Positions 1-64,000 of a stretch of DNA of 64,000 bases are shown piece after piece. A program made the translations under genes and the position numbers. The stretch's first letter is position 1; every line of letters begins with the position of its first letter. Origin of the DNA: Chloracidobacterium sp. Lineage in GTDB: Bacteria; Acidobacteriota; Blastocatellia; Chloracidobacteriales; Chloracidobacteriaceae. The notes under the pieces are model-generated. The model was not told where the DNA came from and made no database searches. It was given only the letters and a program-made list of their open reading frames with translations. The DNA lies in assembly GCA_025057975.1 (NCBI GenBank), contig JANWUV010000001.1, positions 1 to 64,000 of the forward strand, in the 5' to 3' direction.

Positions 1-1068
1 AGCCTTGATGTAGTCACCCGGAATGGGTGTCCCTGACATGACACACTCAAAGTTTGCTCCGCGGGCGAGCTTCGTCCCGCGCTTCGCCCGCTCCGCATCC
101 TTCGGCTTGCCCACCTTCACCGTGAAGCGGTAGCCGCCGCCCTCAATCACCGGTTCCACATACGCCTCCTTGCCCGCCTTGGTCGAGAGCATAAACGTCG
201 AAACCAACGGCACGTCCACCTGCCCAAACGCCGGATTCGGACTCTTCACCGTCCGCGCCCACAGCCACGCAATGACCGTCAACTCCTGCCCAACGTAGGC
301 TGCCAAGTCCGGGCGCGTCTGCGCCATTTCAGCCGTCACCTTGACCTTCGGGTACAACCACCCAATGCGCTTCTCCGCCTCCGCGCGCATCCACTGCCCG
401 TAGTAGCGCACATCCGCCGCCAGTCCCTGCGCCCCGCGCCATTCGCGGGCAAGGAGCGCCCGCGCCGTACGCGCTTCGGGATTGACCGGCGGCTGACCGG
501 TGAACTTCGGCGGAATCTCAATCATCGCCTTGTTGATGAGGACGGCGACCGGGTTGAGGTCGCTCGCGTACGCTTCCAGTCCCAGCCGCTGGGCTTCGAG
601 CGGCAATGCGCCGCCGCCGGCAAACGGGTCGTGGAAGGCGGGAAGCGCGGGCAGCGCGCCCGCAGCGAGCCGGGCTTTGATCTCCGAGTCGGAGAGCCGG
701 CTGGAAGCCGCCACGCCCAGCACGTGACGCGCCCACGACCGGCGTAGCTCCGCGCGCGCCTGCTCCAGCACCGCTTCATTGGTGGTGTTTTCCCACTGTA
801 CCAGCGCCTCCATCAGACGAAACAGGCGGTCGCGTTCCCGCTGCTGTTCGGCTTCGGTCGGGAACAACTCCGGCAGCGCCGCAGGGTCGTCCACCATCTG
901 GGCGAAGAGGACGGCGCGGGCGACCGCCAGCGGTCGGCGCGCCCACCACAAATGCAGGGTACTCGGATGCCCGTGCCGAATGGACTTTTCACGCACCGCC
1001 GCCCGATTGACGGCGTCCAGCGGCAACGCAACTTCAATCAACTTTTTGCGTGTCAGGTGGTGGTTCAT
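1..1068 (-). CDS. DUF1156 adenine-specific DNA methylase, N-terminal part (partial)
   Basis: Partial gene: it starts at ATG 1068 and stays open to the left edge (356 codons visible). The N-terminus carries the DUF1156 signature, with [17 protein letters not shown] followed by [21 protein letters not shown] methyltransferase SAM-binding segment follows, [17 protein letters not shown], then [14 protein letters not shown]. These are hallmarks of the COG1743 family of large DNA adenine methylases that carry zinc ribbons; the catalytic (D/N/S)PPY motif and zinc ribbon would lie beyond the window. The start follows the stop of the upstream helicase gene by 7 nt, so the two are almost certainly cotranscribed. 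Likely role: modification of DNA in a restriction or phage-defence locus together with the helicase. The family call is firm; the role is inferred. Confidence 0.9.
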
Positions 1069-1075
1069 CGCATCG

Positions 1076-4000
1076 TCAGTGGTCTGTCAGGGGTTTGCCT
1101 TCGCCAGTGCTGTGTCGTTCGGACGCCGAGCGGTCGCCCAACCCATACATCGCCTCCCGATTCGCGGCGGGCGACTCGGCCCGCGCTAGCCAATCGGCCG
1201 TTTGGTAGTTCACGCTCGTGACGCCGAAATCCGGCTCGCGTTGAAACGGACGCCGGACGTAATGCACGGCATGGCGGCCGTCGTCAAAGAATTCCACAAT
1301 GGCCAAGATATAGTCGTCCGGCTTGTTGAGCGCCGTCAGGATTTCGTTGCGCGTAACCGTGATGGTCGGCGCATTCGCCGTCCGGCCCTTCACCTCGATG
1401 AAGCGCAGTCGCCCCGTCCCCGGAACACGACTCTCAATGTCGTAGCCCAGCTTTTCCGTCTCACGGTCAACTGGCTCAAACCCAAGTTCGCGTTCAACCG
1501 CCATCACAATGGCGCGGGCGCGGGCGGCCGTCGCCTGCGTATCCTCCGCCGTCGCGTTCGGCGCAGGCGCGGCGCTTCCAACAACCTCCCGCAGCCATCC
1601 CAGCGGGACGACCACCGCCGCCCCCAGCACCACCGGCGGCGACGCCGAGATTTGCGCCTCTCGGTCAAGTTCGGCGAGACGGTGTTCCAAGCGGGCTTGC
1701 AGTTCGTCGGCCCGGCGACGCGCCTCGTGTGAATTGAGGCGTGCGCCGGCTTTGCCGGACTGCTCCTGAAGCTTCAGCTCTTCGGCGCGGCGATCCCAGT
1801 AGGCGATTTCCTTTGTCAGCCGATCTTTGACCGCTGCGCGCGTCTTGGCGATCCAAGCCAGACGCCGTTCCCGCACTTCGCGGAGATGTTCGGGAACAAC
1901 CTGCGCAATGGCGTAGGCCTGCGCTCGTTGTTCCAACTCGTGCGTCATCCACGCCGCTTCGGGACGGCCAAGCAACGCCGCCGCGTCGGGTTCGCCCGGG
2001 GCGAGCGGGCGGTAGTCCAGATAGGGCGCATGGGACAAACACCGCGCATCGCCGTTGGATGACATTTCGACGAACAACATCCGGCGCGAAACCGTGCGCC
2101 GCTCGCCCGAAGACAGCCGGCCGGCATCCTGAATTGCGTGTTCGAGGAAGAAAAGCACGCGCGGCGTCGTTCCGGGGTCGCGTTCGTCCACGAGGACGGC
2201 GCCGCGCTTGAACAGGTCGCGGTGGCTTGCCAACGTCAAATCCAGCACGGCGTCCAGCAACGGGTGTCCGGGGTGGACGAAGATGGCGGGTGGTCGGCCG
2301 GGTGGGGCAATGAGCGACTTCTCGAACACGACGCGCTCGTAGCGCGTCAGCACGGCGTCGCCGCCGCGTCGGTTGCGATGACGGATCGGCGCCGGGACAT
2401 GCGTAATCTCGTAGCGGCGCGGCTCGCGCTCATGAATGCGCCCGCCCAGCCGCCGAAACGCTTCCAGAAAGAACGACTCGATGTAGTGCGGCTGGAGGCG
2501 ATGCGCTTCGGCGCGTTCCATCTGCTCGCGGACGCGCGCAACGCGGGTGACATCCATCACGTCATGGGCGAGCGCCCGTTCCTCCAGCAACGTCTGCAAG
2601 CGCGCCGTATCCACGGCGTTTTCAACCGCCTGCGTCAGACGCGCCCGCACGTCGGGGCGGTCGCCGTAGCGGACGGCCTCCAGCATCAGTTCGCGCAGGG
2701 GGCGGCCGTCGAACTGCAACCGGCCGAGAACGTCAAAGACCCGTCCGCCCAGCGCCATGCGGGCTTCGTCGAGCTTTTCCAGCAGGCGACGGTACACGTC
2801 GCCTTCGCGCGTTCCTTCGGCGACCAGATTCCACAGGTGGCACACTTCCGTCTGCCCGATGCGGTGAATCCGTCCGAAGCGTTGTTCGAGCCGGTTTGGA
2901 TTCCACGGCAGGTCGTAGTTGATCATCAAGTGGGCGCGTTGCAGGTTGACGCCTTCACCGGCGGCGTCGGTAGCGAGCAGAACCTGTGTTTCCGGGTCGT
3001 ACAGGAAACGTTCCTGCGCCTTGCGGCGTTCTTCGCGGCTCATCCCGCCGTGGATGACGACGACGGCCTGTGGTCGGCCGAGATGGGCGACAATGTTGTG
3101 TTCGAGGTAGCGGAGCGTGTCGCGGTGTTCGGTGAAGACGACCAGCTTTTGGCGCGGCATCGGTTCGGCGGTTGTTTCCGATTCGGCACAGTGGAAGATT
3201 TCATCAAGCAGGTGGGACAGTTGCCGCCACTTCGTATCCTGACGGCGGCGGCGGATGTCGGCGGCCAGCGTTTCGAGTCGCGCCAGCGTCTGGATTTCAA
3301 GCTGAAGTTCGGCGACGGTGCGGGCGGCGGTCGCCTGATCGAGTACGGTGGCTTCGGCGGCTTCGATTTCGCGTTCGGGTGCGTCTTCAAGGTCTTCGAG
3401 GTCATCGGCGTCGAGCAATGGCGCCGTGTCCAGCACGGCGGCGGCGTCCGCCGCTTGCTGAAGCTGCTCCAGTTCACGCAGGCGTTTCTCCAAGCGTTCG
3501 CGGCGGCGGCGTAGCGACTGATAGATGGCTTCCGGCGACGACGCCAGCCGACGTTGCAGCATGGTGAGCGCAAAACCAACCGTCCCGGCGCGCTGGTTGT
3601 TGGGCAGCGCCTCGGCGCGATTGAACTCTTCGCGGACATAGTCGGTGACGGCCTGATACAACTGGGCTTCCGGCGGCGAGAGCGGGTACGGGACGGTGTG
3701 GGCGATACGCTCCGGGAACAGCGGCGTTCCGTCGAATTTGAGCAGGTTTTCCTTGACCATTCGCCGCATGAGGTCGCCGACATCCGTCCGGTGGACGCCT
3801 TCGCGGAAGCGTCCCTCAAAGCGGTCGGGGTCGAGCAGAGCGAGAAAGAGCTGGAAGTCCTCTTCTTTGCCGTTGTGGGGCGTCGCCGTCAGCAGCAGCA
3901 GGTGGCGGGTCAGACCGGAAACGAGTTGTCCCAGCTTGTAGCGTTTGGTGTACCGGACTTCGTCGCCGAGAAACGCGGCGGAGAGCTTGTGCGCTTCGTC

Positions 4001-4690
4001 GCACACCACCAAGTCATAGCGGTTGTCGGGCGCGGCGAGTCGGCGCTGGGCGGTTTCATCGCGGGCGAGTTTATCGAGGCGGGCGATGGCGAGGTCGTGT
4101 TCGAGGAACCAGTTGCCGGTGCGCGCCGCTTCCAGCTTATCCTTGGTGAGGATTTCAAACGGCAGGTGGAAGCGCCGTGCCAGTTCGTCCTGCCACTGTT
4201 CGACGAGGTTGCCGGGGCAGATGATCAGACAGCGGCGCAGGTCGCCGCGCGCCATCAGTTCCCGGATGAGGAGTCCGGTCATAATCGTCTTGCCGGCGCC
4301 GGGATCATCGGCGAGGAGAAAGCGCAACGGTTGGCGCGGGAGCATCGCTTCATAGACTGCCGTAATCTGGTGCGGCAGCGGTTCAATCAGCGAGGTGTGA
4401 ACGGCGAGGAGCGGGTCAAACAGATGCGCCAGCCGGATGCGATGAGCTTCAGCCGTGAGCCGAAACAGCGCGCCGTCCCCATCAAAGCGCCACGGGCGGG
4501 CGTCGGCAACGACGGTCAGCCGCGTTTCGTCGCTGCGAAAGAGGAGTTCGTCGGCGACGCCGCCGGACGGATCGCGGTACACCAAGGTCAGCGCGTCCGT
4601 CCCGTGCCAAGTGACGCTGACAACGGTGACGGCCGCATCCGGGAGAATGCCCCGGACGACAACGCTGGGTTGCAGGTCTTCAAGCTTCAT
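1076..4690 (-). CDS. SNF2-family helicase with C-terminal DUF3883-like domain
   Basis: A 1204-residue superfamily 2 (HepA/SNF2-type) ATPase. Walker A (DPGAGKT, about residues 129-135), the DEAH box (231-234), [15 protein letters not shown] and a helicase C domain ending in [13 protein letters not shown] are all present. The middle has long charged helical stretches. The last about 130 residues match DUF3883, with YDIES then RFIEVKGR, an arrangement resembling a PD-(D/E)xK nuclease core. ATG 4690 (MKLEDL) is chosen because family members begin this way; an in-frame GTG at 4705 would add 5 residues. Neither has a clear Shine-Dalgarno. It is followed by a DUF1156 methylase 7 nt downstream. Likely DNA translocase of a defence or modification system; chromatin-remodelling-like or transcription-recycling roles are less likely given the partner. 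Confidence 0.88.
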
Positions 4691-4705
4691 CTTTAGAGCG
4701 TTCAC

Positions 4706-4724
4706 GAGCGGCGCAGCGCCGCTC
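4706..4724. repeat. 9-bp inverted repeat before the helicase gene
   Basis: GAGCGGCGC and GCGCCGCTC flank a single central base. It lies directly upstream of the helicase start codons (GTG 4705, ATG 4690), so in RNA it would fold into a hairpin at or near the 5' end of the message. No T-run follows. It could be an operator or a translation-blocking hairpin. Confidence 0.5.
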
Positions 4725-4804
4725 TGACGGCGAACAGCATTCTCAAGCGGGCGGGCGTCAATCCGTTCCCACTATGTCTTCGCTGGGCCTTTGCCGGGAA
4801 AGCG

Positions 4805-5299
4805 CTAGAGCTTGACTTCCATCATCAGGCCATCTTCTGGCGGGTCGGTGTAAAAACCGCGCCGGTAGGCGACGGCAACAAAACCCAGCGACGCATAGAG
4901 CGCCTGCGCCGCTGTATTTGACGGGCGCACCTCAAGAAAGGCCGTCGCTGCGCCGTAGAGCCGTCCCGTGTACAGCGCCTCCTTCAACAACCGCCGCCCC
5001 AACCCGCGCCGCCGCACTTCGGGATAGACAGCGAGGTTGGCGATATGCAGTTCGCGGCCGTCGTGACGGGCGGAAGGCTGGACGCGGCCAGCCAGAAAAC
5101 CATAGATCGGTCGTGTCACGAACGGCGCTTGGCCGCGTACCACCAACATGACCGCCAGCGGATTATGGCGCAGCTCCGCGCGGTAGCTCTCATAGCCCCA
5201 ACGACTCAGGCGAGCCAGTCGCTCCAGCTCGACTACCGCCGCTAGGTCGCTTTCCAGCATTGGCGCTACGTAAAAACTTTCGTCAAACAGCCCATTCAT
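4805..5299 (-). CDS. rimI: GNAT acetyltransferase, RimI-like
   Basis: A 164-residue GNAT-fold N-acetyltransferase, the length usual for RimI, which acetylates the N-terminal alanine of ribosomal protein S18. The acetyl-CoA loop LAVYPEVRRRGLGRRLL and the following LEVRPSNTAAQALYASLGF, then an aromatic YRRGFY segment, are the typical RimI order. ATG 5299 is preferred over an upstream in-frame ATG at 5362, because the added 21 residues are basic, low-complexity and not part of the fold. It lies 85 nt downstream of folD on the same strand and may be cotranscribed with it. The GNAT call is firm; the substrate (S18 or another protein) is inferred. Confidence 0.82.
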   Translation of the reverse strand: MNGLFDESFYVAPMLESDLAAVVELERLARLSRWGYESYRAELRHNPLAVMLVVRGQAPFVTRPIYGFLAGRVQPSARHDGRELHIANLAVYPEVRRRGLGRRLLKEALYTGRLYGAATAFLEVRPSNTAAQALYASLGFVAVAYRRGFYTDPPEDGLMMEVKL

Positions 5300-5384
5300 A
5301 CCAGCTGCGCTGAAGCTGAAGCCAAACCGCAGCGCATTCTTGCCAGGTCGCCGGGGGAACACGCCGGCGATTATGGAGCATTCG

Positions 5385-6305
5385 CTATCGGCGGCAAGCG
5401 CGCTCAGCAGCGAGCGTCGTATTGCGCATTAGCATGGCGATGGTCAGCGGCCCGACGCCGCCGGGAACTGGCGTGAGATAGCCGGCGCGTTCGGCCGCCT
5501 GAAGCGGATGCACGTCCCCAATCAGCGTGTAGCCCTTCTTCTCTAGTTCAGCCAACCGGGTTGGATCGCCGCCGAAGTAGGTCTCGACTTCAGCCGGCGT
5601 CGTGATGCGATTGATACCGACATCCACCACCACCGCGCCGGGACGAATGAAATCCGCCGTGACGAGCGCTGTTCGTCCGATGGCGGCGATGAGGATGTCC
5701 GCTGTTTGGGCTACGGCGGCTAAATCGGGCGTACGGGAGTGGCACACCGTCACGGTTGCGTCGCGGTGCAGCAGCAACAGCGCTAGGGGCAAACCGACAA
5801 TGGCGCTCCGCCCCAAAACGACCGCCCGCCGCCCGCGCAGCGGCAGGTCGTAGTGATCCAAAAGCGCCAGTACGCCCGCTGGGGTACAGGGCACAAAGCC
5901 CTCCTGTTTGAGGGCGAGGCGTCCGACGTTGACCGGATGAAAGCCGTCCACATCCTTGTCCGGGTCAATCGCTCGAATGACGGCCGGGGCGTCGATCTGC
6001 GGCGGCAGCGGCAGTTGAACGAGGATGCCGTGAATATCGGTTCGTGCGTTGAGCGTAGCGACCAAGGCGAGCAGTTCGGTGGTTGTCGTTTCAGCCGGGA
6101 GTGGGATGACTTCGGAATGCAGCCCCAACCGCGTACAGGTTTTGGCCTTGGCGGTGACGTATGTTCGTGACGCCGGATTATCGCCGACAAGGACGGCGGC
6201 CAGTCCCGGCCGGACGCCCTGCGTCGTCAGACGGCGGCAGCGTTCGGCTGTTTCCGCGTTGAGTTTTGAGGCGACCAGCGCCCCATCGAGGATTTGCGCG
6301 CCCAC
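5385..6305 (-). CDS. folD: Bifunctional methylenetetrahydrofolate dehydrogenase/cyclohydrolase
   Basis: A 306-residue FolD, the usual length. It interconverts 5,10-methylene-THF, methenyl-THF and 10-formyl-THF in the cytosol, feeding purine and formyl-Met-tRNA synthesis. The substrate region has SRTYVTAKAKTC with the catalytic Tyr and Lys, then HGILVQLPLP and the conserved PDKDVDGFHPVN. The Rossmann loop is VVLGRSAIVGLP and the C-terminal signature is PVPGGVGPLTIAML. Translation starts at GTG 6305, behind a strong GGGAGG at a spacing of 8. Downstream is the rimI-like gene. Confidence 0.96.
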   Translation of the reverse strand: MGAQILDGALVASKLNAETAERCRRLTTQGVRPGLAAVLVGDNPASRTYVTAKAKTCTRLGLHSEVIPLPAETTTTELLALVATLNARTDIHGILVQLPLPPQIDAPAVIRAIDPDKDVDGFHPVNVGRLALKQEGFVPCTPAGVLALLDHYDLPLRGRRAVVLGRSAIVGLPLALLLLHRDATVTVCHSRTPDLAAVAQTADILIAAIGRTALVTADFIRPGAVVVDVGINRITTPAEVETYFGGDPTRLAELEKKGYTLIGDVHPLQAAERAGYLTPVPGGVGPLTIAMLMRNTTLAAERACRR

Positions 6306-6499
6306 GGCCGCGCCTCCCTAAAAGAAAAAATCGCTTGCGCTGCGACGGTAAACGACCGCCGATGGGGTGACAAGATGGCGACCACTGTATCGTTTTCGGC
6401 GCAAAACGCTTGCAATGCTTCAAAGATGGCCGCTGTCCTCAAAAAAGTCGGCGCGTCGCCGTTTACGGTGCAGGACGCTGCTGCACGCCAATCTGCTTA
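6306..6499. other. Intergenic stretch between folD and the zinc-ribbon gene
   Basis: A 194-nt stretch between two minus-strand genes. It must hold the folD promoter or leader; the GGGAGG ribosome site of folD is at its left end. I see no RNA gene and no clear terminator. Short plus-strand reading frames here run into the opposite strand of the zinc-ribbon gene and are not credible. Confidence 0.5.
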
Positions 6500-8152
6500 C
6501 TATCGAGCTGCTTTCGATTTGGAAGGCGCACCCGTTGTCGGCCTGATCTCCTGCACGCCCGCCACCAACCAGTACCGGCCGCGCTTGACGAAGCGGTAGG
6601 CGATCCGGGTGGTGTCGTTCAACGCGGCACCGGTTTGGCGGTGGCGGCCGGTCAGCGTTCGGTTGGTCGTCACCGTCGCGGTTTTGCCTCCGGCGTCAAG
6701 TTGTACCTGCGGGGCGTCGTGCGTCATCGAGAGCGGCGCGTAGGTTTCCCAAAGCTTGGCCATATCGCTTGCGGCGCGCTCCGCCGTTCCTTCGCGGCGG
6801 TTGTAGTATGGGCGGAGCGTTGCGTCGAAATAGCTTCGGTAGTGTTCGCGCTGCTGCGCGCTGAAGGACTGGGCTAAGCCGTCCAGCGCCGTCAGGATGG
6901 CTTCCCGGCTGCTTTGCGTTTCCGTCTGGGGCTGATTGGGGCGTGATGCGGGACGCGGAGCAGCGGGCTGTGGTGTGTTCCCGGCGGGCGGCGACGCCAC
7001 GTACGCTTTCCAGACGCCGAAACCGCCGACGCCGGCGGCGACGACGCCGGCCGCAAACCACGGCAGCCACTGCCAGGGACGCCGGTCGGTCGTCGGCTCC
7101 GTTGGCTGCGGCGGCGCGGTTGAAGCCGGCGCCGGCGGCGTCTGGTTTGTCGGCTCCAACGGGGCGGCGGCAGGACGCTCCGGCGTCACCGGCGGCGCGA
7201 CCGGCGATCTGCTCGCGGCGTCTGAGAGCAACGCATCACGGGCGCTCGCTGGAGGCGTGATGGTCGGGGCAGGCGGCGCGTCCGGCGGGCGATTGACTTC
7301 CAGTTTGCCTTTACGCTGTAGGATGCCCTCGGCGTCGGCCACAGCCGGCGCGTGAACCCAGATGTCGCCGCCGCGCGGCTGGTCGCAATCAAAAATCTCG
7401 GAAAACCAGTGAATGAAATCCCCGGCGACGCCAAAGCGCGACCAACTAGGGATGATGTGGTACGCCTGCGGTGGGACGCCGACGCCGCAGGCGTAAAACA
7501 GCCCCTTCTCGTTGCGGAAAAAGCGGCGCAGGTTGTAGTCGAAGTGGACGCGAATGAGTTTCGGCAAATACTGCTGGTGCAGTTCGCGCACCCGTACCGG
7601 CGTTGTGATGGCGATGCCGTCCGAGCTGACGACCGCCGCCCTGTCCACCGCAGCGTCCTCCTGAGCTGCGGCTGTTGGCGCGGTTGTTTCCTGCGCACTG
7701 GCCGGCGGTTGTGCGGCGGCGCTCTGGGGGACAGTGCTCGGCGCAACGACGCCCACGGTGACCAGCAGCGTCACTGTCTCATGGCAGGCCGGGCAATGCC
7801 GCCGCTGCGTAACGATGGTTGTCCGCAAAACGCGGCACGCATGGGGCGCGGCCTCGCCGGCGAAGGTTGCGCCGCAGCCGGAACAGCGCGGTTGGTTGGC
7901 TGCGCCGTTTGGCAGGTACGTGATCCGCTCGCAGACGTGGCACAGGCGGCGGGTTGCATCGGGCGCTTGGCAGTAGGGGCAAACGTCTGGGTGTTCCGCC
8001 TGCCGTGCGTCCCAGTGGAGATCGCAAACCGGGCAATAGCCTGTGACGCCTTCCAGTCGCAAACCGTGGCCGGCCGGGCAGGTTTGCTCGACCGCCGCCG
8101 GATTGAATGGAAAGCGCACGGCGTGCTGAGCGCACCAGACGGTCGGCGGCAT
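6500..8152 (-). CDS. Multi-zinc-ribbon, single-pass membrane protein with NTF2-like C-terminal domain
   Basis: A 550-residue protein that I cannot name. Residues 1-125 hold five CxxC knuckles (C40/C43, C58/C61, C71/C74, C90/C93, C120/C123) plus C25/H29, enough for two or three zinc ribbons. Residues about 180-290 form an unrecognised block rich in aromatics. A Pro/Ala/Thr linker leads to one membrane helix near 360-385 (WFAAGVVAAGVGGFGVW). The last about 130 residues look like an NTF2/SnoaL-type fold with YRSYFDATLRPYYNR and RYWLVAGVQEIR. So the zinc ribbons would face the cytoplasm and the NTF2-like domain the periplasm. ATG 8152 has GGGAGGA upstream. The domain layout suggests a sensor or scaffold, but no function is assigned. 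Confidence 0.75.
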   Translation of the reverse strand: MPPTVWCAQHAVRFPFNPAAVEQTCPAGHGLRLEGVTGYCPVCDLHWDARQAEHPDVCPYCQAPDATRRLCHVCERITYLPNGAANQPRCSGCGATFAGEAAPHACRVLRTTIVTQRRHCPACHETVTLLVTVGVVAPSTVPQSAAAQPPASAQETTAPTAAAQEDAAVDRAAVVSSDGIAITTPVRVRELHQQYLPKLIRVHFDYNLRRFFRNEKGLFYACGVGVPPQAYHIIPSWSRFGVAGDFIHWFSEIFDCDQPRGGDIWVHAPAVADAEGILQRKGKLEVNRPPDAPPAPTITPPASARDALLSDAASRSPVAPPVTPERPAAAPLEPTNQTPPAPASTAPPQPTEPTTDRRPWQWLPWFAAGVVAAGVGGFGVWKAYVASPPAGNTPQPAAPRPASRPNQPQTETQSSREAILTALDGLAQSFSAQQREHYRSYFDATLRPYYNRREGTAERAASDMAKLWETYAPLSMTHDAPQVQLDAGGKTATVTTNRTLTGRHRQTGAALNDTTRIAYRFVKRGRYWLVAGVQEIRPTTGAPSKSKAAR

Positions 8153-8227
8153 GGCGACAATTTCCTCCCGCTTTGCTGGGACGGTTCAGATTTCCGGGTG
8201 ACAAAACGCCAGCGGCGGCGGTGATGT

Positions 8228-8785
8228 TCACCGTAGCAGCGCGTCGTCGTCGGCCTCCAGTTTGGTTATCCAGAGCGGAATAGGCAACCAGACGGCGGGC
8301 GCGCCATGAACGGCTTCGTCAAGCGCCGCGACCTGTCGCTCGACTGCGCGCTGCGTACCAGTTTCGGGCAGGTCTTCCCATCGCTCGTAACAGCCGTGCT
8401 GAATGCAGGCCGCCGGCTTGGCCTTCCAGTGAACGAGGCAGCCGACGCCCGGCTCGAACAGCGGGCAGGCGTAGGTTTGCGCGAATGTGTCGCCGGTTTC
8501 CGTCAGGCCGTACCGGACGACGGCGGCATGCGCTCGTGCGAGGACTTCGCGCACTTTGTCGGGTCCGTGTTTAGGGCTGCGGCGCAGGGTTTCCAGCATC
8601 GCTTCGGCTTCGAGTCGGACGATGTGGACATTGACGAATTGGGCGTCGGCGCAGCAGGGCGTCGGGCAGACGGCGCAATCGGCGGCCAGATGCCCGTAGG
8701 TTTTGCCGATGTAGCGTGCGAAGCGTTGTTTGAGGCGGCGCAGCCACGCAAACGCCGCTGCTTTGGCGTTGGTTTCGCGTGCCAT
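8228..8785 (-). CDS. YkgJ-family cysteine-cluster protein
   Basis: A 185-residue protein with a cysteine pattern typical of the YkgJ/CxxCxxCC family: CAVCPTPCC in the first third and CPLFEPGVGCLVHWKAKP followed by ACIQHGC later. This family is annotated as a putative zinc- or iron-chelating protein; its biochemical role is not established. ATG 8785 (MARETNA) is favoured over an in-frame start at 8851, since the extra 22 residues are almost all Arg/Ser/Gln and look like untranslated sequence. It lies 75 nt upstream of the zinc-ribbon membrane protein on the same strand, so the two cysteine-rich proteins may be coexpressed. Confidence 0.78.
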   Translation of the reverse strand: MARETNAKAAAFAWLRRLKQRFARYIGKTYGHLAADCAVCPTPCCADAQFVNVHIVRLEAEAMLETLRRSPKHGPDKVREVLARAHAAVVRYGLTETGDTFAQTYACPLFEPGVGCLVHWKAKPAACIQHGCYERWEDLPETGTQRAVERQVAALDEAVHGAPAVWLPIPLWITKLEADDDALLR

Positions 8786-8885
8786 CCGCCGTGATTGTGT
8801 GGAGCGTTGTCGTCGAAGCCGTGAGCGCGCCGCCGGTCGCTTCATCCGCATGTCATCCGCTCAAAGTTCAGTTTGCGTAAGTGGT

Positions 8886-9836
8886 TTAGCCAGTGAGCGC
8901 CGCAACATGTGCACGCACCGTCTGCGGCAACGTGGTTAGGTTATAGCCGCCTTCAAGCACCGAAACGACCCGTCCGGCGCAGTAGGTGTCGGCTACATTC
9001 GTGACCAAGCGGGTCAGATGCACAAAGTCGTCGTCGGTCAGATTGAGGTCACCCAGGGGGTCGCTTTCGTGAGCGTCAAAGCCAGCCGAAATCAAGACAA
9101 AATCCGGGTGAAACCGGCGCAGGATTGTCGTTAGCGCCGTCTCGAACGCCCGGCGATACTCGGCGGCAGTCGTCCCTGCCGCCAGCGGAACATTCAGCGT
9201 GTACCCTTCGCCCTCGCCTGTTCCGCACTCCCATCGGCTTCCTGTGCCGGGGTAGTGCGGAAACTGGTGAACCGAGAAGAAAAACACCGAAGGGTCGGCG
9301 TAGAAGATCTCTTGCGTACCGTTGCCGTGGTGAACGTCCCAATCCACGATGAGGACGCGCCGGAAGCCAAGTTGCTGCGCATGGCGCGCAGCGACCGCGA
9401 CATTGTTGAACAGACAAAAACCCATAGCGCGGTTCGCCGTCGCATGATGGCCCGGCGGACGAACAGCCACGAACGCTCGCCGCGCTGCGCCGCCGCTGAC
9501 GGCTTCAACGGCGGCCAACGCCGCACCCGCCGCATACTGCGCCGCCTCGTACGAGCCGGCCGAGACAACTGTATCAGGGTCGAGCGCCGCCCGTCGCCCA
9601 GCCTGCTGCGTCTTCCGCACCGCCGCCGCTACCTGCGCAGCATGCTCAGGCGTATGCACTTGAAACAATTCCGCGTCGGACGCCATGCGCGGCGTCCCCC
9701 AGCGACATGTCTCACGCAGTTGCGGGTCGCTTCTAAGCGCCTGCACGATGCTTGCCGTCCGCGCCACCGTCTCTGGGTGGGGCCCGGTGTCGTGGCGCGC
9801 GTTGCTTTCAGGAGCGAAGAGCCAAACGTCCGACAT
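8886..9836 (-). CDS. Histone-deacetylase-family deacetylase (AcuC/acetylpolyamine amidohydrolase type)
   Basis: A 316-residue zinc hydrolase of the arginase/deacetylase superfamily. All active-site motifs are present: RPPGHHA (tandem His), DWDVHHGNGT (zinc Asp and His), SAGFDAHESDPLG (second zinc Asp) and EGGYN. Bacterial relatives remove acetyl groups from proteins such as acetyl-CoA synthetase (AcuC) or from acetylpolyamines; the sequence alone does not tell which. No signal peptide. It reads away from a MocR-type regulator gene across 128 nt, so that regulator may control it. No clear ribosome site before ATG 9836. Confidence 0.9.
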   Translation of the reverse strand: MSDVWLFAPESNARHDTGPHPETVARTASIVQALRSDPQLRETCRWGTPRMASDAELFQVHTPEHAAQVAAAVRKTQQAGRRAALDPDTVVSAGSYEAAQYAAGAALAAVEAVSGGAARRAFVAVRPPGHHATANRAMGFCLFNNVAVAARHAQQLGFRRVLIVDWDVHHGNGTQEIFYADPSVFFFSVHQFPHYPGTGSRWECGTGEGEGYTLNVPLAAGTTAAEYRRAFETALTTILRRFHPDFVLISAGFDAHESDPLGDLNLTDDDFVHLTRLVTNVADTYCAGRVVSVLEGGYNLTTLPQTVRAHVAALTG

Positions 9837-9964
9837 AAGTTAGGCAAAATGGCTGGTATAAAAAAACGGATTGGCTGTTTTCTTCAGGTTGTTTTGCCGT
9901 AAGATGCTGTGCCAAGCGCTAAAAATCAACCCATCCTTTCGCGTCCCCCGCCGACGGCAACGGC
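9837..9964. promoter_or_regulatory. Divergent promoter region with TGGCTG direct repeats
   Basis: The 128 nt between the deacetylase gene (minus) and the MocR-type regulator (plus). It is AT-richer than the surroundings and contains two TGGCTG copies at 9850-9855 and 9872-9877, exactly 22 bp apart, flanking GGTATAAAAAAACGG. MocR/GabR-type proteins commonly bind direct repeats, so this is a candidate operator. No convincing -35/-10 pair was found by eye. Confidence 0.35.
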
Positions 9965-11500
9965 ATGCACATTACCCTCGACCACCACTCCAAAACGCCG
10001 GTGTACCTGCAGATCAAGGAAGCCGTGCTGGCGGCTATCCGCGACGGGAAACTTGCGCCGGGTGCGCGGTTGCCAGCGACGCGCGAGTTGGCGCAGCAGC
10101 TTGGCATCAACCGGAGCACGGTGGCAATGGCCTACGAGGAACTGCTGGCGGATGGCGCGGTGGAATCGTTTGTTGGGCGCGGAACGTTTGTCGCCCGGCG
10201 GACGCTCGCCGAGGTTGTTCCGCCGGAAGAGCGCACGCGCCGCGCACCGTCCCGCAAAATGGTCTGGGAAGGCGTCTTCTCAGAACGCGCCCAAAGTCCG
10301 GTCGTCGAGTCGCTGCTAGACTTGTATCAGGTTAGTACGCTGCGCGATGTCATTTCCTTTTCTGGTTCGTTCCCAGACGCGGCCTCGTTTCCGACCCGCG
10401 AATTTCGCAACTCGCTGCACTTCGCCGAACGGACGCTAGGGGACGAAGTCTATCGCTACGGCCCGGTCGCCGGCTACGAGCGGCTGCGCGAGTATCTGGC
10501 GCAGCGGATGCGCGAGAGCGGAGTGGATGTCACCGCCGACAACATCATTGTAACGAGCGGCTCCCAGCAGGCGCTTGATTTGATTGCCCGCGCGCTGATT
10601 TCGCCCGGCGACACCGTAGCGATTGAAAATCCAACCTATCCGGGTGCGATGACCGCCTTTGCATTGGCCGGCGCGCGTCTGCTGCCGATTCCGGTGGACG
10701 AGGACGGTTTGTGTGTGGACGTGCTGGAAAACGTCCTCAAGGTGCAGCGTCCAAAGTTGGTTTATGTCGTGCCGAGTTTTCAGAACCCGACCGGCGCGTG
10801 TCTGAGCTGGGAGCGTCGCCGCCGGCTGCTGGCGCTGGCGCGCGAGCACAACCTGCCGATTGTCGAGGACGACTACGGTTCGCACCTCCGGTTTGACGGC
10901 GACGCGCTGCCACACCTGAAGGCGCTGGACGACACCGAACATGTCATCTATGTCAGCAATTTCTCCAAGAGCTTGTTACCAGGGCTGCGCATTGGGTGGT
11001 GTGCGGCGGCGCGTCCGGTGATTGCGCGCCTGACGGCGTTCAAACAAAACAGCGACATTACAACTTCACCGCTGCTGCAATCGGCGCTGTGGGACTTTTG
11101 CCGGCGCAAGCGCTACGAAGCGCATCTGGAGAGAATCCGTCCCATCTATCGCGCGCGCCGCGACGCGATGCTGGAGCGACTGGCGGCGGACTTTCCTTCT
11201 GGGACGACTTGGACGCGGCCGGCGGGCGGGTTGTTCCTGTGGGTGACGCTGCCGAAGGCGCTGGATGCAACGGAGTTGCTTTATCAAGTCCGGCAACAGG
11301 GCGTCGTCTTCAGCCGGGGGCGATTGTTTTACTGCGACAATCCGCAGCGAAACACGCTGCGCCTGAGCTACGGCCACGTCACGCTGGAACAGATTGAGCG
11401 CGGCATGCGGATCATCGGCGCGACGGCCAAAGCCATGCTTAGTCGAACTACCAGCCGCACCGCCGAACGTTTTCACAGTCGGACAGTGCCGCTGGTCTGA
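9965..11500 (+). CDS. MocR-type transcription regulator (GntR HTH fused to aminotransferase domain)
   Basis: A 511-residue regulator. Residues 1-75 are a GntR winged helix (PVYLQIKEAVLAAIRDGKL, ATRELAQQLGINRSTVAMAY). A linker of about 80 residues follows, then a fold-type I PLP aminotransferase domain with TSGSQQALDLIARAL, ENPTYPG, SFQNPTG and the PLP lysine in NFSKSLLPGLRIGW. Such proteins sense PLP or amino compounds and control neighbouring amino acid, polyamine or vitamin B6 genes. Divergent from the deacetylase and 109 nt upstream of ilvE. A true 2-aminoadipate-type aminotransferase activity cannot be excluded because the catalytic lysine is kept. ATG 9965 fits the usual GntR start. Confidence 0.92.
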   Translation: MHITLDHHSKTPVYLQIKEAVLAAIRDGKLAPGARLPATRELAQQLGINRSTVAMAYEELLADGAVESFVGRGTFVARRTLAEVVPPEERTRRAPSRKMVWEGVFSERAQSPVVESLLDLYQVSTLRDVISFSGSFPDAASFPTREFRNSLHFAERTLGDEVYRYGPVAGYERLREYLAQRMRESGVDVTADNIIVTSGSQQALDLIARALISPGDTVAIENPTYPGAMTAFALAGARLLPIPVDEDGLCVDVLENVLKVQRPKLVYVVPSFQNPTGACLSWERRRRLLALAREHNLPIVEDDYGSHLRFDGDALPHLKALDDTEHVIYVSNFSKSLLPGLRIGWCAAARPVIARLTAFKQNSDITTSPLLQSALWDFCRRKRYEAHLERIRPIYRARRDAMLERLAADFPSGTTWTRPAGGLFLWVTLPKALDATELLYQVRQQGVVFSRGRLFYCDNPQRNTLRLSYGHVTLEQIERGMRIIGATAKAMLSRTTSRTAERFHSRTVPLV

Positions 11501-11609
11501 CGCGCATGGTGCGTCACGTCAAGCGCATTACGGTTTTCTGGCTCGATTGAACCGGTCGAGCGTGTAGATTTGGTGGAAGTCAGTTCGTTTTCATAGGGAG
11601 ACGCCACTC

Positions 11610-12581
11610 ATGCGCCATCATGAAATCGCCTTTTTTGAGGGGAGCTTCGTGCCGTTGGCCGAAGCTAACGTCAATGTCATGACGCATGCTTTCAACTACG
11701 GCACAGCCGTTTTTGAGGGCATTCGTGGCTACTGGAACGCTGACGATGAAGAGATTTACCTGTTCCGTCCGCGTGAGCACTTCGTGCGACTATTGCAGAA
11801 CGCTTCACTGCTGAAGATGAAACTTCCCTATGACGCGGATGCGTTGTGTGAACTGACGGCCGAACTCGTCCGGCGCAACGGCTACCGTGAAGATGTGTAT
11901 GTGCGTCCGCTGGCCTATAAAACCGCGCGCCAAATTGGGACGAAACTGTCGCCCGGCGAGGCGTTGACGATGTTCGTCGTGCCGATGCGTGACTACGTGG
12001 ATACGAGTCGGCCGCTGGCGGTCGGGGTCTCGTCATGGCGGCGCGTCGAGGACAACGCCATTCCGGCGCGCGGGAAAATCTGCGGCGCATATGTTAACTC
12101 GGCGCTGGCGGCGACTGAGGCCCGCGACAACGGCTACGATGAGGCCATCGTCCTGAACGCCGCTGGCAAGGTGGCGGAAGGCGCGGCGATGAACATCTTC
12201 ATTGTCCGGGACGGTCGGCTCGTGACGACGCCGGTTTACGCCGACATTCTGGAAGGCATCACGCGCCATACGGTGGTTGAGTTGGCGCGGTGGGAACTCG
12301 GCGTGGAGACGGAGTTTCGGCCAATTGATCGGTCCGAGTTGTACATCGCCGACGAAGTGTTCTTCTGCGGGACAGGAGCGCAAATCGCCGCAATTGGGTC
12401 GGTGGATCGGCGTCCGATTGGGGACGGTCAGGTGGGTCCGCTGACACGCCGCCTCCAAGCGCTCTACGGCGATGTGGTACGGGGACGTGTCAGCCGTTAC
12501 AGCAAATGGCTGCTGCCCTGTCGCCTGACGCCCTCGGCTTTGGAAGAGGACGCGCACTGCTTGGCGACGCTGGCTGATTAG
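11610..12581 (+). CDS. ilvE: Branched-chain amino acid aminotransferase
   Basis: A 323-residue fold-type IV PLP aminotransferase that carries out the last step of Leu, Ile and Val synthesis with glutamate as amino donor. Visible marks: FNYGTAVFEGIRGY near the start, the PLP lysine K156 in ARGKICGAYVNSALA, DEAIVLNAAGKVAEGAAMN and the C-terminal DEVFFCGTGAQI. Length and layout match the short IlvE type. ATG 11610 has GGGAGA upstream. It follows the MocR-type regulator gene on the same strand. A related D-amino acid or ADC lyase function is less likely given the EGIRGY start motif. Confidence 0.93.
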   Translation: MRHHEIAFFEGSFVPLAEANVNVMTHAFNYGTAVFEGIRGYWNADDEEIYLFRPREHFVRLLQNASLLKMKLPYDADALCELTAELVRRNGYREDVYVRPLAYKTARQIGTKLSPGEALTMFVVPMRDYVDTSRPLAVGVSSWRRVEDNAIPARGKICGAYVNSALAATEARDNGYDEAIVLNAAGKVAEGAAMNIFIVRDGRLVTTPVYADILEGITRHTVVELARWELGVETEFRPIDRSELYIADEVFFCGTGAQIAAIGSVDRRPIGDGQVGPLTRRLQALYGDVVRGRVSRYSKWLLPCRLTPSALEEDAHCLATLAD

Positions 12582-13343
12582 TATCAGGAAAGAGAGCGCC
12601 GCAGCCCCCGCGTGGCGGTCGGCGAGCGTTAGTGGCCCGCTGGCCTCCCGCCTGCAAGCGGGCGACAGCTGACAGGCAGCGCGGCGCATGCTGCGCGCAA
12701 GGCTGGGCCACGCGCCCTCTATTTACGCCTGAAGCCGTGCAGCGGACGACGCTACAGCCGGACCGCCGGAGAACGGCCCGGTTTTGCCACAGGCAGCCCC
12801 GTTACCGTATCCGTCGCCAAAACCAGCTTCCACAACGCCTGTTTCAAGAAGCGCGCCGGTTTCTTGGTGGTCGGGCGTATTCAACCGCCCTCGCCTGCCA
12901 CGGCAGGGTCTCTGCCGCCGCTACGAGGCAGTCTTGCCTGAAGCCCTGTGACCGCTTCTTGCCACCACGCCAGCAGGTTGACTCGCCACATTGCTTCAGA
13001 AAGCGCCCTAGAAGGTCATCTGCGCCATAGGGGAGTCGCTACAGTCTGTACCCGACCGGTTTCGATCAAAAAACCGCCTAATAGGATGCGCCGCGCACAA
13101 ATCGGAGAAAGATTTCCACTTGTGCAAGTCAAGCAAACGCCGGTAGTCCAAACCGGCTTGGCGCAGAACGGGTTCGGCAAGTGAGCGTGGGTGCGCTAAG
13201 TACGGTTTGTTTCGGCGCATACGCAGATACAGGCAATATTGTCGGTGTTGACATGGAGTTTTGGCTCGACCAAAACAACGTGCATAAGCCATAAACGCCT
13301 CCGTCGGCTCGTTTCGTATCGCAGCGGCGTCAGCAAAAACGCT
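12582..13343. other. Long noncoding gap with several short hairpins
   Basis: 762 nt between ilvE and the first sigma-54 activator, unusually long for this window. Reading frames inside are Arg/Pro-rich and not credible. Visible structure: CCCGC/GCGGG hairpin at 12647-12662; a cluster of complementary CCTGCC/GGCAG elements at 12894-12939 that can form alternative hairpins; and a TTGACA at 13248-13253 without a good -10 at 17 bp. It holds no tRNA that I can recognise. It may contain a small RNA, a decayed gene or the regulator's promoter. Confidence 0.5.
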
Positions 13344-14678
13344 ATGGCGGAAACGGTTTTGATTGTGGACGATGAACGTGGAATTCGGGAGTCGCTGCGC
13401 GGCGTACTCGAAGACGAAGGCTTTGTTGTGGAAAAAGCCGAAAGCGGTGATGCAGCCCTGCGCCGGTTGGCGACTACGTCGGTGGACTGCATCCTGCTCG
13501 ACATCTATATGCCGAACAGCCAACTCGACGGTATCGCAACGCTTGAAGAAATTCGCCGCCGTTACCCGCACATTCCTGTTGTCATGATTTCCGGTCACGG
13601 AACGATTGACACCGCTGTACGCGCCATCCGGCTAGGGGCAAGCGACTTCATTGAGAAACCACTTCACATTGAGCGCACAATCCAAGCGGTGCGCCACGCG
13701 ATTGAAACTCACCGCCCGGCGCTTAGCGCCGTCAGCGACAGCCTGATCGTCGGACAGAGCGCGCCGATGCGGGCGCTCCGGCAACAGATTGCGCTAACTG
13801 GGCCAACCGACGGGCGCGTTTTGATTTACGGCGAATCCGGGACCGGTAAGGAGCTCGTCGCTCTCGCCCTGCACGCCGCCTCCAAACGCGCCGACCGACC
13901 GTTTGTCGCCGTCAACTGCGCCGCCGTCCCAGAAGACCTGATTGAATCGGAGCTGTTCGGTCACGTCAAAGGCGCTTTTACCGGCGCCACTGAGTCCCGG
14001 CGCGGCAAGTTCGAGCAGGCCGACGGCGGTACGCTTTTCCTCGATGAGGTCGGCGATATGAGCCTACGGATGCAGGCTAAACTGCTGCGCGTTCTTGAGA
14101 CTGGTCTGATTGAACCGGTCGGCGGCCAGAGCGCACGCCATGTAGACGTGCGCGTGATCGCGGCCACCAACAAGCGACTTGACGAGGCTATTGAACGCGG
14201 GCAGTTCCGCGCCGACCTGTTTTATCGGCTCAATGTCGTTCCCTTTCAAGCTCCTCCGCTCCGGGAACACCTCGAAGACATTCCGGCGCTGGTCGAACAT
14301 TTCGTTCGGAACTTCAGTCGGCAATACGCGCGTCCGCCTATAACCCTGACTGAAGACGCTTATGACAAGTTGCGGCGGCATGACTGGCCCGGCAACGTAC
14401 GCGAGTTACGCAACCTCATCGAACGGCTGATTATTACGGAATCGGTTTCACCAGTAACAGCCGACCGGATTCCCTTAGACCCGACGCCGAATTCCATCTG
14501 GGCCAGCTTCCAGTTCGGCTCGCTGCGCGAAGGAAGCGAAGCCTTTGAGCGTGAACTGGTGCGCCGTAAACTCGCCGAGTGCAATGGCAATGTTGCTCAG
14601 GCCGCCGAGGCGCTGGGTATTGACCGGAGCTACCTGTATCGCCGCATTAAGGCGCTAGGGATTAATCTACGCGGCTGA
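13344..14678 (+). CDS. Sigma-54-dependent response regulator, NtrX/NtrC-like
   Basis: A 444-residue response regulator with three domains. The receiver (1-120) has acidic D9/D10, phospho-acceptor D53 in LLDIYMP, and [29 protein letters not shown], a stretch close to NtrX. The AAA+ domain has Walker [15 protein letters not shown] for contact with sigma-54, and [12 protein letters not shown]. The C-terminal Fis-type helix-turn-helix reads [23 protein letters not shown] 13344 is chosen because the receiver begins there; an upstream in-frame start at 13239 adds 35 unrelated residues. It activates sigma-54 promoters after phosphorylation by a kinase not found next to it. Another sigma-54 activator follows after 21 nt; rpoN itself is at 35322-36893. 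Confidence 0.92.
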
Positions 14679-14699
14679 TCCTACGCAACGCCGCCGCTT

Positions 14700-15674
14700 A
14701 TGACCACTTCCGAACTCTTCATTGGTGCGTCGGCTCCCATACAAACGCTCCTGAAGGATGCGGCGCGCATCGCGCCAACGGACGCCACTGTGGTCATTAC
14801 TGGTGAAAGCGGCGTCGGGAAGAGTTTGCTGGCCCGCTGGCTGCACGAACACAGCCGCCGCGCCGCTGGGCCATTCGTCGTCATTGACTGCGGTGCACTA
14901 CCGGAACCGCTACTCGAAGCCGAGTTGTTTGGGTACGAGCGAGGCGCGTTCACCGGCGCAACGGCGGCAAAAGCCGGGAGGTTTGAAGCCGCACAGCACG
15001 GGACGCTGGTCCTTGACGAAGTGGCGGCATTGTCGCCGACGGCGCAGGCGAAGCTGCTTCGGGTGATTGAAGAACGGCGCGTGATGCGGCTGGGTGGCGT
15101 CCGCCTGCTGACGCTCGATGTACGGTTTATCGCCGTGACGAACACCGATCTCGCCGCCGCTGTCGCGCGCCGAGCCTTTCGCGCCGACCTCTTTCACCGC
15201 CTGAACGTTGTTGCCTTGGAAGTGCCGCCGTTGCGGAACCGCCCAGCCGACATTCCACCGCTCGCCCGGCATTTCCTCAAGTTGGCGGCGCAGCGCAACC
15301 ATTTGCCGTCCCTCAAGCTCGAAGCGGAAACGCTGACGTTTCTTGAGCGGTATGACTTCCCCGGCAATGTTCGGGAACTGCGGCACGCCATCGAGCACGC
15401 GGCTCTAGCGACGCCCGACGGCTGCATTCGGCGCGAGCATTTGCCTTCGCGGATGACCTCGGCAACGGCTCTCATTCGACATGCCTCGCGCAAGCCAACG
15501 TTGGCCGAACTCGAAGCGGCCTACATCCGCGAAATTTTGCGTCACGTCGGCTGGCGCAAAGCCGAGGCCGCGCGCATCTTGGGCATCAGTCGCAAAAACC
15601 TGTACGAAAAGCTGCGTGCCTACGGAATTCCCTACCAACCCACCGATGGAGACGCCGCCGACGCCTCCGCTTGA
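14700..15674 (+). CDS. Receiver-less sigma-54 activator
   Basis: A 324-residue enhancer-binding protein made only of an AAA+ domain and a Fis-type helix-turn-helix, as in PspF. Walker A GESGVGKSLLARW, GAFTGA in YERGAFTGATAAKAG, LVLDEVAALSPTAQAKLLR, and the DNA-binding WRKAEAARILGISRKNLYEKL are clear. With no receiver or GAF domain, its activity must be set by expression level or a partner protein. It begins 21 nt after the NtrX-like gene, so the two probably form one operon and could hetero-oligomerise. Its paralog identity is modest, so this does not look like a recent duplication. Confidence 0.9.
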   Translation: MTTSELFIGASAPIQTLLKDAARIAPTDATVVITGESGVGKSLLARWLHEHSRRAAGPFVVIDCGALPEPLLEAELFGYERGAFTGATAAKAGRFEAAQHGTLVLDEVAALSPTAQAKLLRVIEERRVMRLGGVRLLTLDVRFIAVTNTDLAAAVARRAFRADLFHRLNVVALEVPPLRNRPADIPPLARHFLKLAAQRNHLPSLKLEAETLTFLERYDFPGNVRELRHAIEHAALATPDGCIRREHLPSRMTSATALIRHASRKPTLAELEAAYIREILRHVGWRKAEAARILGISRKNLYEKLRAYGIPYQPTDGDAADASA

Positions 15675-15716
15675 CCGGCTTGGCGGCGGTTCGGTAGCGT
15701 CTTTTCCTTTATGGCG

Positions 15717-15738
15717 GCCGAAAAATGCCTCTTTCGGC
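15717..15738. repeat. 7-bp inverted repeat between sigma-54 activator and EF-P gene
   Basis: GCCGAAA at 15717-15723 pairs with TTTCGGC at 15732-15738 with an 8-nt loop. It lies 42 nt after the activator stop and 67 nt before the EF-P start. No T-run follows, so it is not a classical terminator; it could be a processing hairpin in a leader. Confidence 0.35.
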
Positions 15739-15805
15739 TGTCGCACCCGGCGACTGCTCCCCAACAGCGTCGCCCTCACTGACGATGAGGAGTTTCTTGT
15801 GAGCT

Positions 15806-16363
15806 ATGCGAGCCAACCAGATTCGGCGTGGAATGATCGTCTTGTTCGATAACCAACCGCACCGCGTCCTTGAATGCCGCCACCATACGCCCGGCAACCT
15901 GCGGGCAATAATGCAGACCAAACTCAAAAACCTCATCACCGGTACAACGTTTGAGCACCGTTTCAGCGCGACGGAGGATGTGGAACGCGCCACTCTTGAA
16001 CAGCACGAGATGCAGTATCTGTATAGTGAAGGTGACACCCACTACTTTATGGATGTCACCACCTACGAGCAGGTTGGGCTGGAAGAAGAAATCTTGGGTG
16101 ACGCGCTGAAATACTTGAAGGCGGATACGACCATTCAGGTCGAGGTCTACAACGGGCAGCCGGTCGCCATCCAGCTTCCAGCGGTGGTCGAGCTGAAGGT
16201 CATTGAAACGGAGCCGGAACTGAAGGGCGCGACGGTGACAGGTTCAAGTAAACCGGCCAAGCTTGAAACGGGACTGCAAATCAGCGTCCCCGGCTTCATC
16301 AAGGAAGGCGATATTATTCGGGTGGATACAAGCGAAGGGAAATACGTCGAACGCGCCAAGTAA
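15806..16363 (+). CDS. efp: Elongation factor P, Asn-tip variant
   Basis: A 185-residue EF-P, the usual length, with KOW, OB and C-terminal OB domains ([20 protein letters not shown]). It binds the ribosomal E site and relieves stalling at polyproline. The domain I loop normally carries a modified Lys (PGKGGA type) or Arg (PGRGGA type); here it reads [11 protein letters not shown], with Asn31 at the tip. So neither EpmA lysylation nor EarP rhamnosylation can occur at that place. AGGAG lies upstream at a long spacing (13 nt) from ATG 15806. The family call is secure; the functional effect of Asn31 is inferred. Confidence 0.95.
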
Positions 16364-16423
16364 CCTGCGCGCCTTGCGCACCGCTCCTTCAGAGCCGCCG
16401 CATCGTTTACGACGGCCATAGGT

Positions 16424-17776
16424 GTGTTTACACATTTTCCGTTCCGGTTGTACAACACGGCGCTGACGGTCAGCGCGCCGCTCTGGTTGGGCTATTACGG
16501 GCTACGCGCGCTCCGCCGAAGGAGGGATTGGCGTCACCTCCGCGAACGATTCGTCCCACAACTCTCCGCTGCGCCGACGCCAACTATCTGGTTTCATTGC
16601 GTCTCCGTTGGCGAAGTCCTTGCCGGACAGCCTTTGGCCCAGGCCCTGCGTGAACGCCTTCCAAGAGCGCATTTTGTGATCTCGACGACGACGGAAACCG
16701 GACAGGCGCGCGCCCGGGAACAACTGGACTGGATGGGGCGGCACTTTTACTTTCCGCTCGACCTGCCGTGGGTGACGGAACGAGCCCTCGCCGCGCTGAA
16801 ACCGGCGTTAGTCGTTATTCTAGAAACAGAAATCTGGCCCAACTTTTTACACGCCTGCGCCCAACGCGGTATCCCAGTCGTCCTCGCCAATGGACGACTT
16901 TCTGACCGTTCGTTCGTCCGCTACCGTTGTCTTGGATCAGCGATGGGCGATCTCTTGTGCCGCTTTACGCTGTGCCTCATGCAATCTGACGAAGATGCAG
17001 CGCGCATCATTGCACTTGGTGCGCCGCCTGCGCGCGTCATTACCACCGGCAACCTCAAATACGCGCCGCCGGACGCAACCGAGCAGCGGCGCCGCGACCG
17101 CATCGCCGCCGACCTTCAGCGGCAATTCAGCCTCGGTGACGGCCGTCCCTGCATCGTCGCCGGCAGCACAGTTGAAGGTGAAGAAGTCATCCTTGCTGAA
17201 GTCTTCGCCCAACTCCGCATGACGCCGGCTTTGAAGCCTTGTCGCCTGCTGCTTGCGCCAAGGCATCCTGAGCGCTTTGCCAGCGTTGGACGCGAACTTA
17301 GACGGTTCGGGTGGCGCATCGCCCGCCGTACGCAGCCGCGGTCGGACGATGCGCAGGCCGAAGTCATCCTTCTCGATACCATCGGCGAACTCGCCGCCGC
17401 TTACCGTTGGGCCGACGTGGCGTTTGTCGGCGGCAGCCTCGTCCCACGCGGCGGACACAACATTCTTGAACCGGCCGCCGCCGGACGGCCGGTGGTAACA
17501 GGGCCGTACACTGAGAATTTCCGCGCGATTATGGATCGCTTCTGCGCCGCCGATGCCGTATGGCGACTCGCTCCAGGTCCGGTGGATGCGTTGCGGCGTG
17601 ACCTTGCCGCAGCCTTGGAGACGTTGCTAACCAATCCGGCGCACGCCGCGGCGCTAGGTCGCCGGGCGCAGGCGACTTGGGCGCAGGCCGCCAGCGCGGT
17701 TGCGGCGACCCTCGCGGCGCTGGAAACCCATGTCTTTCCGACGTTGCCGGCGCTTGCAGCTATTCAAGGTGACTGA
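16424..17776 (+). CDS. waaA: 3-deoxy-D-manno-octulosonic acid (Kdo) transferase
   Basis: A 450-residue GT30 glycosyltransferase that transfers Kdo from CMP-Kdo to lipid A precursor at the inner membrane, showing the cell makes LPS. Features: N-terminal hydrophobic anchor (LYNTALTVSAPLWLGYYG), catalytic base E64 in HCVSVGEVLAGQPL, STTTETGQ, ETEIWPNFL and the nucleotide-binding GGSLVPRGGHNILEPAA. Start is GTG 16424. It follows EF-P by 60 nt. The 3' end overlaps the convergent winged-helix/YggX gene by 17 nt. Confidence 0.95.
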   Translation: MFTHFPFRLYNTALTVSAPLWLGYYGLRALRRRRDWRHLRERFVPQLSAAPTPTIWFHCVSVGEVLAGQPLAQALRERLPRAHFVISTTTETGQARAREQLDWMGRHFYFPLDLPWVTERALAALKPALVVILETEIWPNFLHACAQRGIPVVLANGRLSDRSFVRYRCLGSAMGDLLCRFTLCLMQSDEDAARIIALGAPPARVITTGNLKYAPPDATEQRRRDRIAADLQRQFSLGDGRPCIVAGSTVEGEEVILAEVFAQLRMTPALKPCRLLLAPRHPERFASVGRELRRFGWRIARRTQPRSDDAQAEVILLDTIGELAAAYRWADVAFVGGSLVPRGGHNILEPAAAGRPVVTGPYTENFRAIMDRFCAADAVWRLAPGPVDALRRDLAAALETLLTNPAHAAALGRRAQATWAQAASAVAATLAALETHVFPTLPALAAIQGD

Positions 17777-18218
17777 TCTGGCCCTGCAACGTCGTGTCAA
17801 TCATCATCGGCGGCGTTCCGTCGCCAAAGAAAAACGACTCCATTGCGCCAAACAGAAACTTTTGAGCCTGTGGATCAAGCGGATTCAAACCAAAGTGATT
17901 CATCAGGACGAGTTGCTGGGCCTGCCACTTCTTCCAGCACTCGGCGCAGGCGGTAGCGTACACCCTACGCCCAAGCTCATTGTTGAAGGGGACGCGCGAC
18001 ATCGGCGGCATCTCGTCCCGGCAAGCAACGGCGTAGGCATCACCTTCGCGTTTGACCAACCGCGCCTTCTCCAGCTCGCCAAGCGCCATTCTGACCGACT
18101 TTTCAGGATGACCGGTCTCGGCGACGAGCTGAGCCGCCGACAGCGCCCCTTTTTCCTTGAGCACTTGGACGACGACGCGCGGCGTCCCCTTCAAAGCTAC
18201 ACACAGGGTATCGAGCAT
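17760..18218 (-). CDS. Winged-helix domain fused to YggX-like iron-trafficking domain
   Basis: 152 residues. Residues 8-65 read as a winged helix-turn-helix (KGALSAAQLVAETGHPEKSV, then LGELEKARLVKREG). Residues 66-134 resemble YggX/Fe(2+)-trafficking protein: NELGRRVYATACAECWKKWQ aligns with the family's GELGKRIY...AW..W, then LMNHFGLNPLDPQAQKFL matches its LINE..LN..D...RKFL, ending in FFFG. Cysteines are C6, C66, C91 and C94; YggX normally has one N-terminal Cys. YggX alone is about 90 residues and protects Fe-S clusters. I know of no family standard for this fusion; a regulator sensing iron or oxidative stress is a guess. Overlaps the waaA 3' end, convergent. Confidence 0.75.
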   Translation of the reverse strand: MLDTLCVALKGTPRVVVQVLKEKGALSAAQLVAETGHPEKSVRMALGELEKARLVKREGDAYAVACRDEMPPMSRVPFNNELGRRVYATACAECWKKWQAQQLVLMNHFGLNPLDPQAQKFLFGAMESFFFGDGTPPMMIDTTLQGQISHLE

Positions 18219-18260
18219 AAGCGCCTCTTGGCATTGATGGAAAAATGATTGCTTCGAAGC

Positions 18261-19700
18261 TTACGGACTAGACGGCAAATCGTACAGACACGCCGCCTGA
18301 CGCAAGCCGGCCCACAACTCGCTTTCCACTTCCCACACCGCCTGTTGACTGACCCGACCGGTCATTCGTTCGACCCGGATGGCGGCGTTAAGCGCGGCGT
18401 CGGCCGCGTGCAAATCACTTGACCGGTAGAGCGCCTGCCCCAAATCCCTGAGCGCCTCGGCGAAGTCGGGACGCTGTTCGATGGCCCGCTCGAAAGCTTC
18501 GACGGCAAGGACGAGCTTGTTCTGGCGCATGAGGACTCGCCCCAGGCGATGCCAAGCTTCGGGATACACACCGTGGCTTTTTTCAATCGCTGTCCGGAAA
18601 GCTTGTTCGGCGACATAGGGAGGCTCGCATTGGGCAAGCGCCACCCCTAGCTCATAGTAGCCTAGCGCTGTGTCCCCGGCGGGCGTCGCCACAAAGCGCT
18701 GAAGCGTTTGGACGGCTTCCGGCAGACGCCCAAGTTTGATATAGGCGCGGCTCAGTTGGCGGTACAAACCTGGCAACGGCGTCACTGTCAACTGTTTAGA
18801 CAGGACTTCGACCGCTGCCTCCGCTTGCCCCATCGCCAGCAACACTTTGCTAAGATCAAGCGCGGCTTCGGGGTACTGTCCGCCGCGACTGGCGCGCGCT
18901 TCCGTCAGCGCCGCCCGTGCGGCTTGAAACTCACCCTGCATCGCCAGCGCATTGCCCAGACCCAACCAACTTTCACCGTCCGTCGGGCGCAACGTGACAG
19001 CGGCGCGAAACGCAGACGCAGCGGTTTCCGCGGCGCGCACGCGCAGAGCAGCCAAGCCCAAGTTGTGATGCGCCGCACCCTGTGTGTCGCCGGCGTCCAA
19101 TGCCCGCTGATACGCTGCTAGCGCCGCTGTCGGCTGATCGAGGCGGAACAGAGCGTTGCCCAAATTGCGATAGGCGACGCCAAGCCCCGGCTCAGCGTCT
19201 AACGCCGCTTGGTAGGCATCGCGCGCCGCTGCGTAGTTGCCGTGAACATAAAGGACGTTTCCCAGATTGAACCACGCCCGACCATACGGCGTCGGTGAGC
19301 AAGCAACAGCGCGGCGCAGCAACTGCAGCGGCTCGTCAGTTCGACTGGCGGCAAAAAACTTGCCTAGTTCAAACAGTCCAACACCCAAATTAAGCAGAAC
19401 ACGCGGGTGGTTGGGTGCCAACGTCTCCGCCGTCCGCCACATGCGGATGGCCTCGCGCAGTTCGCCCAACTCGCGCAGCACGGCGCCCAACCATTCGTAC
19501 GACGGCGTATGTTCAGCGTCCAGCTTGATCGCCTGCCGAAAAGCGGCTTTCGCCGCTTCATATTCGCCGTACTCCCAGAGTTGTTTGCCGCGCTGGAATA
19601 AGCTCTGTAACTGAACTTCCGGGCATTGCGTCGCAGCGCGCGCCGTTCGTTCAACTGTAGTCGCCACCGTTTGATCCGTCATAGCGAGGTGACGGTCCAT
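18261..19700 (-). CDS. Tetratricopeptide repeat protein
   Basis: A 479-residue protein built almost wholly of TPR units (about 12), for example YEAAKAAFRQAIKLDAEHTP, LREAIRMWRTAETLAPNHP and YAAARDAYQAALDAEPGLG. No signal peptide or catalytic domain, so it is probably a cytosolic scaffold. Start ATG 19700 is taken; an ATG at 19682 (MTDQTV) is equally possible. It reads toward the winged-helix/YggX gene with a 42-nt gap and may be cotranscribed with it. No specific partner can be named. Confidence 0.85.
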   Translation of the reverse strand: MDRHLAMTDQTVATTVERTARAATQCPEVQLQSLFQRGKQLWEYGEYEAAKAAFRQAIKLDAEHTPSYEWLGAVLRELGELREAIRMWRTAETLAPNHPRVLLNLGVGLFELGKFFAASRTDEPLQLLRRAVACSPTPYGRAWFNLGNVLYVHGNYAAARDAYQAALDAEPGLGVAYRNLGNALFRLDQPTAALAAYQRALDAGDTQGAAHHNLGLAALRVRAAETAASAFRAAVTLRPTDGESWLGLGNALAMQGEFQAARAALTEARASRGGQYPEAALDLSKVLLAMGQAEAAVEVLSKQLTVTPLPGLYRQLSRAYIKLGRLPEAVQTLQRFVATPAGDTALGYYELGVALAQCEPPYVAEQAFRTAIEKSHGVYPEAWHRLGRVLMRQNKLVLAVEAFERAIEQRPDFAEALRDLGQALYRSSDLHAADAALNAAIRVERMTGRVSQQAVWEVESELWAGLRQAACLYDLPSSP

Positions 19701-21443
<1,743 letters not shown>

Positions 21444-21462
21444 CGCGCGCAGCTAAACTTAG

Positions 21463-21498
21463 CGCCCGAACGCGCTCGCTGAAGCGACCGTTCGGGCG
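21463..21498 (+). other. Two-tier stem-loop after atpD
   Basis: CGCCCGAACG at 21463-21472 is a perfect 10-bp complement of CGTTCGGGCG at 21489-21498, and the loop contains a second small stem TCGC/GCGA. It begins 19 nt after the atpD stop and ends 14 nt before the epimerase start. No T-run. Candidate for mRNA 3'-end protection or processing. Confidence 0.5.
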
Positions 21499-21512
21499 AC
21501 AAACCGACGCCT

Positions 21513-22550
21513 ATGGCTGGAAAAGCCTCCTCTGCACCCAGCAACCGTAAGCGGCTGTTGATTACCGGCATCGCTGGCGGTCTAGCCACCCAGTTGGCTT
21601 CAGCGATCCCGTTGGAGTGGGAGGTCGTCGGGATTGGGCGGCGTCCGCCGCAGCTTCCGATTCGGCGCGATATTACCTATCGCCAGCTTGATATTCGGAA
21701 AAAAGCGCTGGAAGACCTATTTCGCAACGAGCGCTTTGACGCGGTCATCCACTTGGCGGTCGCCAACGACGCGCGATTGCCGATGACCGTCCGCCATACC
21801 GTGAACGTCATCGCCACGATGCGCTTGCTGGCCTGTTGCGAACGGCAAGGCGTCCCCCAAGTCATCTTGCTTAGCAGTGCCGATGTTTACGGCGCCGACC
21901 CAACCAATCCGACCTTCCTGACTGAGGATTATCCACTCAAGGCTATCCAGCGGTACGCCGATATGGGCGATAAGGTTGAGTTTGACACCTACTGCCGGTC
22001 ATGGATGCACCAAGTACGCTCAACAACGACGACCCTGCTTCGACCGTGCCACATCGTCGGGCCGCACGTACAAAATTTCCTCACCACGTACCTGCGGTTT
22101 GGCCTCGTGCCCGTTCCGTTCGGCTACGATCCGATGATCCAAGTCATTGATGAACGGGACATGGTGCAGGCGCTGCTGCTGACGCTAGAGAAAAAACATG
22201 GCGGGGTGTACAACGTCACTGGCCCTGGTGAATTACCGCTGTCCGTGGCAGTTCGTGAGGCGGGTGGGATCGCCGTTCCGGTGATTTACCAGTTGGCGGC
22301 CCCGCTGATGAAGCTGGGATGGGCGGTTGGGCTGTTGCCTTTCCCGACGCCGCAGTATGATTTTTTGATGTTCCCATGCGTGATTGACGGAAGCAAGTTC
22401 CGTGAAACGTTTGGGTTTAAGCCGCGCTTTTCGCTGCATAAGGCGTTGCGTTCTATTCGGCGGCGGCCAGCCGCCGCCGAAGTGGAGGAAAGCGAACCGA
22501 CGCCGCGCCGCCGCCGAAGCCCCATCCGACCGCCGCTGACGGAATCCTGA
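21513..22550 (+). CDS. Atypical SDR (NAD-dependent epimerase/dehydratase family)
   Basis: A 345-residue extended SDR. The Rossmann motif is LLITGIAGGLATQL and the SSADVYG stretch follows beta-5, but the usual YxxxK is replaced by RYADMGDKVEFD, where Tyr and Lys are five residues apart. The C-terminal third is hydrophobic (YQLAAPLMKLGWAVGLLPF) and may touch the membrane. It ends in an Arg-rich tail. So the fold and NAD(P) binding look sound, but the catalytic pair is unusual and the reaction is unknown. A sugar-nucleotide epimerase or a non-catalytic NAD(P) sensor are both possible. Follows atpD by 69 nt. Confidence 0.78.
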   Translation: MAGKASSAPSNRKRLLITGIAGGLATQLASAIPLEWEVVGIGRRPPQLPIRRDITYRQLDIRKKALEDLFRNERFDAVIHLAVANDARLPMTVRHTVNVIATMRLLACCERQGVPQVILLSSADVYGADPTNPTFLTEDYPLKAIQRYADMGDKVEFDTYCRSWMHQVRSTTTTLLRPCHIVGPHVQNFLTTYLRFGLVPVPFGYDPMIQVIDERDMVQALLLTLEKKHGGVYNVTGPGELPLSVAVREAGGIAVPVIYQLAAPLMKLGWAVGLLPFPTPQYDFLMFPCVIDGSKFRETFGFKPRFSLHKALRSIRRRPAAAEVEESEPTPRRRRSPIRPPLTES

Positions 22551-22695
22551 GCGCGAACTTAGTTGTTCCGCGAATGCTTTGCGTTTCCGCACTGACAAGA
22601 GCATGGCGTAGCGGCTGTCGCCTGTGTTACATTGACAAACTACCCGCATCGGCTTCATCTGAAACGCCTGTCGCAGCAGCGTATTTTCCGTCGCT

Positions 22696-24348
22696 ATGTT
22701 GGAAACGTCCATCCCCATCTATGCGACCCTTACCTACCTCGACAGCCAAGGGTTTCAGCGCACCGTGCGCATTAACCGCCCGGTGTTTAGCATCGGCCGC
22801 CTACGCACCAACGACCTCCAGATCAACAACTCCTATGTTTCGCGCCGGCACGCCGAAATCATTTATCGGGATGGGCGGTTCATTCTGCGCGACAACCAGA
22901 GTACAGGGGGCGTGTTGGTCAATGGCGAGCGGATTACCACGCACGTCCTTCAGTCCGGCGACCGATTTCAGCTTGGTGACGTCAACCCCGTTACGTTGCT
23001 TTTTGAGACGCACGCCATCTCGCCGGACAGCAGTGGCGCCGCCGCCGACGAGGAGCAACGCACCACTGACAAACTGACGACGGTCATCGCCAGTCCTCGT
23101 TCGCGCTTTCTCAACACAGCGCTGCTGGACAGCGCTGAAAACATCACCGATTTCACGCTCAATCGGCTCAAGGCGCTGAACGAGTTCAGCCGCAAAATGC
23201 TGACGGCGGGCAGCACACAGGCGTTACTGGAGTGTTTGCTGGACGCCGCGATGGAAACGCTGCCGGCGGAACGCGGGGCGATCCTTCTCCGCGACGCGGC
23301 GACTGGTGCGCTCGAAATGCGGTTTGTCCGCACACGGTCGGGAACAACGCAGGTTCAACCAAGCCTGACCATTGCCATGCAGGCGTTTGAGCAAAACGTC
23401 GCCATCCGCAGCTTTGACGCCTTGTCGGATACACGGTTTTCGTCCACGTCGAGTATCGTTCAGCAAGCCATCCATTCGGTGATGTGCGCCCCAATTAGTT
23501 CACCACGGCAGATTTGGGGGGTGTGCTACGTGGACAACCTGCTGGCGACCACCCAGTTCAGCGATGAGGAACTGGAATATTTTTTGGCGCTGACCCAGCA
23601 GGCTGGCTTTGTGATGGAAAACCTGCATCTGATTGAAGAGTTGCGGGCGACGCAGGAGCGTCTCATCAATCAAGAAAAACTGGCCACGCTGGGGCAGTTC
23701 GCCAGCGGCATCGCCCACGAGTTGAAAAACCAACTCTCGGCGCTGACAGCGGCCGAGATCCTGATGAGCGACGCCGAGGATCAGCGTCAGCGCCAGTTGA
23801 TCCAGCTCATCCTCAACGCCCAGCAGCGCATGGTGGCGATGGTCAACGAGATTCGGGACTTTGCCCGGCCGGAGCCGAAAGTCTATGAAAAGACCGTGCA
23901 GCCGCTTGTCCCGATTGTTGAAGAAGCACTCAACTTTGCCCGTTACGACCCACTGGTGAGGGTTTGTCGCACCAGCTTCAAAGCGGACGGCAACCCCTAC
24001 GTCAGCCTCAATCGTGACAAAATCATGCAGGTTCTCCTCAATTTGCTGCGCAATGGCGCACAGGCGATGCGAGACCGGCCTGGTGAACTCACTGTACGGG
24101 TTGACGAAGTGGATGGAAGTGCGAGAATCACCGTATCGGACACCGGCTGCGGCATTGCGCCGGAAAACCTGCAACGTATCTGGGAGCCTTTCTTCACGAC
24201 CAAAGGTAGTGAAGGGACTGGACTTGGGCTAGGTATCTGTCGCCGGATCATTGAAGGCCATGACGGCGACATTACCTGCCAGAGCACGCTCGGTCAGGGC
24301 ACAACGTTTACAATTCACTTGCCACTCGCTCCGCAGCCTTCCGCCTAG
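22696..24348 (+). CDS. FHA-GAF sensor histidine kinase
   Basis: A 550-residue soluble kinase. Residues 1-105 are an FHA domain (FSIGRLRTNDLQINNSYVSR, then RHAEI) that binds phospho-threonine peptides. Residues about 150-305 are a GAF domain. The HisKA domain has phospho-acceptor H341 in GIAHELKNQL, and the ATPase has LLNLLRNGAQAM, DTGCGIAPENL and TGLGLGICRRI. No membrane helix or signal peptide. No response regulator is adjacent; the two sigma-54 activators lie 8 kb away. The next gene encodes another GAF-like protein 59 nt downstream. FHA on a kinase suggests cross-talk with Ser/Thr kinases. Confidence 0.9.
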   Translation: MLETSIPIYATLTYLDSQGFQRTVRINRPVFSIGRLRTNDLQINNSYVSRRHAEIIYRDGRFILRDNQSTGGVLVNGERITTHVLQSGDRFQLGDVNPVTLLFETHAISPDSSGAAADEEQRTTDKLTTVIASPRSRFLNTALLDSAENITDFTLNRLKALNEFSRKMLTAGSTQALLECLLDAAMETLPAERGAILLRDAATGALEMRFVRTRSGTTQVQPSLTIAMQAFEQNVAIRSFDALSDTRFSSTSSIVQQAIHSVMCAPISSPRQIWGVCYVDNLLATTQFSDEELEYFLALTQQAGFVMENLHLIEELRATQERLINQEKLATLGQFASGIAHELKNQLSALTAAEILMSDAEDQRQRQLIQLILNAQQRMVAMVNEIRDFARPEPKVYEKTVQPLVPIVEEALNFARYDPLVRVCRTSFKADGNPYVSLNRDKIMQVLLNLLRNGAQAMRDRPGELTVRVDEVDGSARITVSDTGCGIAPENLQRIWEPFFTTKGSEGTGLGLGICRRIIEGHDGDITCQSTLGQGTTFTIHLPLAPQPSA

Positions 24349-24407
24349 TGGTGGAAGGCTGCGCCAACCGAAAAATTCAGGCATTTCATTGCGTGGAGAA
24401 CAAACCC

Positions 24408-26117
24408 GTGTCGTACGAACATCTCAAGGCAAGCTGGCGCGCGGAAGTTGAGGCGATTGTGCGGGCGGAACTTAGTAAGCTGGAAGCTGAAATCGCCCGC
24501 ATGCATCACCAAGTCGAGCAAGCGTTCACTCAGTTGTTGTCCCAATCGGCGGCGCGACTGGCGGCGGTCAGCCATGATTCAGCCATCGCCGACTTCACAG
24601 ACCGTGCGCTGACGCATCTTGCGGCTCTGACCACGGCGCCGCCGACGCCGACTGAAGTCGCTCGGCCGCTGCCTGAGGCGGCGCCAACCGCCCCGACGGT
24701 GGACCTCCAAACACTGTACCACTACCTTGTCGAACTTCAGAGCCAGCCGACCCAGGCCGAAGTGCTCAACTTACTTGTAACCCGCGCGCTGGAGTACGCC
24801 CCGCGCGCGGCGCTGTTCGTCGTCAAAACAGGCGGTATGGTCGCTTGGGCCGAACGCGGCTTTGAAGCTTCCGGTGTCTCTCTGCGTGGAATGACGCTGT
24901 CGCTTCAGGCGCAAACCACGCTCAGAGCCGCCATTGACCGCCAGATAGCCGTTCTGGACAGCCCCTACGCCTATGCTGAGAACCAACTCCTGCTTGACCG
25001 GCTGGGCAGCGTCCCGGCGGCGATAGGCAGCATTCCACTGCTCGTACGTGGCAAGGTGGCGGCTCTGCTCTACATTGACACGGGCGACCAACCAGTGACG
25101 CGCATCGCCCTACCGCCGCTTCAGATTTTGGTCAACACCGCCGGTCTGACGGTGGAGTTGATCAACGCACGTAATCGTTTGGTGACTACGGCTGCGCCAG
25201 CCGTAGACCGCACAACTCAGGCGGCGCCAGCGGTTTCCCCGGAGACGCCGCCCGCCGCCGTGGAAGCACCGTCGCGTAGCGAGGCAGTGCATGCGACGCC
25301 GAGCGTCGCCCCAACCGATGAAGTGCCGGTGGCCACGGCCGTTGCGCCAGTGGTCCAGCCCACAGAAGAAGCGCCACCGGCGGCGGAGGTAGTGACGCCT
25401 GAAACCGACCGGTTGAAAACGCAGCTCATTGATGGAGCCTATCCCTCACCAGAGCCTGAGGCAACTGCCGCTAAGGACAGCCGAGCGGTTGCCGAGTCGC
25501 CGCCAGAGCCGACCTTTGAGCCACAGCCGCTCCCGCCAGTCGTTCCGCCTGGGCCGACCATTCAGGAACCAGAACCAACCACTTCGGTGGGATTGACGGC
25601 GACACCCACAGCGTATTCAGCACCCAGTCCAACACCGACCTTTGAGGTCGTCACACCACCTGCGTCAGCGCCACCGAACGTTGCGGAGCCAGCGCCAGCA
25701 GAGACAGCCTCTCCAAGCAACGGGTTTACCATCCAACCGTTGACCCCATCCCAAGGCGGCCCGGCTGTGACGCCGCGCCCTGAGGCGGCAGCGATGCCTC
25801 CTGGCCCGCCGAAACCGACTACCGAAGAGGAAGCCAAGGCGCACAACGACGCCCGGCGCTTTGCCCGCCTACTGGTGTCGGAAATCAAGCTCTACAACGA
25901 AGCGAAAGTCGCTGAAGGACGCCTCAACCACGATCTCTACGACCGCTTGAAGGAAGACATAGACCGTTCGCGGCAAATGTACGATAAGCGGGTCAGCCCG
26001 ATTGTGGCGGCTAAGTTCGATTATTTCTACGATGAATTGGTTTCGTTGCTGGCGGAAGGCGACAAATCGCGGCTTGGTGCGGATTGCCCCGGCCCGGTGC
26101 TGTTGCAGCCTGAGTAA
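24408..26117 (+). CDS. GAF-like protein with proline-rich linker and conserved helical C-terminus
   Basis: 569 residues. An N-terminal coiled coil (about 1-70) is followed by a GAF-like domain (about 110-270), then some 230 residues of Pro/Ala/Thr/Glu-rich linker. The last about 90 residues form a dense helical block (RRFARLLVSEIKLYNEAK, DLYDRLKEDIDRSRQMYDKR, FDYFYDELV). I associate that block with many Acidobacteriota regulatory proteins but cannot name it. GTG 24408 is chosen because GGAGA sits 9 nt upstream; an in-frame GTG at 24348 overlaps the kinase stop and has no site. Probably cotranscribed with the FHA kinase and followed by a strong terminator. Function unknown; a signalling adaptor is my best guess. 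Confidence 0.75.
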   Translation: MSYEHLKASWRAEVEAIVRAELSKLEAEIARMHHQVEQAFTQLLSQSAARLAAVSHDSAIADFTDRALTHLAALTTAPPTPTEVARPLPEAAPTAPTVDLQTLYHYLVELQSQPTQAEVLNLLVTRALEYAPRAALFVVKTGGMVAWAERGFEASGVSLRGMTLSLQAQTTLRAAIDRQIAVLDSPYAYAENQLLLDRLGSVPAAIGSIPLLVRGKVAALLYIDTGDQPVTRIALPPLQILVNTAGLTVELINARNRLVTTAAPAVDRTTQAAPAVSPETPPAAVEAPSRSEAVHATPSVAPTDEVPVATAVAPVVQPTEEAPPAAEVVTPETDRLKTQLIDGAYPSPEPEATAAKDSRAVAESPPEPTFEPQPLPPVVPPGPTIQEPEPTTSVGLTATPTAYSAPSPTPTFEVVTPPASAPPNVAEPAPAETASPSNGFTIQPLTPSQGGPAVTPRPEAAAMPPGPPKPTTEEEAKAHNDARRFARLLVSEIKLYNEAKVAEGRLNHDLYDRLKEDIDRSRQMYDKRVSPIVAAKFDYFYDELVSLLAEGDKSRLGADCPGPVLLQPE

Positions 26118-26141
26118 GCTTACCTTCCAAGTTGGCTGGTC

Positions 26142-26175
26142 AAGTGGACGAGCCCTGCGCTCGTCCACTTTTTTT
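26142..26175 (+). terminator. Intrinsic terminator
   Basis: A perfect 11-bp stem (AAGTGGACGAG at 26142-26152 with CTCGTCCACTT at 26160-26170), 7-nt loop CCCTGCG, and a run of seven T (26169-26175). It lies 24 nt after the stop of the GAF-like gene and only 18 nt before the start of the lytic transglycosylase gene. Confidence 0.9.
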
Positions 26176-26193
26176 CCAACCAAGTCCGTCGCG

Positions 26194-28458
26194 ATGAAAG
26201 CGTTGTCATTTGCGTGGTTGCGTCGGCGGCCCAAACCACGTCAAGTGCGCTTTGCACTTGGTTTAGGAGTTTCGCTGCTTGCCGCCGGCTTACTCCTCGG
26301 CGGCATCTTTATAACACGCCACTGCCTACACGCAGCTCCACCGTCAGAGGAAAAAACTGAGGCATTGAGCGCGCTCCGCCAAGCCGTTGTCCGCGCCGGC
26401 AACCAACCGTCGGATAGTGTGTTAGCCGAATTTGAGCGCCGCTACCCAAACTCCGAAGTCGCTGCGCTAGCTCGGCTTCGGCGCGGTTATGACAGCTACC
26501 AGGCGCGCAACTATGCGACCGCCGTCGCTTTGCTCGATACGCCGGTGATCGCTGATTGGAGTCGGTTGGGCGACTATGGGCTGTACTATCTTGGCAAGGC
26601 GCAATTCGATAGCGGCAAGTTTGAAGCGGCGCAGAACACCTTGACGCGACTCACTGTGCGGTATCCGCAATCGCCTTTAGTCCGTGAAGCGACGCTTCAG
26701 GCCGCCCGCGCCGCCGCCGTCCGGCGTGACGTGGCGGCGGTGGAACGGGTTCTCAAGCCGTTGCTGGACGCAGGCGACGGCAACGCGCTGGCGATTTTGA
26801 CGCTCACCTACCACGACGCCGGACGCCTCGACGACGCCCGCCGCATCTGGCGGCGCATCATTACGGAAGCGCCCGACAGCCTGAGTCAGGATGAGGTGCA
26901 AAACGCCCGGCAGGCGCTGTTTCCTAACCCGGTTGCGGCGGCGATGGCGGCGCGCGTCACCGACGCTCCCGGACTACGCCTCCGCGCTTACCGCCTGTAT
27001 GAGGCCAAGCAGTACGCCGCTGCGGTCGATGACTTTACCCAGTTGGCGACGCTTGACCCGGCGGCGCTCCAGAACGATGAAGCGCGCTTCCGGTACGGCG
27101 TTAGCCTGTACTTTGCTCAAAAATTCGCCGCCGCCGCCGTTCAACTCGCGGCGGTGAGCGACCAAAACAAAGAGCGGCACGCCGAAGCTCTGTTTTATCT
27201 GGCGGAAGCTGTGCGACGCAGCGGCGGCGCAAACTACCCCGCGACCGTCGAGCGGCTTCTCGCGCTGTACCCAACGTCGCCGCGCGCCGGCGAAGCGCTT
27301 GAAAACCTTGCTCGCTGGGCTGAAAAGCACGGCGACGCAAGCTACTACGACCGACTGGTCCGGCAGTACCCAGAACGGAAAGCCGGACAACAGTGGCATT
27401 TCAAGCGGGCTTGGGCGTTGCACCAACAGGGGGCGTACGCCGTCGCCGTGCCGCTGCTCCTTGAACACGTCGCGCTTTTCCCCTTCTCGGACAACAAGGG
27501 ACGGGCGGCCTACTGGGCGGCGCGAGACCTTGAGCGCGTTGGGCGCAGTTCAGAAGCAAGGTTGCTGTACGAAGCGATTGTCCGTCGCTACCGCTACAAC
27601 CACTATGGGCAGCAGGCGGCAGAGCGCCTTCAGCGTTTGCGTGCCGTGCCGGCGGCCCAACTGACGGCGGAGCATCCGGTGATGCGCGCCGTCGCCGGGT
27701 TGCCGCCCGCTCGTCCGTCGGTTGAGACCATTGGCTCAGAAGGCGTGGTGTGGTTGGAGCGAGCTTCCCAACTGCGCATCATCGGTTTGATGGAGTTGTC
27801 GTTGAATGAACTGGAGGCCGCGCGCCGAACGGCTCCAACCTCCCCTAAAGTCGCACTGGAGATTGCCCGCGTTTACCGCGACCTTGGCCAGCCGCACCAA
27901 GCGGCGCAGGCCCTGCAGCGTGCGCACCCTGATTATGCGGCTTACCAAGGTGACGAAATCAGCCGTGAGGAGTGGGAAATTTTGTATCCACTGCGTGAAT
28001 GGGAAACCATCCAGCGGGAAGCAAAGGCGCACGGCCTCGACCCATTCATTGTCGCCGGATTAATTCGTCAGGAATCCATTTTTGATCCCAACGCCCGCTC
28101 CCCCGCCAATGCCATTGGCCTGATGCAGCTTTTGCCTTCGACGGGGCGACTGGTCGCCAACAAAAAGGGCGTTGGCCCCATCACCACCGAGCAACTCTAC
28201 AACCCGCAGCTCAATATCGTACTAGGCGTAAGCTACCTTGCCGAGATGCGCCGCCGGTTTGGGCGGTATGAGTACGCCTTTGCAGCGTACAACGCCGGAC
28301 CCGGACGAGTCATCAACTGGCTCAAAACGCTGCCGACCGAGGAACTGGATGTGTGGATTGACGCGATTCCGATTACCGAGACGCGGCTTTACGTCCTAGG
28401 CGTGATACGCAATGCGGCGCACTACCGGCGGCTGTACGGAAGCAACGGGCGAGATTGA
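26194..28458 (+). CDS. TPR-repeat soluble lytic murein transglycosylase
   Basis: A 754-residue Slt70-like protein. A membrane anchor or signal segment lies at about 25-45 (FALGLGVSLLAAGLLLGGIF). A long superhelical region of TPR-like repeats follows, then a C-terminal SLT domain with catalytic Glu in IRQESIFDPNARS, AIGLMQLLPSTG and YAFAAYNAGPGRVINWL. It cleaves peptidoglycan glycan strands in the periplasm, leaving 1,6-anhydro ends. ATG 26194 is preferred to an upstream in-frame start at 26002, which would lie inside the previous gene. No clear ribosome site, and a strong terminator ends 18 nt before the start, so its promoter or readthrough is unclear. Confidence 0.9.
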   Translation: MKALSFAWLRRRPKPRQVRFALGLGVSLLAAGLLLGGIFITRHCLHAAPPSEEKTEALSALRQAVVRAGNQPSDSVLAEFERRYPNSEVAALARLRRGYDSYQARNYATAVALLDTPVIADWSRLGDYGLYYLGKAQFDSGKFEAAQNTLTRLTVRYPQSPLVREATLQAARAAAVRRDVAAVERVLKPLLDAGDGNALAILTLTYHDAGRLDDARRIWRRIITEAPDSLSQDEVQNARQALFPNPVAAAMAARVTDAPGLRLRAYRLYEAKQYAAAVDDFTQLATLDPAALQNDEARFRYGVSLYFAQKFAAAAVQLAAVSDQNKERHAEALFYLAEAVRRSGGANYPATVERLLALYPTSPRAGEALENLARWAEKHGDASYYDRLVRQYPERKAGQQWHFKRAWALHQQGAYAVAVPLLLEHVALFPFSDNKGRAAYWAARDLERVGRSSEARLLYEAIVRRYRYNHYGQQAAERLQRLRAVPAAQLTAEHPVMRAVAGLPPARPSVETIGSEGVVWLERASQLRIIGLMELSLNELEAARRTAPTSPKVALEIARVYRDLGQPHQAAQALQRAHPDYAAYQGDEISREEWEILYPLREWETIQREAKAHGLDPFIVAGLIRQESIFDPNARSPANAIGLMQLLPSTGRLVANKKGVGPITTEQLYNPQLNIVLGVSYLAEMRRRFGRYEYAFAAYNAGPGRVINWLKTLPTEELDVWIDAIPITETRLYVLGVIRNAAHYRRLYGSNGRD

Positions 28459-28559
28459 TGCGTCAATTGATGCACATCAGCTCCCAGTCGCGGCTGAACG
28501 CTTCACTGGCGGGGACAACGCCCTGTTACGTTGAGCGCCTCACCCCATTTTCAAGCGCA

Positions 28560-29411
28560 CTACACTGGCGACAGGCGATTTGTCGCCAGAAGCGCTAGTA
28601 GGCATCCACCAAGAATGAGCCGATAAGCCACAAACACAAACATGCTGTGTGTTTTAAGGAAGAAAAGCAAAAAGGCGATGGCGGCGTAACCCGTGATCCC
28701 AGAGACCAGCGTGGCGACGGCCGTCGCCGCCAGCATTGAGGGATCGAAATCCTTGACTTCCCGGACAAACTGCAACACGCCTGCCCCCGTCAGTGCTGGA
28801 ACGCACAGCAGAAATGAAAAGCGAGCGGCGGTTGCGCGCTCCAATCCGAGCAGCAACCCGGCGGTGATGGTTGTCCCGGAACGGGACGCCCCAGGAATAA
28901 GCGCCAACGCTTGTCCAAAGCCGATAACGAGCGCGTGAACCCACGTTAGGTCCTCCAATTTCAAACGCCGCGAGCCGAACAGTTCCGCCGCCGTCAACAC
29001 CAACGCCAGCCCAATCAAAGCACTGGCAATGACATAAAGGTTTTTGGTCAACGTGCCTTCAATGACCTTCTTGAAGGCGAAACCAAGCACGATCACCGGC
29101 GTTGAGCCGACAATGATCAACCATCCTAGACGCGCTGGTGCGCTAAGCGTTCCCCTACCTTGAAGCCAAGCGAGATGGTCTGTCAGAAAACCACGCGCAA
29201 TAGCCCACAGGTCAGGGAAAAAGTAGATGATCAACGCCGCCACAGTGCCTAACTGAATGAACGCAACAAAGCCAGTGAGTTGCTCCGGCGTCAGTTTTTG
29301 GTCAAGCTGAAGCAGCTTGCTAACAAGGATCAGGTGTGCCGTGCTGCTGATAGGCAAAAACTCGGTCAGCCCCTGAACGATGCCGAGAAGGATGGCTTGC
29401 AAGATGGACAT
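28560..29411 (-). CDS. uppP: Undecaprenyl-diphosphatase
   Basis: A 283-residue polytopic membrane protein (UppP/BacA) that dephosphorylates undecaprenyl diphosphate to recycle the lipid carrier for cell-wall and polysaccharide synthesis; overexpression gives bacitracin resistance. Signatures: GLTEFLPISSTAHLIL near the N-terminus and PGASRSGTTITAGLLLG in the second half, with about eight membrane helices. ATG 29411 (MSILQAILLG) has GGAG seven nt upstream; a longer frame to 29630 adds a polar tail and is rejected. Divergent from a small lipoprotein gene. Confidence 0.95.
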   Translation of the reverse strand: MSILQAILLGIVQGLTEFLPISSTAHLILVSKLLQLDQKLTPEQLTGFVAFIQLGTVAALIIYFFPDLWAIARGFLTDHLAWLQGRGTLSAPARLGWLIIVGSTPVIVLGFAFKKVIEGTLTKNLYVIASALIGLALVLTAAELFGSRRLKLEDLTWVHALVIGFGQALALIPGASRSGTTITAGLLLGLERATAARFSFLLCVPALTGAGVLQFVREVKDFDPSMLAATAVATLVSGITGYAAIAFLLFFLKTHSMFVFVAYRLILGGCLLALLATNRLSPV

Positions 29412-29478
29412 TGAGGTCTCCGCCAAACTTCGTAGAGGATGTTCGGCGCGTCCACCGGTGACGAACGCCTGGCAGGGG

Positions 29479-29955
29479 ATGCTACTGCACGGTGCAACGC
29501 GAAGCACGCGCTTTTCAGCCGTTTGGTTGGCGCTCTTCTGGCTGCTAGTCACTGGCTGTGCGCCTTCAACTGGACAAAGCCCCTGCTGCGGTAAGCTGCG
29601 GGTCAACGTCCGCACCGAGAGCGCCCACAAAGCGGACGAGCGTCCGGTCGCCGACGTTCGAGTTGAGCTTTACCCGATGCAGCCCGGTCCGGGGTTGGCG
29701 TTTGAAACCGACCGGCGAGGTTTCGGCGCACACATCGGCGTCCCCGTGGGAACTTACCGCGTCCGCTTCACGCACCCCGACTTCATGCCTGTCGAAGTCA
29801 CCGACGTCGTGATTCACACTTGGCCCGCCGTCGAACTGAACGTCCATCTGCCGCCGCGCATCGCCGATTATCCAAACATCATCCGGCGGGTACGCCACCG
29901 GCCGCCCTTGATTGATACAGAGGGTGGCTCAATCCGGTACGTGATTCGCAACTAA
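29479..29955 (+). CDS. Small lipoprotein with carboxypeptidase-regulatory-like fold
   Basis: 158 residues with a signal peptide and lipobox (AVWLALFWLLVTGC), so the mature protein is lipid-anchored at a conserved-position Cys. The mature part reads like an Ig-like/PEGA or carboxypeptidase-regulatory domain: PVADVRVELYPMQPGPGLAF, then VPVGTYRVRFTHPDFMPVEV. ATG 29479 is chosen for the signal peptide; the upstream frame from 29380 is antisense to uppP. Exact function unknown; such domains decorate envelope proteins. Confidence 0.65.
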   Translation: MLLHGATRSTRFSAVWLALFWLLVTGCAPSTGQSPCCGKLRVNVRTESAHKADERPVADVRVELYPMQPGPGLAFETDRRGFGAHIGVPVGTYRVRFTHPDFMPVEVTDVVIHTWPAVELNVHLPPRIADYPNIIRRVRHRPPLIDTEGGSIRYVIRN

Positions 29956-30007
29956 CGGCTCTCGTCCGCGCAAGCAGCGTCCACCGCATCCTCAAAATGG
30001 GCCACCC

Positions 30008-33000
30008 TTACCGTTCGGGCCACGTTGGAAAACGCCCCGGCGTGTGGGGCGCGCCCAGCGCCTCTAGGTTTTTTTCGACGCGGCCGAGATCATCGGCAAT
30101 TGTGCGCAGATCATTCAACGCCTCGCGCAGACCCTCGGCGACGATAGCGTATTGTGTCTCATGGGTCTGTGTCGGTCGCGCCAGCGTGTTGCTCCGTTCG
30201 GATACGATGTCCGCCAACCGTTCGGCCAGTCCCGGAGGCGTATTCTCGTTGCGCGCCTGAAGCGCCCGGTCGCCGCGCAGCCGCACCAGCAGAGCGTTCA
30301 TGCGCTGCGTCAGCGCCGTCGTTTCGTCCAGCAGTTTGGCGTCGGCGGCAGGCGTCTCCAGAACGGCCTTTTTGACGGCGGCCAGCCGCGTCTGAAGCTC
30401 CTGCGCGGTTTCGAGCGCCCCGTGCATCGTCCGCTGCGCAGTCAGCAGCCGCCGGTGAAAATCCTCGAAGGCGCGTACGTCCTCGGCTGCGCGCTCGTCG
30501 AGAAAGCGCACCTGAAAGGTTTGCGGCGTTCCGAGTTGGGTCGTCACGCCGTCGGCGCGTTGGTAAAGCGTCATCGTGTACGTCCCCGGCGTGACAAACC
30601 AGCCGACCGGCTGCCGCGCGAAGGGATTCTCTTCGTCACGAGGCGGCGGTAGTTGCGGCGCCGGCGTACGAAGGTCCCACGCCACGCGGTTGAAGCCGGC
30701 CGCCTGCGGCGCTGTCAGCCGGCGGACAACGTTGCCCTTGTCGTCTATAACAACGACAAATGTTAGCGGTGCTTCTTCTTCGGCCTCGGCGCGCAGTTCG
30801 TCGCGGGTCGGGTAGGGCGCGTCGCCCTTCTTCTCAGCCTCCTGACGGCGTTCCTTCTTAGTTTTCGGCGCTTCCTTCAAGTAGTAGGTCAGAACGGCCC
30901 CAAACGGTGGATTGTCCGCAACGTAGAATGCGTCGCCTTGAAAACCGCGCCTGCTGCCGCCCAGCGGTTCGGCTTCGACGTACAGCCAAGCGTCGCGCAC
31001 CGGAAAGGTTTGCGCCGCCTGCTGGAGTTGTTCCTCGGTGATGGTGCGCAGGGCGCGGTAGTCATCCAAGACGTAGAGACCACGCCCAAATGTCGCAACA
31101 ACCAGATCATGTTCGCGCGTCTGGATGGCAATGTCGCAGACGGCGATGGTGGGAAGTCCGCCCTTGAGCTGCACCCAGCGCCTGCCGCCGTTCGGCGTGA
31201 AAAACAACCCGAATTCCGTTCCGGCAAACAGCAGGTTTGGATTGACCGGGTCTTCAGCGATGACCTTGACCGAGCCGCGCTCCGGCAGATCGCCGACGCA
31301 GGGCGTCCACGTCCGCCCCAGATCGGACGACTTGAGTGCGTAGGGTTTGAAGTCGCCGTTTTTGTGGTTGTCAAAGGCGACATAGACCACATCGGCGTTA
31401 TGCTTGGACGGCACAATCCGGCTGACGAAAGTACGTTCGGGGATGCCAGGGAAGGTTTCGATTTTGCGCCAGTTCGCGCCGCCGTCTTCCGAAATCCATA
31501 CCAGACCGTCGTCCGTACCAACAAAGAGCAAGCCTTCGCGCTTAGGCGATTCGGCGATGGTCGTGATGTTGCCGTAAAACGACGTTGAGGCGTGCTTGGC
31601 CACAGCGTCAGGTCCCCAGACCTTGCCGAAGACGGGCAACTTGTCACGGTCGAGTTGCCGGGTGAGGTCGCCGCTAACCGCCCGCCATGAATCCCCCCGG
31701 TCATCGCTGCGGAACAACCGGTTAGCGGCAAAGTACAGGCGTTTGGGATCGTGTGGACTGATGATGAAGGGGGAATCCCAGTTCCAGCGCAGCGGCGGTT
31801 CGTCCTTGCCGATTTTGGGCTGGATGCCGACACGCTCGCCGGTGCGCCGGTTGAAACGAAACAGGTTGCCGTACTGATACTCGCAATAGACAGTGTTGGG
31901 ATCGGTTGGGTCTACGCGAACGTGAAAACCGTCGCCGCCGACGGTCACAAACCAGTCGGCGTTGGTTATGCCGTGAGTGTTGCGTGTTCGGGAAGGGCCG
32001 CCCAGCGTGTTGTTGTCCTGCGTCCCGCCATAGACGAAGTAAAACGGCTCGCTGTTGTCCACAGTCACGTCGTAAAACTGCGTCACCGGCAGGTTGGCGT
32101 GAAACCGCCACGACCGGCCGCGGTCGAAGCTTTCATACACGCCGCCGTCGCAGCCGACGAGGTAGTAATCGGGGTCGGACGGGTCAATCCACATGGCGTG
32201 ATAATCCACGTGGACATGGCGCATGCCCGGCATCGGCGACAGTGTTTTGCCGCCGTCGTCGGAAACCATCAGGGAGACGTTCAGGACGTACACTCGATCC
32301 ACATTGCGCGGGTCGGCGACAATCGTACTGAAGTACATCGCCGTCTGGTCGAAGGAATTGCGACGCTCCCAAGTTTCGCCGCCGTCCAACGAGCGAAATA
32401 CACCCCCTTTCCCATCGGCGGCTTCCACGCAGGCATAAACAACGTCCGGGTTGGCCGGTGAAATGGCTAGACCGATCCGGCCCAAATCCACGCTCGGAAG
32501 GCCATTTGTCACTTTGCGCCACGTTTTACCGCCGTCCGTCGTTTTGTAGATGGCGCTTTCAGGACCGCCGTCAATAAGCGTCCAGACATGCCGCCGCCGC
32601 TGGTATGCCGCCGCCAGCATCACGTCGGGGTTGCGTGGGTCCATCACCACCTCGGTCACGCCGGTGTCGGGGCTGATGTCGAGAATGCGCTGCCAAGTTT
32701 GACCGCCGTCCGTCGTTTTGTAGAGGCCACGGTCGCCGCCCGACCGCCAGAGCGGCCCCTGCGCGGCGACATAGACCGTTTCAGAATTGCGCGGGTCAAC
32801 GAGGATGCGAGCGATGTGTTCAGATTCCTTCAACCCGACGTTGCGCCACGTCCGTCCGTCATCGTCGGAACGATAGACACCGTCGCCATAGGCGACGCTG
32901 CGCTGCGAGTTGTTTTCTCCGGTCCCAACCCAAATGCGGAAGGGATGTTTGGGGTCTATTGTCACCGCGCCGATGGAAAAAGACGGCTGGTTGTCGAACA

Positions 33001-33346
33001 CAGGCGTCCAAGTTGTCCCAGCATTTGTCGTTTTCCAGACACCGCCGGAAGCAACGCCGACGAAGTACCGCCGCCGGTTGCGCGGGTCCACCGCCAGCGA
33101 CGAGATGCGGCCGGACGCGACTGCCGGCCCCAACGAACGGAACTTTAGTCCGGTGAAGGTGCTTTCCTTGAGGAGCGATTCGTCTTTTTTCGGGTCTTTG
33201 GCGTCCGACGCGCTGGCTTGGGGTTTCTTGGGTTCGGCTTTCGGGCGCGCGGTTTGCGCCGACGCGGTGAACATCAGACAGGCGGATAGCGCCAGCACGG
33301 CGGCCAGCCGCCGCGCCGGAGGCGTTGCAAGCGACATACGCAACAT
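30008..33346 (-). CDS. Secreted BNR/VPS10-type beta-propeller protein
   Basis: A 1112-residue secreted protein. Signal peptide LAAVLALSACLMFTASAQ (about 13-30), then two propellers of BNR/sortilin-type repeats with Asp-box motifs such as SDDDGRTWR, TTDGGQTWQ, TTDGGKTWR and SEDGGANWR. The C-terminal about 250 residues include a charged Lys/Glu stretch, a beta-sandwich-like segment (GFNRVAWDLRTP) and a helical end. Proteins of this type are often annotated as glycosyl hydrolases or photosystem-stability-like, but there is no catalytic glycosidase motif here. Likely a periplasmic or surface binding protein. ATG 33346 or ATG 33337 could start it. Confidence 0.85.
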   Translation of the reverse strand: MLRMSLATPPARRLAAVLALSACLMFTASAQTARPKAEPKKPQASASDAKDPKKDESLLKESTFTGLKFRSLGPAVASGRISSLAVDPRNRRRYFVGVASGGVWKTTNAGTTWTPVFDNQPSFSIGAVTIDPKHPFRIWVGTGENNSQRSVAYGDGVYRSDDDGRTWRNVGLKESEHIARILVDPRNSETVYVAAQGPLWRSGGDRGLYKTTDGGQTWQRILDISPDTGVTEVVMDPRNPDVMLAAAYQRRRHVWTLIDGGPESAIYKTTDGGKTWRKVTNGLPSVDLGRIGLAISPANPDVVYACVEAADGKGGVFRSLDGGETWERRNSFDQTAMYFSTIVADPRNVDRVYVLNVSLMVSDDGGKTLSPMPGMRHVHVDYHAMWIDPSDPDYYLVGCDGGVYESFDRGRSWRFHANLPVTQFYDVTVDNSEPFYFVYGGTQDNNTLGGPSRTRNTHGITNADWFVTVGGDGFHVRVDPTDPNTVYCEYQYGNLFRFNRRTGERVGIQPKIGKDEPPLRWNWDSPFIISPHDPKRLYFAANRLFRSDDRGDSWRAVSGDLTRQLDRDKLPVFGKVWGPDAVAKHASTSFYGNITTIAESPKREGLLFVGTDDGLVWISEDGGANWRKIETFPGIPERTFVSRIVPSKHNADVVYVAFDNHKNGDFKPYALKSSDLGRTWTPCVGDLPERGSVKVIAEDPVNPNLLFAGTEFGLFFTPNGGRRWVQLKGGLPTIAVCDIAIQTREHDLVVATFGRGLYVLDDYRALRTITEEQLQQAAQTFPVRDAWLYVEAEPLGGSRRGFQGDAFYVADNPPFGAVLTYYLKEAPKTKKERRQEAEKKGDAPYPTRDELRAEAEEEAPLTFVVVIDDKGNVVRRLTAPQAAGFNRVAWDLRTPAPQLPPPRDEENPFARQPVGWFVTPGTYTMTLYQRADGVTTQLGTPQTFQVRFLDERAAEDVRAFEDFHRRLLTAQRTMHGALETAQELQTRLAAVKKAVLETPAADAKLLDETTALTQRMNALLVRLRGDRALQARNENTPPGLAERLADIVSERSNTLARPTQTHETQYAIVAEGLREALNDLRTIADDLGRVEKNLEALGAPHTPGRFPTWPER

Positions 33347-33608
33347 AGGTGAGGCGTCGGTGTGGTGTTGTTGCGGGGAGTGACACGCATGTTTCGTTCA
33401 ATAAGCCAAGGGGCGTGTGAAAGCAACATCGTCTTGGGGTTGCGTTATTCCGCCTGCATCCGCACGCGCCGGAAAGCTTTCCGAACTTGTTTTTTGAGAA
33501 ACTGCCACGCTTTACGGCGTGGCGCGTAGCGTCGAGCCGCCATGCGGGAAAGCGGATTCTTCGCTCTTCTGTGCCGTTATGGTTCTTCCGGCGGTATCAA
33601 CGGCTCAA
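33347..33608. other. Intergenic stretch with a GCCACGC hairpin
   Basis: 262 nt holding the promoter of the BNR gene. GCCACGC (33504-33510) pairs with GCGTGGC (33517-33523) around a 6-nt loop; read on the minus strand it lies about 85 nt past the hepT stop and is followed only by a weak T stretch, so it may be its terminator. No gene recognised. Confidence 0.4.
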
Positions 33609-33917
33609 TCAGGGAATTAGCGTAGGTACATCTTCTTGCACAATCTGCCACATTTTGACCAAGTCGAGGTGAAAGTAGTCATGAGCAATCCGGTGGCGCA
33701 AAGCTATGATTTGTGGCCAAGAAATTTCGGGATGTGCCGCTTTTGTCTCATCCGATACCTTGCGCGCGGCTTCCCCAATGTTCTCCAGCGCCTTCGCAAT
33801 CGCATGTTGATGCAGGGAACTCTGCTGAAATCCCTCCCAAGTCAGCCCCATACTGAACTGGAGAACCTCTTTCGCAGCAATCAACATGTCGAGGAGATAG
33901 GCGGCGTCACGCCACAT
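33609..33917 (-). CDS. hepT: HEPN-family toxin (HepT)
   Basis: A 102-residue all-helical HEPN ribonuclease toxin (DUF86). The diagnostic RX4HxY motif is R74-x4-H79-x-Y81 (RHRIAHDY). In studied pairs it cleaves RNA and is silenced by the MNT antitoxin, which adds AMP units to the tyrosine of that motif. ATG 33917 overlaps the antitoxin gene by 11 nt, so the two are translated in step. Probably used in plasmid/phage-type stability or defence, as in other chromosomal pairs. Confidence 0.88.
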
Positions 33918-34218
33918 AGATCGGCTCCAAGTGGCTCAGAATGTGTTTTCGGCGGATGTAGTTTTTGCTCTGCTCGACCAGCCGCCGCTCGACTAAATCC
34001 ACTTTGCGACCAAATAAAGTTTCCAGCTCACGGGTCATCTCCAGCCATTGTGGAAACGTCCATTGAACGTCCGGCTCAAATGTCACCAAAATATCCACAT
34101 CACTGTCTGGTCGAAAATCCTCACGCAATGCAGAGCCAAAAATTGCCAACTCTACAATGCGCCGGCGGCGGCAAAAGTCAGAAATGGCATCACGGGGTAG
34201 TTCGACGGATAGCGGCAT
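33907..34218 (-). CDS. mntA: MNT-type nucleotidyltransferase antitoxin (MntA)
   Basis: A 103-residue minimal nucleotidyltransferase. The GSx10D(V)D motif is clear: G28-S29 in IFGSALRED and D40/D42 in [11 protein letters not shown] 34218 is preferred over in-frame 34248 and 34296, because GGAGGG stands just upstream and the family starts here (MPLSVEL). It adenylylates the HepT toxin to neutralise it. Located upstream of hepT, the usual antitoxin-first order. Confidence 0.88.
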
Positions 34219-34332
34219 CCTATCCCTCCACTCAATCGCATCCGCCATGGGCTGAAAATTATCACAGGAAAAGAACCTAACGATCAAGGGCGGCAAGGGA
34301 CGTAGCCTTCCTCTTTAGAAAGCGGCCAAATC

Positions 34333-35262
34333 CTACGAGGTTTTACCCGATGTTTCAGCGTCAATCAGACGTTGCAGATCGGCGGCCGAAAGCCGATAAA
34401 CCGCATTGCAGTAGTGGCAGGTCAGTTCCGCCTGCCCCTGTTCGGCCAGAATCGCCTGCATTTCCTCCACGCCCAACGCCGTCAACAACCGCTCCGTACG
34501 CTCAACCGAACAGGTACAGACAAAACTCAGCGGTCGCTCCAAAAGCGGACGCCAATCCAAATCTCCTAGCGCCTGTCGGATTAAGTCTTCCGGCGTCGCC
34601 CCCGCCCGCACCATATCGGTAATCGGCGGTGCGGCTGCAACCGTTTGCTCAAGGCGCTCGATGACGGCTTCATCAGCGCCCGGGAGTACCTGCACCAGAA
34701 AACCGCCGGCCGCGCCGACCACTCCATCGCCAGCTTCCATATAGACGCCTAGGCTCATCGCCGAGGGAATCTGCTCGGAATAGGACAGGTAGTACGTCAA
34801 ATCCTCGGCGATTTCGCCTGAGACGAGCGGGACGGAGCCGCGGTAAGCCTCCATTAGCCCAATCTCGAAGCCGCCTTCGCGGATGACGTGCAGCACGCCC
34901 TTACCAACGGCCGCGCCGACGTTCAGCTTGCCGTCAGGTCGCAGCGGCACATCCGTCTTGGGATGCTGGATATAGCCACGGACCCCCCCCTGCGCATTGG
35001 CTTCCGCCGTAATCGTCCCAACAGGGCCGCGCCCTTCGATGCACACCGTCACCCGTTCGCTCGTCTTGAGCGAACTGGCCAGCAGCGCCGCGCCGGTCAA
35101 GGCGCGCCCCAGCGCCACTGTCGCCGTCTTCCATGAACCATGCCGACGGCAAGCTTCCTGAACAAGATGGGTGGTCGTGGCAGCGACAACCCGCACCATG
35201 TCGCCAGCGGCGACGGCTTGCAACAAACGGTCGGGCGTCGAAGCGGGAGAGGCATGGCTCAT
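34333..35262 (-). CDS. hslO: Redox-regulated chaperone Hsp33
   Basis: A 309-residue Hsp33, a holdase activated by oxidation and heat. The C-terminal zinc switch is intact: CTC in SFVCTCSVERTERLL and CHYC in ELTCHYCNAVYRL. The N-terminal domain has GRALTGAALLASSLKTSERV. ATG 35262 has AAGGA upstream and is preferred to an in-frame TTG at 35286. It is the last gene of an lptB-rpoN-hslO run. Confidence 0.95.
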   Translation of the reverse strand: MSHASPASTPDRLLQAVAAGDMVRVVAATTTHLVQEACRRHGSWKTATVALGRALTGAALLASSLKTSERVTVCIEGRGPVGTITAEANAQGGVRGYIQHPKTDVPLRPDGKLNVGAAVGKGVLHVIREGGFEIGLMEAYRGSVPLVSGEIAEDLTYYLSYSEQIPSAMSLGVYMEAGDGVVGAAGGFLVQVLPGADEAVIERLEQTVAAAPPITDMVRAGATPEDLIRQALGDLDWRPLLERPLSFVCTCSVERTERLLTALGVEEMQAILAEQGQAELTCHYCNAVYRLSAADLQRLIDAETSGKTS

Positions 35263-35321
35263 AACAACAATATCCTTGTAAGGCAAAGTGGAACTGAAAA
35301 AGCCGGTCAGGCGCTGCGCCT

Positions 35322-36893
35322 CTAGCTCAGGACGGTGCGGCGTTCCCGTGAACCGGGAATATGCATCTGGCTGCGGTATTTCGCCACCGTCCGCCGCGAA
35401 AGCCTCTGACCTTCCCGCGCCAGAATGCGGGCGATTTCGTCGTCCGTGAGCGGTTCACGCGGGTCTTCTTCGGCGATGAGCTTCTTGATACGTAGCTTGA
35501 TGATGTCGGTGGACACCGCTTCGCCGTCGTCGTTGGTCAACCCCTCGGTAAAAAACCGTCGGAGTTCGATGATGCCTAGCGGTGTCTGGACGTACTTGCC
35601 GTTGACGACGCGGCTGACCGTCGAAAGATGAAGCCCGACCTGCTCGGCGATGTCCTTGAGCATCATCGGTTTGATGTGCGCCGGGCCGTAGTCGAGAAAG
35701 TCGCGTTGCCGGGCGACGATAGCCTCACAAATTCGGTAGATTGTCCGCCGGCGGTAGTCAATGTTGCGTATCAGGTCAACGGCGGCACGCAGCCGATCGC
35801 GGATGAACTCACGCTCCTCGCGTGAAGCGTTCGGGTTTTCCAAAATCCGGCGGTACTTGGCGTTGATGCGCAGTTGCGGTAGCCCGTCATCGTTGAACCG
35901 AATCACATACTCATCGCCGACTTTCTCAATGAAAATCTCCGGCTGAATGAGCTGTGCGCCGTTGAGCAACCCTTCACCGATGCGCGCAAACCGGCGACCG
36001 GGAAAAGGTTCGAGCTGACGAATCAGGGCGACCTCCTCAGCAATTGTCTGGCAACTTACACCAAGCGACTTCGCCAAGTCAGGCCACCGAAAAGGCGCGA
36101 GACGATCCAAGTGGTCGCGCACCAACTGCGCCGCCAACCGTTCGCTCCATCCCTGCTGTTCGAGCTGGACGAGAAAACACTCCCGCACATCGTAGGAAGC
36201 GCAGCCGACAGGATCCAGCCGCTGGACGGCGCGGCGGGCGACTTCGACGACTTCCAGCGTCCATCCGCCGATGGCGGCAATTTCCTCGCAGCTGTCTGCT
36301 AGAAAGCCGCGTTCATCGAGGCTGGCGGCGACAGCCTCCGCCGCCGCCCGCACATCCTCAGGCAGATGCAGTAGGGCGATTTGCGCTTGTAGGTGTTCGT
36401 AAAGCGTCGGTTGGTGCCTGAGCCGATTTTCCAGCGTGTACTCCTCACGCTCCTCGTACTCACCGAGCGTCCGGTAGCCCGGATCAAGGTAGTGGTCAAA
36501 TGTCGCCCCGAAGTCTATTTCGGCGAAGGGGTCGGCGGCCTCTGTCGGTCCGGCATCATCTTCGGCGGCTTCGTCGGGCGTCGAAGACATCGCTTCCTGC
36601 TCGTCACCTCCGGCCACTTCGGCTTCAGAGGGCACCTCACCGTCCATCAACCCAACATCACCATCGCTGGTGGCTTCCGGCGTTAGGTCGTCCGTGACGG
36701 TCAAGCCTTCGGCCGGCTCGTACGGATCAACCTCTTCGAGGATTGGGTTTTCAGCGATTTCCTGCGTCGTCAGCTCAACAAGCTCCGTCAGCGTCAGGCT
36801 GAGCATCTCGATGCGCTGTCGCATCTGGGGCGTGAGCACCAAACCGAGACGCTGTTCCGTTCGGGGCGCAAGTTGTGGACGCAGGTTCATCAT
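35322..36893 (-). CDS. rpoN: RNA polymerase sigma-54 factor
   Basis: A 523-residue sigma-54, longer than usual because of an extended acidic region II (about 55-125). Region I starts QRLGLVLTPQMRQRIEMLSL, which contacts the enhancer-binding protein. Region III ends with the helix-turn-helix and the RpoN box, here SRRTVAKYR (canonical ARRTVAKYR), which reads the -24 element. It drives the promoters activated by the two sigma-54 activators at 13344-15674. Starts ATG 36893 or the next ATG at 36890. 18 nt downstream of lptB, likely the same operon, as in proteobacteria. Confidence 0.96.
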   Translation of the reverse strand: MMNLRPQLAPRTEQRLGLVLTPQMRQRIEMLSLTLTELVELTTQEIAENPILEEVDPYEPAEGLTVTDDLTPEATSDGDVGLMDGEVPSEAEVAGGDEQEAMSSTPDEAAEDDAGPTEAADPFAEIDFGATFDHYLDPGYRTLGEYEEREEYTLENRLRHQPTLYEHLQAQIALLHLPEDVRAAAEAVAASLDERGFLADSCEEIAAIGGWTLEVVEVARRAVQRLDPVGCASYDVRECFLVQLEQQGWSERLAAQLVRDHLDRLAPFRWPDLAKSLGVSCQTIAEEVALIRQLEPFPGRRFARIGEGLLNGAQLIQPEIFIEKVGDEYVIRFNDDGLPQLRINAKYRRILENPNASREEREFIRDRLRAAVDLIRNIDYRRRTIYRICEAIVARQRDFLDYGPAHIKPMMLKDIAEQVGLHLSTVSRVVNGKYVQTPLGIIELRRFFTEGLTNDDGEAVSTDIIKLRIKKLIAEEDPREPLTDDEIARILAREGQRLSRRTVAKYRSQMHIPGSRERRTVLS

Positions 36894-36911
36894 GCCGCCA
36901 GCACCAAAACG

Positions 36912-37697
36912 TTAGAGCCGAAAATGTTCACCGAGATATACCCGCCGCACATCCTGATCGGAAGCGAGTTCATCCGGCCGGCCAGCGCGAAAGATACGGC
37001 CTTCACTGATGATGTAAGCCCGGTCCGTAATGGCGAGTGTTTCCCGTACGTTGTGGTCGGTAATCAGCACGCCGATGCCTTTTTTCCGTAACCGCGCCAC
37101 GATGCCTTGAATTTCGATAACGGCTTTGGGGTCAATACCAGCGAATGGTTCATCCAACAGAATGAACTTCGGCTCAATGGCCAAGCAGCGGGCGATTTCC
37201 GTCCGCCGGCGCTCGCCGCCCGAAACCGCATACCCCATCGTACGGCGGACGTGGGCAATGTCCAGTTCGTTCAGCAGGGTTTCTAGTCGCGTTTGACGTT
37301 CGGTTGACGGCAGATTAAGCGTCTCAAGGATAGCAAGAATGTTGTTTTCGACCGTCAGCTTCCGAAAGATCGAAGCTTCCTGTGGCAAATAGCCAATGCC
37401 GAGACGCGCCCGCTGGTAAATCGGCAGCGCGGTAATGTCCTCGTCGTTGAGGGTGATGATGCCAGCGTCAGGGGTCTCAAGACCGACAATCATTGAGAAC
37501 GTCGTGGTCTTACCGGCTCCGTTTGGTCCGAGTAATCCGACGACCTCACCACGCCGGATGGTGAGACTGACGTCAGAAACAACCTCCCGCCCTCGATAGG
37601 CTTTGCGCAGGCGGTGGGCGCGGAGGGTCTCAACGGCTTCAAGCGGCGCAGCGCCGTCGGCGGCACCGACAACCTGCAAACGAGCGACGTTCTTCAT
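36912..37697 (-). CDS. lptB: LPS export ABC transporter ATP-binding protein
   Basis: A 261-residue ABC ATPase that powers LptFG to extract LPS from the inner membrane. Walker [16 protein letters not shown]-loop [17 protein letters not shown], signature [15 protein letters not shown] and Walker [14 protein letters not shown] match LptB closely, including the C-terminal [15 protein letters not shown] 37697 is preferred; an in-frame TTG at 37709 adds four residues. Heads a likely lptB-rpoN-hslO operon. Confidence 0.95.
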
Positions 37698-37826
37698 CCG
37701 GCGTTGCAAACTGACCTATGGCTTTTGTGAACTGGCGGCTGCGTAACGGCCGCCGACAAGCAGCGCGCTGCAGAATGTAGTGAGAACGGCCGCCAAAACG
37801 CAACAGGCGGCAAAAAGGACACGCCT

Positions 37827-38273
37827 TTAACGCTGGATGAGCCATACGGCGACCAACAGGAGCGCCGCCCCCAGCAGGCGCGACCACGTCAACGCTTGCT
37901 GCGGCACGCCCAACCAGCCGTAGTGATCTAACACCAGCGCGCCGATGAGTTGGCCGGTGATAATTGCCGCCGAGTAACCGGCCGCGCCGATCTTTGGTAC
38001 GGCCAGAATCGCCATTGTGACAAACACGGCACCTAACGCGCCGCCGACCCACGTCCACCACGGTGCCGCAGCGGCGGCGCGTAGATCGCCTGCTTGTCCC
38101 GCCCAGGCCATTGTCGAAGCCAGCATCACCAACAGACTTGTACCAACGGCGAAGCTGATCAACGCGCTGTAAATCGGATTGACCACAAACGTCCGTAGCT
38201 TGGCGTTCACTGCCGCCTGTACGGGCAGCATCATGCCGGTTAACAAAACCACCGTAACCCATCCCAGCTTCAT
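37827..38273 (-). CDS. DMT-superfamily membrane protein, YdcZ type
   Basis: 148 residues with about five membrane helices, the size and motif order of the DUF606/YdcZ branch of drug/metabolite transporters: LLTGMMLPVQAAVNAKLR at the N-terminus and SAAIITGQLIGALVLDHYG in the fourth helix, matching the family. Substrate unknown. ATG 38273 is chosen (GGGGAG upstream at a long spacing); an in-frame GTG at 38300 adds nine residues. It may be cotranscribed with the DUF808 gene, 40 nt upstream. Confidence 0.85.
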   Translation of the reverse strand: MKLGWVTVVLLTGMMLPVQAAVNAKLRTFVVNPIYSALISFAVGTSLLVMLASTMAWAGQAGDLRAAAAAPWWTWVGGALGAVFVTMAILAVPKIGAAGYSAAIITGQLIGALVLDHYGWLGVPQQALTWSRLLGAALLLVAVWLIQR

Positions 38274-38313
38274 CGTCTTCAACGCTCCCCCAGCGTTCAC
38301 TGAAGCGAGCTAC

Positions 38314-39249
38314 CTAGGCTGATGGGTGGACGCGACCGGCGACCCACTTACCAACCAACACCGCGAGCAACGCCAACGCGCCGACAAGCACGCCAACCAC
38401 GCCGTCCCCGACCGGCACCACCAACCAGGCCAGCGCGCGTCCCACGGCCGGGATGGTCTCCACTGTGTGTTCCACTGCTTCCACCCAGTGGTGAACCACC
38501 GGCAGACCATGAACGATGATCCCGCCGCCCACTAGAAACATCGCAGCGGTTCCGGCAATGGACAAAAAGCGCATCAAGTATGGCGCCAGTCCAACCAACC
38601 CGCGTCCAATCGCGCCCGGAACGCCGGTGTAGCGGCGACTCAAGTACAGCCCAACATCGTCCAGCTTCACAATCCCGGCGACCAAGCCGTAAACGCCGAC
38701 TGTCATCAGGACGGCAACCGTGGTCAATACGCCGACCTGTGTGCTGAACGGCTTAGCGGCGACTGTACCGAGCGCAATCACGATAATTTCCGCCGACAGA
38801 ATGAAATCCGTCCGAATCGCTCCGGCGATCTTCTCGCGTTCGGCGTCAGGCGCTCTCATGCTGGCCGCATCGGTTGGAGTCTCTTTCGAACGGCGGTGCT
38901 CCGCCTCACCGGCATGCAAAAACTTGTGAACCAGCTTTTCAACGCCTTCAAAGCACAAAAATGCGCCGCCCACCATCAGCAGCGGGATCACTAGGCGGGG
39001 GAGGAACGCGCTGATCGCCAATGCGCTGGGAACAAGGATGGCCTTGTTAAGCGCCGAGCCTTTGGCTACCGCCCAGACGACCGACAATTCGCGGTCGGTA
39101 CGCACGCCGGTCAGTTGCTGGGCATTGAGCGCCAAATCATCGCCGACGACACCCGCTGTCTTCTTGGCGGCGACCTTGGTCATCACAGACACATCATCTA
39201 GAACGGAGGCAATATCATCGAGCAGGAGCAACAAACTGCCGCCGGGCAT
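38314..39249 (-). CDS. DUF808 (YedI-like) membrane protein
   Basis: A 311-residue membrane protein with DUF808 hallmarks: LLLLLDDIASVLDDVSVMTK at the start, KKTAGVVGDDLALNAQQL and GGAFLCFEGVEKLVHK. About six membrane helices. The family is widespread but its function is not established. Length matches relatives. It precedes the YdcZ-type gene on the same strand. Confidence 0.92.
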   Translation of the reverse strand: MPGGSLLLLLDDIASVLDDVSVMTKVAAKKTAGVVGDDLALNAQQLTGVRTDRELSVVWAVAKGSALNKAILVPSALAISAFLPRLVIPLLMVGGAFLCFEGVEKLVHKFLHAGEAEHRRSKETPTDAASMRAPDAEREKIAGAIRTDFILSAEIIVIALGTVAAKPFSTQVGVLTTVAVLMTVGVYGLVAGIVKLDDVGLYLSRRYTGVPGAIGRGLVGLAPYLMRFLSIAGTAAMFLVGGGIIVHGLPVVHHWVEAVEHTVETIPAVGRALAWLVVPVGDGVVGVLVGALALLAVLVGKWVAGRVHPSA

Positions 39250-39404
39250 GGCTGAAAACCTCGTAGGGAATGCAGGCGCTTCCGGAATGTAAACCGCTCT
39301 TGGCTTTGGCCTTTATGCTTCGCCCGACGATAGCATGCCAGCGACGGAAACCATGCACGGTCTGGAGCAGGGTTGTGCTCGACTTGGCTCAGGCGAGGCT
39401 GCAA

Positions 39405-40268
39405 CTACTCTGCGCCGCCGCTCAGAATGATGTTGTCGGTCAGCCGAACGTGGCCGACGTACGCCGCCAACGCCAACAGGCAATCCGCGTCGTCGGGGAC
39501 GGCCGGCAGCGGATTAAGGTTGTCTAAGTCCACGAGCGCGACATACTCCGGGCGCACCAGCGGCTCTGTCGCCAGCACCTGCCGCACCGCGTCAAGCAGG
39601 GTTGCGGCGTCGCGGACGCCTTCGCGCTCAACCAGTGCTTGCGCTTGCTGCAGACTGCGGTAGAGCACCGGCGCGGCGCGGCGCTCCGCCGGATTCAACA
39701 TCGCATTCCGCGAAGAAATCACTAGGCCGTCAGGGCCGCGCACTGTCGGACAGATGACGACTTCGGTATCCATTGAAAGATCGCGCACCATCCGCCGAAT
39801 GATGATGGACTGCTGAGCGTCTTTCTGTCCGACCAGCGTAAAGTGTGGTTGGACGATGTTGATGAGTTTGTTGATGATGGTTGTCACGCCACGGAAGTAG
39901 TTGGGCTGTTTGGCTCCGCACAACCGACAATCCAGAACGTCGGTCGTGACGTACGTGAGAAAATCTTCCGGGTAAATCTCATCCACGCTTGGCGCAAACA
40001 GCACATCCACGCCTTTATTGGCGACGAGTTCGGCGTCCCGCGCTAGGTCGCGCGTCGGCACTTCAAACTCATCGCCGCTCTGAAAGTGAATCGGGTTGAA
40101 GAAAATCGAGACCACCACCACGTCGGCGATGATTTGGGCGCGGCGAATGAGGCTGGCATGCCCTTCGTGCAGGGCGCTCATCGTGGGGATAAGCGCCAGC
40201 TTTTTGCCGTCGCGTTTGAGGCGCGGGGCCAACATACGCATGCGGGGAATCCGTGTAACGATTTCCAT
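39405..40268 (-). CDS. panC: Pantothenate synthetase
   Basis: A 287-residue PanC, which joins pantoate and beta-alanine with ATP in coenzyme A synthesis. HIGH-type motif HEGHASLIRRA, the substrate region NPIHFQ, the FTLVGQKDAQQ ATP site and the KMSKS-like VISSRNAML are all present. ATG 40268. Preceded 57 nt upstream by an SDR gene on the same strand. panB and panD are not in the window. Confidence 0.94.
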   Translation of the reverse strand: MEIVTRIPRMRMLAPRLKRDGKKLALIPTMSALHEGHASLIRRAQIIADVVVVSIFFNPIHFQSGDEFEVPTRDLARDAELVANKGVDVLFAPSVDEIYPEDFLTYVTTDVLDCRLCGAKQPNYFRGVTTIINKLINIVQPHFTLVGQKDAQQSIIIRRMVRDLSMDTEVVICPTVRGPDGLVISSRNAMLNPAERRAAPVLYRSLQQAQALVEREGVRDAATLLDAVRQVLATEPLVRPEYVALVDLDNLNPLPAVPDDADCLLALAAYVGHVRLTDNIILSGGAE

Positions 40269-40325
40269 CGCTCCGATTCAAACCGGCGGAGCAGACACGC
40301 CCCGCCGGCGCACTTGACTGGCGGT

Positions 40326-41042
40326 TTACATCTGATGACTTTCCGGTTGCAGCACCAGCTCGTTCAAAACGCCGTTGCCGGTGTGAGAGGCGGCGAACAG
40401 AATGGCCCGCGCCGCCTCTTCCACCGACAACATTTTGTCGCGCTGGACGCGCATGCCAATCGTATCCCAGAATGGCGAATCCACACCGCCGAAATGCAAC
40501 AGCGTAAAGCGAACGCCGCTGCGTTTCAAATCGAGCGCCATGGCGCGTGTCATGCCGGTCACAGCGAACTTTGAGGCGCAGTACCCGGCCGCTTGCATCA
40601 TCACCGCTCGCCCCAAAATCCCCGGAATGTTGATGACGATCCCGCCGCCGGTTTTCGCCATCTCCGCCGCCGCCAGTTGGGTAACGGTAAATACGCCGCG
40701 CACATTGACCGCCAACATACGGTCAAGATCGTCCTCGGTCAACTCCGGGAACGGCTTGAGAATGCCGATGCCGGCGGCGTTGACGACCACGTCAATGCGC
40801 CCCAGTTCAGTGACGGTTGCAGCGACGAAGGCTGCGACTTGCTCCCGGCGTGTCACATCCGTCGGGACGGCGACCACGCGCCGCCCAAGTGCACGAGTTT
40901 CGGCGGCGACGGCATTGAGGTCGGCCGCCGTTCGTGAGGCAAGCGCCACGTCGGCGCCGTGACGCGCAAAAGCAAGGGCGGCGGCGCGCCCGATACCCCG
41001 ACCGCCGCCCGTGATGAGAACCACCTTTCCGGTAAAATCCAT
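40326..41042 (-). CDS. Short-chain dehydrogenase lacking the catalytic serine
   Basis: A 238-residue classical SDR. NAD(P) motif ITGGGRGIGRA, NAAGIG, and YxxxK in AAGYCASKFA are fine. The residue 13 before the Tyr, normally the catalytic Ser in an NISS-type motif, is Gly in INIPGILG. So three of the four catalytic residues remain. ATG 41042 has AGGAG at a spacing of 8; the frame upstream to 41108 is rejected. Upstream of panC. It may reduce a keto compound by a modified mechanism or be a binding protein; not resolved. Confidence 0.85.
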   Translation of the reverse strand: MDFTGKVVLITGGGRGIGRAAALAFARHGADVALASRTAADLNAVAAETRALGRRVVAVPTDVTRREQVAAFVAATVTELGRIDVVVNAAGIGILKPFPELTEDDLDRMLAVNVRGVFTVTQLAAAEMAKTGGGIVINIPGILGRAVMMQAAGYCASKFAVTGMTRAMALDLKRSGVRFTLLHFGGVDSPFWDTIGMRVQRDKMLSVEEAARAILFAASHTGNGVLNELVLQPESHQM

Positions 41043-41122
41043 GGACAAAACTCCTAACAAAAGAGACGAAGGCTTGGACGGGTGACGCTCGGCAAGGTTG
41101 CACAACACGGTACGGTGGCCTC

Positions 41123-43546
41123 ATGACAGGAAACAACTTGGCCTTCAAGAACGATCCACGGGTTTTTCGCCGAAAGCGTTGGTGGCAACGCCTTGTCACG
41201 CCGCGCCGCGTCTTTTTCTTGGCGCTGGCGCTGCTGCCGGTCGTCGGCGTTTTGATTTACTACTACGTGGTGTTCTCGACAATGATTGATGAAAAGCTGC
41301 GGGGCGAGGTGTTTGTCCGGGCGAGCGGCATCTACGCAGCACCGGCGCGGGTTGTCAAAGGCGGACCGTTCGGCAAGGCACAAATCCTCGACTACCTTGC
41401 GCGCGCGGGCTATACCGCCCAACCGAAGGCTAGCAACCCAACGCGCGGCTCTTACCGGCTTGACGGCAATCGTCTCGAAATTACGCCTAGCGCCGACGCC
41501 CAACGGATGGGATGGAGCTTTCCCGCCGTCCAGATTCGTTTCAACGGCAACACGCCGGTCGCCATTACCGAACTTTCCAGCAAGCAATCGCTTAACGAGT
41601 GCCTGCTCGAGCCGCCGTTGCTTACTGCGCTCAATCAGGAACGCGAAAAGCGGAAGATTGTCGAGTTCAACGATCTGCCCAAAACGCTCGTCAACGCGAT
41701 TGTCGCCGTTGAGGATAGGCGCTTTTTCGACCATCGCGGCGTAGACATTCGGGGTCTTGCGCGCGCCATTTACCGCAATTTCCTTGAGCGCGACGGCGGG
41801 TTGCAGGGCGGCTCAACGATTACGCAGCAACTGGTCAAAAACTTTTTCCTGACGCCGGAGCGAACATTAAGTCGCAAGCTCAAGGAAGCTTATATCGCCA
41901 TCATTCTCGAAACGCGCCTAACCAAGCAGCAGATTTTCCAGATGTATTGCAATGAAATCTACCTTGGGCAGGATGGCAGCTATTCCATCAACGGCGTTGG
42001 GGAAGCGGCGCGTTTTTATTTCATGAAGGATGTCGCCAATCTCACGCTTCCGGAGGCGGCTTTTCTGGCGGGCGTCATTCGCGGACCCGGCTACTACTCA
42101 CCGTTCAAGCATCCCGACCGTGCGCTGGAACGGCGCAACAAGGTGCTTGGGGACATGCTGGAGGTCGGCTTTATTACGCAGGCGGAGTACGAAAAAGCCA
42201 AGGTTGCCCCGCTTGGGGTAGCGCCGCGTCGTGCGGGCAGCAACGCCGATGCACCCTATTACTTGGATTATCTGCAAACCGTTCTTGCCGACCGCAAACT
42301 GGAGCGGGTGCTGTCCGACCCGGCGGCGCGCATTTACACCACGCTTGATCTGAACCTTCAGCAGGCGGCGGTCGAGGCGGTTCAAAAAGGCATGGCGAGC
42401 TTGGTCAAAAAACCGGCGCCCGGTTTGGATGCGGCGCTTGTGGCGCTTGACGCGCGGACCGGCGACATTTTGGCAATGGTGGGTGGACGGGACTACTCCC
42501 GCTCGCAGCTCAATCGCGTCACGGACGCTCGTCGGCAGCCCGGTTCGGTTTTCAAGCCGTTCGTCTACACGGCGGCGATTGAGGAAAAAGTCGTCACGCC
42601 GTCGTCGTTGTTCAAGGACGAAAAGCGGACATTTACGTACGGCGACGGCCAAACCTACAGTCCCGACAACTTCGGGCAGGCGTACAGCAACCAGTACGTC
42701 ACTGTTCGCACCGCCCTGACCAAATCGCTGAACGTCGTCGCGGTAAGCGTTGCAGAAGCGGTCGGCTACGACCGTGTGGCGCAGATGGCGGAACGGTTTG
42801 GGTTGCCGCGCCCGGACGCCTATCCAAGTTTGGCGCTCGGCGTGAAGGAGGCGACGCCGCTGGAGATCGCCCGCGCCTATACGGTGTTTCCCAATCGCGG
42901 CATGCGCGTCGAACCACGGGCGCTGACGCTCGTTGTGGACGGCAAGGGCGAGTTAGTGGACAAGATTGAGCCGCAGATGAAACCGGTGGTGTCGCCGGAT
43001 GTGGCGGCGGTGATGACACACCTGCTGCGCGGACCGGTGGAACGCGGCACAGCCGCCAAGGCCAACGGTCTGACGAAGGCACTAGCCGGCAAAACTGGGA
43101 CAAGCCGCGACGGGTGGTTCGCCGGTTTTACGCCGCATCTGGTGTGTGTGGTGTACGTCGGCTACGACGACAACCGCCAACTTGGTATGACAGGAGGGAG
43201 TTCGGCGCTGCCGATTTTCATCAACTTCATGCGTGCGGCGCTTAAGTTTCGGCCCGACCTGGCCGGCGACGCTTTCCCAGACGCCGACGGCGTAGAAAAA
43301 GTTGTCGTCGATCTGCAGACCGGCCTGCTGCCGTCGCCGTCCTGTCAGGGTGAAACGATCGAGGAGTGGTTCTTAGCGGGGACGGCGCCGCAAAAGGACT
43401 GTACGCAAGTCGGCGTCAGCAATATTGGTTCGCCGGGGATGGTCGCTGATCCTGACATCAAGCCGCCGATACCCGAACTGCCGCCTTTGCCGGAACCGTC
43501 ACTGCCCCATACGCCGCTTGCGCCGCCTGCAAGCTTACGTGATTAG
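41123..43546 (+). CDS. Class A penicillin-binding protein (PBP1A/1B-type)
   Basis: An 807-residue bifunctional peptidoglycan synthase. One membrane helix (about 30-52), a UB2H-like region, then the GT51 glycosyltransferase with catalytic Glu in AIVAVEDRRFFDHRG and STITQQLVKNFFL. The transpeptidase has SxxK in PGSVFKPF, SxN in TKSLNV and KTGT. It polymerises and cross-links peptidoglycan in the periplasm. Closer to PBP1B in layout. The Pro-rich C-terminus (PELPPLPEPSLPHTPL) is likely disordered. Divergent from the SDR-panC pair across 80 nt. Confidence 0.95.
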   Translation: MTGNNLAFKNDPRVFRRKRWWQRLVTPRRVFFLALALLPVVGVLIYYYVVFSTMIDEKLRGEVFVRASGIYAAPARVVKGGPFGKAQILDYLARAGYTAQPKASNPTRGSYRLDGNRLEITPSADAQRMGWSFPAVQIRFNGNTPVAITELSSKQSLNECLLEPPLLTALNQEREKRKIVEFNDLPKTLVNAIVAVEDRRFFDHRGVDIRGLARAIYRNFLERDGGLQGGSTITQQLVKNFFLTPERTLSRKLKEAYIAIILETRLTKQQIFQMYCNEIYLGQDGSYSINGVGEAARFYFMKDVANLTLPEAAFLAGVIRGPGYYSPFKHPDRALERRNKVLGDMLEVGFITQAEYEKAKVAPLGVAPRRAGSNADAPYYLDYLQTVLADRKLERVLSDPAARIYTTLDLNLQQAAVEAVQKGMASLVKKPAPGLDAALVALDARTGDILAMVGGRDYSRSQLNRVTDARRQPGSVFKPFVYTAAIEEKVVTPSSLFKDEKRTFTYGDGQTYSPDNFGQAYSNQYVTVRTALTKSLNVVAVSVAEAVGYDRVAQMAERFGLPRPDAYPSLALGVKEATPLEIARAYTVFPNRGMRVEPRALTLVVDGKGELVDKIEPQMKPVVSPDVAAVMTHLLRGPVERGTAAKANGLTKALAGKTGTSRDGWFAGFTPHLVCVVYVGYDDNRQLGMTGGSSALPIFINFMRAALKFRPDLAGDAFPDADGVEKVVVDLQTGLLPSPSCQGETIEEWFLAGTAPQKDCTQVGVSNIGSPGMVADPDIKPPIPELPPLPEPSLPHTPLAPPASLRD

Positions 43547-43586
43547 TGCGACTGCGAGCAGCTTTCCAATCCTCTATTGGCGTGGT

Positions 43587-43672
43587 AGCGGCGTTTCGCC
43601 GCTTCCGGCAGGCAACTTCACTACATCTCTAGGGCCGCCGCTAGCTTGCACTAAGGGCGTATAAGTTCGCCC
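43587..43672. repeat. Hairpin-rich noncoding segment, possible dispersed repeat
   Basis: Two palindromes after the PBP gene: AGCGGCG(TTT)CGCCGCT at 43587-43603 and GGGCG(TATAAGTT)CGCCC at 43655-43672, the latter inside CTAAGGGCGTATAAGTTCGC. The second resembles short palindromic repeats scattered in many bacterial genomes. Only one copy of each is seen in this window. Confidence 0.35.
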
Positions 43673-43776
43673 CTACAGCTACGGGCTTGGGCGAGTTTGT
43701 GACCCGGCGACTGGCTCACAAGAAACACGGTTTTCTTTCAGAGCGGCGCAACAGGCGGAAAGCGCCGGACGACGCC

Positions 43777-44388
43777 TCATTCGTTTCTACTCGCCCCAGA
43801 TGACGCCGCCGTGCGCAGCCAAACACGGGACAAAATGACTAGTGCCGCCCCGGCCAAAATGTTGCAGGCCATCAACCAAACCGAATACTGGTGCCATGCG
43901 GCGAACGTCAGCCGCACAGGGTCACTTGGCGGGAGTCTTTCGATTTCACCACCCAGTCCGGCGCGCAGCGCAGCTAGCCGTGCTGAAACAACAAACTTCG
44001 ACACGGCAACGTTGAGCGTCATGACGACCGGCAGCGCTATCAGCAACCACCCTTTCCACGAGTTGAGCCGTCCGCCGCGCAGCCGTTGCGCAATCTGGAG
44101 AGCAATCAAGAGCAAGCCGCAGGTCAATCCCCACCATTCCAGCTTTCCTAGAACGCTGTTGACCAGCGACCCGGCCAGCGCGCGCGTCGGCAGAACACCG
44201 AAGGCGCTCGGCGCAACGGCTGCGCTGAAAAAGACCATCGCCCCAAACCACAAACCCAACACAAGCGTATGCGCGGCGTCCAATGCGGCATCCAAAACCC
44301 TTGCACGCCCAGCACACGCCGTCACACCGGTCGCCGTCGCCGAAGCGCCGGATTTGGCTGTCTCACTCGTCGAAATCATCGGCCTCAT
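43777..44388 (-). CDS. DUF4149 membrane protein
   Basis: 203 residues with four membrane helices. VLGLWFGAMVFFSAAVAPSA and GKLEWWGLTCGLLLIAL are typical of DUF4149, a small membrane family of unknown function. It overlaps the PerM-like gene by 4 nt (ATGA), so it is the last gene of the hisS-kefB-pgsA-perM run and is translationally coupled. Confidence 0.88.
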   Translation of the reverse strand: MRPMISTSETAKSGASATATGVTACAGRARVLDAALDAAHTLVLGLWFGAMVFFSAAVAPSAFGVLPTRALAGSLVNSVLGKLEWWGLTCGLLLIALQIAQRLRGGRLNSWKGWLLIALPVVMTLNVAVSKFVVSARLAALRAGLGGEIERLPPSDPVRLTFAAWHQYSVWLMACNILAGAALVILSRVWLRTAASSGASRNE

Positions 44389-45671
44389 GGCGCGGAAGTC
44401 ACCGTGGCCGCTGGCGCTTCCTGCGCTGTTGACGGCGTGGAAATGTCGGGCAAGCGGTCACCGTCCGACGGCGCTCCGTAGCGATAAAACGCCGATCGCT
44501 CGTAATATTCAATCGCTACAACGGTCAGCACCTTCCCAACCGCCAGCGCTGGCACGGTCAGGATGACGCCTAGAATGCCGAGTAGGTGATGCCCAACCAG
44601 CAAGCCGACAATCACCAGAAACGGGTGCAAGTCGAGCCGCTCGCCCAAGACAAACGGCGTCAGGTAAAAGCTTTCAACGCTCTGGACGGCGACGTACACG
44701 CCGATGAGCAGCGCCAGATGCACCCACGAAGGGTCATCCGCCAATGCCAGCGTACAGGTCAGCAACCCCGCCAAGAACGTCCCAACGTAGGGAACGAGAT
44801 GGCCAAAGCCGGACAGGAAACCGAGCGACAACGCCGACGGGACGCCCAGCAGACTGAACCCAATGGCGTATAGCACGCTCATCGCGGAGCACACGATCAG
44901 TTGCCCACGTACGAAATTCCCCAGCGCTCCGTCAATCTTCACCAAAACACCTGAAACGGTCGCTCGGTGTCGCCAGGGGACTAGTTGCAACAGACGCCGC
45001 TCCAGCGCGCCGCCGTCCTTCAGGATGTAGTACACGAAGAAGGGAATGAGCAGGAGATTGATCAGGTTCGTAGCCACGCCGACGGCGTTGGCGAAGGTCG
45101 CGCTCAGCCCCGCCAAAAGCGGTTCAATCAACGCCGACGGATCGGCAAGGCGCTCACGCAAATGCCCTTCAACCTGTGCATACTGGATCGGGTAGCGGTG
45201 TTTTAGCTCTTCCAGCACCGGCTGGGCGACGGCGACGACTTTCCGATAGCCCGCTGGCAATTTTTGAGCCGCCTGTGTCAGTTGGCGGGCCAAACTCGGT
45301 ACGATCACGAAAAGAATGATCCCTAGCCCAAAAACGGCGACCGCCATGGCCGCCAGAACATTCAGCGTATGCCGGGTTCGCTCCCGCTGCACCCAGCGCG
45401 CCGTCACGCCGTCAAGCCAGTCCACCAACGGCTTGATGAGGTATGCCAGTGCTCCCGAAATGAGGAGCGGAATAACGACCGGCTTGAACAGGTAGGAAAG
45501 CCAAGCGGCGACACCCGACAGTAACCCGCCAACCATCAACAGTAACAAGATGAGGATCAGCGACGGCAACCAGCGCGCCCACCGGAGCTGTCGCCAGTGC
45601 GCCAGTGGCAGATCGGCTGACGCTTCCCCAGCCGGCGCACCCCCGCTGTTGATTGGTTCCGGTTCAGTCAT
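44385..45671 (-). CDS. AI-2E/PerM-family transporter
   Basis: A 428-residue polytopic protein with eight or so helices, including the family stretch SLGFLSGFGHLVPYVG and LDLHPFLVIVGLLVGHH, and the re-entrant region FFVYYILKDG. The family contains AI-2 exporters and Na+/H+ antiporter-like proteins; the substrate is not predictable. Starts ATG 45671, which overlaps the pgsA stop by 4 nt; its own stop overlaps the DUF4149 start. Confidence 0.92.
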   Translation of the reverse strand: MTEPEPINSGGAPAGEASADLPLAHWRQLRWARWLPSLILILLLLMVGGLLSGVAAWLSYLFKPVVIPLLISGALAYLIKPLVDWLDGVTARWVQRERTRHTLNVLAAMAVAVFGLGIILFVIVPSLARQLTQAAQKLPAGYRKVVAVAQPVLEELKHRYPIQYAQVEGHLRERLADPSALIEPLLAGLSATFANAVGVATNLINLLLIPFFVYYILKDGGALERRLLQLVPWRHRATVSGVLVKIDGALGNFVRGQLIVCSAMSVLYAIGFSLLGVPSALSLGFLSGFGHLVPYVGTFLAGLLTCTLALADDPSWVHLALLIGVYVAVQSVESFYLTPFVLGERLDLHPFLVIVGLLVGHHLLGILGVILTVPALAVGKVLTVVAIEYYERSAFYRYGAPSDGDRLPDISTPSTAQEAPAATVTSAP

Positions 45672-46276
45672 GACGAGCGTTCCGCCTGACGACGAAAATC
45701 ACGAACTTCCTGCGCGACAAACCAGATGTAGTGTAGGCCGGAGTACACCGTCATGACAAAAACAACCGCCACACACCACGGCAGCGCCGGATGCAAAAAA
45801 GTCACCGACTGCGCCGGCAGGTACATGACAATCAACGTCGCCTGACAAAACGTGCTGATTTTGCCGGGCAACGACGGTTTGAAATCGCGGAAGCCGGTGA
45901 CATGCGCAATCCCAGCGGCGACGGTGACAATCCCGACATCACGGCCGATGACCACAGCCGCCAGCCACCATGGAATCGGTATGTTGGCTTCCGATGGGAT
46001 TGCCATGACAATGTAGCTCGACAGCATCAGTAGCTTGTCGGCGATGGGATCAAGCGCCTGCCCAAGCTGACTCTGCGCGTTGAGCTTGCGCGCCAGCCAG
46101 CCATCCACGGCGTCGGAAAGACCAGCTGCCGCAAACGCCGCCGTCGCCCACCAGAACCACTCGCGCAGAAAACAGACGACAAAGACGGGGACGAGTAAAA
46201 TCCGAAACAGCGTAATGACGTTCGGAACAGTAAGAATGTCACGGTAGTGCTCGTTTGACGGCGCGCGCGACTTCAC
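45668..46276 (-). CDS. pgsA: CDP-diacylglycerol-glycerol-3-phosphate phosphatidyltransferase
   Basis: A 202-residue membrane enzyme of phosphatidylglycerol synthesis. The CDP-alcohol phosphotransferase motif is complete: DAVDGWLARKL then GQALDPIADKL. GTG 46276 is preferred, since it makes a GTGA overlap with the kefB stop and has GGGAGG upstream; an in-frame TTG 46279 is possible. Part of the hisS-to-DUF4149 run. Confidence 0.93.
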   Translation of the reverse strand: MKSRAPSNEHYRDILTVPNVITLFRILLVPVFVVCFLREWFWWATAAFAAAGLSDAVDGWLARKLNAQSQLGQALDPIADKLLMLSSYIVMAIPSEANIPIPWWLAAVVIGRDVGIVTVAAGIAHVTGFRDFKPSLPGKISTFCQATLIVMYLPAQSVTFLHPALPWCVAVVFVMTVYSGLHYIWFVAQEVRDFRRQAERSS

Positions 46277-48309
46277 CAAGCGACGCTCCCTCCCAACTGA
46301 GCCACACCGGTCGTTAGGCTTTCGATAGCCTTCTCCAACTGCTCCGGCTTGCCGAGCAAAACAAACACATCGCCGGGAGCAGGGATGAAATCCGCGTCGG
46401 GATTGACAATGGTTTCCGCGCCGCGCTGAACGGCCACGACCGTCACGCCGAACGTCGGCCGCAGCGCCAACTCGCGCAGCGACCGTCCAACGGCCGGTGA
46501 GTCGGCTGGCAAGCGCATGGCGGCTGTTGTGGCGTTCTCAATGAGGGACGCCAACTCGCCGATGAGCGCCTCACGCCCCGGACACTCCGCATCTAGCAGA
46601 CGGTAGCCCTCACGGCGAATGGTCTCAACCTGCTGTTGGATATACTGACGCGACAGGCCGTACTCGCGCAGAACGCGGGCGAAAATCTCCAGACTCGTCT
46701 CAAACTCCTCTGGAATGACTTGATTGACACCCAGCGCGTACAGCCCATTCATTTCCGAAACAAACCGCGTCCGCACAATGATGTGCAGGTCGGGCTTCAT
46801 TTCGCGCGCTAACGCCGCAATCCGCCGCGTCGCCGTGGCGTCGGAAATGGCGACGACCAGAATCCGCGCAGCTTCAATGCCGGCCGCGTGCAATACCTCG
46901 CGGCGCGTCCCGTCGCCGTAGATGATCGGTTCGCCCTGCTTCCGTCCCGCTCGGATGGATTCGATGTTGAGTTCGATGATGCGGTAGGGAATGCTTGCCG
47001 CCCGCAACACCCGCGCTAGATTACGCCCGTTGAGGCCGTAGCCGGCAATGATGACGTGGCCGCCAACCGGCGGCAGTCCTTCCGTTGGTGCAACGTCCGG
47101 TGCATCGGGCAGGCCGGTGAGGCGGCAAAAACGATAGCCAAGGGCTGGCGCGACGCTAATAAGCAACGGCGTCGCCAACATGGTCACAATCGAAGCCGCC
47201 AAGAAGATTTGGTATTCCCTTTGGCTTAGTAGGCTCAACTCCGACCCAGCCTTGAGCAAAACAAACGAAAACTCGCCGACTTGCGCCAGACCAAGCGCCG
47301 CCGTGAGCGCAATCCGCGTGGTGTGGCCGAGCGCCTTGATGGCTGCAAACGCCAGCAGCGTTTTCCCGACGACAATCAACGCCACCAATCCGGCGACCGT
47401 CACCCATGACGCCGCCAATACATCTAACGCCAGCAGCCTCCCCACCGAGATGAAGAAGATCGCGTTAAAGATGTCGCGGAAGGGCAGAATGTCAGCGACG
47501 ATCTGATGGCTGTATTCCGACTCCGACAGCACTACCCCGGCGATGAACGCGCCCAGCGCCAGCGATAGTCCGGACTGAGCTGTTAGCCAGGCCGTCCCCA
47601 AGCAGGACAGCACAGCAAAACTCACGAAGACTTCCCGACTACGAAGCGTCACCAGCCAGCGCAGCAGAAACGGGAAGACTAGCCGCGCTGTTACGACAAT
47701 CAGTAAAACAGCAATGGCTGCTTCCGCCAATGTTTTGACCACATCCACCGCTGTCACCTGCCCTTTCCCGGCCAGCAACGGCACGAAGAGCATCATTGGA
47801 ACGATGCACAAATCTTGGAACAGCAAAATCCCGATGCCGACACGCCCATAAGGCGTATCCGACTCGGCGCGGTCAACGTAGGTTTTGAGAACAATCGCCG
47901 TGCTCGACAACGCCACCAAGAAGCCGACAAAGATCGCCGGCAACCAGCCGAAATCGGCCACGTAGTGGGCTGCAACCGCTCCGGCCGCGACGGTGAGGAT
48001 CACCTGAAGCCCCCCGCCCAGCAGCACGACCCGCTTCATGGCGACAAGCTTTTCCAATGAAAACTCCAGCCCAATTGTGAACAGCAGCAACACGACGCCG
48101 ATTTCCACCAGCGTTTCTACAGGGCCAGCCTTGCTTGTAGAGTTCCCCTGACCCACTAAGTGCAGAGGCGACGGCGGCCCGATCACAATCCCCGTCAGCA
48201 TGTAGCCGATGAGCGTCGGCAGCCGCAGCCGCCCGCACACAAACACAATCGGGAGCGAAATCAGCAGAAGGAGAACCAGTTCTCCCAGCAGCGATGCTTC
48301 AATGTGCAT
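46273..48309 (-). CDS. CPA2-family K+/H+ antiporter with RCK (TrkA-N/TrkA-C) domains, KefB-like
   Basis: 678 residues. Residues about 1-390 form a twelve-helix exchanger (LRLPTLIGYMLTGIVIGP, LVALSSTAIVLKTY). A TrkA-N domain follows (HVIIAGYGLNGRNLARVL, then YGDGTRREVLHAAGI), and a TrkA-C domain at the end (FGVTVVAVQRGAETIVNPD). Such proteins export K+ in response to NAD(H)-type or glutathione-type ligands. Overlaps pgsA by four nt. Confidence 0.92.
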   Translation of the reverse strand: MHIEASLLGELVLLLLISLPIVFVCGRLRLPTLIGYMLTGIVIGPPSPLHLVGQGNSTSKAGPVETLVEIGVVLLLFTIGLEFSLEKLVAMKRVVLLGGGLQVILTVAAGAVAAHYVADFGWLPAIFVGFLVALSSTAIVLKTYVDRAESDTPYGRVGIGILLFQDLCIVPMMLFVPLLAGKGQVTAVDVVKTLAEAAIAVLLIVVTARLVFPFLLRWLVTLRSREVFVSFAVLSCLGTAWLTAQSGLSLALGAFIAGVVLSESEYSHQIVADILPFRDIFNAIFFISVGRLLALDVLAASWVTVAGLVALIVVGKTLLAFAAIKALGHTTRIALTAALGLAQVGEFSFVLLKAGSELSLLSQREYQIFLAASIVTMLATPLLISVAPALGYRFCRLTGLPDAPDVAPTEGLPPVGGHVIIAGYGLNGRNLARVLRAASIPYRIIELNIESIRAGRKQGEPIIYGDGTRREVLHAAGIEAARILVVAISDATATRRIAALAREMKPDLHIIVRTRFVSEMNGLYALGVNQVIPEEFETSLEIFARVLREYGLSRQYIQQQVETIRREGYRLLDAECPGREALIGELASLIENATTAAMRLPADSPAVGRSLRELALRPTFGVTVVAVQRGAETIVNPDADFIPAPGDVFVLLGKPEQLEKAIESLTTGVAQLGGSVAW

Positions 48310-48354
48310 GGGGAAAAACTATGGAGTAAACGATACTCCCGCCGCGCGCCGGCG

Positions 48355-49662
48355 CTAGGTTCTGGTTTTGCGGGTGATGTGTTGAAGCCAGTCTTCCGCT
48401 GGGACAGTAAGTTGCTCGCTGCGCGTCAGGTCGCGCAGCGTCCACTGTCCGGTCGTCAGTTCCGTTTCGCCAAGAATGAGCGCGAAGCGCGCGCCCAGCT
48501 TGTTCGCCAGCCGCAGCGCGCTTTTGAGGCTGCGTGGCGTCACGTCCAGCATCGCCGCCACGCCGGCGCGGCGGGCCTCCCGGACGACACCCACAGCACG
48601 GTCAAACGCCGCTTCACCCAGATGGACGACGAACACATCGGGACGCTCTTCGGGCGCCCGGTCTTCCGGCATCGCGAGCACAACGCGGTCAAGACCCAGC
48701 GCGAAGCCAAAGCCTTTGGTCGGCGGGCCGCCCAGCGTTTCCACCAGACCATCGTAACGCCCGCCGCCCGCCAGTGCGTTCTGCGCCCCGATGCTCGGCG
48801 CATGCGACACGACTTCAAAAACCGTCTTTGTGTAGTAATCTAGCCCGCGCACCAGCCGGGCGTCCACCACGTAGGGGATGCCCGCCGCGTCAAGATAGCG
48901 GCGTACGGCGTCGAAGTGCATCCGGCAGTCGTCGTTGAGGAAATCGTAGATGGGCGGTAGTGCGGCAATCAGCGGTTGATCCTGCTCGGCTTTGGAGTCG
49001 AGGATGCGCAGCGGGTTTGTGTCAAATCGCCGCCGGGAGTCTTCAGAGAGCGCCTCCAGCCGGTTGGCGAGGGCCTGACGGATGGCGGCGACAAAACGTA
49101 GGCGCGTTTCCGCGTCGCCGACAGTGTTGATGCGCAATTCAAGGTCGCTCAGTCCAGCGTCAGCCAAAATGCCCATCGCCAGCTCAATGCCCTCAACATC
49201 GAGCACTGGATGATCGCTTGACCCAAGCGTTTCTGCGCCGATTTGGAAAAACTGGCGGTAGCGGCCGCGCTGTCCGCGTTCGCGCCGAAACTGCGGCCCG
49301 ATGTAATAGAGCCGAACCGTTTCCGCGCGCTTCCACATCTGATGCTGGATGTAGGCGCGCGCCACCGGCGCCGTGCTTTCAGGGCGGAGCGTGAGACTTT
49401 CACCTTCGCTGTCATCGCTGGCACGGTCGCGCCACGTGTACATTTCCTTCGTCACGATGTCGGTTTCCGCGCCGACGCCGCGCGCGAACAACTCGGTGCG
49501 CTCAAACATCGGCGTACGGATTTCCTGGAATCCATAACGGCGAAACCACTCGCGGGCTATGCTTTCGACAAACTGGAAACGGTGAATGAACGCCGACGCA
49601 TCGTTGTCAGGCGACAACGCCGCCGGCAGCAGGTCGCGGGTATAGGAAGCAGTGCGAATCAT
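48355..49662 (-). CDS. hisS: Histidyl-tRNA synthetase
   Basis: A 435-residue class II synthetase. Motif 2 FRRERGQRGRYRQFFQIG, the histidine-specific LVRGLDYYTKTVFEV and AGGGRYDGLV, and motif 3 GFGFALGLDRVVLAM are all present; C-terminal anticodon-binding domain complete. It charges tRNA-His. Followed 45 nt later by the KefB-like gene; divergent from pyrR across 71 nt. Confidence 0.97.
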   Translation of the reverse strand: MIRTASYTRDLLPAALSPDNDASAFIHRFQFVESIAREWFRRYGFQEIRTPMFERTELFARGVGAETDIVTKEMYTWRDRASDDSEGESLTLRPESTAPVARAYIQHQMWKRAETVRLYYIGPQFRRERGQRGRYRQFFQIGAETLGSSDHPVLDVEGIELAMGILADAGLSDLELRINTVGDAETRLRFVAAIRQALANRLEALSEDSRRRFDTNPLRILDSKAEQDQPLIAALPPIYDFLNDDCRMHFDAVRRYLDAAGIPYVVDARLVRGLDYYTKTVFEVVSHAPSIGAQNALAGGGRYDGLVETLGGPPTKGFGFALGLDRVVLAMPEDRAPEERPDVFVVHLGEAAFDRAVGVVREARRAGVAAMLDVTPRSLKSALRLANKLGARFALILGETELTTGQWTLRDLTRSEQLTVPAEDWLQHITRKTRT

Positions 49663-49733
49663 AACCGCAATCTAAATCAGCCGGACGCTGAGACCAACCA
49701 TTCGCCGTCTTGCTTTCAGACGAGGCAGACGCC

Positions 49734-50366
49734 ATGGTTGAAACAGCGGCTGCGCGCCGGCTCACTTCCGTTTCTGGCTGGATGTCCCTTATGGAGTTCA
49801 TTGAGAAGGTTCGCCTGATGGACGCCGCCGCCATGCAGCGTGCGCTGGCGCGGATGGCGTCGGAAATTGTGGAACGCAATCGCGGTGCGGAAAACCTTGT
49901 CATTGCCGGCATCCGACGGCGCGGCGTACCGCTGGCGGAACGCATCGCTGACGCCATCGAAAAGCTTGAAGGTGTGCGTCCGCAGTTGGGCGTCCTTGAC
50001 ATTACGCTCTACCGCGATGACCTGTCGCTGGTGGCGCCGAAACCGGTCGTCAACGCGACGGCGATGCCAGGGCAGCTTGCGTCCACGACAGTCGTCATTG
50101 TGGACGATGTCCTTTACACTGGACGAACGATTCGCGCGGCGCTCGACGCCCTGTTTGATTTGGGGCGTCCGCGCCGCGTCCAGTTGGCGGTGTTGATTGA
50201 CCGTGGCCACCGCGAAGTGCCGATTCAGGCGGATTTTGTCGGCGAACGGATCCCGACCAAGGCGACGGAGATCGTCAAGGTGATGGTCGCTGAGATTGAC
50301 GGTGCGGAGCAGGTGCTGATTGTCGAGCCGGCGGCGACGGGCGGCGGTGAGCCAGCGGCGCAATGA
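49734..50366 (+). CDS. pyrR: PyrR bifunctional regulator/uracil phosphoribosyltransferase
   Basis: 210 residues with the PRPP loop [18 protein letters not shown] and the PyrR-type [18 protein letters not shown]. In Bacillus it binds pyr mRNA leaders with UMP; it also makes UMP from uracil. ATG 49734 has GAGG upstream; a start at 49782 (MSLMEF) closer to the family N-terminus is possible. Its stop overlaps the pyrB start (ATGA). Only about 71 nt separate hisS and pyrR, too little for a standard three-hairpin attenuator. Confidence 0.92.
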
Positions 50367-51316
50367 AAGACTTCCTCGACACCAGCGATCTGACGCCTGC
50401 GCTTGTCACCGAGCTGCTTGATCGGGCTGAGCGCTTTTTGCCCCTAACAGCCGCGCCCGACGCCGTTGACGACCGCCTGCGGGGCAAGCATCTAGTGACG
50501 CTGTTTTCAGAAGCGTCCACCCGCACCCGGACATCGTTTGAACTGGCCGCCAAACGGCTTGGTATGAAGGTGGTCAACATCGTCGTTGGGATGTCGAGTC
50601 TGGCCAAGGGCGAGACGCTGCGCGACACCATTCTGACACTTGACGCTATGATGCCGGATGTCGTTGTCGTCCGGCATGCTGTGGCGGGTGTGCCGCATTT
50701 TATGGCGCGGTTCTCAAAGGCGCACTTTATCAACGCCGGCGACGGCGAGCACGAACATCCAACGCAGGCACTGCTTGACGCCTTCACGCTGCGTCGGCGG
50801 TTTGGGCGTTTAGAAGGGCTAGAAATTGCCATTCTAGGTGACATTCGCCACAGCCGCGTAGCGCGGTCAAATGTCCGGCTGCTGGCCATGATGGGCGCGC
50901 ACGTCCGGCTGGGCGGCCCGCGTACGCTACGGGCGCCCGGCATCGAACGCTTCGCCGACGGCTGGCCTGGTACGGTGCGGGTGACGGACTCCATCCGGGA
51001 AGCCCTCACCGACGCTGACGCCGTGATGGTGCTGCGTATTCAGCAGGAGCGGCTTGACGGCGCGTTTTTTCCGTCGCTTGGTGAATACTTCACACACTTC
51101 GGCTTAACCCGTGAACGACTGGCTTGGGCCAAGCCTGACGCGCCAGTGCTGCATCCGGGGCCGATTAACCGCGAGGTGGAAATTGCTTCGGATGTCGCCG
51201 ACGGCGTGCAGTCCCTGATTCAGACGCAAGTGACGCACGGCGTGGCCGTTCGTATGGCTTTGCTGGAGTGGTTGCTTAGTCGGGAAGCGACGCGGCCGCG
51301 AGCGAACGTTTCCTAA
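50363..51316 (+). CDS. pyrB: Aspartate carbamoyltransferase catalytic subunit
   Basis: A 317-residue ATCase, committing step of pyrimidine synthesis. Carbamoyl-phosphate motif [19 protein letters not shown], aspartate-side [12 protein letters not shown], and [10 protein letters not shown] are present. ATG 50363 overlaps pyrR by 4 nt. No pyrI or pyrC follows within the window, so it is likely a stand-alone trimer or a PyrB-type complex with a dihydroorotase elsewhere. Confidence 0.96.
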
Positions 51317-51346
51317 ACCCAACAGCGTGTGGCTGAGGCGGACACA

Positions 51347-51379
51347 GCGCCTCACAGCGCGTTTTAGGCGCTCGCGCCT
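51347..51379. other. Competing hairpins between pyrB and a convergent small gene
   Basis: GCGCCT (51347-51352) can pair with AGGCGC (51366-51371), and the same AGGCGC can pair instead with GCGCCT at 51374-51379. No T-run on either strand. It lies between two converging genes and may act as a weak bidirectional 3' structure. Confidence 0.35.
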
Positions 51380-51488
51380 CCATTAAACCACTCTCAAGTA
51401 AGGCGAGCCGCTTCGGGGCCGGCAGGGCGTCCTTGTGAAAAAGCCGCTCTGCGCCCAAAGCACCCTACACTGCGCTCATAGTGGCGCA

Positions 51489-51749
51489 CTAACAGCCTTC
51501 CGCATGCGCTTCGAGGACACGCAGCAGGCGTTGCCGATGCTGAATGACAGCTTGGCGTGCGCGGCGGAACTCCTCCAGCGCCTGCTCATCCGACGACTTG
51601 GCGCGTAGCCGACGCAACGCATCGCTCGCCGCCGTCCGCGCCCGGACGACCTCCCGCATCAACCGATCCAGCATTTGCACGGTGGTTTCCCCAAACTGTT
51701 CCTCTAGCGCCTTGAGATGTGGATGCTTCCGAGACGTGGCTTTACCCAT
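51489..51749 (-). CDS. Small helical protein of unknown function
   Basis: 86 residues, highly charged and predicted wholly helical (TTVQMLDRLMREVVRARTAA, RRARQAVIQHRQRLLRVLEA), Cys at the C-terminus. Not recognised. It has an excellent ribosome site, GGGAGG seven nt before ATG 51749, which is the best argument that it is real. Divergent from mqnB, sharing a 78-nt promoter region. Confidence 0.6.
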   Translation of the reverse strand: MGKATSRKHPHLKALEEQFGETTVQMLDRLMREVVRARTAASDALRRLRAKSSDEQALEEFRRARQAVIQHRQRLLRVLEAHAEGC

Positions 51750-51827
51750 ACGTAAACCTCCCTAGCGAAATGCCGTTGGCGTTTTGGTTTCTCTTGATAC
51801 TTATTCTCACGCGCGAGGTTGGAAAAA

Positions 51828-52559
51828 GTGCCCGAAGTTTTCCGGTTTTCTCCTCTGTTGGTCGTTGCGGCGGTTGCGGCGGAAGTCCGGGATGCCTTCC
51901 CTACCTGGGCACAACTACCGACGGAAACGCTTCCCATAGGACGGCTGGCGTCACTAGAACCACATGTAAGCATTCTGCTGACGGGCGTCGGTATCATCCG
52001 AGCAGCGGCGGCGGCGGCGTACGTGTTGGGACGCCGCCGCTTCGCAGCCCTGCTGCATATCGGCGTCGGCGGCGCGTATCCTGGCGCACCGGTACAGGTC
52101 GGTGATCTTGCGACAGCCGCCGGGGAGTGTGATCCCCAGTCCGGCATCATCACGCCCGCTGGCTACCAAGACCTTGGCGGCCTTGGCTTTCCACTGACCG
52201 ACGCTTTTCCTAATAGCTTGATGTTCAACAGTCCGTGGGCGGACTGGGTGGCGCAACAGGTGGCTCCTGCCCCTCGGCTGCTATTTGCGACAGTCGCCTG
52301 CTGCTCGGGAACTGACGCCGCTGCCGCCGCCATGGCTGCCCGCACTACCGCCGCCGTTGAGAATATGGAGGGACTAGCGGTCGCTTGGACGGCGGCGCAG
52401 TTCGGCGTTCCGTACGCCGCCTTGCGCGCTATCAGTAACTTCACCGGCGACCGTGAGCGCCAACAGTGGAACTTGCCGGCCGCTTGCGCCGCCTTAGCGC
52501 GCGGTCTGAAAGCTATTCTGGACGCTCTTCCCGTGGAAAGCGATCAGGATTGTTCGTGA
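51828..52559 (+). CDS. mqnB: Futalosine hydrolase
   Basis: 243 residues of the PNP/UDP phosphorylase fold, with GVGGAYPGAPVQVGDLA, VENMEGLAVAWTA and ISNFTGDRERQQWN, the marks of MqnB. It splits futalosine to hypoxanthine and dehypoxanthine futalosine in the futalosine pathway to menaquinone. GTG 51828 is preferred to an in-frame TTG 51819, since GAGG lies upstream. The 3' end overlaps the convergent glpQ-type gene by 47 nt. No other mqn gene is nearby. Confidence 0.88.
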   Translation: MPEVFRFSPLLVVAAVAAEVRDAFPTWAQLPTETLPIGRLASLEPHVSILLTGVGIIRAAAAAAYVLGRRRFAALLHIGVGGAYPGAPVQVGDLATAAGECDPQSGIITPAGYQDLGGLGFPLTDAFPNSLMFNSPWADWVAQQVAPAPRLLFATVACCSGTDAAAAAMAARTTAAVENMEGLAVAWTAAQFGVPYAALRAISNFTGDRERQQWNLPAACAALARGLKAILDALPVESDQDCS

Positions 52560-53472
52560 AAACAGCGTCAACGCCTAGGTTATAGAGAAAGTGCCGCATC
52601 TCAGCTTCCACGTCGGGGAAATTGCCGGTGGCGTTTGACTTGAAGGTATAAAGCGTCACGGACAATCCGGCGGCGCGCGCCCAACGCACCACCTCTGGCG
52701 TCTTGGCGACAATGTGTTTTGAAGGACCGACACCATCGGCGAAGCGCCGAATCCGCCGCATCCCGTCCGGTGAAATCCAGTCGCCCGGCGCTTCGTCGTC
52801 AATCAAAAACACCAGTGGCAACCGGCATCCCAATCGCCGGAGGCGGCGGAGGCTGTCGGCGTCGAAGGACTGAATGACGACCGGCGTCTGTGGGTCAGCG
52901 CCGGGACGATCAAGGCCATTGCTTTTGAGGACGTCAAGTAGCGCCTTTGGCATGTCAAATCCCAGTGCGGCGTACCGCGCTGGGTGCTTCATTTCAGGAT
53001 AAATCCCAGCTTTGCCCCGAACGACATCAATCATCTCCTGGAAGGTCGGGACGCGCTCGCCGGCGAACTGCGGGCCGAACCACGCGCCGGCGTCGAGCCG
53101 CTTGATTTCTTCCAACGTAAAATCCGCCACGCGCCAGACTTGACGAGATTGCCCGCCGACGGTCTCGGTGCGTCCGCGGTCAGGATACACCTTCCGGACA
53201 TTGGTCGTGCGTTCCAGCGTCGCATCGTGCAGGCACACTAACACGCCGTCTTTCGTCAGCTGGAGGTCCGGTTCAACATAATCCGCCCCCTGCTCAAGCG
53301 CCAGCCGGTAGGCGGCCAAAGTATGTTCTGGGGCATAAGCGGACGCGCCGCGATGCGCGATATTGATTTTTCGGTTGCGTGGGTACTGTCCGAAACCGGC
53401 CGGCGGCGCGGTCGTCAACACCACGCCTACCAGCAGCACAACAGTGACAGTCCGAAAAAATGAAGACGGCAC
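52513..53472 (-). CDS. glpQ: Secreted glycerophosphodiester phosphodiesterase
   Basis: 319 residues with a signal peptide (VTVVLLVGVVLTTAPPAGFG). Catalytic HRG in NIAHRGASAYAPEHT, EPDLQLTKDG with the metal-binding Glu/Asp, and the LHDATLERTT histidine are present. It hydrolyses glycerophosphodiesters to glycerol-3-phosphate plus alcohol in the periplasm, a phosphate-scavenging step. Divergent from phoU across 249 nt containing a Pho-box-like repeat, which suggests Pho control. Confidence 0.92.
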   Translation of the reverse strand: MPSSFFRTVTVVLLVGVVLTTAPPAGFGQYPRNRKINIAHRGASAYAPEHTLAAYRLALEQGADYVEPDLQLTKDGVLVCLHDATLERTTNVRKVYPDRGRTETVGGQSRQVWRVADFTLEEIKRLDAGAWFGPQFAGERVPTFQEMIDVVRGKAGIYPEMKHPARYAALGFDMPKALLDVLKSNGLDRPGADPQTPVVIQSFDADSLRRLRRLGCRLPLVFLIDDEAPGDWISPDGMRRIRRFADGVGPSKHIVAKTPEVVRWARAAGLSVTLYTFKSNATGNFPDVEAEMRHFLYNLGVDAVFTNNPDRFPREERPE

Positions 53473-53560
53473 GACGTATTCTCCAAAAATGCGAATCGGC
53501 AGTAATAACCGAATAAGTCCCCGTTAGCGTGGCGGAAGCGCCTTCATCGGAATTTACGGC

Positions 53561-53580
53561 TGTGTTACGTTTATGTAACG
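53561..53580. promoter_or_regulatory. Candidate Pho box between glpQ and phoU
   Basis: Two near-identical nonamers, TGTGTTACG at 53561-53569 and TATGTAACG at 53572-53580 (7 of 9 identical), start 11 bp apart, the period used by PhoB direct repeats. The centre also reads as an inverted repeat, GTTAC-N6-GTAAC (53564-53579). Placement between a phosphodiesterase gene and phoU-phoB-phoR makes PhoB the likely binder. Confidence 0.5.
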
Positions 53581-53721
53581 GGCGCTCCTTACTCTAGCGG
53601 CTGGTAAGTTTTCCGGTCAGCCGCTTTTTGCTTTGTGGCAGCAGCCATGCAGCGCGTCGGCGAGTACGCGAACACATCCCATGTTGGGAGCACTTGGAGC
53701 GTCCACAGGAGGTACGAAAAA

Positions 53722-54414
53722 ATGGATACCCTCATACTGGACGCGCGGGTGCAAGGTTTGCGGGATAAGGTGCTGCTTTTAGGTGGGCAGGCCGAAGACG
53801 CCCTCTCGCGGGCGCTCGGAGCGCTGATTCGCCGCAATTCCGCCTTGGCTGAGCAGGTGATCCGCGATGACGATACGATTGATTCCGTTGAGTCGGAAAT
53901 TGATGAGCTGTGCGCCGACTTGCTGATCAAAGCGGCGCAGTTGGGGCCGACGGACTTGCGGTTTGTCATCGGCGTCCTGCGTACGACGCCAATGATTGAG
54001 CGTATCGCTGATCACGCCGTCAATATCGCCCGCCACGCGCTGCGCCTCAATGATGAACCGGAACTCAAGCCGTACATTGCACTCCCCCACATGGCGACAT
54101 TAGTGCAAAAGATGCTGGCTGCGGCGTTAGACGCCCTGACCCAGAGCGACGCCGCCAAGGCGCGGCAGACGATTCGGCGCGACGACGAAGTGAACTTGCT
54201 TTACCGCCGAATTTTCGCCGAACTGACGACTTTTATGACCAAGGATTCCAGTACGGTCACGCGCGCCACCGAGCTGTTGTTCGTCATCAAGCATCTTGAA
54301 CGCATCGCCGACTACGCGACGAACGTATGCGAGCAAGTGGTTTACCTCGCGGAAGGTCGTGCCATCAAGCATACCTCGGACGCATGGCAACATGATGACG
54401 ATCTCAATGAGTAA
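53722..54414 (+). CDS. phoU: Phosphate-signalling accessory protein PhoU
   Basis: 230 residues with the two-fold PhoU helical repeat; each half has a metal-binding E/DxxxD patch, RDDDTIDSVESEID and RRDDEVNLLYRRI. It links phosphate transport to the PhoR kinase. ATG 53722 has AGGAGG at a spacing of 9, so the longer frame from 53635 is rejected. No pst transporter genes are adjacent, unlike most phoU genes. Followed by phoB after 57 nt. Confidence 0.93.
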   Translation: MDTLILDARVQGLRDKVLLLGGQAEDALSRALGALIRRNSALAEQVIRDDDTIDSVESEIDELCADLLIKAAQLGPTDLRFVIGVLRTTPMIERIADHAVNIARHALRLNDEPELKPYIALPHMATLVQKMLAAALDALTQSDAAKARQTIRRDDEVNLLYRRIFAELTTFMTKDSSTVTRATELLFVIKHLERIADYATNVCEQVVYLAEGRAIKHTSDAWQHDDDLNE

Positions 54415-54471
54415 CGCACACGGCAGGGTGAAGCACGGCGGGCCGTCCACGTTTTTCAAGGAGATTTTTAG

Positions 54472-55191
54472 ATGAAACGCAGCATTGTCATTATTGAGGA
54501 CGACGCCGACATTGCCCAGTCTATTCGCTACAACCTTGAACAAGAGGGCAGTTTTCAGGTCACGATTACGACGACGGGGGAGGCCGGGCTGCGGACGGTG
54601 CTGGAGCATCCGCCGAATCTGATTTTGCTCGATCTCAACCTGCCGCTGATGAACGGCTTTGAAATCTGCCGCCGACTGCGCCGCGAGGAAGCGACGGCGC
54701 ACGTACCGATCATTATGCTAACGGCGCGCACAGATGAAACCGACAAAATTCACGGGCTGGGCCTTGGCGCGGACGACTATGTGACGAAGCCGTTTAGCGT
54801 ACGCGAACTGATGGCCCGCATTAACGCCATTCTGCGCCGGACGGAAGGCGGCACATCCTCCGTCTATGATGACGGGACACTGTTTATTGACTACAACCAC
54901 TTCATTGTCCGGTGTCAGGGGCAGGAAATCAGCCTGACGCGCAAGGAGTTTGCCTTGCTCAAGTTGCTGGCCCAGAGCAAGGGGCGTGTGCTCACGCGCG
55001 AGTATCTCTTGGATCGCATCTGGGGGATTGACTACGACGGAGAGACGCGCACGCTCGATGTCCACATCCGGCGGGTGCGCCAGAAGCTCGGCATAGACGG
55101 CTACATCGAAACCGCTGTCGGCATCGGCTATCGCTTCGTCGAGGCTGGTAAAGACGCCGCTAAGTCGCCCAAGCCCCCCAAGAAGCGATAA
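54472..55191 (+). CDS. phoB: OmpR/PhoB-type response regulator
   Basis: 239 residues: receiver with phospho-acceptor D54 in ILLDLNLPLMNG, and a winged-helix DNA-binding domain (LTRKEFALLKLLAQSKGR, RTLDVHIRRVRQKLG). Its place between phoU and phoR makes PhoB the best name. AAGGAG lies before ATG 54472. A Lys/Pro-rich tail follows the winged helix. Confidence 0.92.
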   Translation: MKRSIVIIEDDADIAQSIRYNLEQEGSFQVTITTTGEAGLRTVLEHPPNLILLDLNLPLMNGFEICRRLRREEATAHVPIIMLTARTDETDKIHGLGLGADDYVTKPFSVRELMARINAILRRTEGGTSSVYDDGTLFIDYNHFIVRCQGQEISLTRKEFALLKLLAQSKGRVLTREYLLDRIWGIDYDGETRTLDVHIRRVRQKLGIDGYIETAVGIGYRFVEAGKDAAKSPKPPKKR

Positions 55192-55255
55192 AAACTTATT
55201 TTCCGGCGGCCGGTCTGCGCAACGCGCAGATGGTTGTCGGATACCAGATGACCGC

Positions 55256-56323
55256 ATGAGCTTTCGACTCGATCAGTACTCGCAACCCCTCCTTGAAGCG
55301 GTGCTTGGTTCGCTGCGGGAAGGCATCATCGTCATTGACCGGCAGACGGAAGTGGTGCTTTACAACCAAGCTGCTGTGGACGTCTTCAACCTCTCGCCGG
55401 TGATGACCGGGCCGCTGCGTCTGATTGACATCACCCGCAACAAAGCGATTCACGACGGGTTTCGCCAAGTGCTCGAAGAAGGACGCCCGTTTGACGCCAA
55501 TCTGGAGATTTTCGGGGTTGAGGAACGCACGTTCAGCTTTCGCGCGACGCCGCTGTTGATGCCCTCGGCGCATGAGGTGGTTGGGGCGATTGGCGTGTTT
55601 TTCGATGTTACGCAGTTGGTTCGGCTGGAACGTGTCCGGCGGGAGTTCTTCGCCAATCTGTCGCACGAACTCCGTACGCCGCTGACTTCCATCTTGGCCT
55701 ACGTTGAAACCCTGCTCAACGGGGCGCTGTACGACAACGAGAACAATCTTCAGTTCTTACGCATCATCAACAAGCACGCGACGCGCATGCAAAACCTCGT
55801 GCGCGACATTGCTGACTTATCGGCAATTGAAGCCGGAGAGTTTAAATTGGAGCCCGTCGCCATTGAGCTAAAGGGGTTTGTGGACAACTTGGCGGTACTG
55901 GTGACACCGGAAGCCACTGCCCGCCAGGTGACCTTTCGGAACGAGGTAACGCCCGGTGTACAGGTTCAGGCCGACCCACAGGCGCTTGAGCAAATTCTGA
56001 TGAACCTCATCATCAACGCCGTTAAGTTCAACCGTCCGGGTGGTGAAGTCGTGGTGACGGCCCGCTTTGAAAGCGACGTGCGGACGATGATTTCCGTCCG
56101 CGATACGGGCATCGGCATCGAAGCCAAGCACATACCCCGCATCTTTGAACGGCTGTATCGTGTGGATAAGTCGCGGTCGCAGGAGGTCGGCGGGACGGGA
56201 CTTGGACTGGCGATTGTCAAGCATCTCGTGCTCAATCATGGGGGCGATATTTCAGTGGACAGCACGCCGGGCGTCGGTTCAGAGTTTCGCGTGCGGTTGC
56301 CGCGCCCGCCTGTCACGTCATAA
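55256..56323 (+). CDS. phoR: PAS-domain sensor histidine kinase, PhoR-like, soluble
   Basis: 355 residues: a PAS domain (about 10-115), HisKA with H137 in ANLSHELRTPL, and an ATPase domain with TGIGIEAKHIPRIFERL and TGLGLAIVKHL. PhoR normally has N-terminal membrane helices; none are visible here, so it is predicted to be cytosolic, reached through PhoU. Four codons ATG ACC GCA TGA at 55248-55259 overlap the real start ATG 55256 and could couple translation. Confidence 0.88.
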   Translation: MSFRLDQYSQPLLEAVLGSLREGIIVIDRQTEVVLYNQAAVDVFNLSPVMTGPLRLIDITRNKAIHDGFRQVLEEGRPFDANLEIFGVEERTFSFRATPLLMPSAHEVVGAIGVFFDVTQLVRLERVRREFFANLSHELRTPLTSILAYVETLLNGALYDNENNLQFLRIINKHATRMQNLVRDIADLSAIEAGEFKLEPVAIELKGFVDNLAVLVTPEATARQVTFRNEVTPGVQVQADPQALEQILMNLIINAVKFNRPGGEVVVTARFESDVRTMISVRDTGIGIEAKHIPRIFERLYRVDKSRSQEVGGTGLGLAIVKHLVLNHGGDISVDSTPGVGSEFRVRLPRPPVTS

Positions 56324-56644
56324 GCAGCCATACCAACTGCTTTGCTTCGGCGCGTGTCTCGGCACAGCGCTTTTCGGTATGAGACTTTCTCCCTGGGCGT
56401 AGTCAGCCTGCTTCGCTGGCCGCAAGTGGGCTACCGTATGAGGAGGAAGTCGCACCGCTGGCTTCATAGCCTTTTGAGGCGTCGCTGCTGGATCGGCGTC
56501 CACACTCAACGTTGGCGCGTGACGCAACGTCTCACTGCCGATTAGCGCGCTCGCCATTCCGGCAAAAGGCTGTACCCAGTCGGCGACTTCACATACACTG
56601 TACCCACCACTACATCCACATCCGCCTCACGTTGGTCGCCGTCT
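56324..56644. other. Intergenic stretch before the GGDEF gene
   Basis: 321 nt between phoR and the GGDEF protein. I looked for a cyclic-di-GMP riboswitch core and did not find one. Short Arg/Trp-rich frames here are not credible. No terminator after phoR is evident. Confidence 0.4.
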
Positions 56645-58924
56645 ATGCCTGCGCCCGCCACCATCCAGATGTCGCGTGCGGAGTTCAAGAAGCAGGTCTT
56701 GCTTGTCGCTCCACCGACGCCGATTGGCGCTGATATTGAAGCGGCGCTCCAACGCAGCCGGACGCTCCAACTGACCACAGCCGCCGACGGCACGGCGCTC
56801 ATCGCGTTGATGTCTGAGTACGAGTTTGATGTTGTTTTGCTAGCGTTGGAGGACGACCCGGTGACGTGGGGGCATCTGGCGTACATTCACCAGGTCAATC
56901 CGCAGTTGCCAATTGTGGGGTGCTTGCCGAACGACGACACGGCGTTGGCTGCTAAAGCTAGAGCTGAAGGTGTCACGTTCATTCTGACGCCGCCGCTGAC
57001 CGGCGACCGTTTGCGCCGCGCGATTGCACGAGTCGAGCGTGTAACGGAAGCCGCCGAGACGCCCCTCTCCCCACAGGCGCTCCACGACATCGCCCTCAAA
57101 CTGCATGCCCATCTTGACCTAGACGCCTTAGCTCAAACTGCCTTTCACACCCTGTTTCGACTAACGCCCTGTACGACGGGACGGCTGTTCATAACCGTTG
57201 AGAGCGGCCTGTTTGGTTATGAAAGTGGGTTGTCGCCTAGCGGCGAGCCGGTAATACAGAAGTTGCCGCTTGAAACTGTCACGACTGACTTAGCGGAACT
57301 GCCGGAAGCGTTCGACACGTTGACCTACTTGGACAACAATCGGCTGTACATCCAACTGCGGCGCGACGCGCAGCGCATCGGGGTTGCTGTCCTCGGCTAC
57401 CCGCGCCGAATCAAGCTGACGAACGTCGAAATCGAGGGGATGAGTTTGCTTGCGCGGCATTTGGCCTACGCCTTTCACAACGCGCTTGAATACCGGCTGA
57501 TCCAACGTAAGCGGGAACAGGTATTCCTCATCAATGAAGTCACCCGCCAGATGGCCCGCAGTCTCGACCTTGAAACGGTCATCGCCGATATTGTCGAACA
57601 TTTGCAACGCTACATGGAGTGCGAGGTGGTGGCGATCTATACGCCGTATCTGACCGGGCCGGAAGGTGAGAACTTCCACATTGCCTCGCGGCTTTCCGAC
57701 CGCACTAGCGTCCGGGCGACCTATCTTCAACGCCCTTCCGGGCTTATCCCCGACGTGCTGGAAGGCGGAGAAACTATCCTCTGTCGTGATCTGCGGCAAC
57801 TGCCCGAATGGCGCGGACACTCAACGCGCTCCCGCTCCAAGATTGCGACGCCCATCTGGCTCGAAGGCCGCATTGAGGGGGTTCTGGAATTTGAAAGCGT
57901 CCGTCCCGGCGCATTTGACGAGGATGATTGCTCAATTGCAGAAGACCTCGCCTTGCAGGTGTCTGTCGCCATCCGCAACACCCGGCTCTACCACAGCGCG
58001 CAAGCCGAGCATGAGTATTTGCAGACGGTTCTCGATGTCGCCATTGACACCGCCATCATCTCCACTGACCCAGCTGGGAACATCGTCACGTTTAGTCGCG
58101 GCGCGGAAAAAATGTTTGGCTACGACGACAAGGAGGTGGTTGGCTCATCTATTTTGCCGCTCTTCAAGGATTCCAGCGTGGCGGAGAGCATAGCCAGACT
58201 CCTAGAAGGCAAGCCCGTTCACTTCGGCGAAACGGATGTGGAGCTTAGGCGGCGCAACGGTGACACCTTCTACGCCAGTCTCTCCGTACACCAACTGCGC
58301 GCCAAACGTGGCGAGGGCTTCCTGTTAGTTCTGATGGATGTGACGGAACGCCGCGCCCGGCAAGAACAGCTTCTCAAGCTAAGCATCACCGATGAACTGA
58401 CCGGGCTGTACAACAAACGCTACTACCAAGACATTCTGCCGCGCGAAATCGCCCGCGCCCAGCGGCGCGACGCCACCTTTGCCCTGTGCTATTTCGACCT
58501 GGATGGTTTCAAACGATTCAATGACACGCGCGGACACGTCGCCGGTGACGAACTGCTCCGCTGGGTCGGCGGTCTAGTGCAATCCGTCATTCGGCGGCAA
58601 GTGGATTTGCCGTTCCGCTATGGCGGCGACGAGTTTGTGCTGATTTTGCCGGAGACGCCGGCGGAAGCCGCGCGGCGCGTCGGCGAACGGATTTGTCAAG
58701 GCGTTTTTGAACGCTTCAACGGCGAGGTGACGGTGAGTTTCGGCATCGTTGAGTACGCCGGCGAATCGGCCGAGGAGCTCACTGTCCGCGCCGACAAGAT
58801 GATGTACGCCGCCAAGCGCGCCGGCGGCAATCGCGTCACGACCTACACCAGCGGCGAATGGCGCTTCCAAAGCGGCGGCTGGCCCGTTGCGACGACACCG
58901 GAAAAACCACTGACCTACGAATAA
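56645..58924 (+). CDS. GAF-PAS-GGDEF diguanylate cyclase
   Basis: 759 residues. Residues 1-135 resemble a degenerate receiver domain (FDVVLLALEDDP lacks a clean phospho-Asp site). Two GAF-like regions (about 140-275 and 290-440) and a PAS domain (about 455-570) precede the GGDEF domain. The active motif is intact, RYGGDEFVLILPE with GGDEF at 660-664, and the inhibitory site RxxD is RQVD at 651-654, five residues before it, as in feedback-controlled enzymes. No EAL domain. So it should make cyclic-di-GMP in response to GAF/PAS input. Its end overlaps the convergent xseA by 10 nt. Confidence 0.92.
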   Translation: MPAPATIQMSRAEFKKQVLLVAPPTPIGADIEAALQRSRTLQLTTAADGTALIALMSEYEFDVVLLALEDDPVTWGHLAYIHQVNPQLPIVGCLPNDDTALAAKARAEGVTFILTPPLTGDRLRRAIARVERVTEAAETPLSPQALHDIALKLHAHLDLDALAQTAFHTLFRLTPCTTGRLFITVESGLFGYESGLSPSGEPVIQKLPLETVTTDLAELPEAFDTLTYLDNNRLYIQLRRDAQRIGVAVLGYPRRIKLTNVEIEGMSLLARHLAYAFHNALEYRLIQRKREQVFLINEVTRQMARSLDLETVIADIVEHLQRYMECEVVAIYTPYLTGPEGENFHIASRLSDRTSVRATYLQRPSGLIPDVLEGGETILCRDLRQLPEWRGHSTRSRSKIATPIWLEGRIEGVLEFESVRPGAFDEDDCSIAEDLALQVSVAIRNTRLYHSAQAEHEYLQTVLDVAIDTAIISTDPAGNIVTFSRGAEKMFGYDDKEVVGSSILPLFKDSSVAESIARLLEGKPVHFGETDVELRRRNGDTFYASLSVHQLRAKRGEGFLLVLMDVTERRARQEQLLKLSITDELTGLYNKRYYQDILPREIARAQRRDATFALCYFDLDGFKRFNDTRGHVAGDELLRWVGGLVQSVIRRQVDLPFRYGGDEFVLILPETPAEAARRVGERICQGVFERFNGEVTVSFGIVEYAGESAEELTVRADKMMYAAKRAGGNRVTTYTSGEWRFQSGGWPVATTPEKPLTYE

Positions 58925-60306
58925 TCGGACGGCGGCGTATCTTCCGAAAGGAGCGTCATGGCCACTGCGCGCCCATATAGCTCGCCGTCCGCCAGCCGAA
59001 CGTGGAACATTTGCTCCGGCTGAATGTCGGCGACGGAGCGGATGAGTCGCCCGTCGGGATGCCGAACGATAGCGTAGCCACGGGCCAGCACGCGCAACGG
59101 CGACAACGCTTCCAATTGCGCCGTGACGTGCGCCAAATGGTGGCGTTCGTGCGCCATCCGTCTCCAACAGGCAGTGGCTAGCTTGTCCGCCAACTCCATC
59201 GTCGCTTGACGCCGCGTATGAAAGCGCAGGTCCCAGTTGCAACGGTGCAAGCGGTCGGCGGCTCGCTCCAGCCGCCGCTCGGCCGCCCGTAGCCGTTCCC
59301 GCATCGCCGATTGCGCCGCCAGCGCCAGTTCGTCGCACCGCTGCACGGCGTCGCGTAGGCGCGCACGCGCATCTTCGAAAACCGGATGCCGCGCTAGTCG
59401 CTCTACGGCGTCCCGCGCTTCCAGCAACCGAATTCGCATTGCGCCGACCAGCGCCGCCGTCCGCGCTTGAAGGTGCGCTAGCAGGTCAGCCCGCCGTGCT
59501 GCCACCATTTCCGCCGCCGCCGACGGCGTTGGCGCGCGCACGTCGGCGACGAAATCCGCAATCGTGAAGTCAATCTCGTGACCCACGGCCGAAATGACCG
59601 GAATGTTGGACTCGGCAATCGCACGCGCAACCTCTTCGGTGTTAAACGCCCAGAGCGATTCCGCGCTGCCGCCGCCGCGTCCGACAATCAGCACGTCCAC
59701 CGGAAAGTCCGGGTCGGTATGGCGGCTAAACCAACGGACGCCCGCCGCAATATCAGCGGCGGCCTCCACGCCTTCCACTTGCGCCGGATAGAGCAACACA
59801 CTCACGCTATCGTTCCGGCGGCGCAGTACGTTGAGAATGTCTTGAATTGCCGCGCCGGTCGGCGAGGTCACCACGCCAATCCGACGTGGAAGCAACGGCA
59901 GCGGGCGTTTGCGCTCCGGCGCCAGCAACCCTTCAGCGGCCAGCTTGGCCTTGAGCTGCTCAAACGCCAACTGGTGCGCCCCAACGCCGACCGGCGACAT
60001 CGCCTCCACCGTCAGCTGGTACTCGCCCTTGGGGGCGTAAACCGTCACACGCCCACGGCACACCACGTACAACCCATTTTGCGGGCGAAACCGAATCCGG
60101 TAGTTCGTCCCGCGCCAGCAGGCGCAGCGAATCTGCGCCTGCGCGTCCTTGAGCGTGAAGTACCAGTGACCCGACGTATGGGCGACGAAATTTGAAATTT
60201 CACCTTCGACGACGACTTCGCCAAAGTCGCGTTCAAGTCGCCGTCGAATCTGCGCTGTCAGCGCCGAAACGGTCAGGCGCGGGGTTGATTCGAACATCGC
60301 CCACAT
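58915..60306 (-). CDS. xseA: Exodeoxyribonuclease VII large subunit
   Basis: 463 residues. N-terminal OB fold (VEGEISNFVAHTSGHWYFTL), then GVVTSPTGAAIQDILNVL, VGRGGGSAESLWAFNTEEVA and SAVGHEIDFTIADFVAD, and a helical C-terminal half. It degrades single-stranded DNA with XseB, which is not seen here. ATG 60306 or 60297. It lies 26 nt after the polyprenyl-phosphate transferase gene, likely cotranscribed. Confidence 0.95.
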   Translation of the reverse strand: MWAMFESTPRLTVSALTAQIRRRLERDFGEVVVEGEISNFVAHTSGHWYFTLKDAQAQIRCACWRGTNYRIRFRPQNGLYVVCRGRVTVYAPKGEYQLTVEAMSPVGVGAHQLAFEQLKAKLAAEGLLAPERKRPLPLLPRRIGVVTSPTGAAIQDILNVLRRRNDSVSVLLYPAQVEGVEAAADIAAGVRWFSRHTDPDFPVDVLIVGRGGGSAESLWAFNTEEVARAIAESNIPVISAVGHEIDFTIADFVADVRAPTPSAAAEMVAARRADLLAHLQARTAALVGAMRIRLLEARDAVERLARHPVFEDARARLRDAVQRCDELALAAQSAMRERLRAAERRLERAADRLHRCNWDLRFHTRRQATMELADKLATACWRRMAHERHHLAHVTAQLEALSPLRVLARGYAIVRHPDGRLIRSVADIQPEQMFHVRLADGELYGRAVAMTLLSEDTPPSDYS

Positions 60307-60332
60307 CGAGCGTTCACACTCGCCGGTGGTTT

Positions 60333-61895
60333 TCAGTAAGTGTTGTCGCCACGGAGGACGACCGGAATCGTCCGCAGCAGAATCTTGATGTCAAGCCACA
60401 GTGACCAGTTTTCGATGTAGTAAATATCGAGCCGAACCATTTGTTCGAACGTCAGCCGGTTGCGTCCCGAAACCTGCCACAACCCTGTCACGCCGCCCTT
60501 GACGCTGAAGCGCGCCCGGTGCCAGTCCTCGTACTCGGCAACTTCGTAGGGAATCGGCGGACGCGGCCCGACCAAGCTCATTTCACCCTTGAGAACGTTC
60601 CACAGGTTCGGCAGCTCGTCGAGGCTGTAACGGCGAATCCACTTCCCGACTTTGGTCAGGCGGGGATCGTTGAACACCTTGCCGTAGAGCGGCTTCCCGC
60701 GTGTGCCGCGATTGGCACGCGACGGGTAGCGGATGGTCTCCACCATGAGCCGCCGGTGAATTTCGTCCGTCGCGTCGGCGTACATAGAGCGGAACTTGAG
60801 CATTTGGAACGTTCGCCCATCCATGCCGACCCGTTCCTGACGGTAGAAGATCGGCCCTGGCGACTCACGGCGGATGGCGATGGCGATGGCGGCCAGCACC
60901 GGCGACAGAACAATCAAGCCCACGCTTGCGCCCACGACATCCAGCGCCCGCTTCAGAAACCGGTTGACGCCCGACAACGGATCGCGGAAAAGCTGGATCA
61001 TCGGCAGCGAACCCAGTTGTTCAATCTGGGTTTTTTCGGGCAAGCAGTTGAACAGGCTCGGTACGACGCGAAAGTTGAGATGGTGTTTCCGCCCGGCGTT
61101 CATCATGGCGTTGAAAATCCGGCGCGGATGAAGTTGCGAGTCGGTGATGAGTACTTCCTTGATGCCGAGCGCGCGGGCCAGTTCCGGCAGGTCGTCAAAC
61201 GTACCGATAATCGGCACATCTTCAATCATGTCTGGCGTGTCAGGTGTGCGCTCGTCGGTTGTGAGCACGCCAAGCACTTTGTAGCCCAAGCGGGGCGACT
61301 CGTTGATTTCGGCGATACACACGCGCGCTTCCTCGCCAATCCCAACCACAAAGGCCGGAATGAGGTCGTAGCCTTCACTGCGTACCCAAGACTGCACTTG
61401 GCGCAACAGGATGCGACTAGCAACCACTAGGACCAGTAGGATGGCCCAGTCGCAGACGAAGACGACCCGCGAGAGGAACAACGGCTGGTCGAGCATGCCG
61501 CGATGGAAGAAAAACAGCGTCACAAAGCTGTAAATGCAGCCGAGCGAGACGCCTTTGAACGCTGCCAGCAAGTCGTCAGAATAGCGAAACGCCCCGCGTA
61601 AACGGTACAGCCCGTAGTGCCGCAGCGTCAGCAGTCGGACGAGGAGCAATGTGGGCAGAAAAGGGACGTAGGGCGTCAAAGTCGGCTCAACCTGCCAGAA
61701 GGCCGAGGCAATCCAGATGCCGGCAGCCAACGACCCGGTGGCAGCCGCGGTGTCGAATAGCACCAAGCCGGCGATGACGATGGGAGCAAAGAACTGAGAC
61801 GTTGTGTCGCCAACCGAAGATAGGAGCGGGCGGACAAAAGAGACGGCGGTCGGCGACGAAGACGACCCAAGCGGTGGTAGTGTTGTTTGTGCCAT
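60333..61895 (-). CDS. Polyprenyl-phosphate hexose-1-phosphate transferase (WbaP/WcaJ type)
   Basis: 520 residues. Five N-terminal membrane helices, a CoA-binding-like Rossmann domain (FVVGIGEEARVCIAEI), then the catalytic bacterial sugar transferase domain: KRALDVVGASVGLIVLSPVL, KFRSMYADATDE, RRYSLDELPNLWNVLKGEM, SLVGPRPPIPYEV and GVTGLWQVSGRN. It starts exopolysaccharide or O-antigen units on undecaprenyl phosphate. ATG 61895 is preferred to an in-frame start at 61997. No other polysaccharide genes are nearby. Confidence 0.94.
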   Translation of the reverse strand: MAQTTLPPLGSSSSPTAVSFVRPLLSSVGDTTSQFFAPIVIAGLVLFDTAAATGSLAAGIWIASAFWQVEPTLTPYVPFLPTLLLVRLLTLRHYGLYRLRGAFRYSDDLLAAFKGVSLGCIYSFVTLFFFHRGMLDQPLFLSRVVFVCDWAILLVLVVASRILLRQVQSWVRSEGYDLIPAFVVGIGEEARVCIAEINESPRLGYKVLGVLTTDERTPDTPDMIEDVPIIGTFDDLPELARALGIKEVLITDSQLHPRRIFNAMMNAGRKHHLNFRVVPSLFNCLPEKTQIEQLGSLPMIQLFRDPLSGVNRFLKRALDVVGASVGLIVLSPVLAAIAIAIRRESPGPIFYRQERVGMDGRTFQMLKFRSMYADATDEIHRRLMVETIRYPSRANRGTRGKPLYGKVFNDPRLTKVGKWIRRYSLDELPNLWNVLKGEMSLVGPRPPIPYEVAEYEDWHRARFSVKGGVTGLWQVSGRNRLTFEQMVRLDIYYIENWSLWLDIKILLRTIPVVLRGDNTY

Positions 61896-62104
61896 GCTTT
61901 GTTTCAAAAAAGACAAAGGGAACAATCCGAGCAAAACGCAACCCCGGACCGGGGACTGCGCTGGAGTGATTTCATTACTTGCTTGCGGTAATTTCAACCA
62001 AATTTTCTTAGAAGCTTGGCTTTCTCATAGAGCGTACTTCATTTGAGAACGGCGGCGATAAAAAAGTCGGTCGCATTCCGCCTGCTTGCCAGGACGCTCA
62101 TTCC
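61896..62104. promoter_or_regulatory. Divergent region between sugar transferase and phosphoesterase genes
   Basis: 209 nt between two divergent starts, so it must hold both promoters. AT-rich patches occur around 61970-62040 (AATTTTCTTAG, AAAAAAGTC). No operator or RNA structure is recognised. Confidence 0.4.
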
Positions 62105-62863
62105 ATGCGTGTTTTTGCCCTTGGCGATCCTCACTTGTCCTTTGCCAGACCGAAGCCGATGCACATCTTCGGCGAACACTGGCGCGACCATGCCGCTAAG
62201 ATCGAGCAGGCGTGGGCACGCATCGGGACGCCGGACGATGTACTCATTCTGGCCGGCGACCTTTCGTGGGCAATGCGGCTGGAAGACGCCCGTCCCGACC
62301 TTGATTGGATCGCCCGCTTGCCCGGACGCAAACTCATCATTCGCGGCAACCATGACTTCTGGTGGCAGTCGCTCGCCAAGGTGCGGGCGGCGGCGGATGC
62401 TTCCATCACGCCGCTCCAAGCTAGTTGCGTCATCATCGGGCGGATCGCCTTCGTTGGGACGCGCGGCTGGCAGTGTCCGGGCGACGAACCGAGTACAGAC
62501 GTGCTGGAACGACAGGAAGCCGCCCTGCGCCGCGAGAAGCCGCGTCGTGAGTACACTGCGCAGGATCGAAAAATCTACGAACGCGAGGTGGGACGGCTGC
62601 GGCTAGGGCTGGAGGCGGCGCGCCGGCAACGCACGGCGTTTGACCGGCTGGTGGTCATTCTCCACTATCCCCCGATGAACGCCCGGCATGAGCCAAGCGG
62701 CTTCACGCAGTTGCTGGCGGAATACGAGGCCGACTGGTGCGTGTACGGTCATTTGCACGGCGAAGCCATTGCCACGGCGTTTAACGGCCGACTTGGGCGC
62801 ACGCGCTTCCAACTGGTCAGCGCGGACAGCCTCGACTTCACGCCCTTCCAGCTTGAGCTATAA
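62105..62863 (+). CDS. Calcineurin-like metallophosphoesterase
   Basis: 252 residues with the five metallophosphatase motifs: ALGDPHLS (first His/Asp), ILAGDLSWAMR, RGNHDFWW, ILHYPPMN and YGHLHGEA. COG1768-type, function not fixed. ATG 62105. Divergent from the sugar transferase and followed after 21 nt by an MFS gene. Confidence 0.9.
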   Translation: MRVFALGDPHLSFARPKPMHIFGEHWRDHAAKIEQAWARIGTPDDVLILAGDLSWAMRLEDARPDLDWIARLPGRKLIIRGNHDFWWQSLAKVRAAADASITPLQASCVIIGRIAFVGTRGWQCPGDEPSTDVLERQEAALRREKPRREYTAQDRKIYEREVGRLRLGLEAARRQRTAFDRLVVILHYPPMNARHEPSGFTQLLAEYEADWCVYGHLHGEAIATAFNGRLGRTRFQLVSADSLDFTPFQLEL

Positions 62864-62884
62864 CGGCTTGCACCGACTTGACCT

Positions 62885-64000
62885 ATGACGACGCGCCGTC
62901 CCATTTCACGCCCGATTCTACTGCTGGGAGTCGTCAGTTTGTTGACCGACATGGCGAGCGAAATGCTCTATCCCATCGCACCGCTGTATCTGACGGGAAC
63001 GCTGGGGGCGTCGCTTGTTTTGGTCGGGTCTCTGGAGGGTGTCGCCGAGGGCATGGGCGGTTTTCTGAAAGGTTACTTCGGCGCATTGTCCGACCGGTTG
63101 GGGACGCGCGCGCCGTTTGTTCGCGCCGGTTACACGCTGTCGGCGCTGTCAAAGCCGCTGCCGGGCCTCTGGCCGGCCGCCGGGGCGGTGGTCTTGGGAC
63201 GGCTCGCCGACCGCCTTGGCAAGGGCTTGCGGAGCGCGCCGCGCGACGCCCTACTGGCGGGTTACGCGCCAGTCGGCGCGCAAGGGCGCGTCTTTGGCTT
63301 CCACCGCGCGATGGACACCGCTGGAGCGGTGTTAGGTCCGGCGGCGGCGTTGGCGTTTCTTGCGCTGCGGCCAGGCGACTATCGGACGTTGTTCCTGCTG
63401 GCTTTTTTTCCGGGCGTCTTGGCGGCGCTTTGCGTGTGGCGGGTGACGGACACGCCGTTTCAGCCTGCGCCGACGCGCCGCTTTGCGCCGTTTGCGGTTT
63501 TTGCCTACTGGCGACGTTCATCGCCGGCGTACCGCCACCTTGTCGTCGCCCTGACGCTGTTTGGGCTGGTCAACAGCAGCGATGTATTTTTGATTCTCAA
63601 GGCGCGGCAAGTCGGCTTTTCCGACGCCGCCGCCGTCGGCGGCTACGTCCTGTACAACGCTGTCTATGCGTTGGCGGCCTATCCAGCTGGCGACTTAGCC
63701 GACCGGCTAGGTAAGCAGCGGGTGCTGATATGGGGATTGGGACTTTACGCCGCCGTCTATGTTGGTTTCGCGCTGCTGACCCAGGCCTGGCAAGCCTGGG
63801 CCTGCTTTGCCGTCTATGGGTTGTACGCCGCCGCAACGGAAGGCGTCGGTAAGGCGTGGATTGCCGACCTGACGCCGCCTGAAGAACGTGGCGCGGCCAT
63901 TGGGCTGCAGACGATGTTAGCGAGTTTCAGCGTTATCGCGGCGAGTACGGCGGCGGGCTTGCTCTGGGAAAAGGTTCATCCGTCTGCGCCGTTCTGGGTT
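62885..64000 (+). CDS. MFS transporter (partial, runs off the window)
   Basis: 372 codons visible from ATG 62885 to the last base. A major facilitator with the start SLLTDMASEMLYPIAPLYL, loop GALSDRLGTRAPFV and a second set of helices ending in YGLYAAATEGVGKAWIADL, which is typical of a 12-helix MFS. Substrate unknown. It follows the phosphoesterase by 21 nt and is probably cotranscribed. The C-terminal end is beyond the window. Confidence 0.9.
   Translation, partial: MTTRRPISRPILLLGVVSLLTDMASEMLYPIAPLYLTGTLGASLVLVGSLEGVAEGMGGFLKGYFGALSDRLGTRAPFVRAGYTLSALSKPLPGLWPAAGAVVLGRLADRLGKGLRSAPRDALLAGYAPVGAQGRVFGFHRAMDTAGAVLGPAAALAFLALRPGDYRTLFLLAFFPGVLAALCVWRVTDTPFQPAPTRRFAPFAVFAYWRRSSPAYRHLVVALTLFGLVNSSDVFLILKARQVGFSDAAAVGGYVLYNAVYALAAYPAGDLADRLGKQRVLIWGLGLYAAVYVGFALLTQAWQAWACFAVYGLYAAATEGVGKAWIADLTPPEERGAAIGLQTMLASFSVIAASTAAGLLWEKVHPSAPFWV

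Follow-up and report, generated by a model that had tools for sequence, protein, structure and literature searches.

Introduction

The molecular role of YggX, the family defined by Pfam Iron_traffic (PF04362), has so far been incompletely explained; its solved members include proteins from E. coli (1yhd, 1xs8), P. aeruginosa (1t07) and Burkholderia (2mzy). YggX has been identified as a treble clef, among those treble clefs whose solved members lack zinc (Kaur and Subramanian, PMC4999995). Cys-7 of Salmonella YggX is described as essential by Gralnick and Downs (2003) in their title, which is cited in PMC2989944, and by the text of PMC11078426.

Here we describe a gene from Chloracidobacterium in which a YggX domain is preceded by a winged helix, located in a window comprising the first 64,000 nucleotides of contig JANWUV010000001.1. 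This combination is a real, conserved and taxonomically narrow domain fusion within a known family. A first-pass annotation, made from the DNA alone, had regarded the design as previously undescribed, and papers on PF04362 or on YggX together with a winged helix (a set containing few subscription papers) yielded no earlier description. Its view of YggX as a normally free domain is mostly right, although TPR-YggX fusions exist in Planctomycetota. The loss, in a conserved fusion, of a residue reported to be essential is unexpected.

Results

The fusion gene and its two domains

The features discussed below are as follows.

17760..18218 (-): fusion gene, 152 aa, ATG start, stop codon at 17760-17762; kept in nine genomes of three genera
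18024..18194 (-): winged-helix half, residues about 9-65 (AlphaFold2 secondary structure, fold matches, weak recurrent Pfam matches)
18066..18104 (-): presumed recognition helix, residues 39-51 (AlphaFold2 and orthologue comparison)
17814..18023 (-): YggX / Iron_traffic domain (treble clef), residues 66-135 (Pfam and solved-chain matches)
18201..18203 (-): C6, invariant in all fusion proteins, a possible replacement ligand (orthologue alignment)
18030..18032 (-): residue 63, where fusions have A or R; aligns with Cys-7 of Salmonella and E. coli, the first cysteine of the treble clef (domain alignment)
18021..18023 (-): C66, second treble-clef cysteine, retained (domain alignment)
17937..17948 (-): C91-x-x-C94, ancestral second CxxC (domain alignment)
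18261..19700 (-): gene for a TPR-repeat protein, 479 aa, 42 bases upstream of the fusion gene and on the same strand
16424..17776 (+): waaA (Kdo transferase), convergent with the fusion gene and overlapping it by 17 bases

The open reading frame at 17760-18218 on the minus strand, its ATG start and its 152-residue product are as the first-pass annotation gave them, and so is the YggX domain that it assigned to residues 66-134. Iron_traffic matches residues 66-135 with E=1.9e-17 (63.2 bits; gathering cut-off 27), NCBIfam PRK05408 matches with E=2.2e-19 (69 bits, slightly under its cut-off of 74), and the solved YggX chains matched by sequence are 2mzy (3e-11), 1t07 (5e-8), and 1xs8 and 1yhd (4e-6). 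This is the only PF04362 protein in the Chloracidobacterium genome; the same search disposes of a second, free YggX paralogue.

The Pfam matches of the N-terminal half all lie under curated cut-offs (MarR_2, E=1.2e-4, 22.6 against 27; HTH_9, E=2.6e-4, 21.5 against 23.4; HTH_5, 12.8 against 22), and they recur, HTH_9 in all nine fusion orthologues and MarR_2 in seven of the nine. An AlphaFold2 model, built on a seven-row alignment (mean pLDDT 77.8, pTM 0.63), gives this half the elements of a complete winged helix (helices 11-23, 28-35 and 39-51, strands 55-58 and 61-64; pLDDT of the block about 81-94), so that the N-terminal structure is predicted to be helical, as the original proposal required. 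Superposition agrees, in that the archaeal DNA-binding winged helix 7bzh fits residues 9-67 at 1.5 A over 59 residues, and the MarR and MecI regulators are among the fold matches. Because the best VIA-align Z is only 8.2, these matches indicate a common fold and nothing further. The YggX half is modelled with helices at 81-89, 92-109 and 116-131; the top Foldseek match of the model is the YggX structure 2mzy (E=1.6e-3, probability 1.00), and 1t07 aligns with a target-normalised TM of 0.69 (2.0 A, 66 columns), as expected of the YggX fold. Residues 1-10, including C6, form a low-confidence region of the model.

Distribution and origin

All seven Chloracidobacterium genomes sampled carry the fusion, as do two other genera of the family (G007 and G009), and a single frame spans both domains in each of these nine orthologues. 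Occurrence in nine genomes, including three 2-contig assemblies, together with the purifying selection described below, rules out a chance or assembly join. A fourth genus of the family (G008; 90% complete, about 1090 contigs) gave no match. Outside the family, no full-length match to the fusion profile was found in 396 Acidobacteriota genomes, where the other matches listed are limited, or almost limited, to the YggX part. The first-pass annotation had also called for a search of other phyla, and none of the 246 Planctomycetota and 299 Pseudomonadota genomes sampled, nor any plasmid searched, contained a full-length match, with the proviso that this profile could miss YggX joined to an unrelated winged helix. 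No YggX match came from the sampled genomes of family f2, the other family of the order, and the nearest named loci to the fusion are Chloracidobacterium and Blastocatellia records.

In a maximum-likelihood tree of 99 YggX domains (a quick tree, based on few columns), the fusion sequences form one clade with support of 100, on a long stem of 0.9 changes per site, and the sister group consists of free-standing YggX of the same class, with support of 89. The simplest reading is one fusion event within the Chloracidobacterium family.

Within the genus, dN is about 0.02-0.10 and dS about 0.6-2 in both halves; as dS above 1 is near saturation, these values establish no more than a dN/dS well under 1. 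Purifying selection is strong on both halves. In comparisons across genera, the YggX half is better conserved than the winged helix, with 55 of 89 positions identical between the window and G007 (winged helix, 34 of 62), and 62 of 89 between the window and G009 (winged helix, 37 of 62).

Cysteines of the YggX half

On the evidence of alignment, the YggX family is split into two forms, one a four-cysteine treble clef and the other a one-cysteine, E. coli-like domain. The positions equivalent to 63, 66, 91 and 94 are all cysteine in 35 of 36 free YggX proteins of the same class (the 36th has three), in 14 of 39 from the other classes of the phylum and in five of eight from Planctomycetota; E. 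coli-like YggX has cysteine at position 63 (Cys-7) only, the E. coli sequence having been checked against 1yhd. Independently of cysteine number, residue 108 tracks lineage: it is histidine, in the motif N-H-[FY]-G, in all members of the class, fused or free, and the motif reads N-E in all others sampled.

The CxxC at C91/C94, which the first-pass annotation took to have been added within the domain, is instead ancestral, being one half of the CxxC...CxxC treble clef that free YggX of the class retains; the equivalents of C91 and C94 in those proteins rule out an insertion. The true cysteine change, as read from the alignment, is a loss of the first treble-clef ligand, at the position of Cys-7, together with the appearance of an invariant cysteine in the new half. 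Residue 63, which is cysteine in nearly all other YggX members, is A or R in every fusion sequence, leaving cysteine at three of the four treble-clef positions (66, 91 and 94) in place of two complete CxxC-type ligand pairs. C6 is invariant in all nine fusion proteins and lies immediately before the first helix of the winged-helix half, where it may replace the lost ligand. Since the Cys-7 equivalent is A or R, the fusion is best described as a sequence and fold relative of YggX whose YggX activity is only putative, and the function may have changed with the loss of that residue.

Gene neighborhood

The TPR gene adjoins the fusion gene directly upstream, on the same strand, in all nine fusion genomes of the three genera, and the two probably share one transcript. 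In G007 and G009 the upstream TPR gene is longer, the waaA and atpD neighbors are absent, and downstream there is a gene for YceG/MltG. Members of the TPR family, in open frames some 1200-1300 codons long, are also present in families of the class that lack YggX, and therefore the adjacency of the TPR gene to the fusion may be inherited rather than functional; no hidden YggX or winged helix was found beside the TPR gene in those families. Relatives of the TPR neighbor were observed at loci L148-L157, in members of families f2, f3, f5 and f8, all without a YggX match, and none was found at E<=1e-60 in the sampled YggX-bearing families f4, f6 and f7. YggX and the TPR relative are mutually exclusive across these families of the class, perhaps only as a matter of lineage history.

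In family f4, free yggX lies directly downstream of a gene for an AhpC/TSA (Bcp-like) peroxiredoxin, on the same strand (L016, 940-1431 on the plus strand; also L019, L041 and L042), an arrangement that would be in keeping with a role in oxidative stress. Elsewhere in the window, two adjacent genes at 13239-15674 on the plus strand (479 and 324 aa) have, by eye, the look of sigma-54-type activators; the second seems to lack a receiver domain and to begin with the AAA+ domain.

Discussion

We favor, with a probability of about 0.45, a metal-binding YggX relative of single origin whose winged helix docks it to DNA or a partner. A four-cysteine (treble-clef) YggX of the organism's own class would have been fused once to a winged helix in an ancestor of the Chloracidobacterium family, and the C-terminal half, by analogy with its family, would still limit iron-driven oxidative damage. 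C66, C91 and C94, perhaps with C6, may coordinate a single Zn or Fe ion where the two halves meet. Docking by the winged helix, either to DNA or to another protein (the neighboring TPR protein is a candidate), would place the iron-handling or antioxidant activity at that site; the protein would not be a classic operator-binding repressor. We prefer this reading because the fusion is the genome's only PF04362 copy, is sister to free YggX of its class and is under selection in both halves; because its YggX half is the more conserved, with three treble-clef cysteines kept and C6 invariant; and because the TPR gene is always adjacent, TPR-YggX proteins occur in Planctomycetota, yggX of family f4 lies beside AhpC/TSA and the treble clef is already known for YggX. 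Against it stand the absence of the residue reported to be essential in Salmonella YggX, the low confidence with which the region of C6 is modelled, and the occurrence of the TPR family in genomes without YggX.

The winged helix could instead make the protein a one-component transcription regulator, binding specific operators and using the cysteines of the YggX half to sense iron or an oxidant, in line with the DNA-binding iron or redox switch that the first-pass annotation suggested. The winged helix is complete, with MarR-, ArsR- and HTH_9-like matches and MarR and MecI among its fold matches, it is basic overall (pI about 8-9), and the cysteines of the protein are conserved, all of which suit a regulator. 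However, the recognition helix (residues 39-51) is not the basic, conserved helix of MarR- or ArsR-type proteins: its net charge is 0 to -2, its exposed residues differ between genera, and G47 of the window is replaced by P or D in the other genera, with proline in G009. The presumed DNA reader is also less conserved than the YggX half, and the genome already has three ordinary Fur-family genes for metal regulation. Upstream of the TPR gene there are short blocks conserved across the genus, one of them promoter-like (TTGCAA...AAGCTA), but no clear operator palindrome was seen by eye. Such a regulator appears somewhat unlikely, and sequence-specific regulation would be less favored than docking, on arguments that are weak.

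The intergenic region at 19701-19991, which separates the TPR gene from the divergently oriented atpD gene, contains blocks kept across the genus, for example GACGCTACCACA and a TTGCAATC...ACAAGCTAA-like pair, possibly representing two promoters.

Protein-binding winged helices are familiar, and this precedent, the neutral recognition helix, the constant same-strand adjacency of the TPR gene and the TPR-YggX fusions of another phylum would all fit a protein-interaction or dimerization module that makes no contact with nucleic acid, with YggX in a complex with the TPR protein. TPR repeats are common, however, the TPR family also occurs without YggX, and the winged-helix half is basic; we consider this reading unlikely. 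We think it distinctly unlikely that the fusion is a DNA-docked YggX with its metal site rebuilt across the two domains, in which C6 would stand in for the Cys-7 equivalent, and metal loss or oxidation would shift the winged helix and alter binding to DNA or to a partner. Finally, that the YggX half lost its original function along with the Cys-7 equivalent and is now only a metal-stabilized scaffold would suit the absence of that residue from every fusion sequence and the long stem of the clade, but it is improbable given that the remainder of the domain core persists and is strongly conserved, in a genome without another YggX to take over.

This lineage constitutes a natural experiment, in which a residue reported to be essential was discarded while the rest of the sole YggX remained under strong selection and became joined to a winged helix. 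Whether the fusion still protects cells bears directly on what Cys-7 does, and the presence of a winged helix on YggX suggests DNA, transcription or a TPR partner as possible sites of YggX action.

Comparison with known systems

The C-terminal half of the fusion is a clear member of the YggX family represented by the E. coli, P. aeruginosa and Burkholderia structures. Compared with E. coli YggX, the fusion adds an N-terminal winged helix and has A or R in place of Cys-7, and its C66, C91 and C94 correspond to L, S and A, respectively. With the free four-cysteine YggX proteins of its class (L002-L019 and others) it has in common the CxxC at 91/94, H108 and the IDT..GxI tail; unlike the fusion, these proteins are 91-97 aa long, lack a winged helix and have both CxxC pairs complete.

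The N-terminal half has the element order and fold of MarR-, TrmB- and HTH_9-like winged helices, from which it differs in a recognition helix that is not basic and in Pfam matches that all fall below curated cut-offs. In four Planctomycetota loci (L080, 1486-2070 on the minus strand, and L077, L081 and L085), a four-cysteine YggX lies at the C-terminus of TPR repeats, as seen by Pfam scan for L080. These TPR-YggX proteins resemble the Chloracidobacterium fusion in joining a four-cysteine-type YggX to an extra N-terminal domain, and differ from it in that TPR repeats make up the added domain, none of the four cysteines is lost and their YggX domains are placed elsewhere in the tree.
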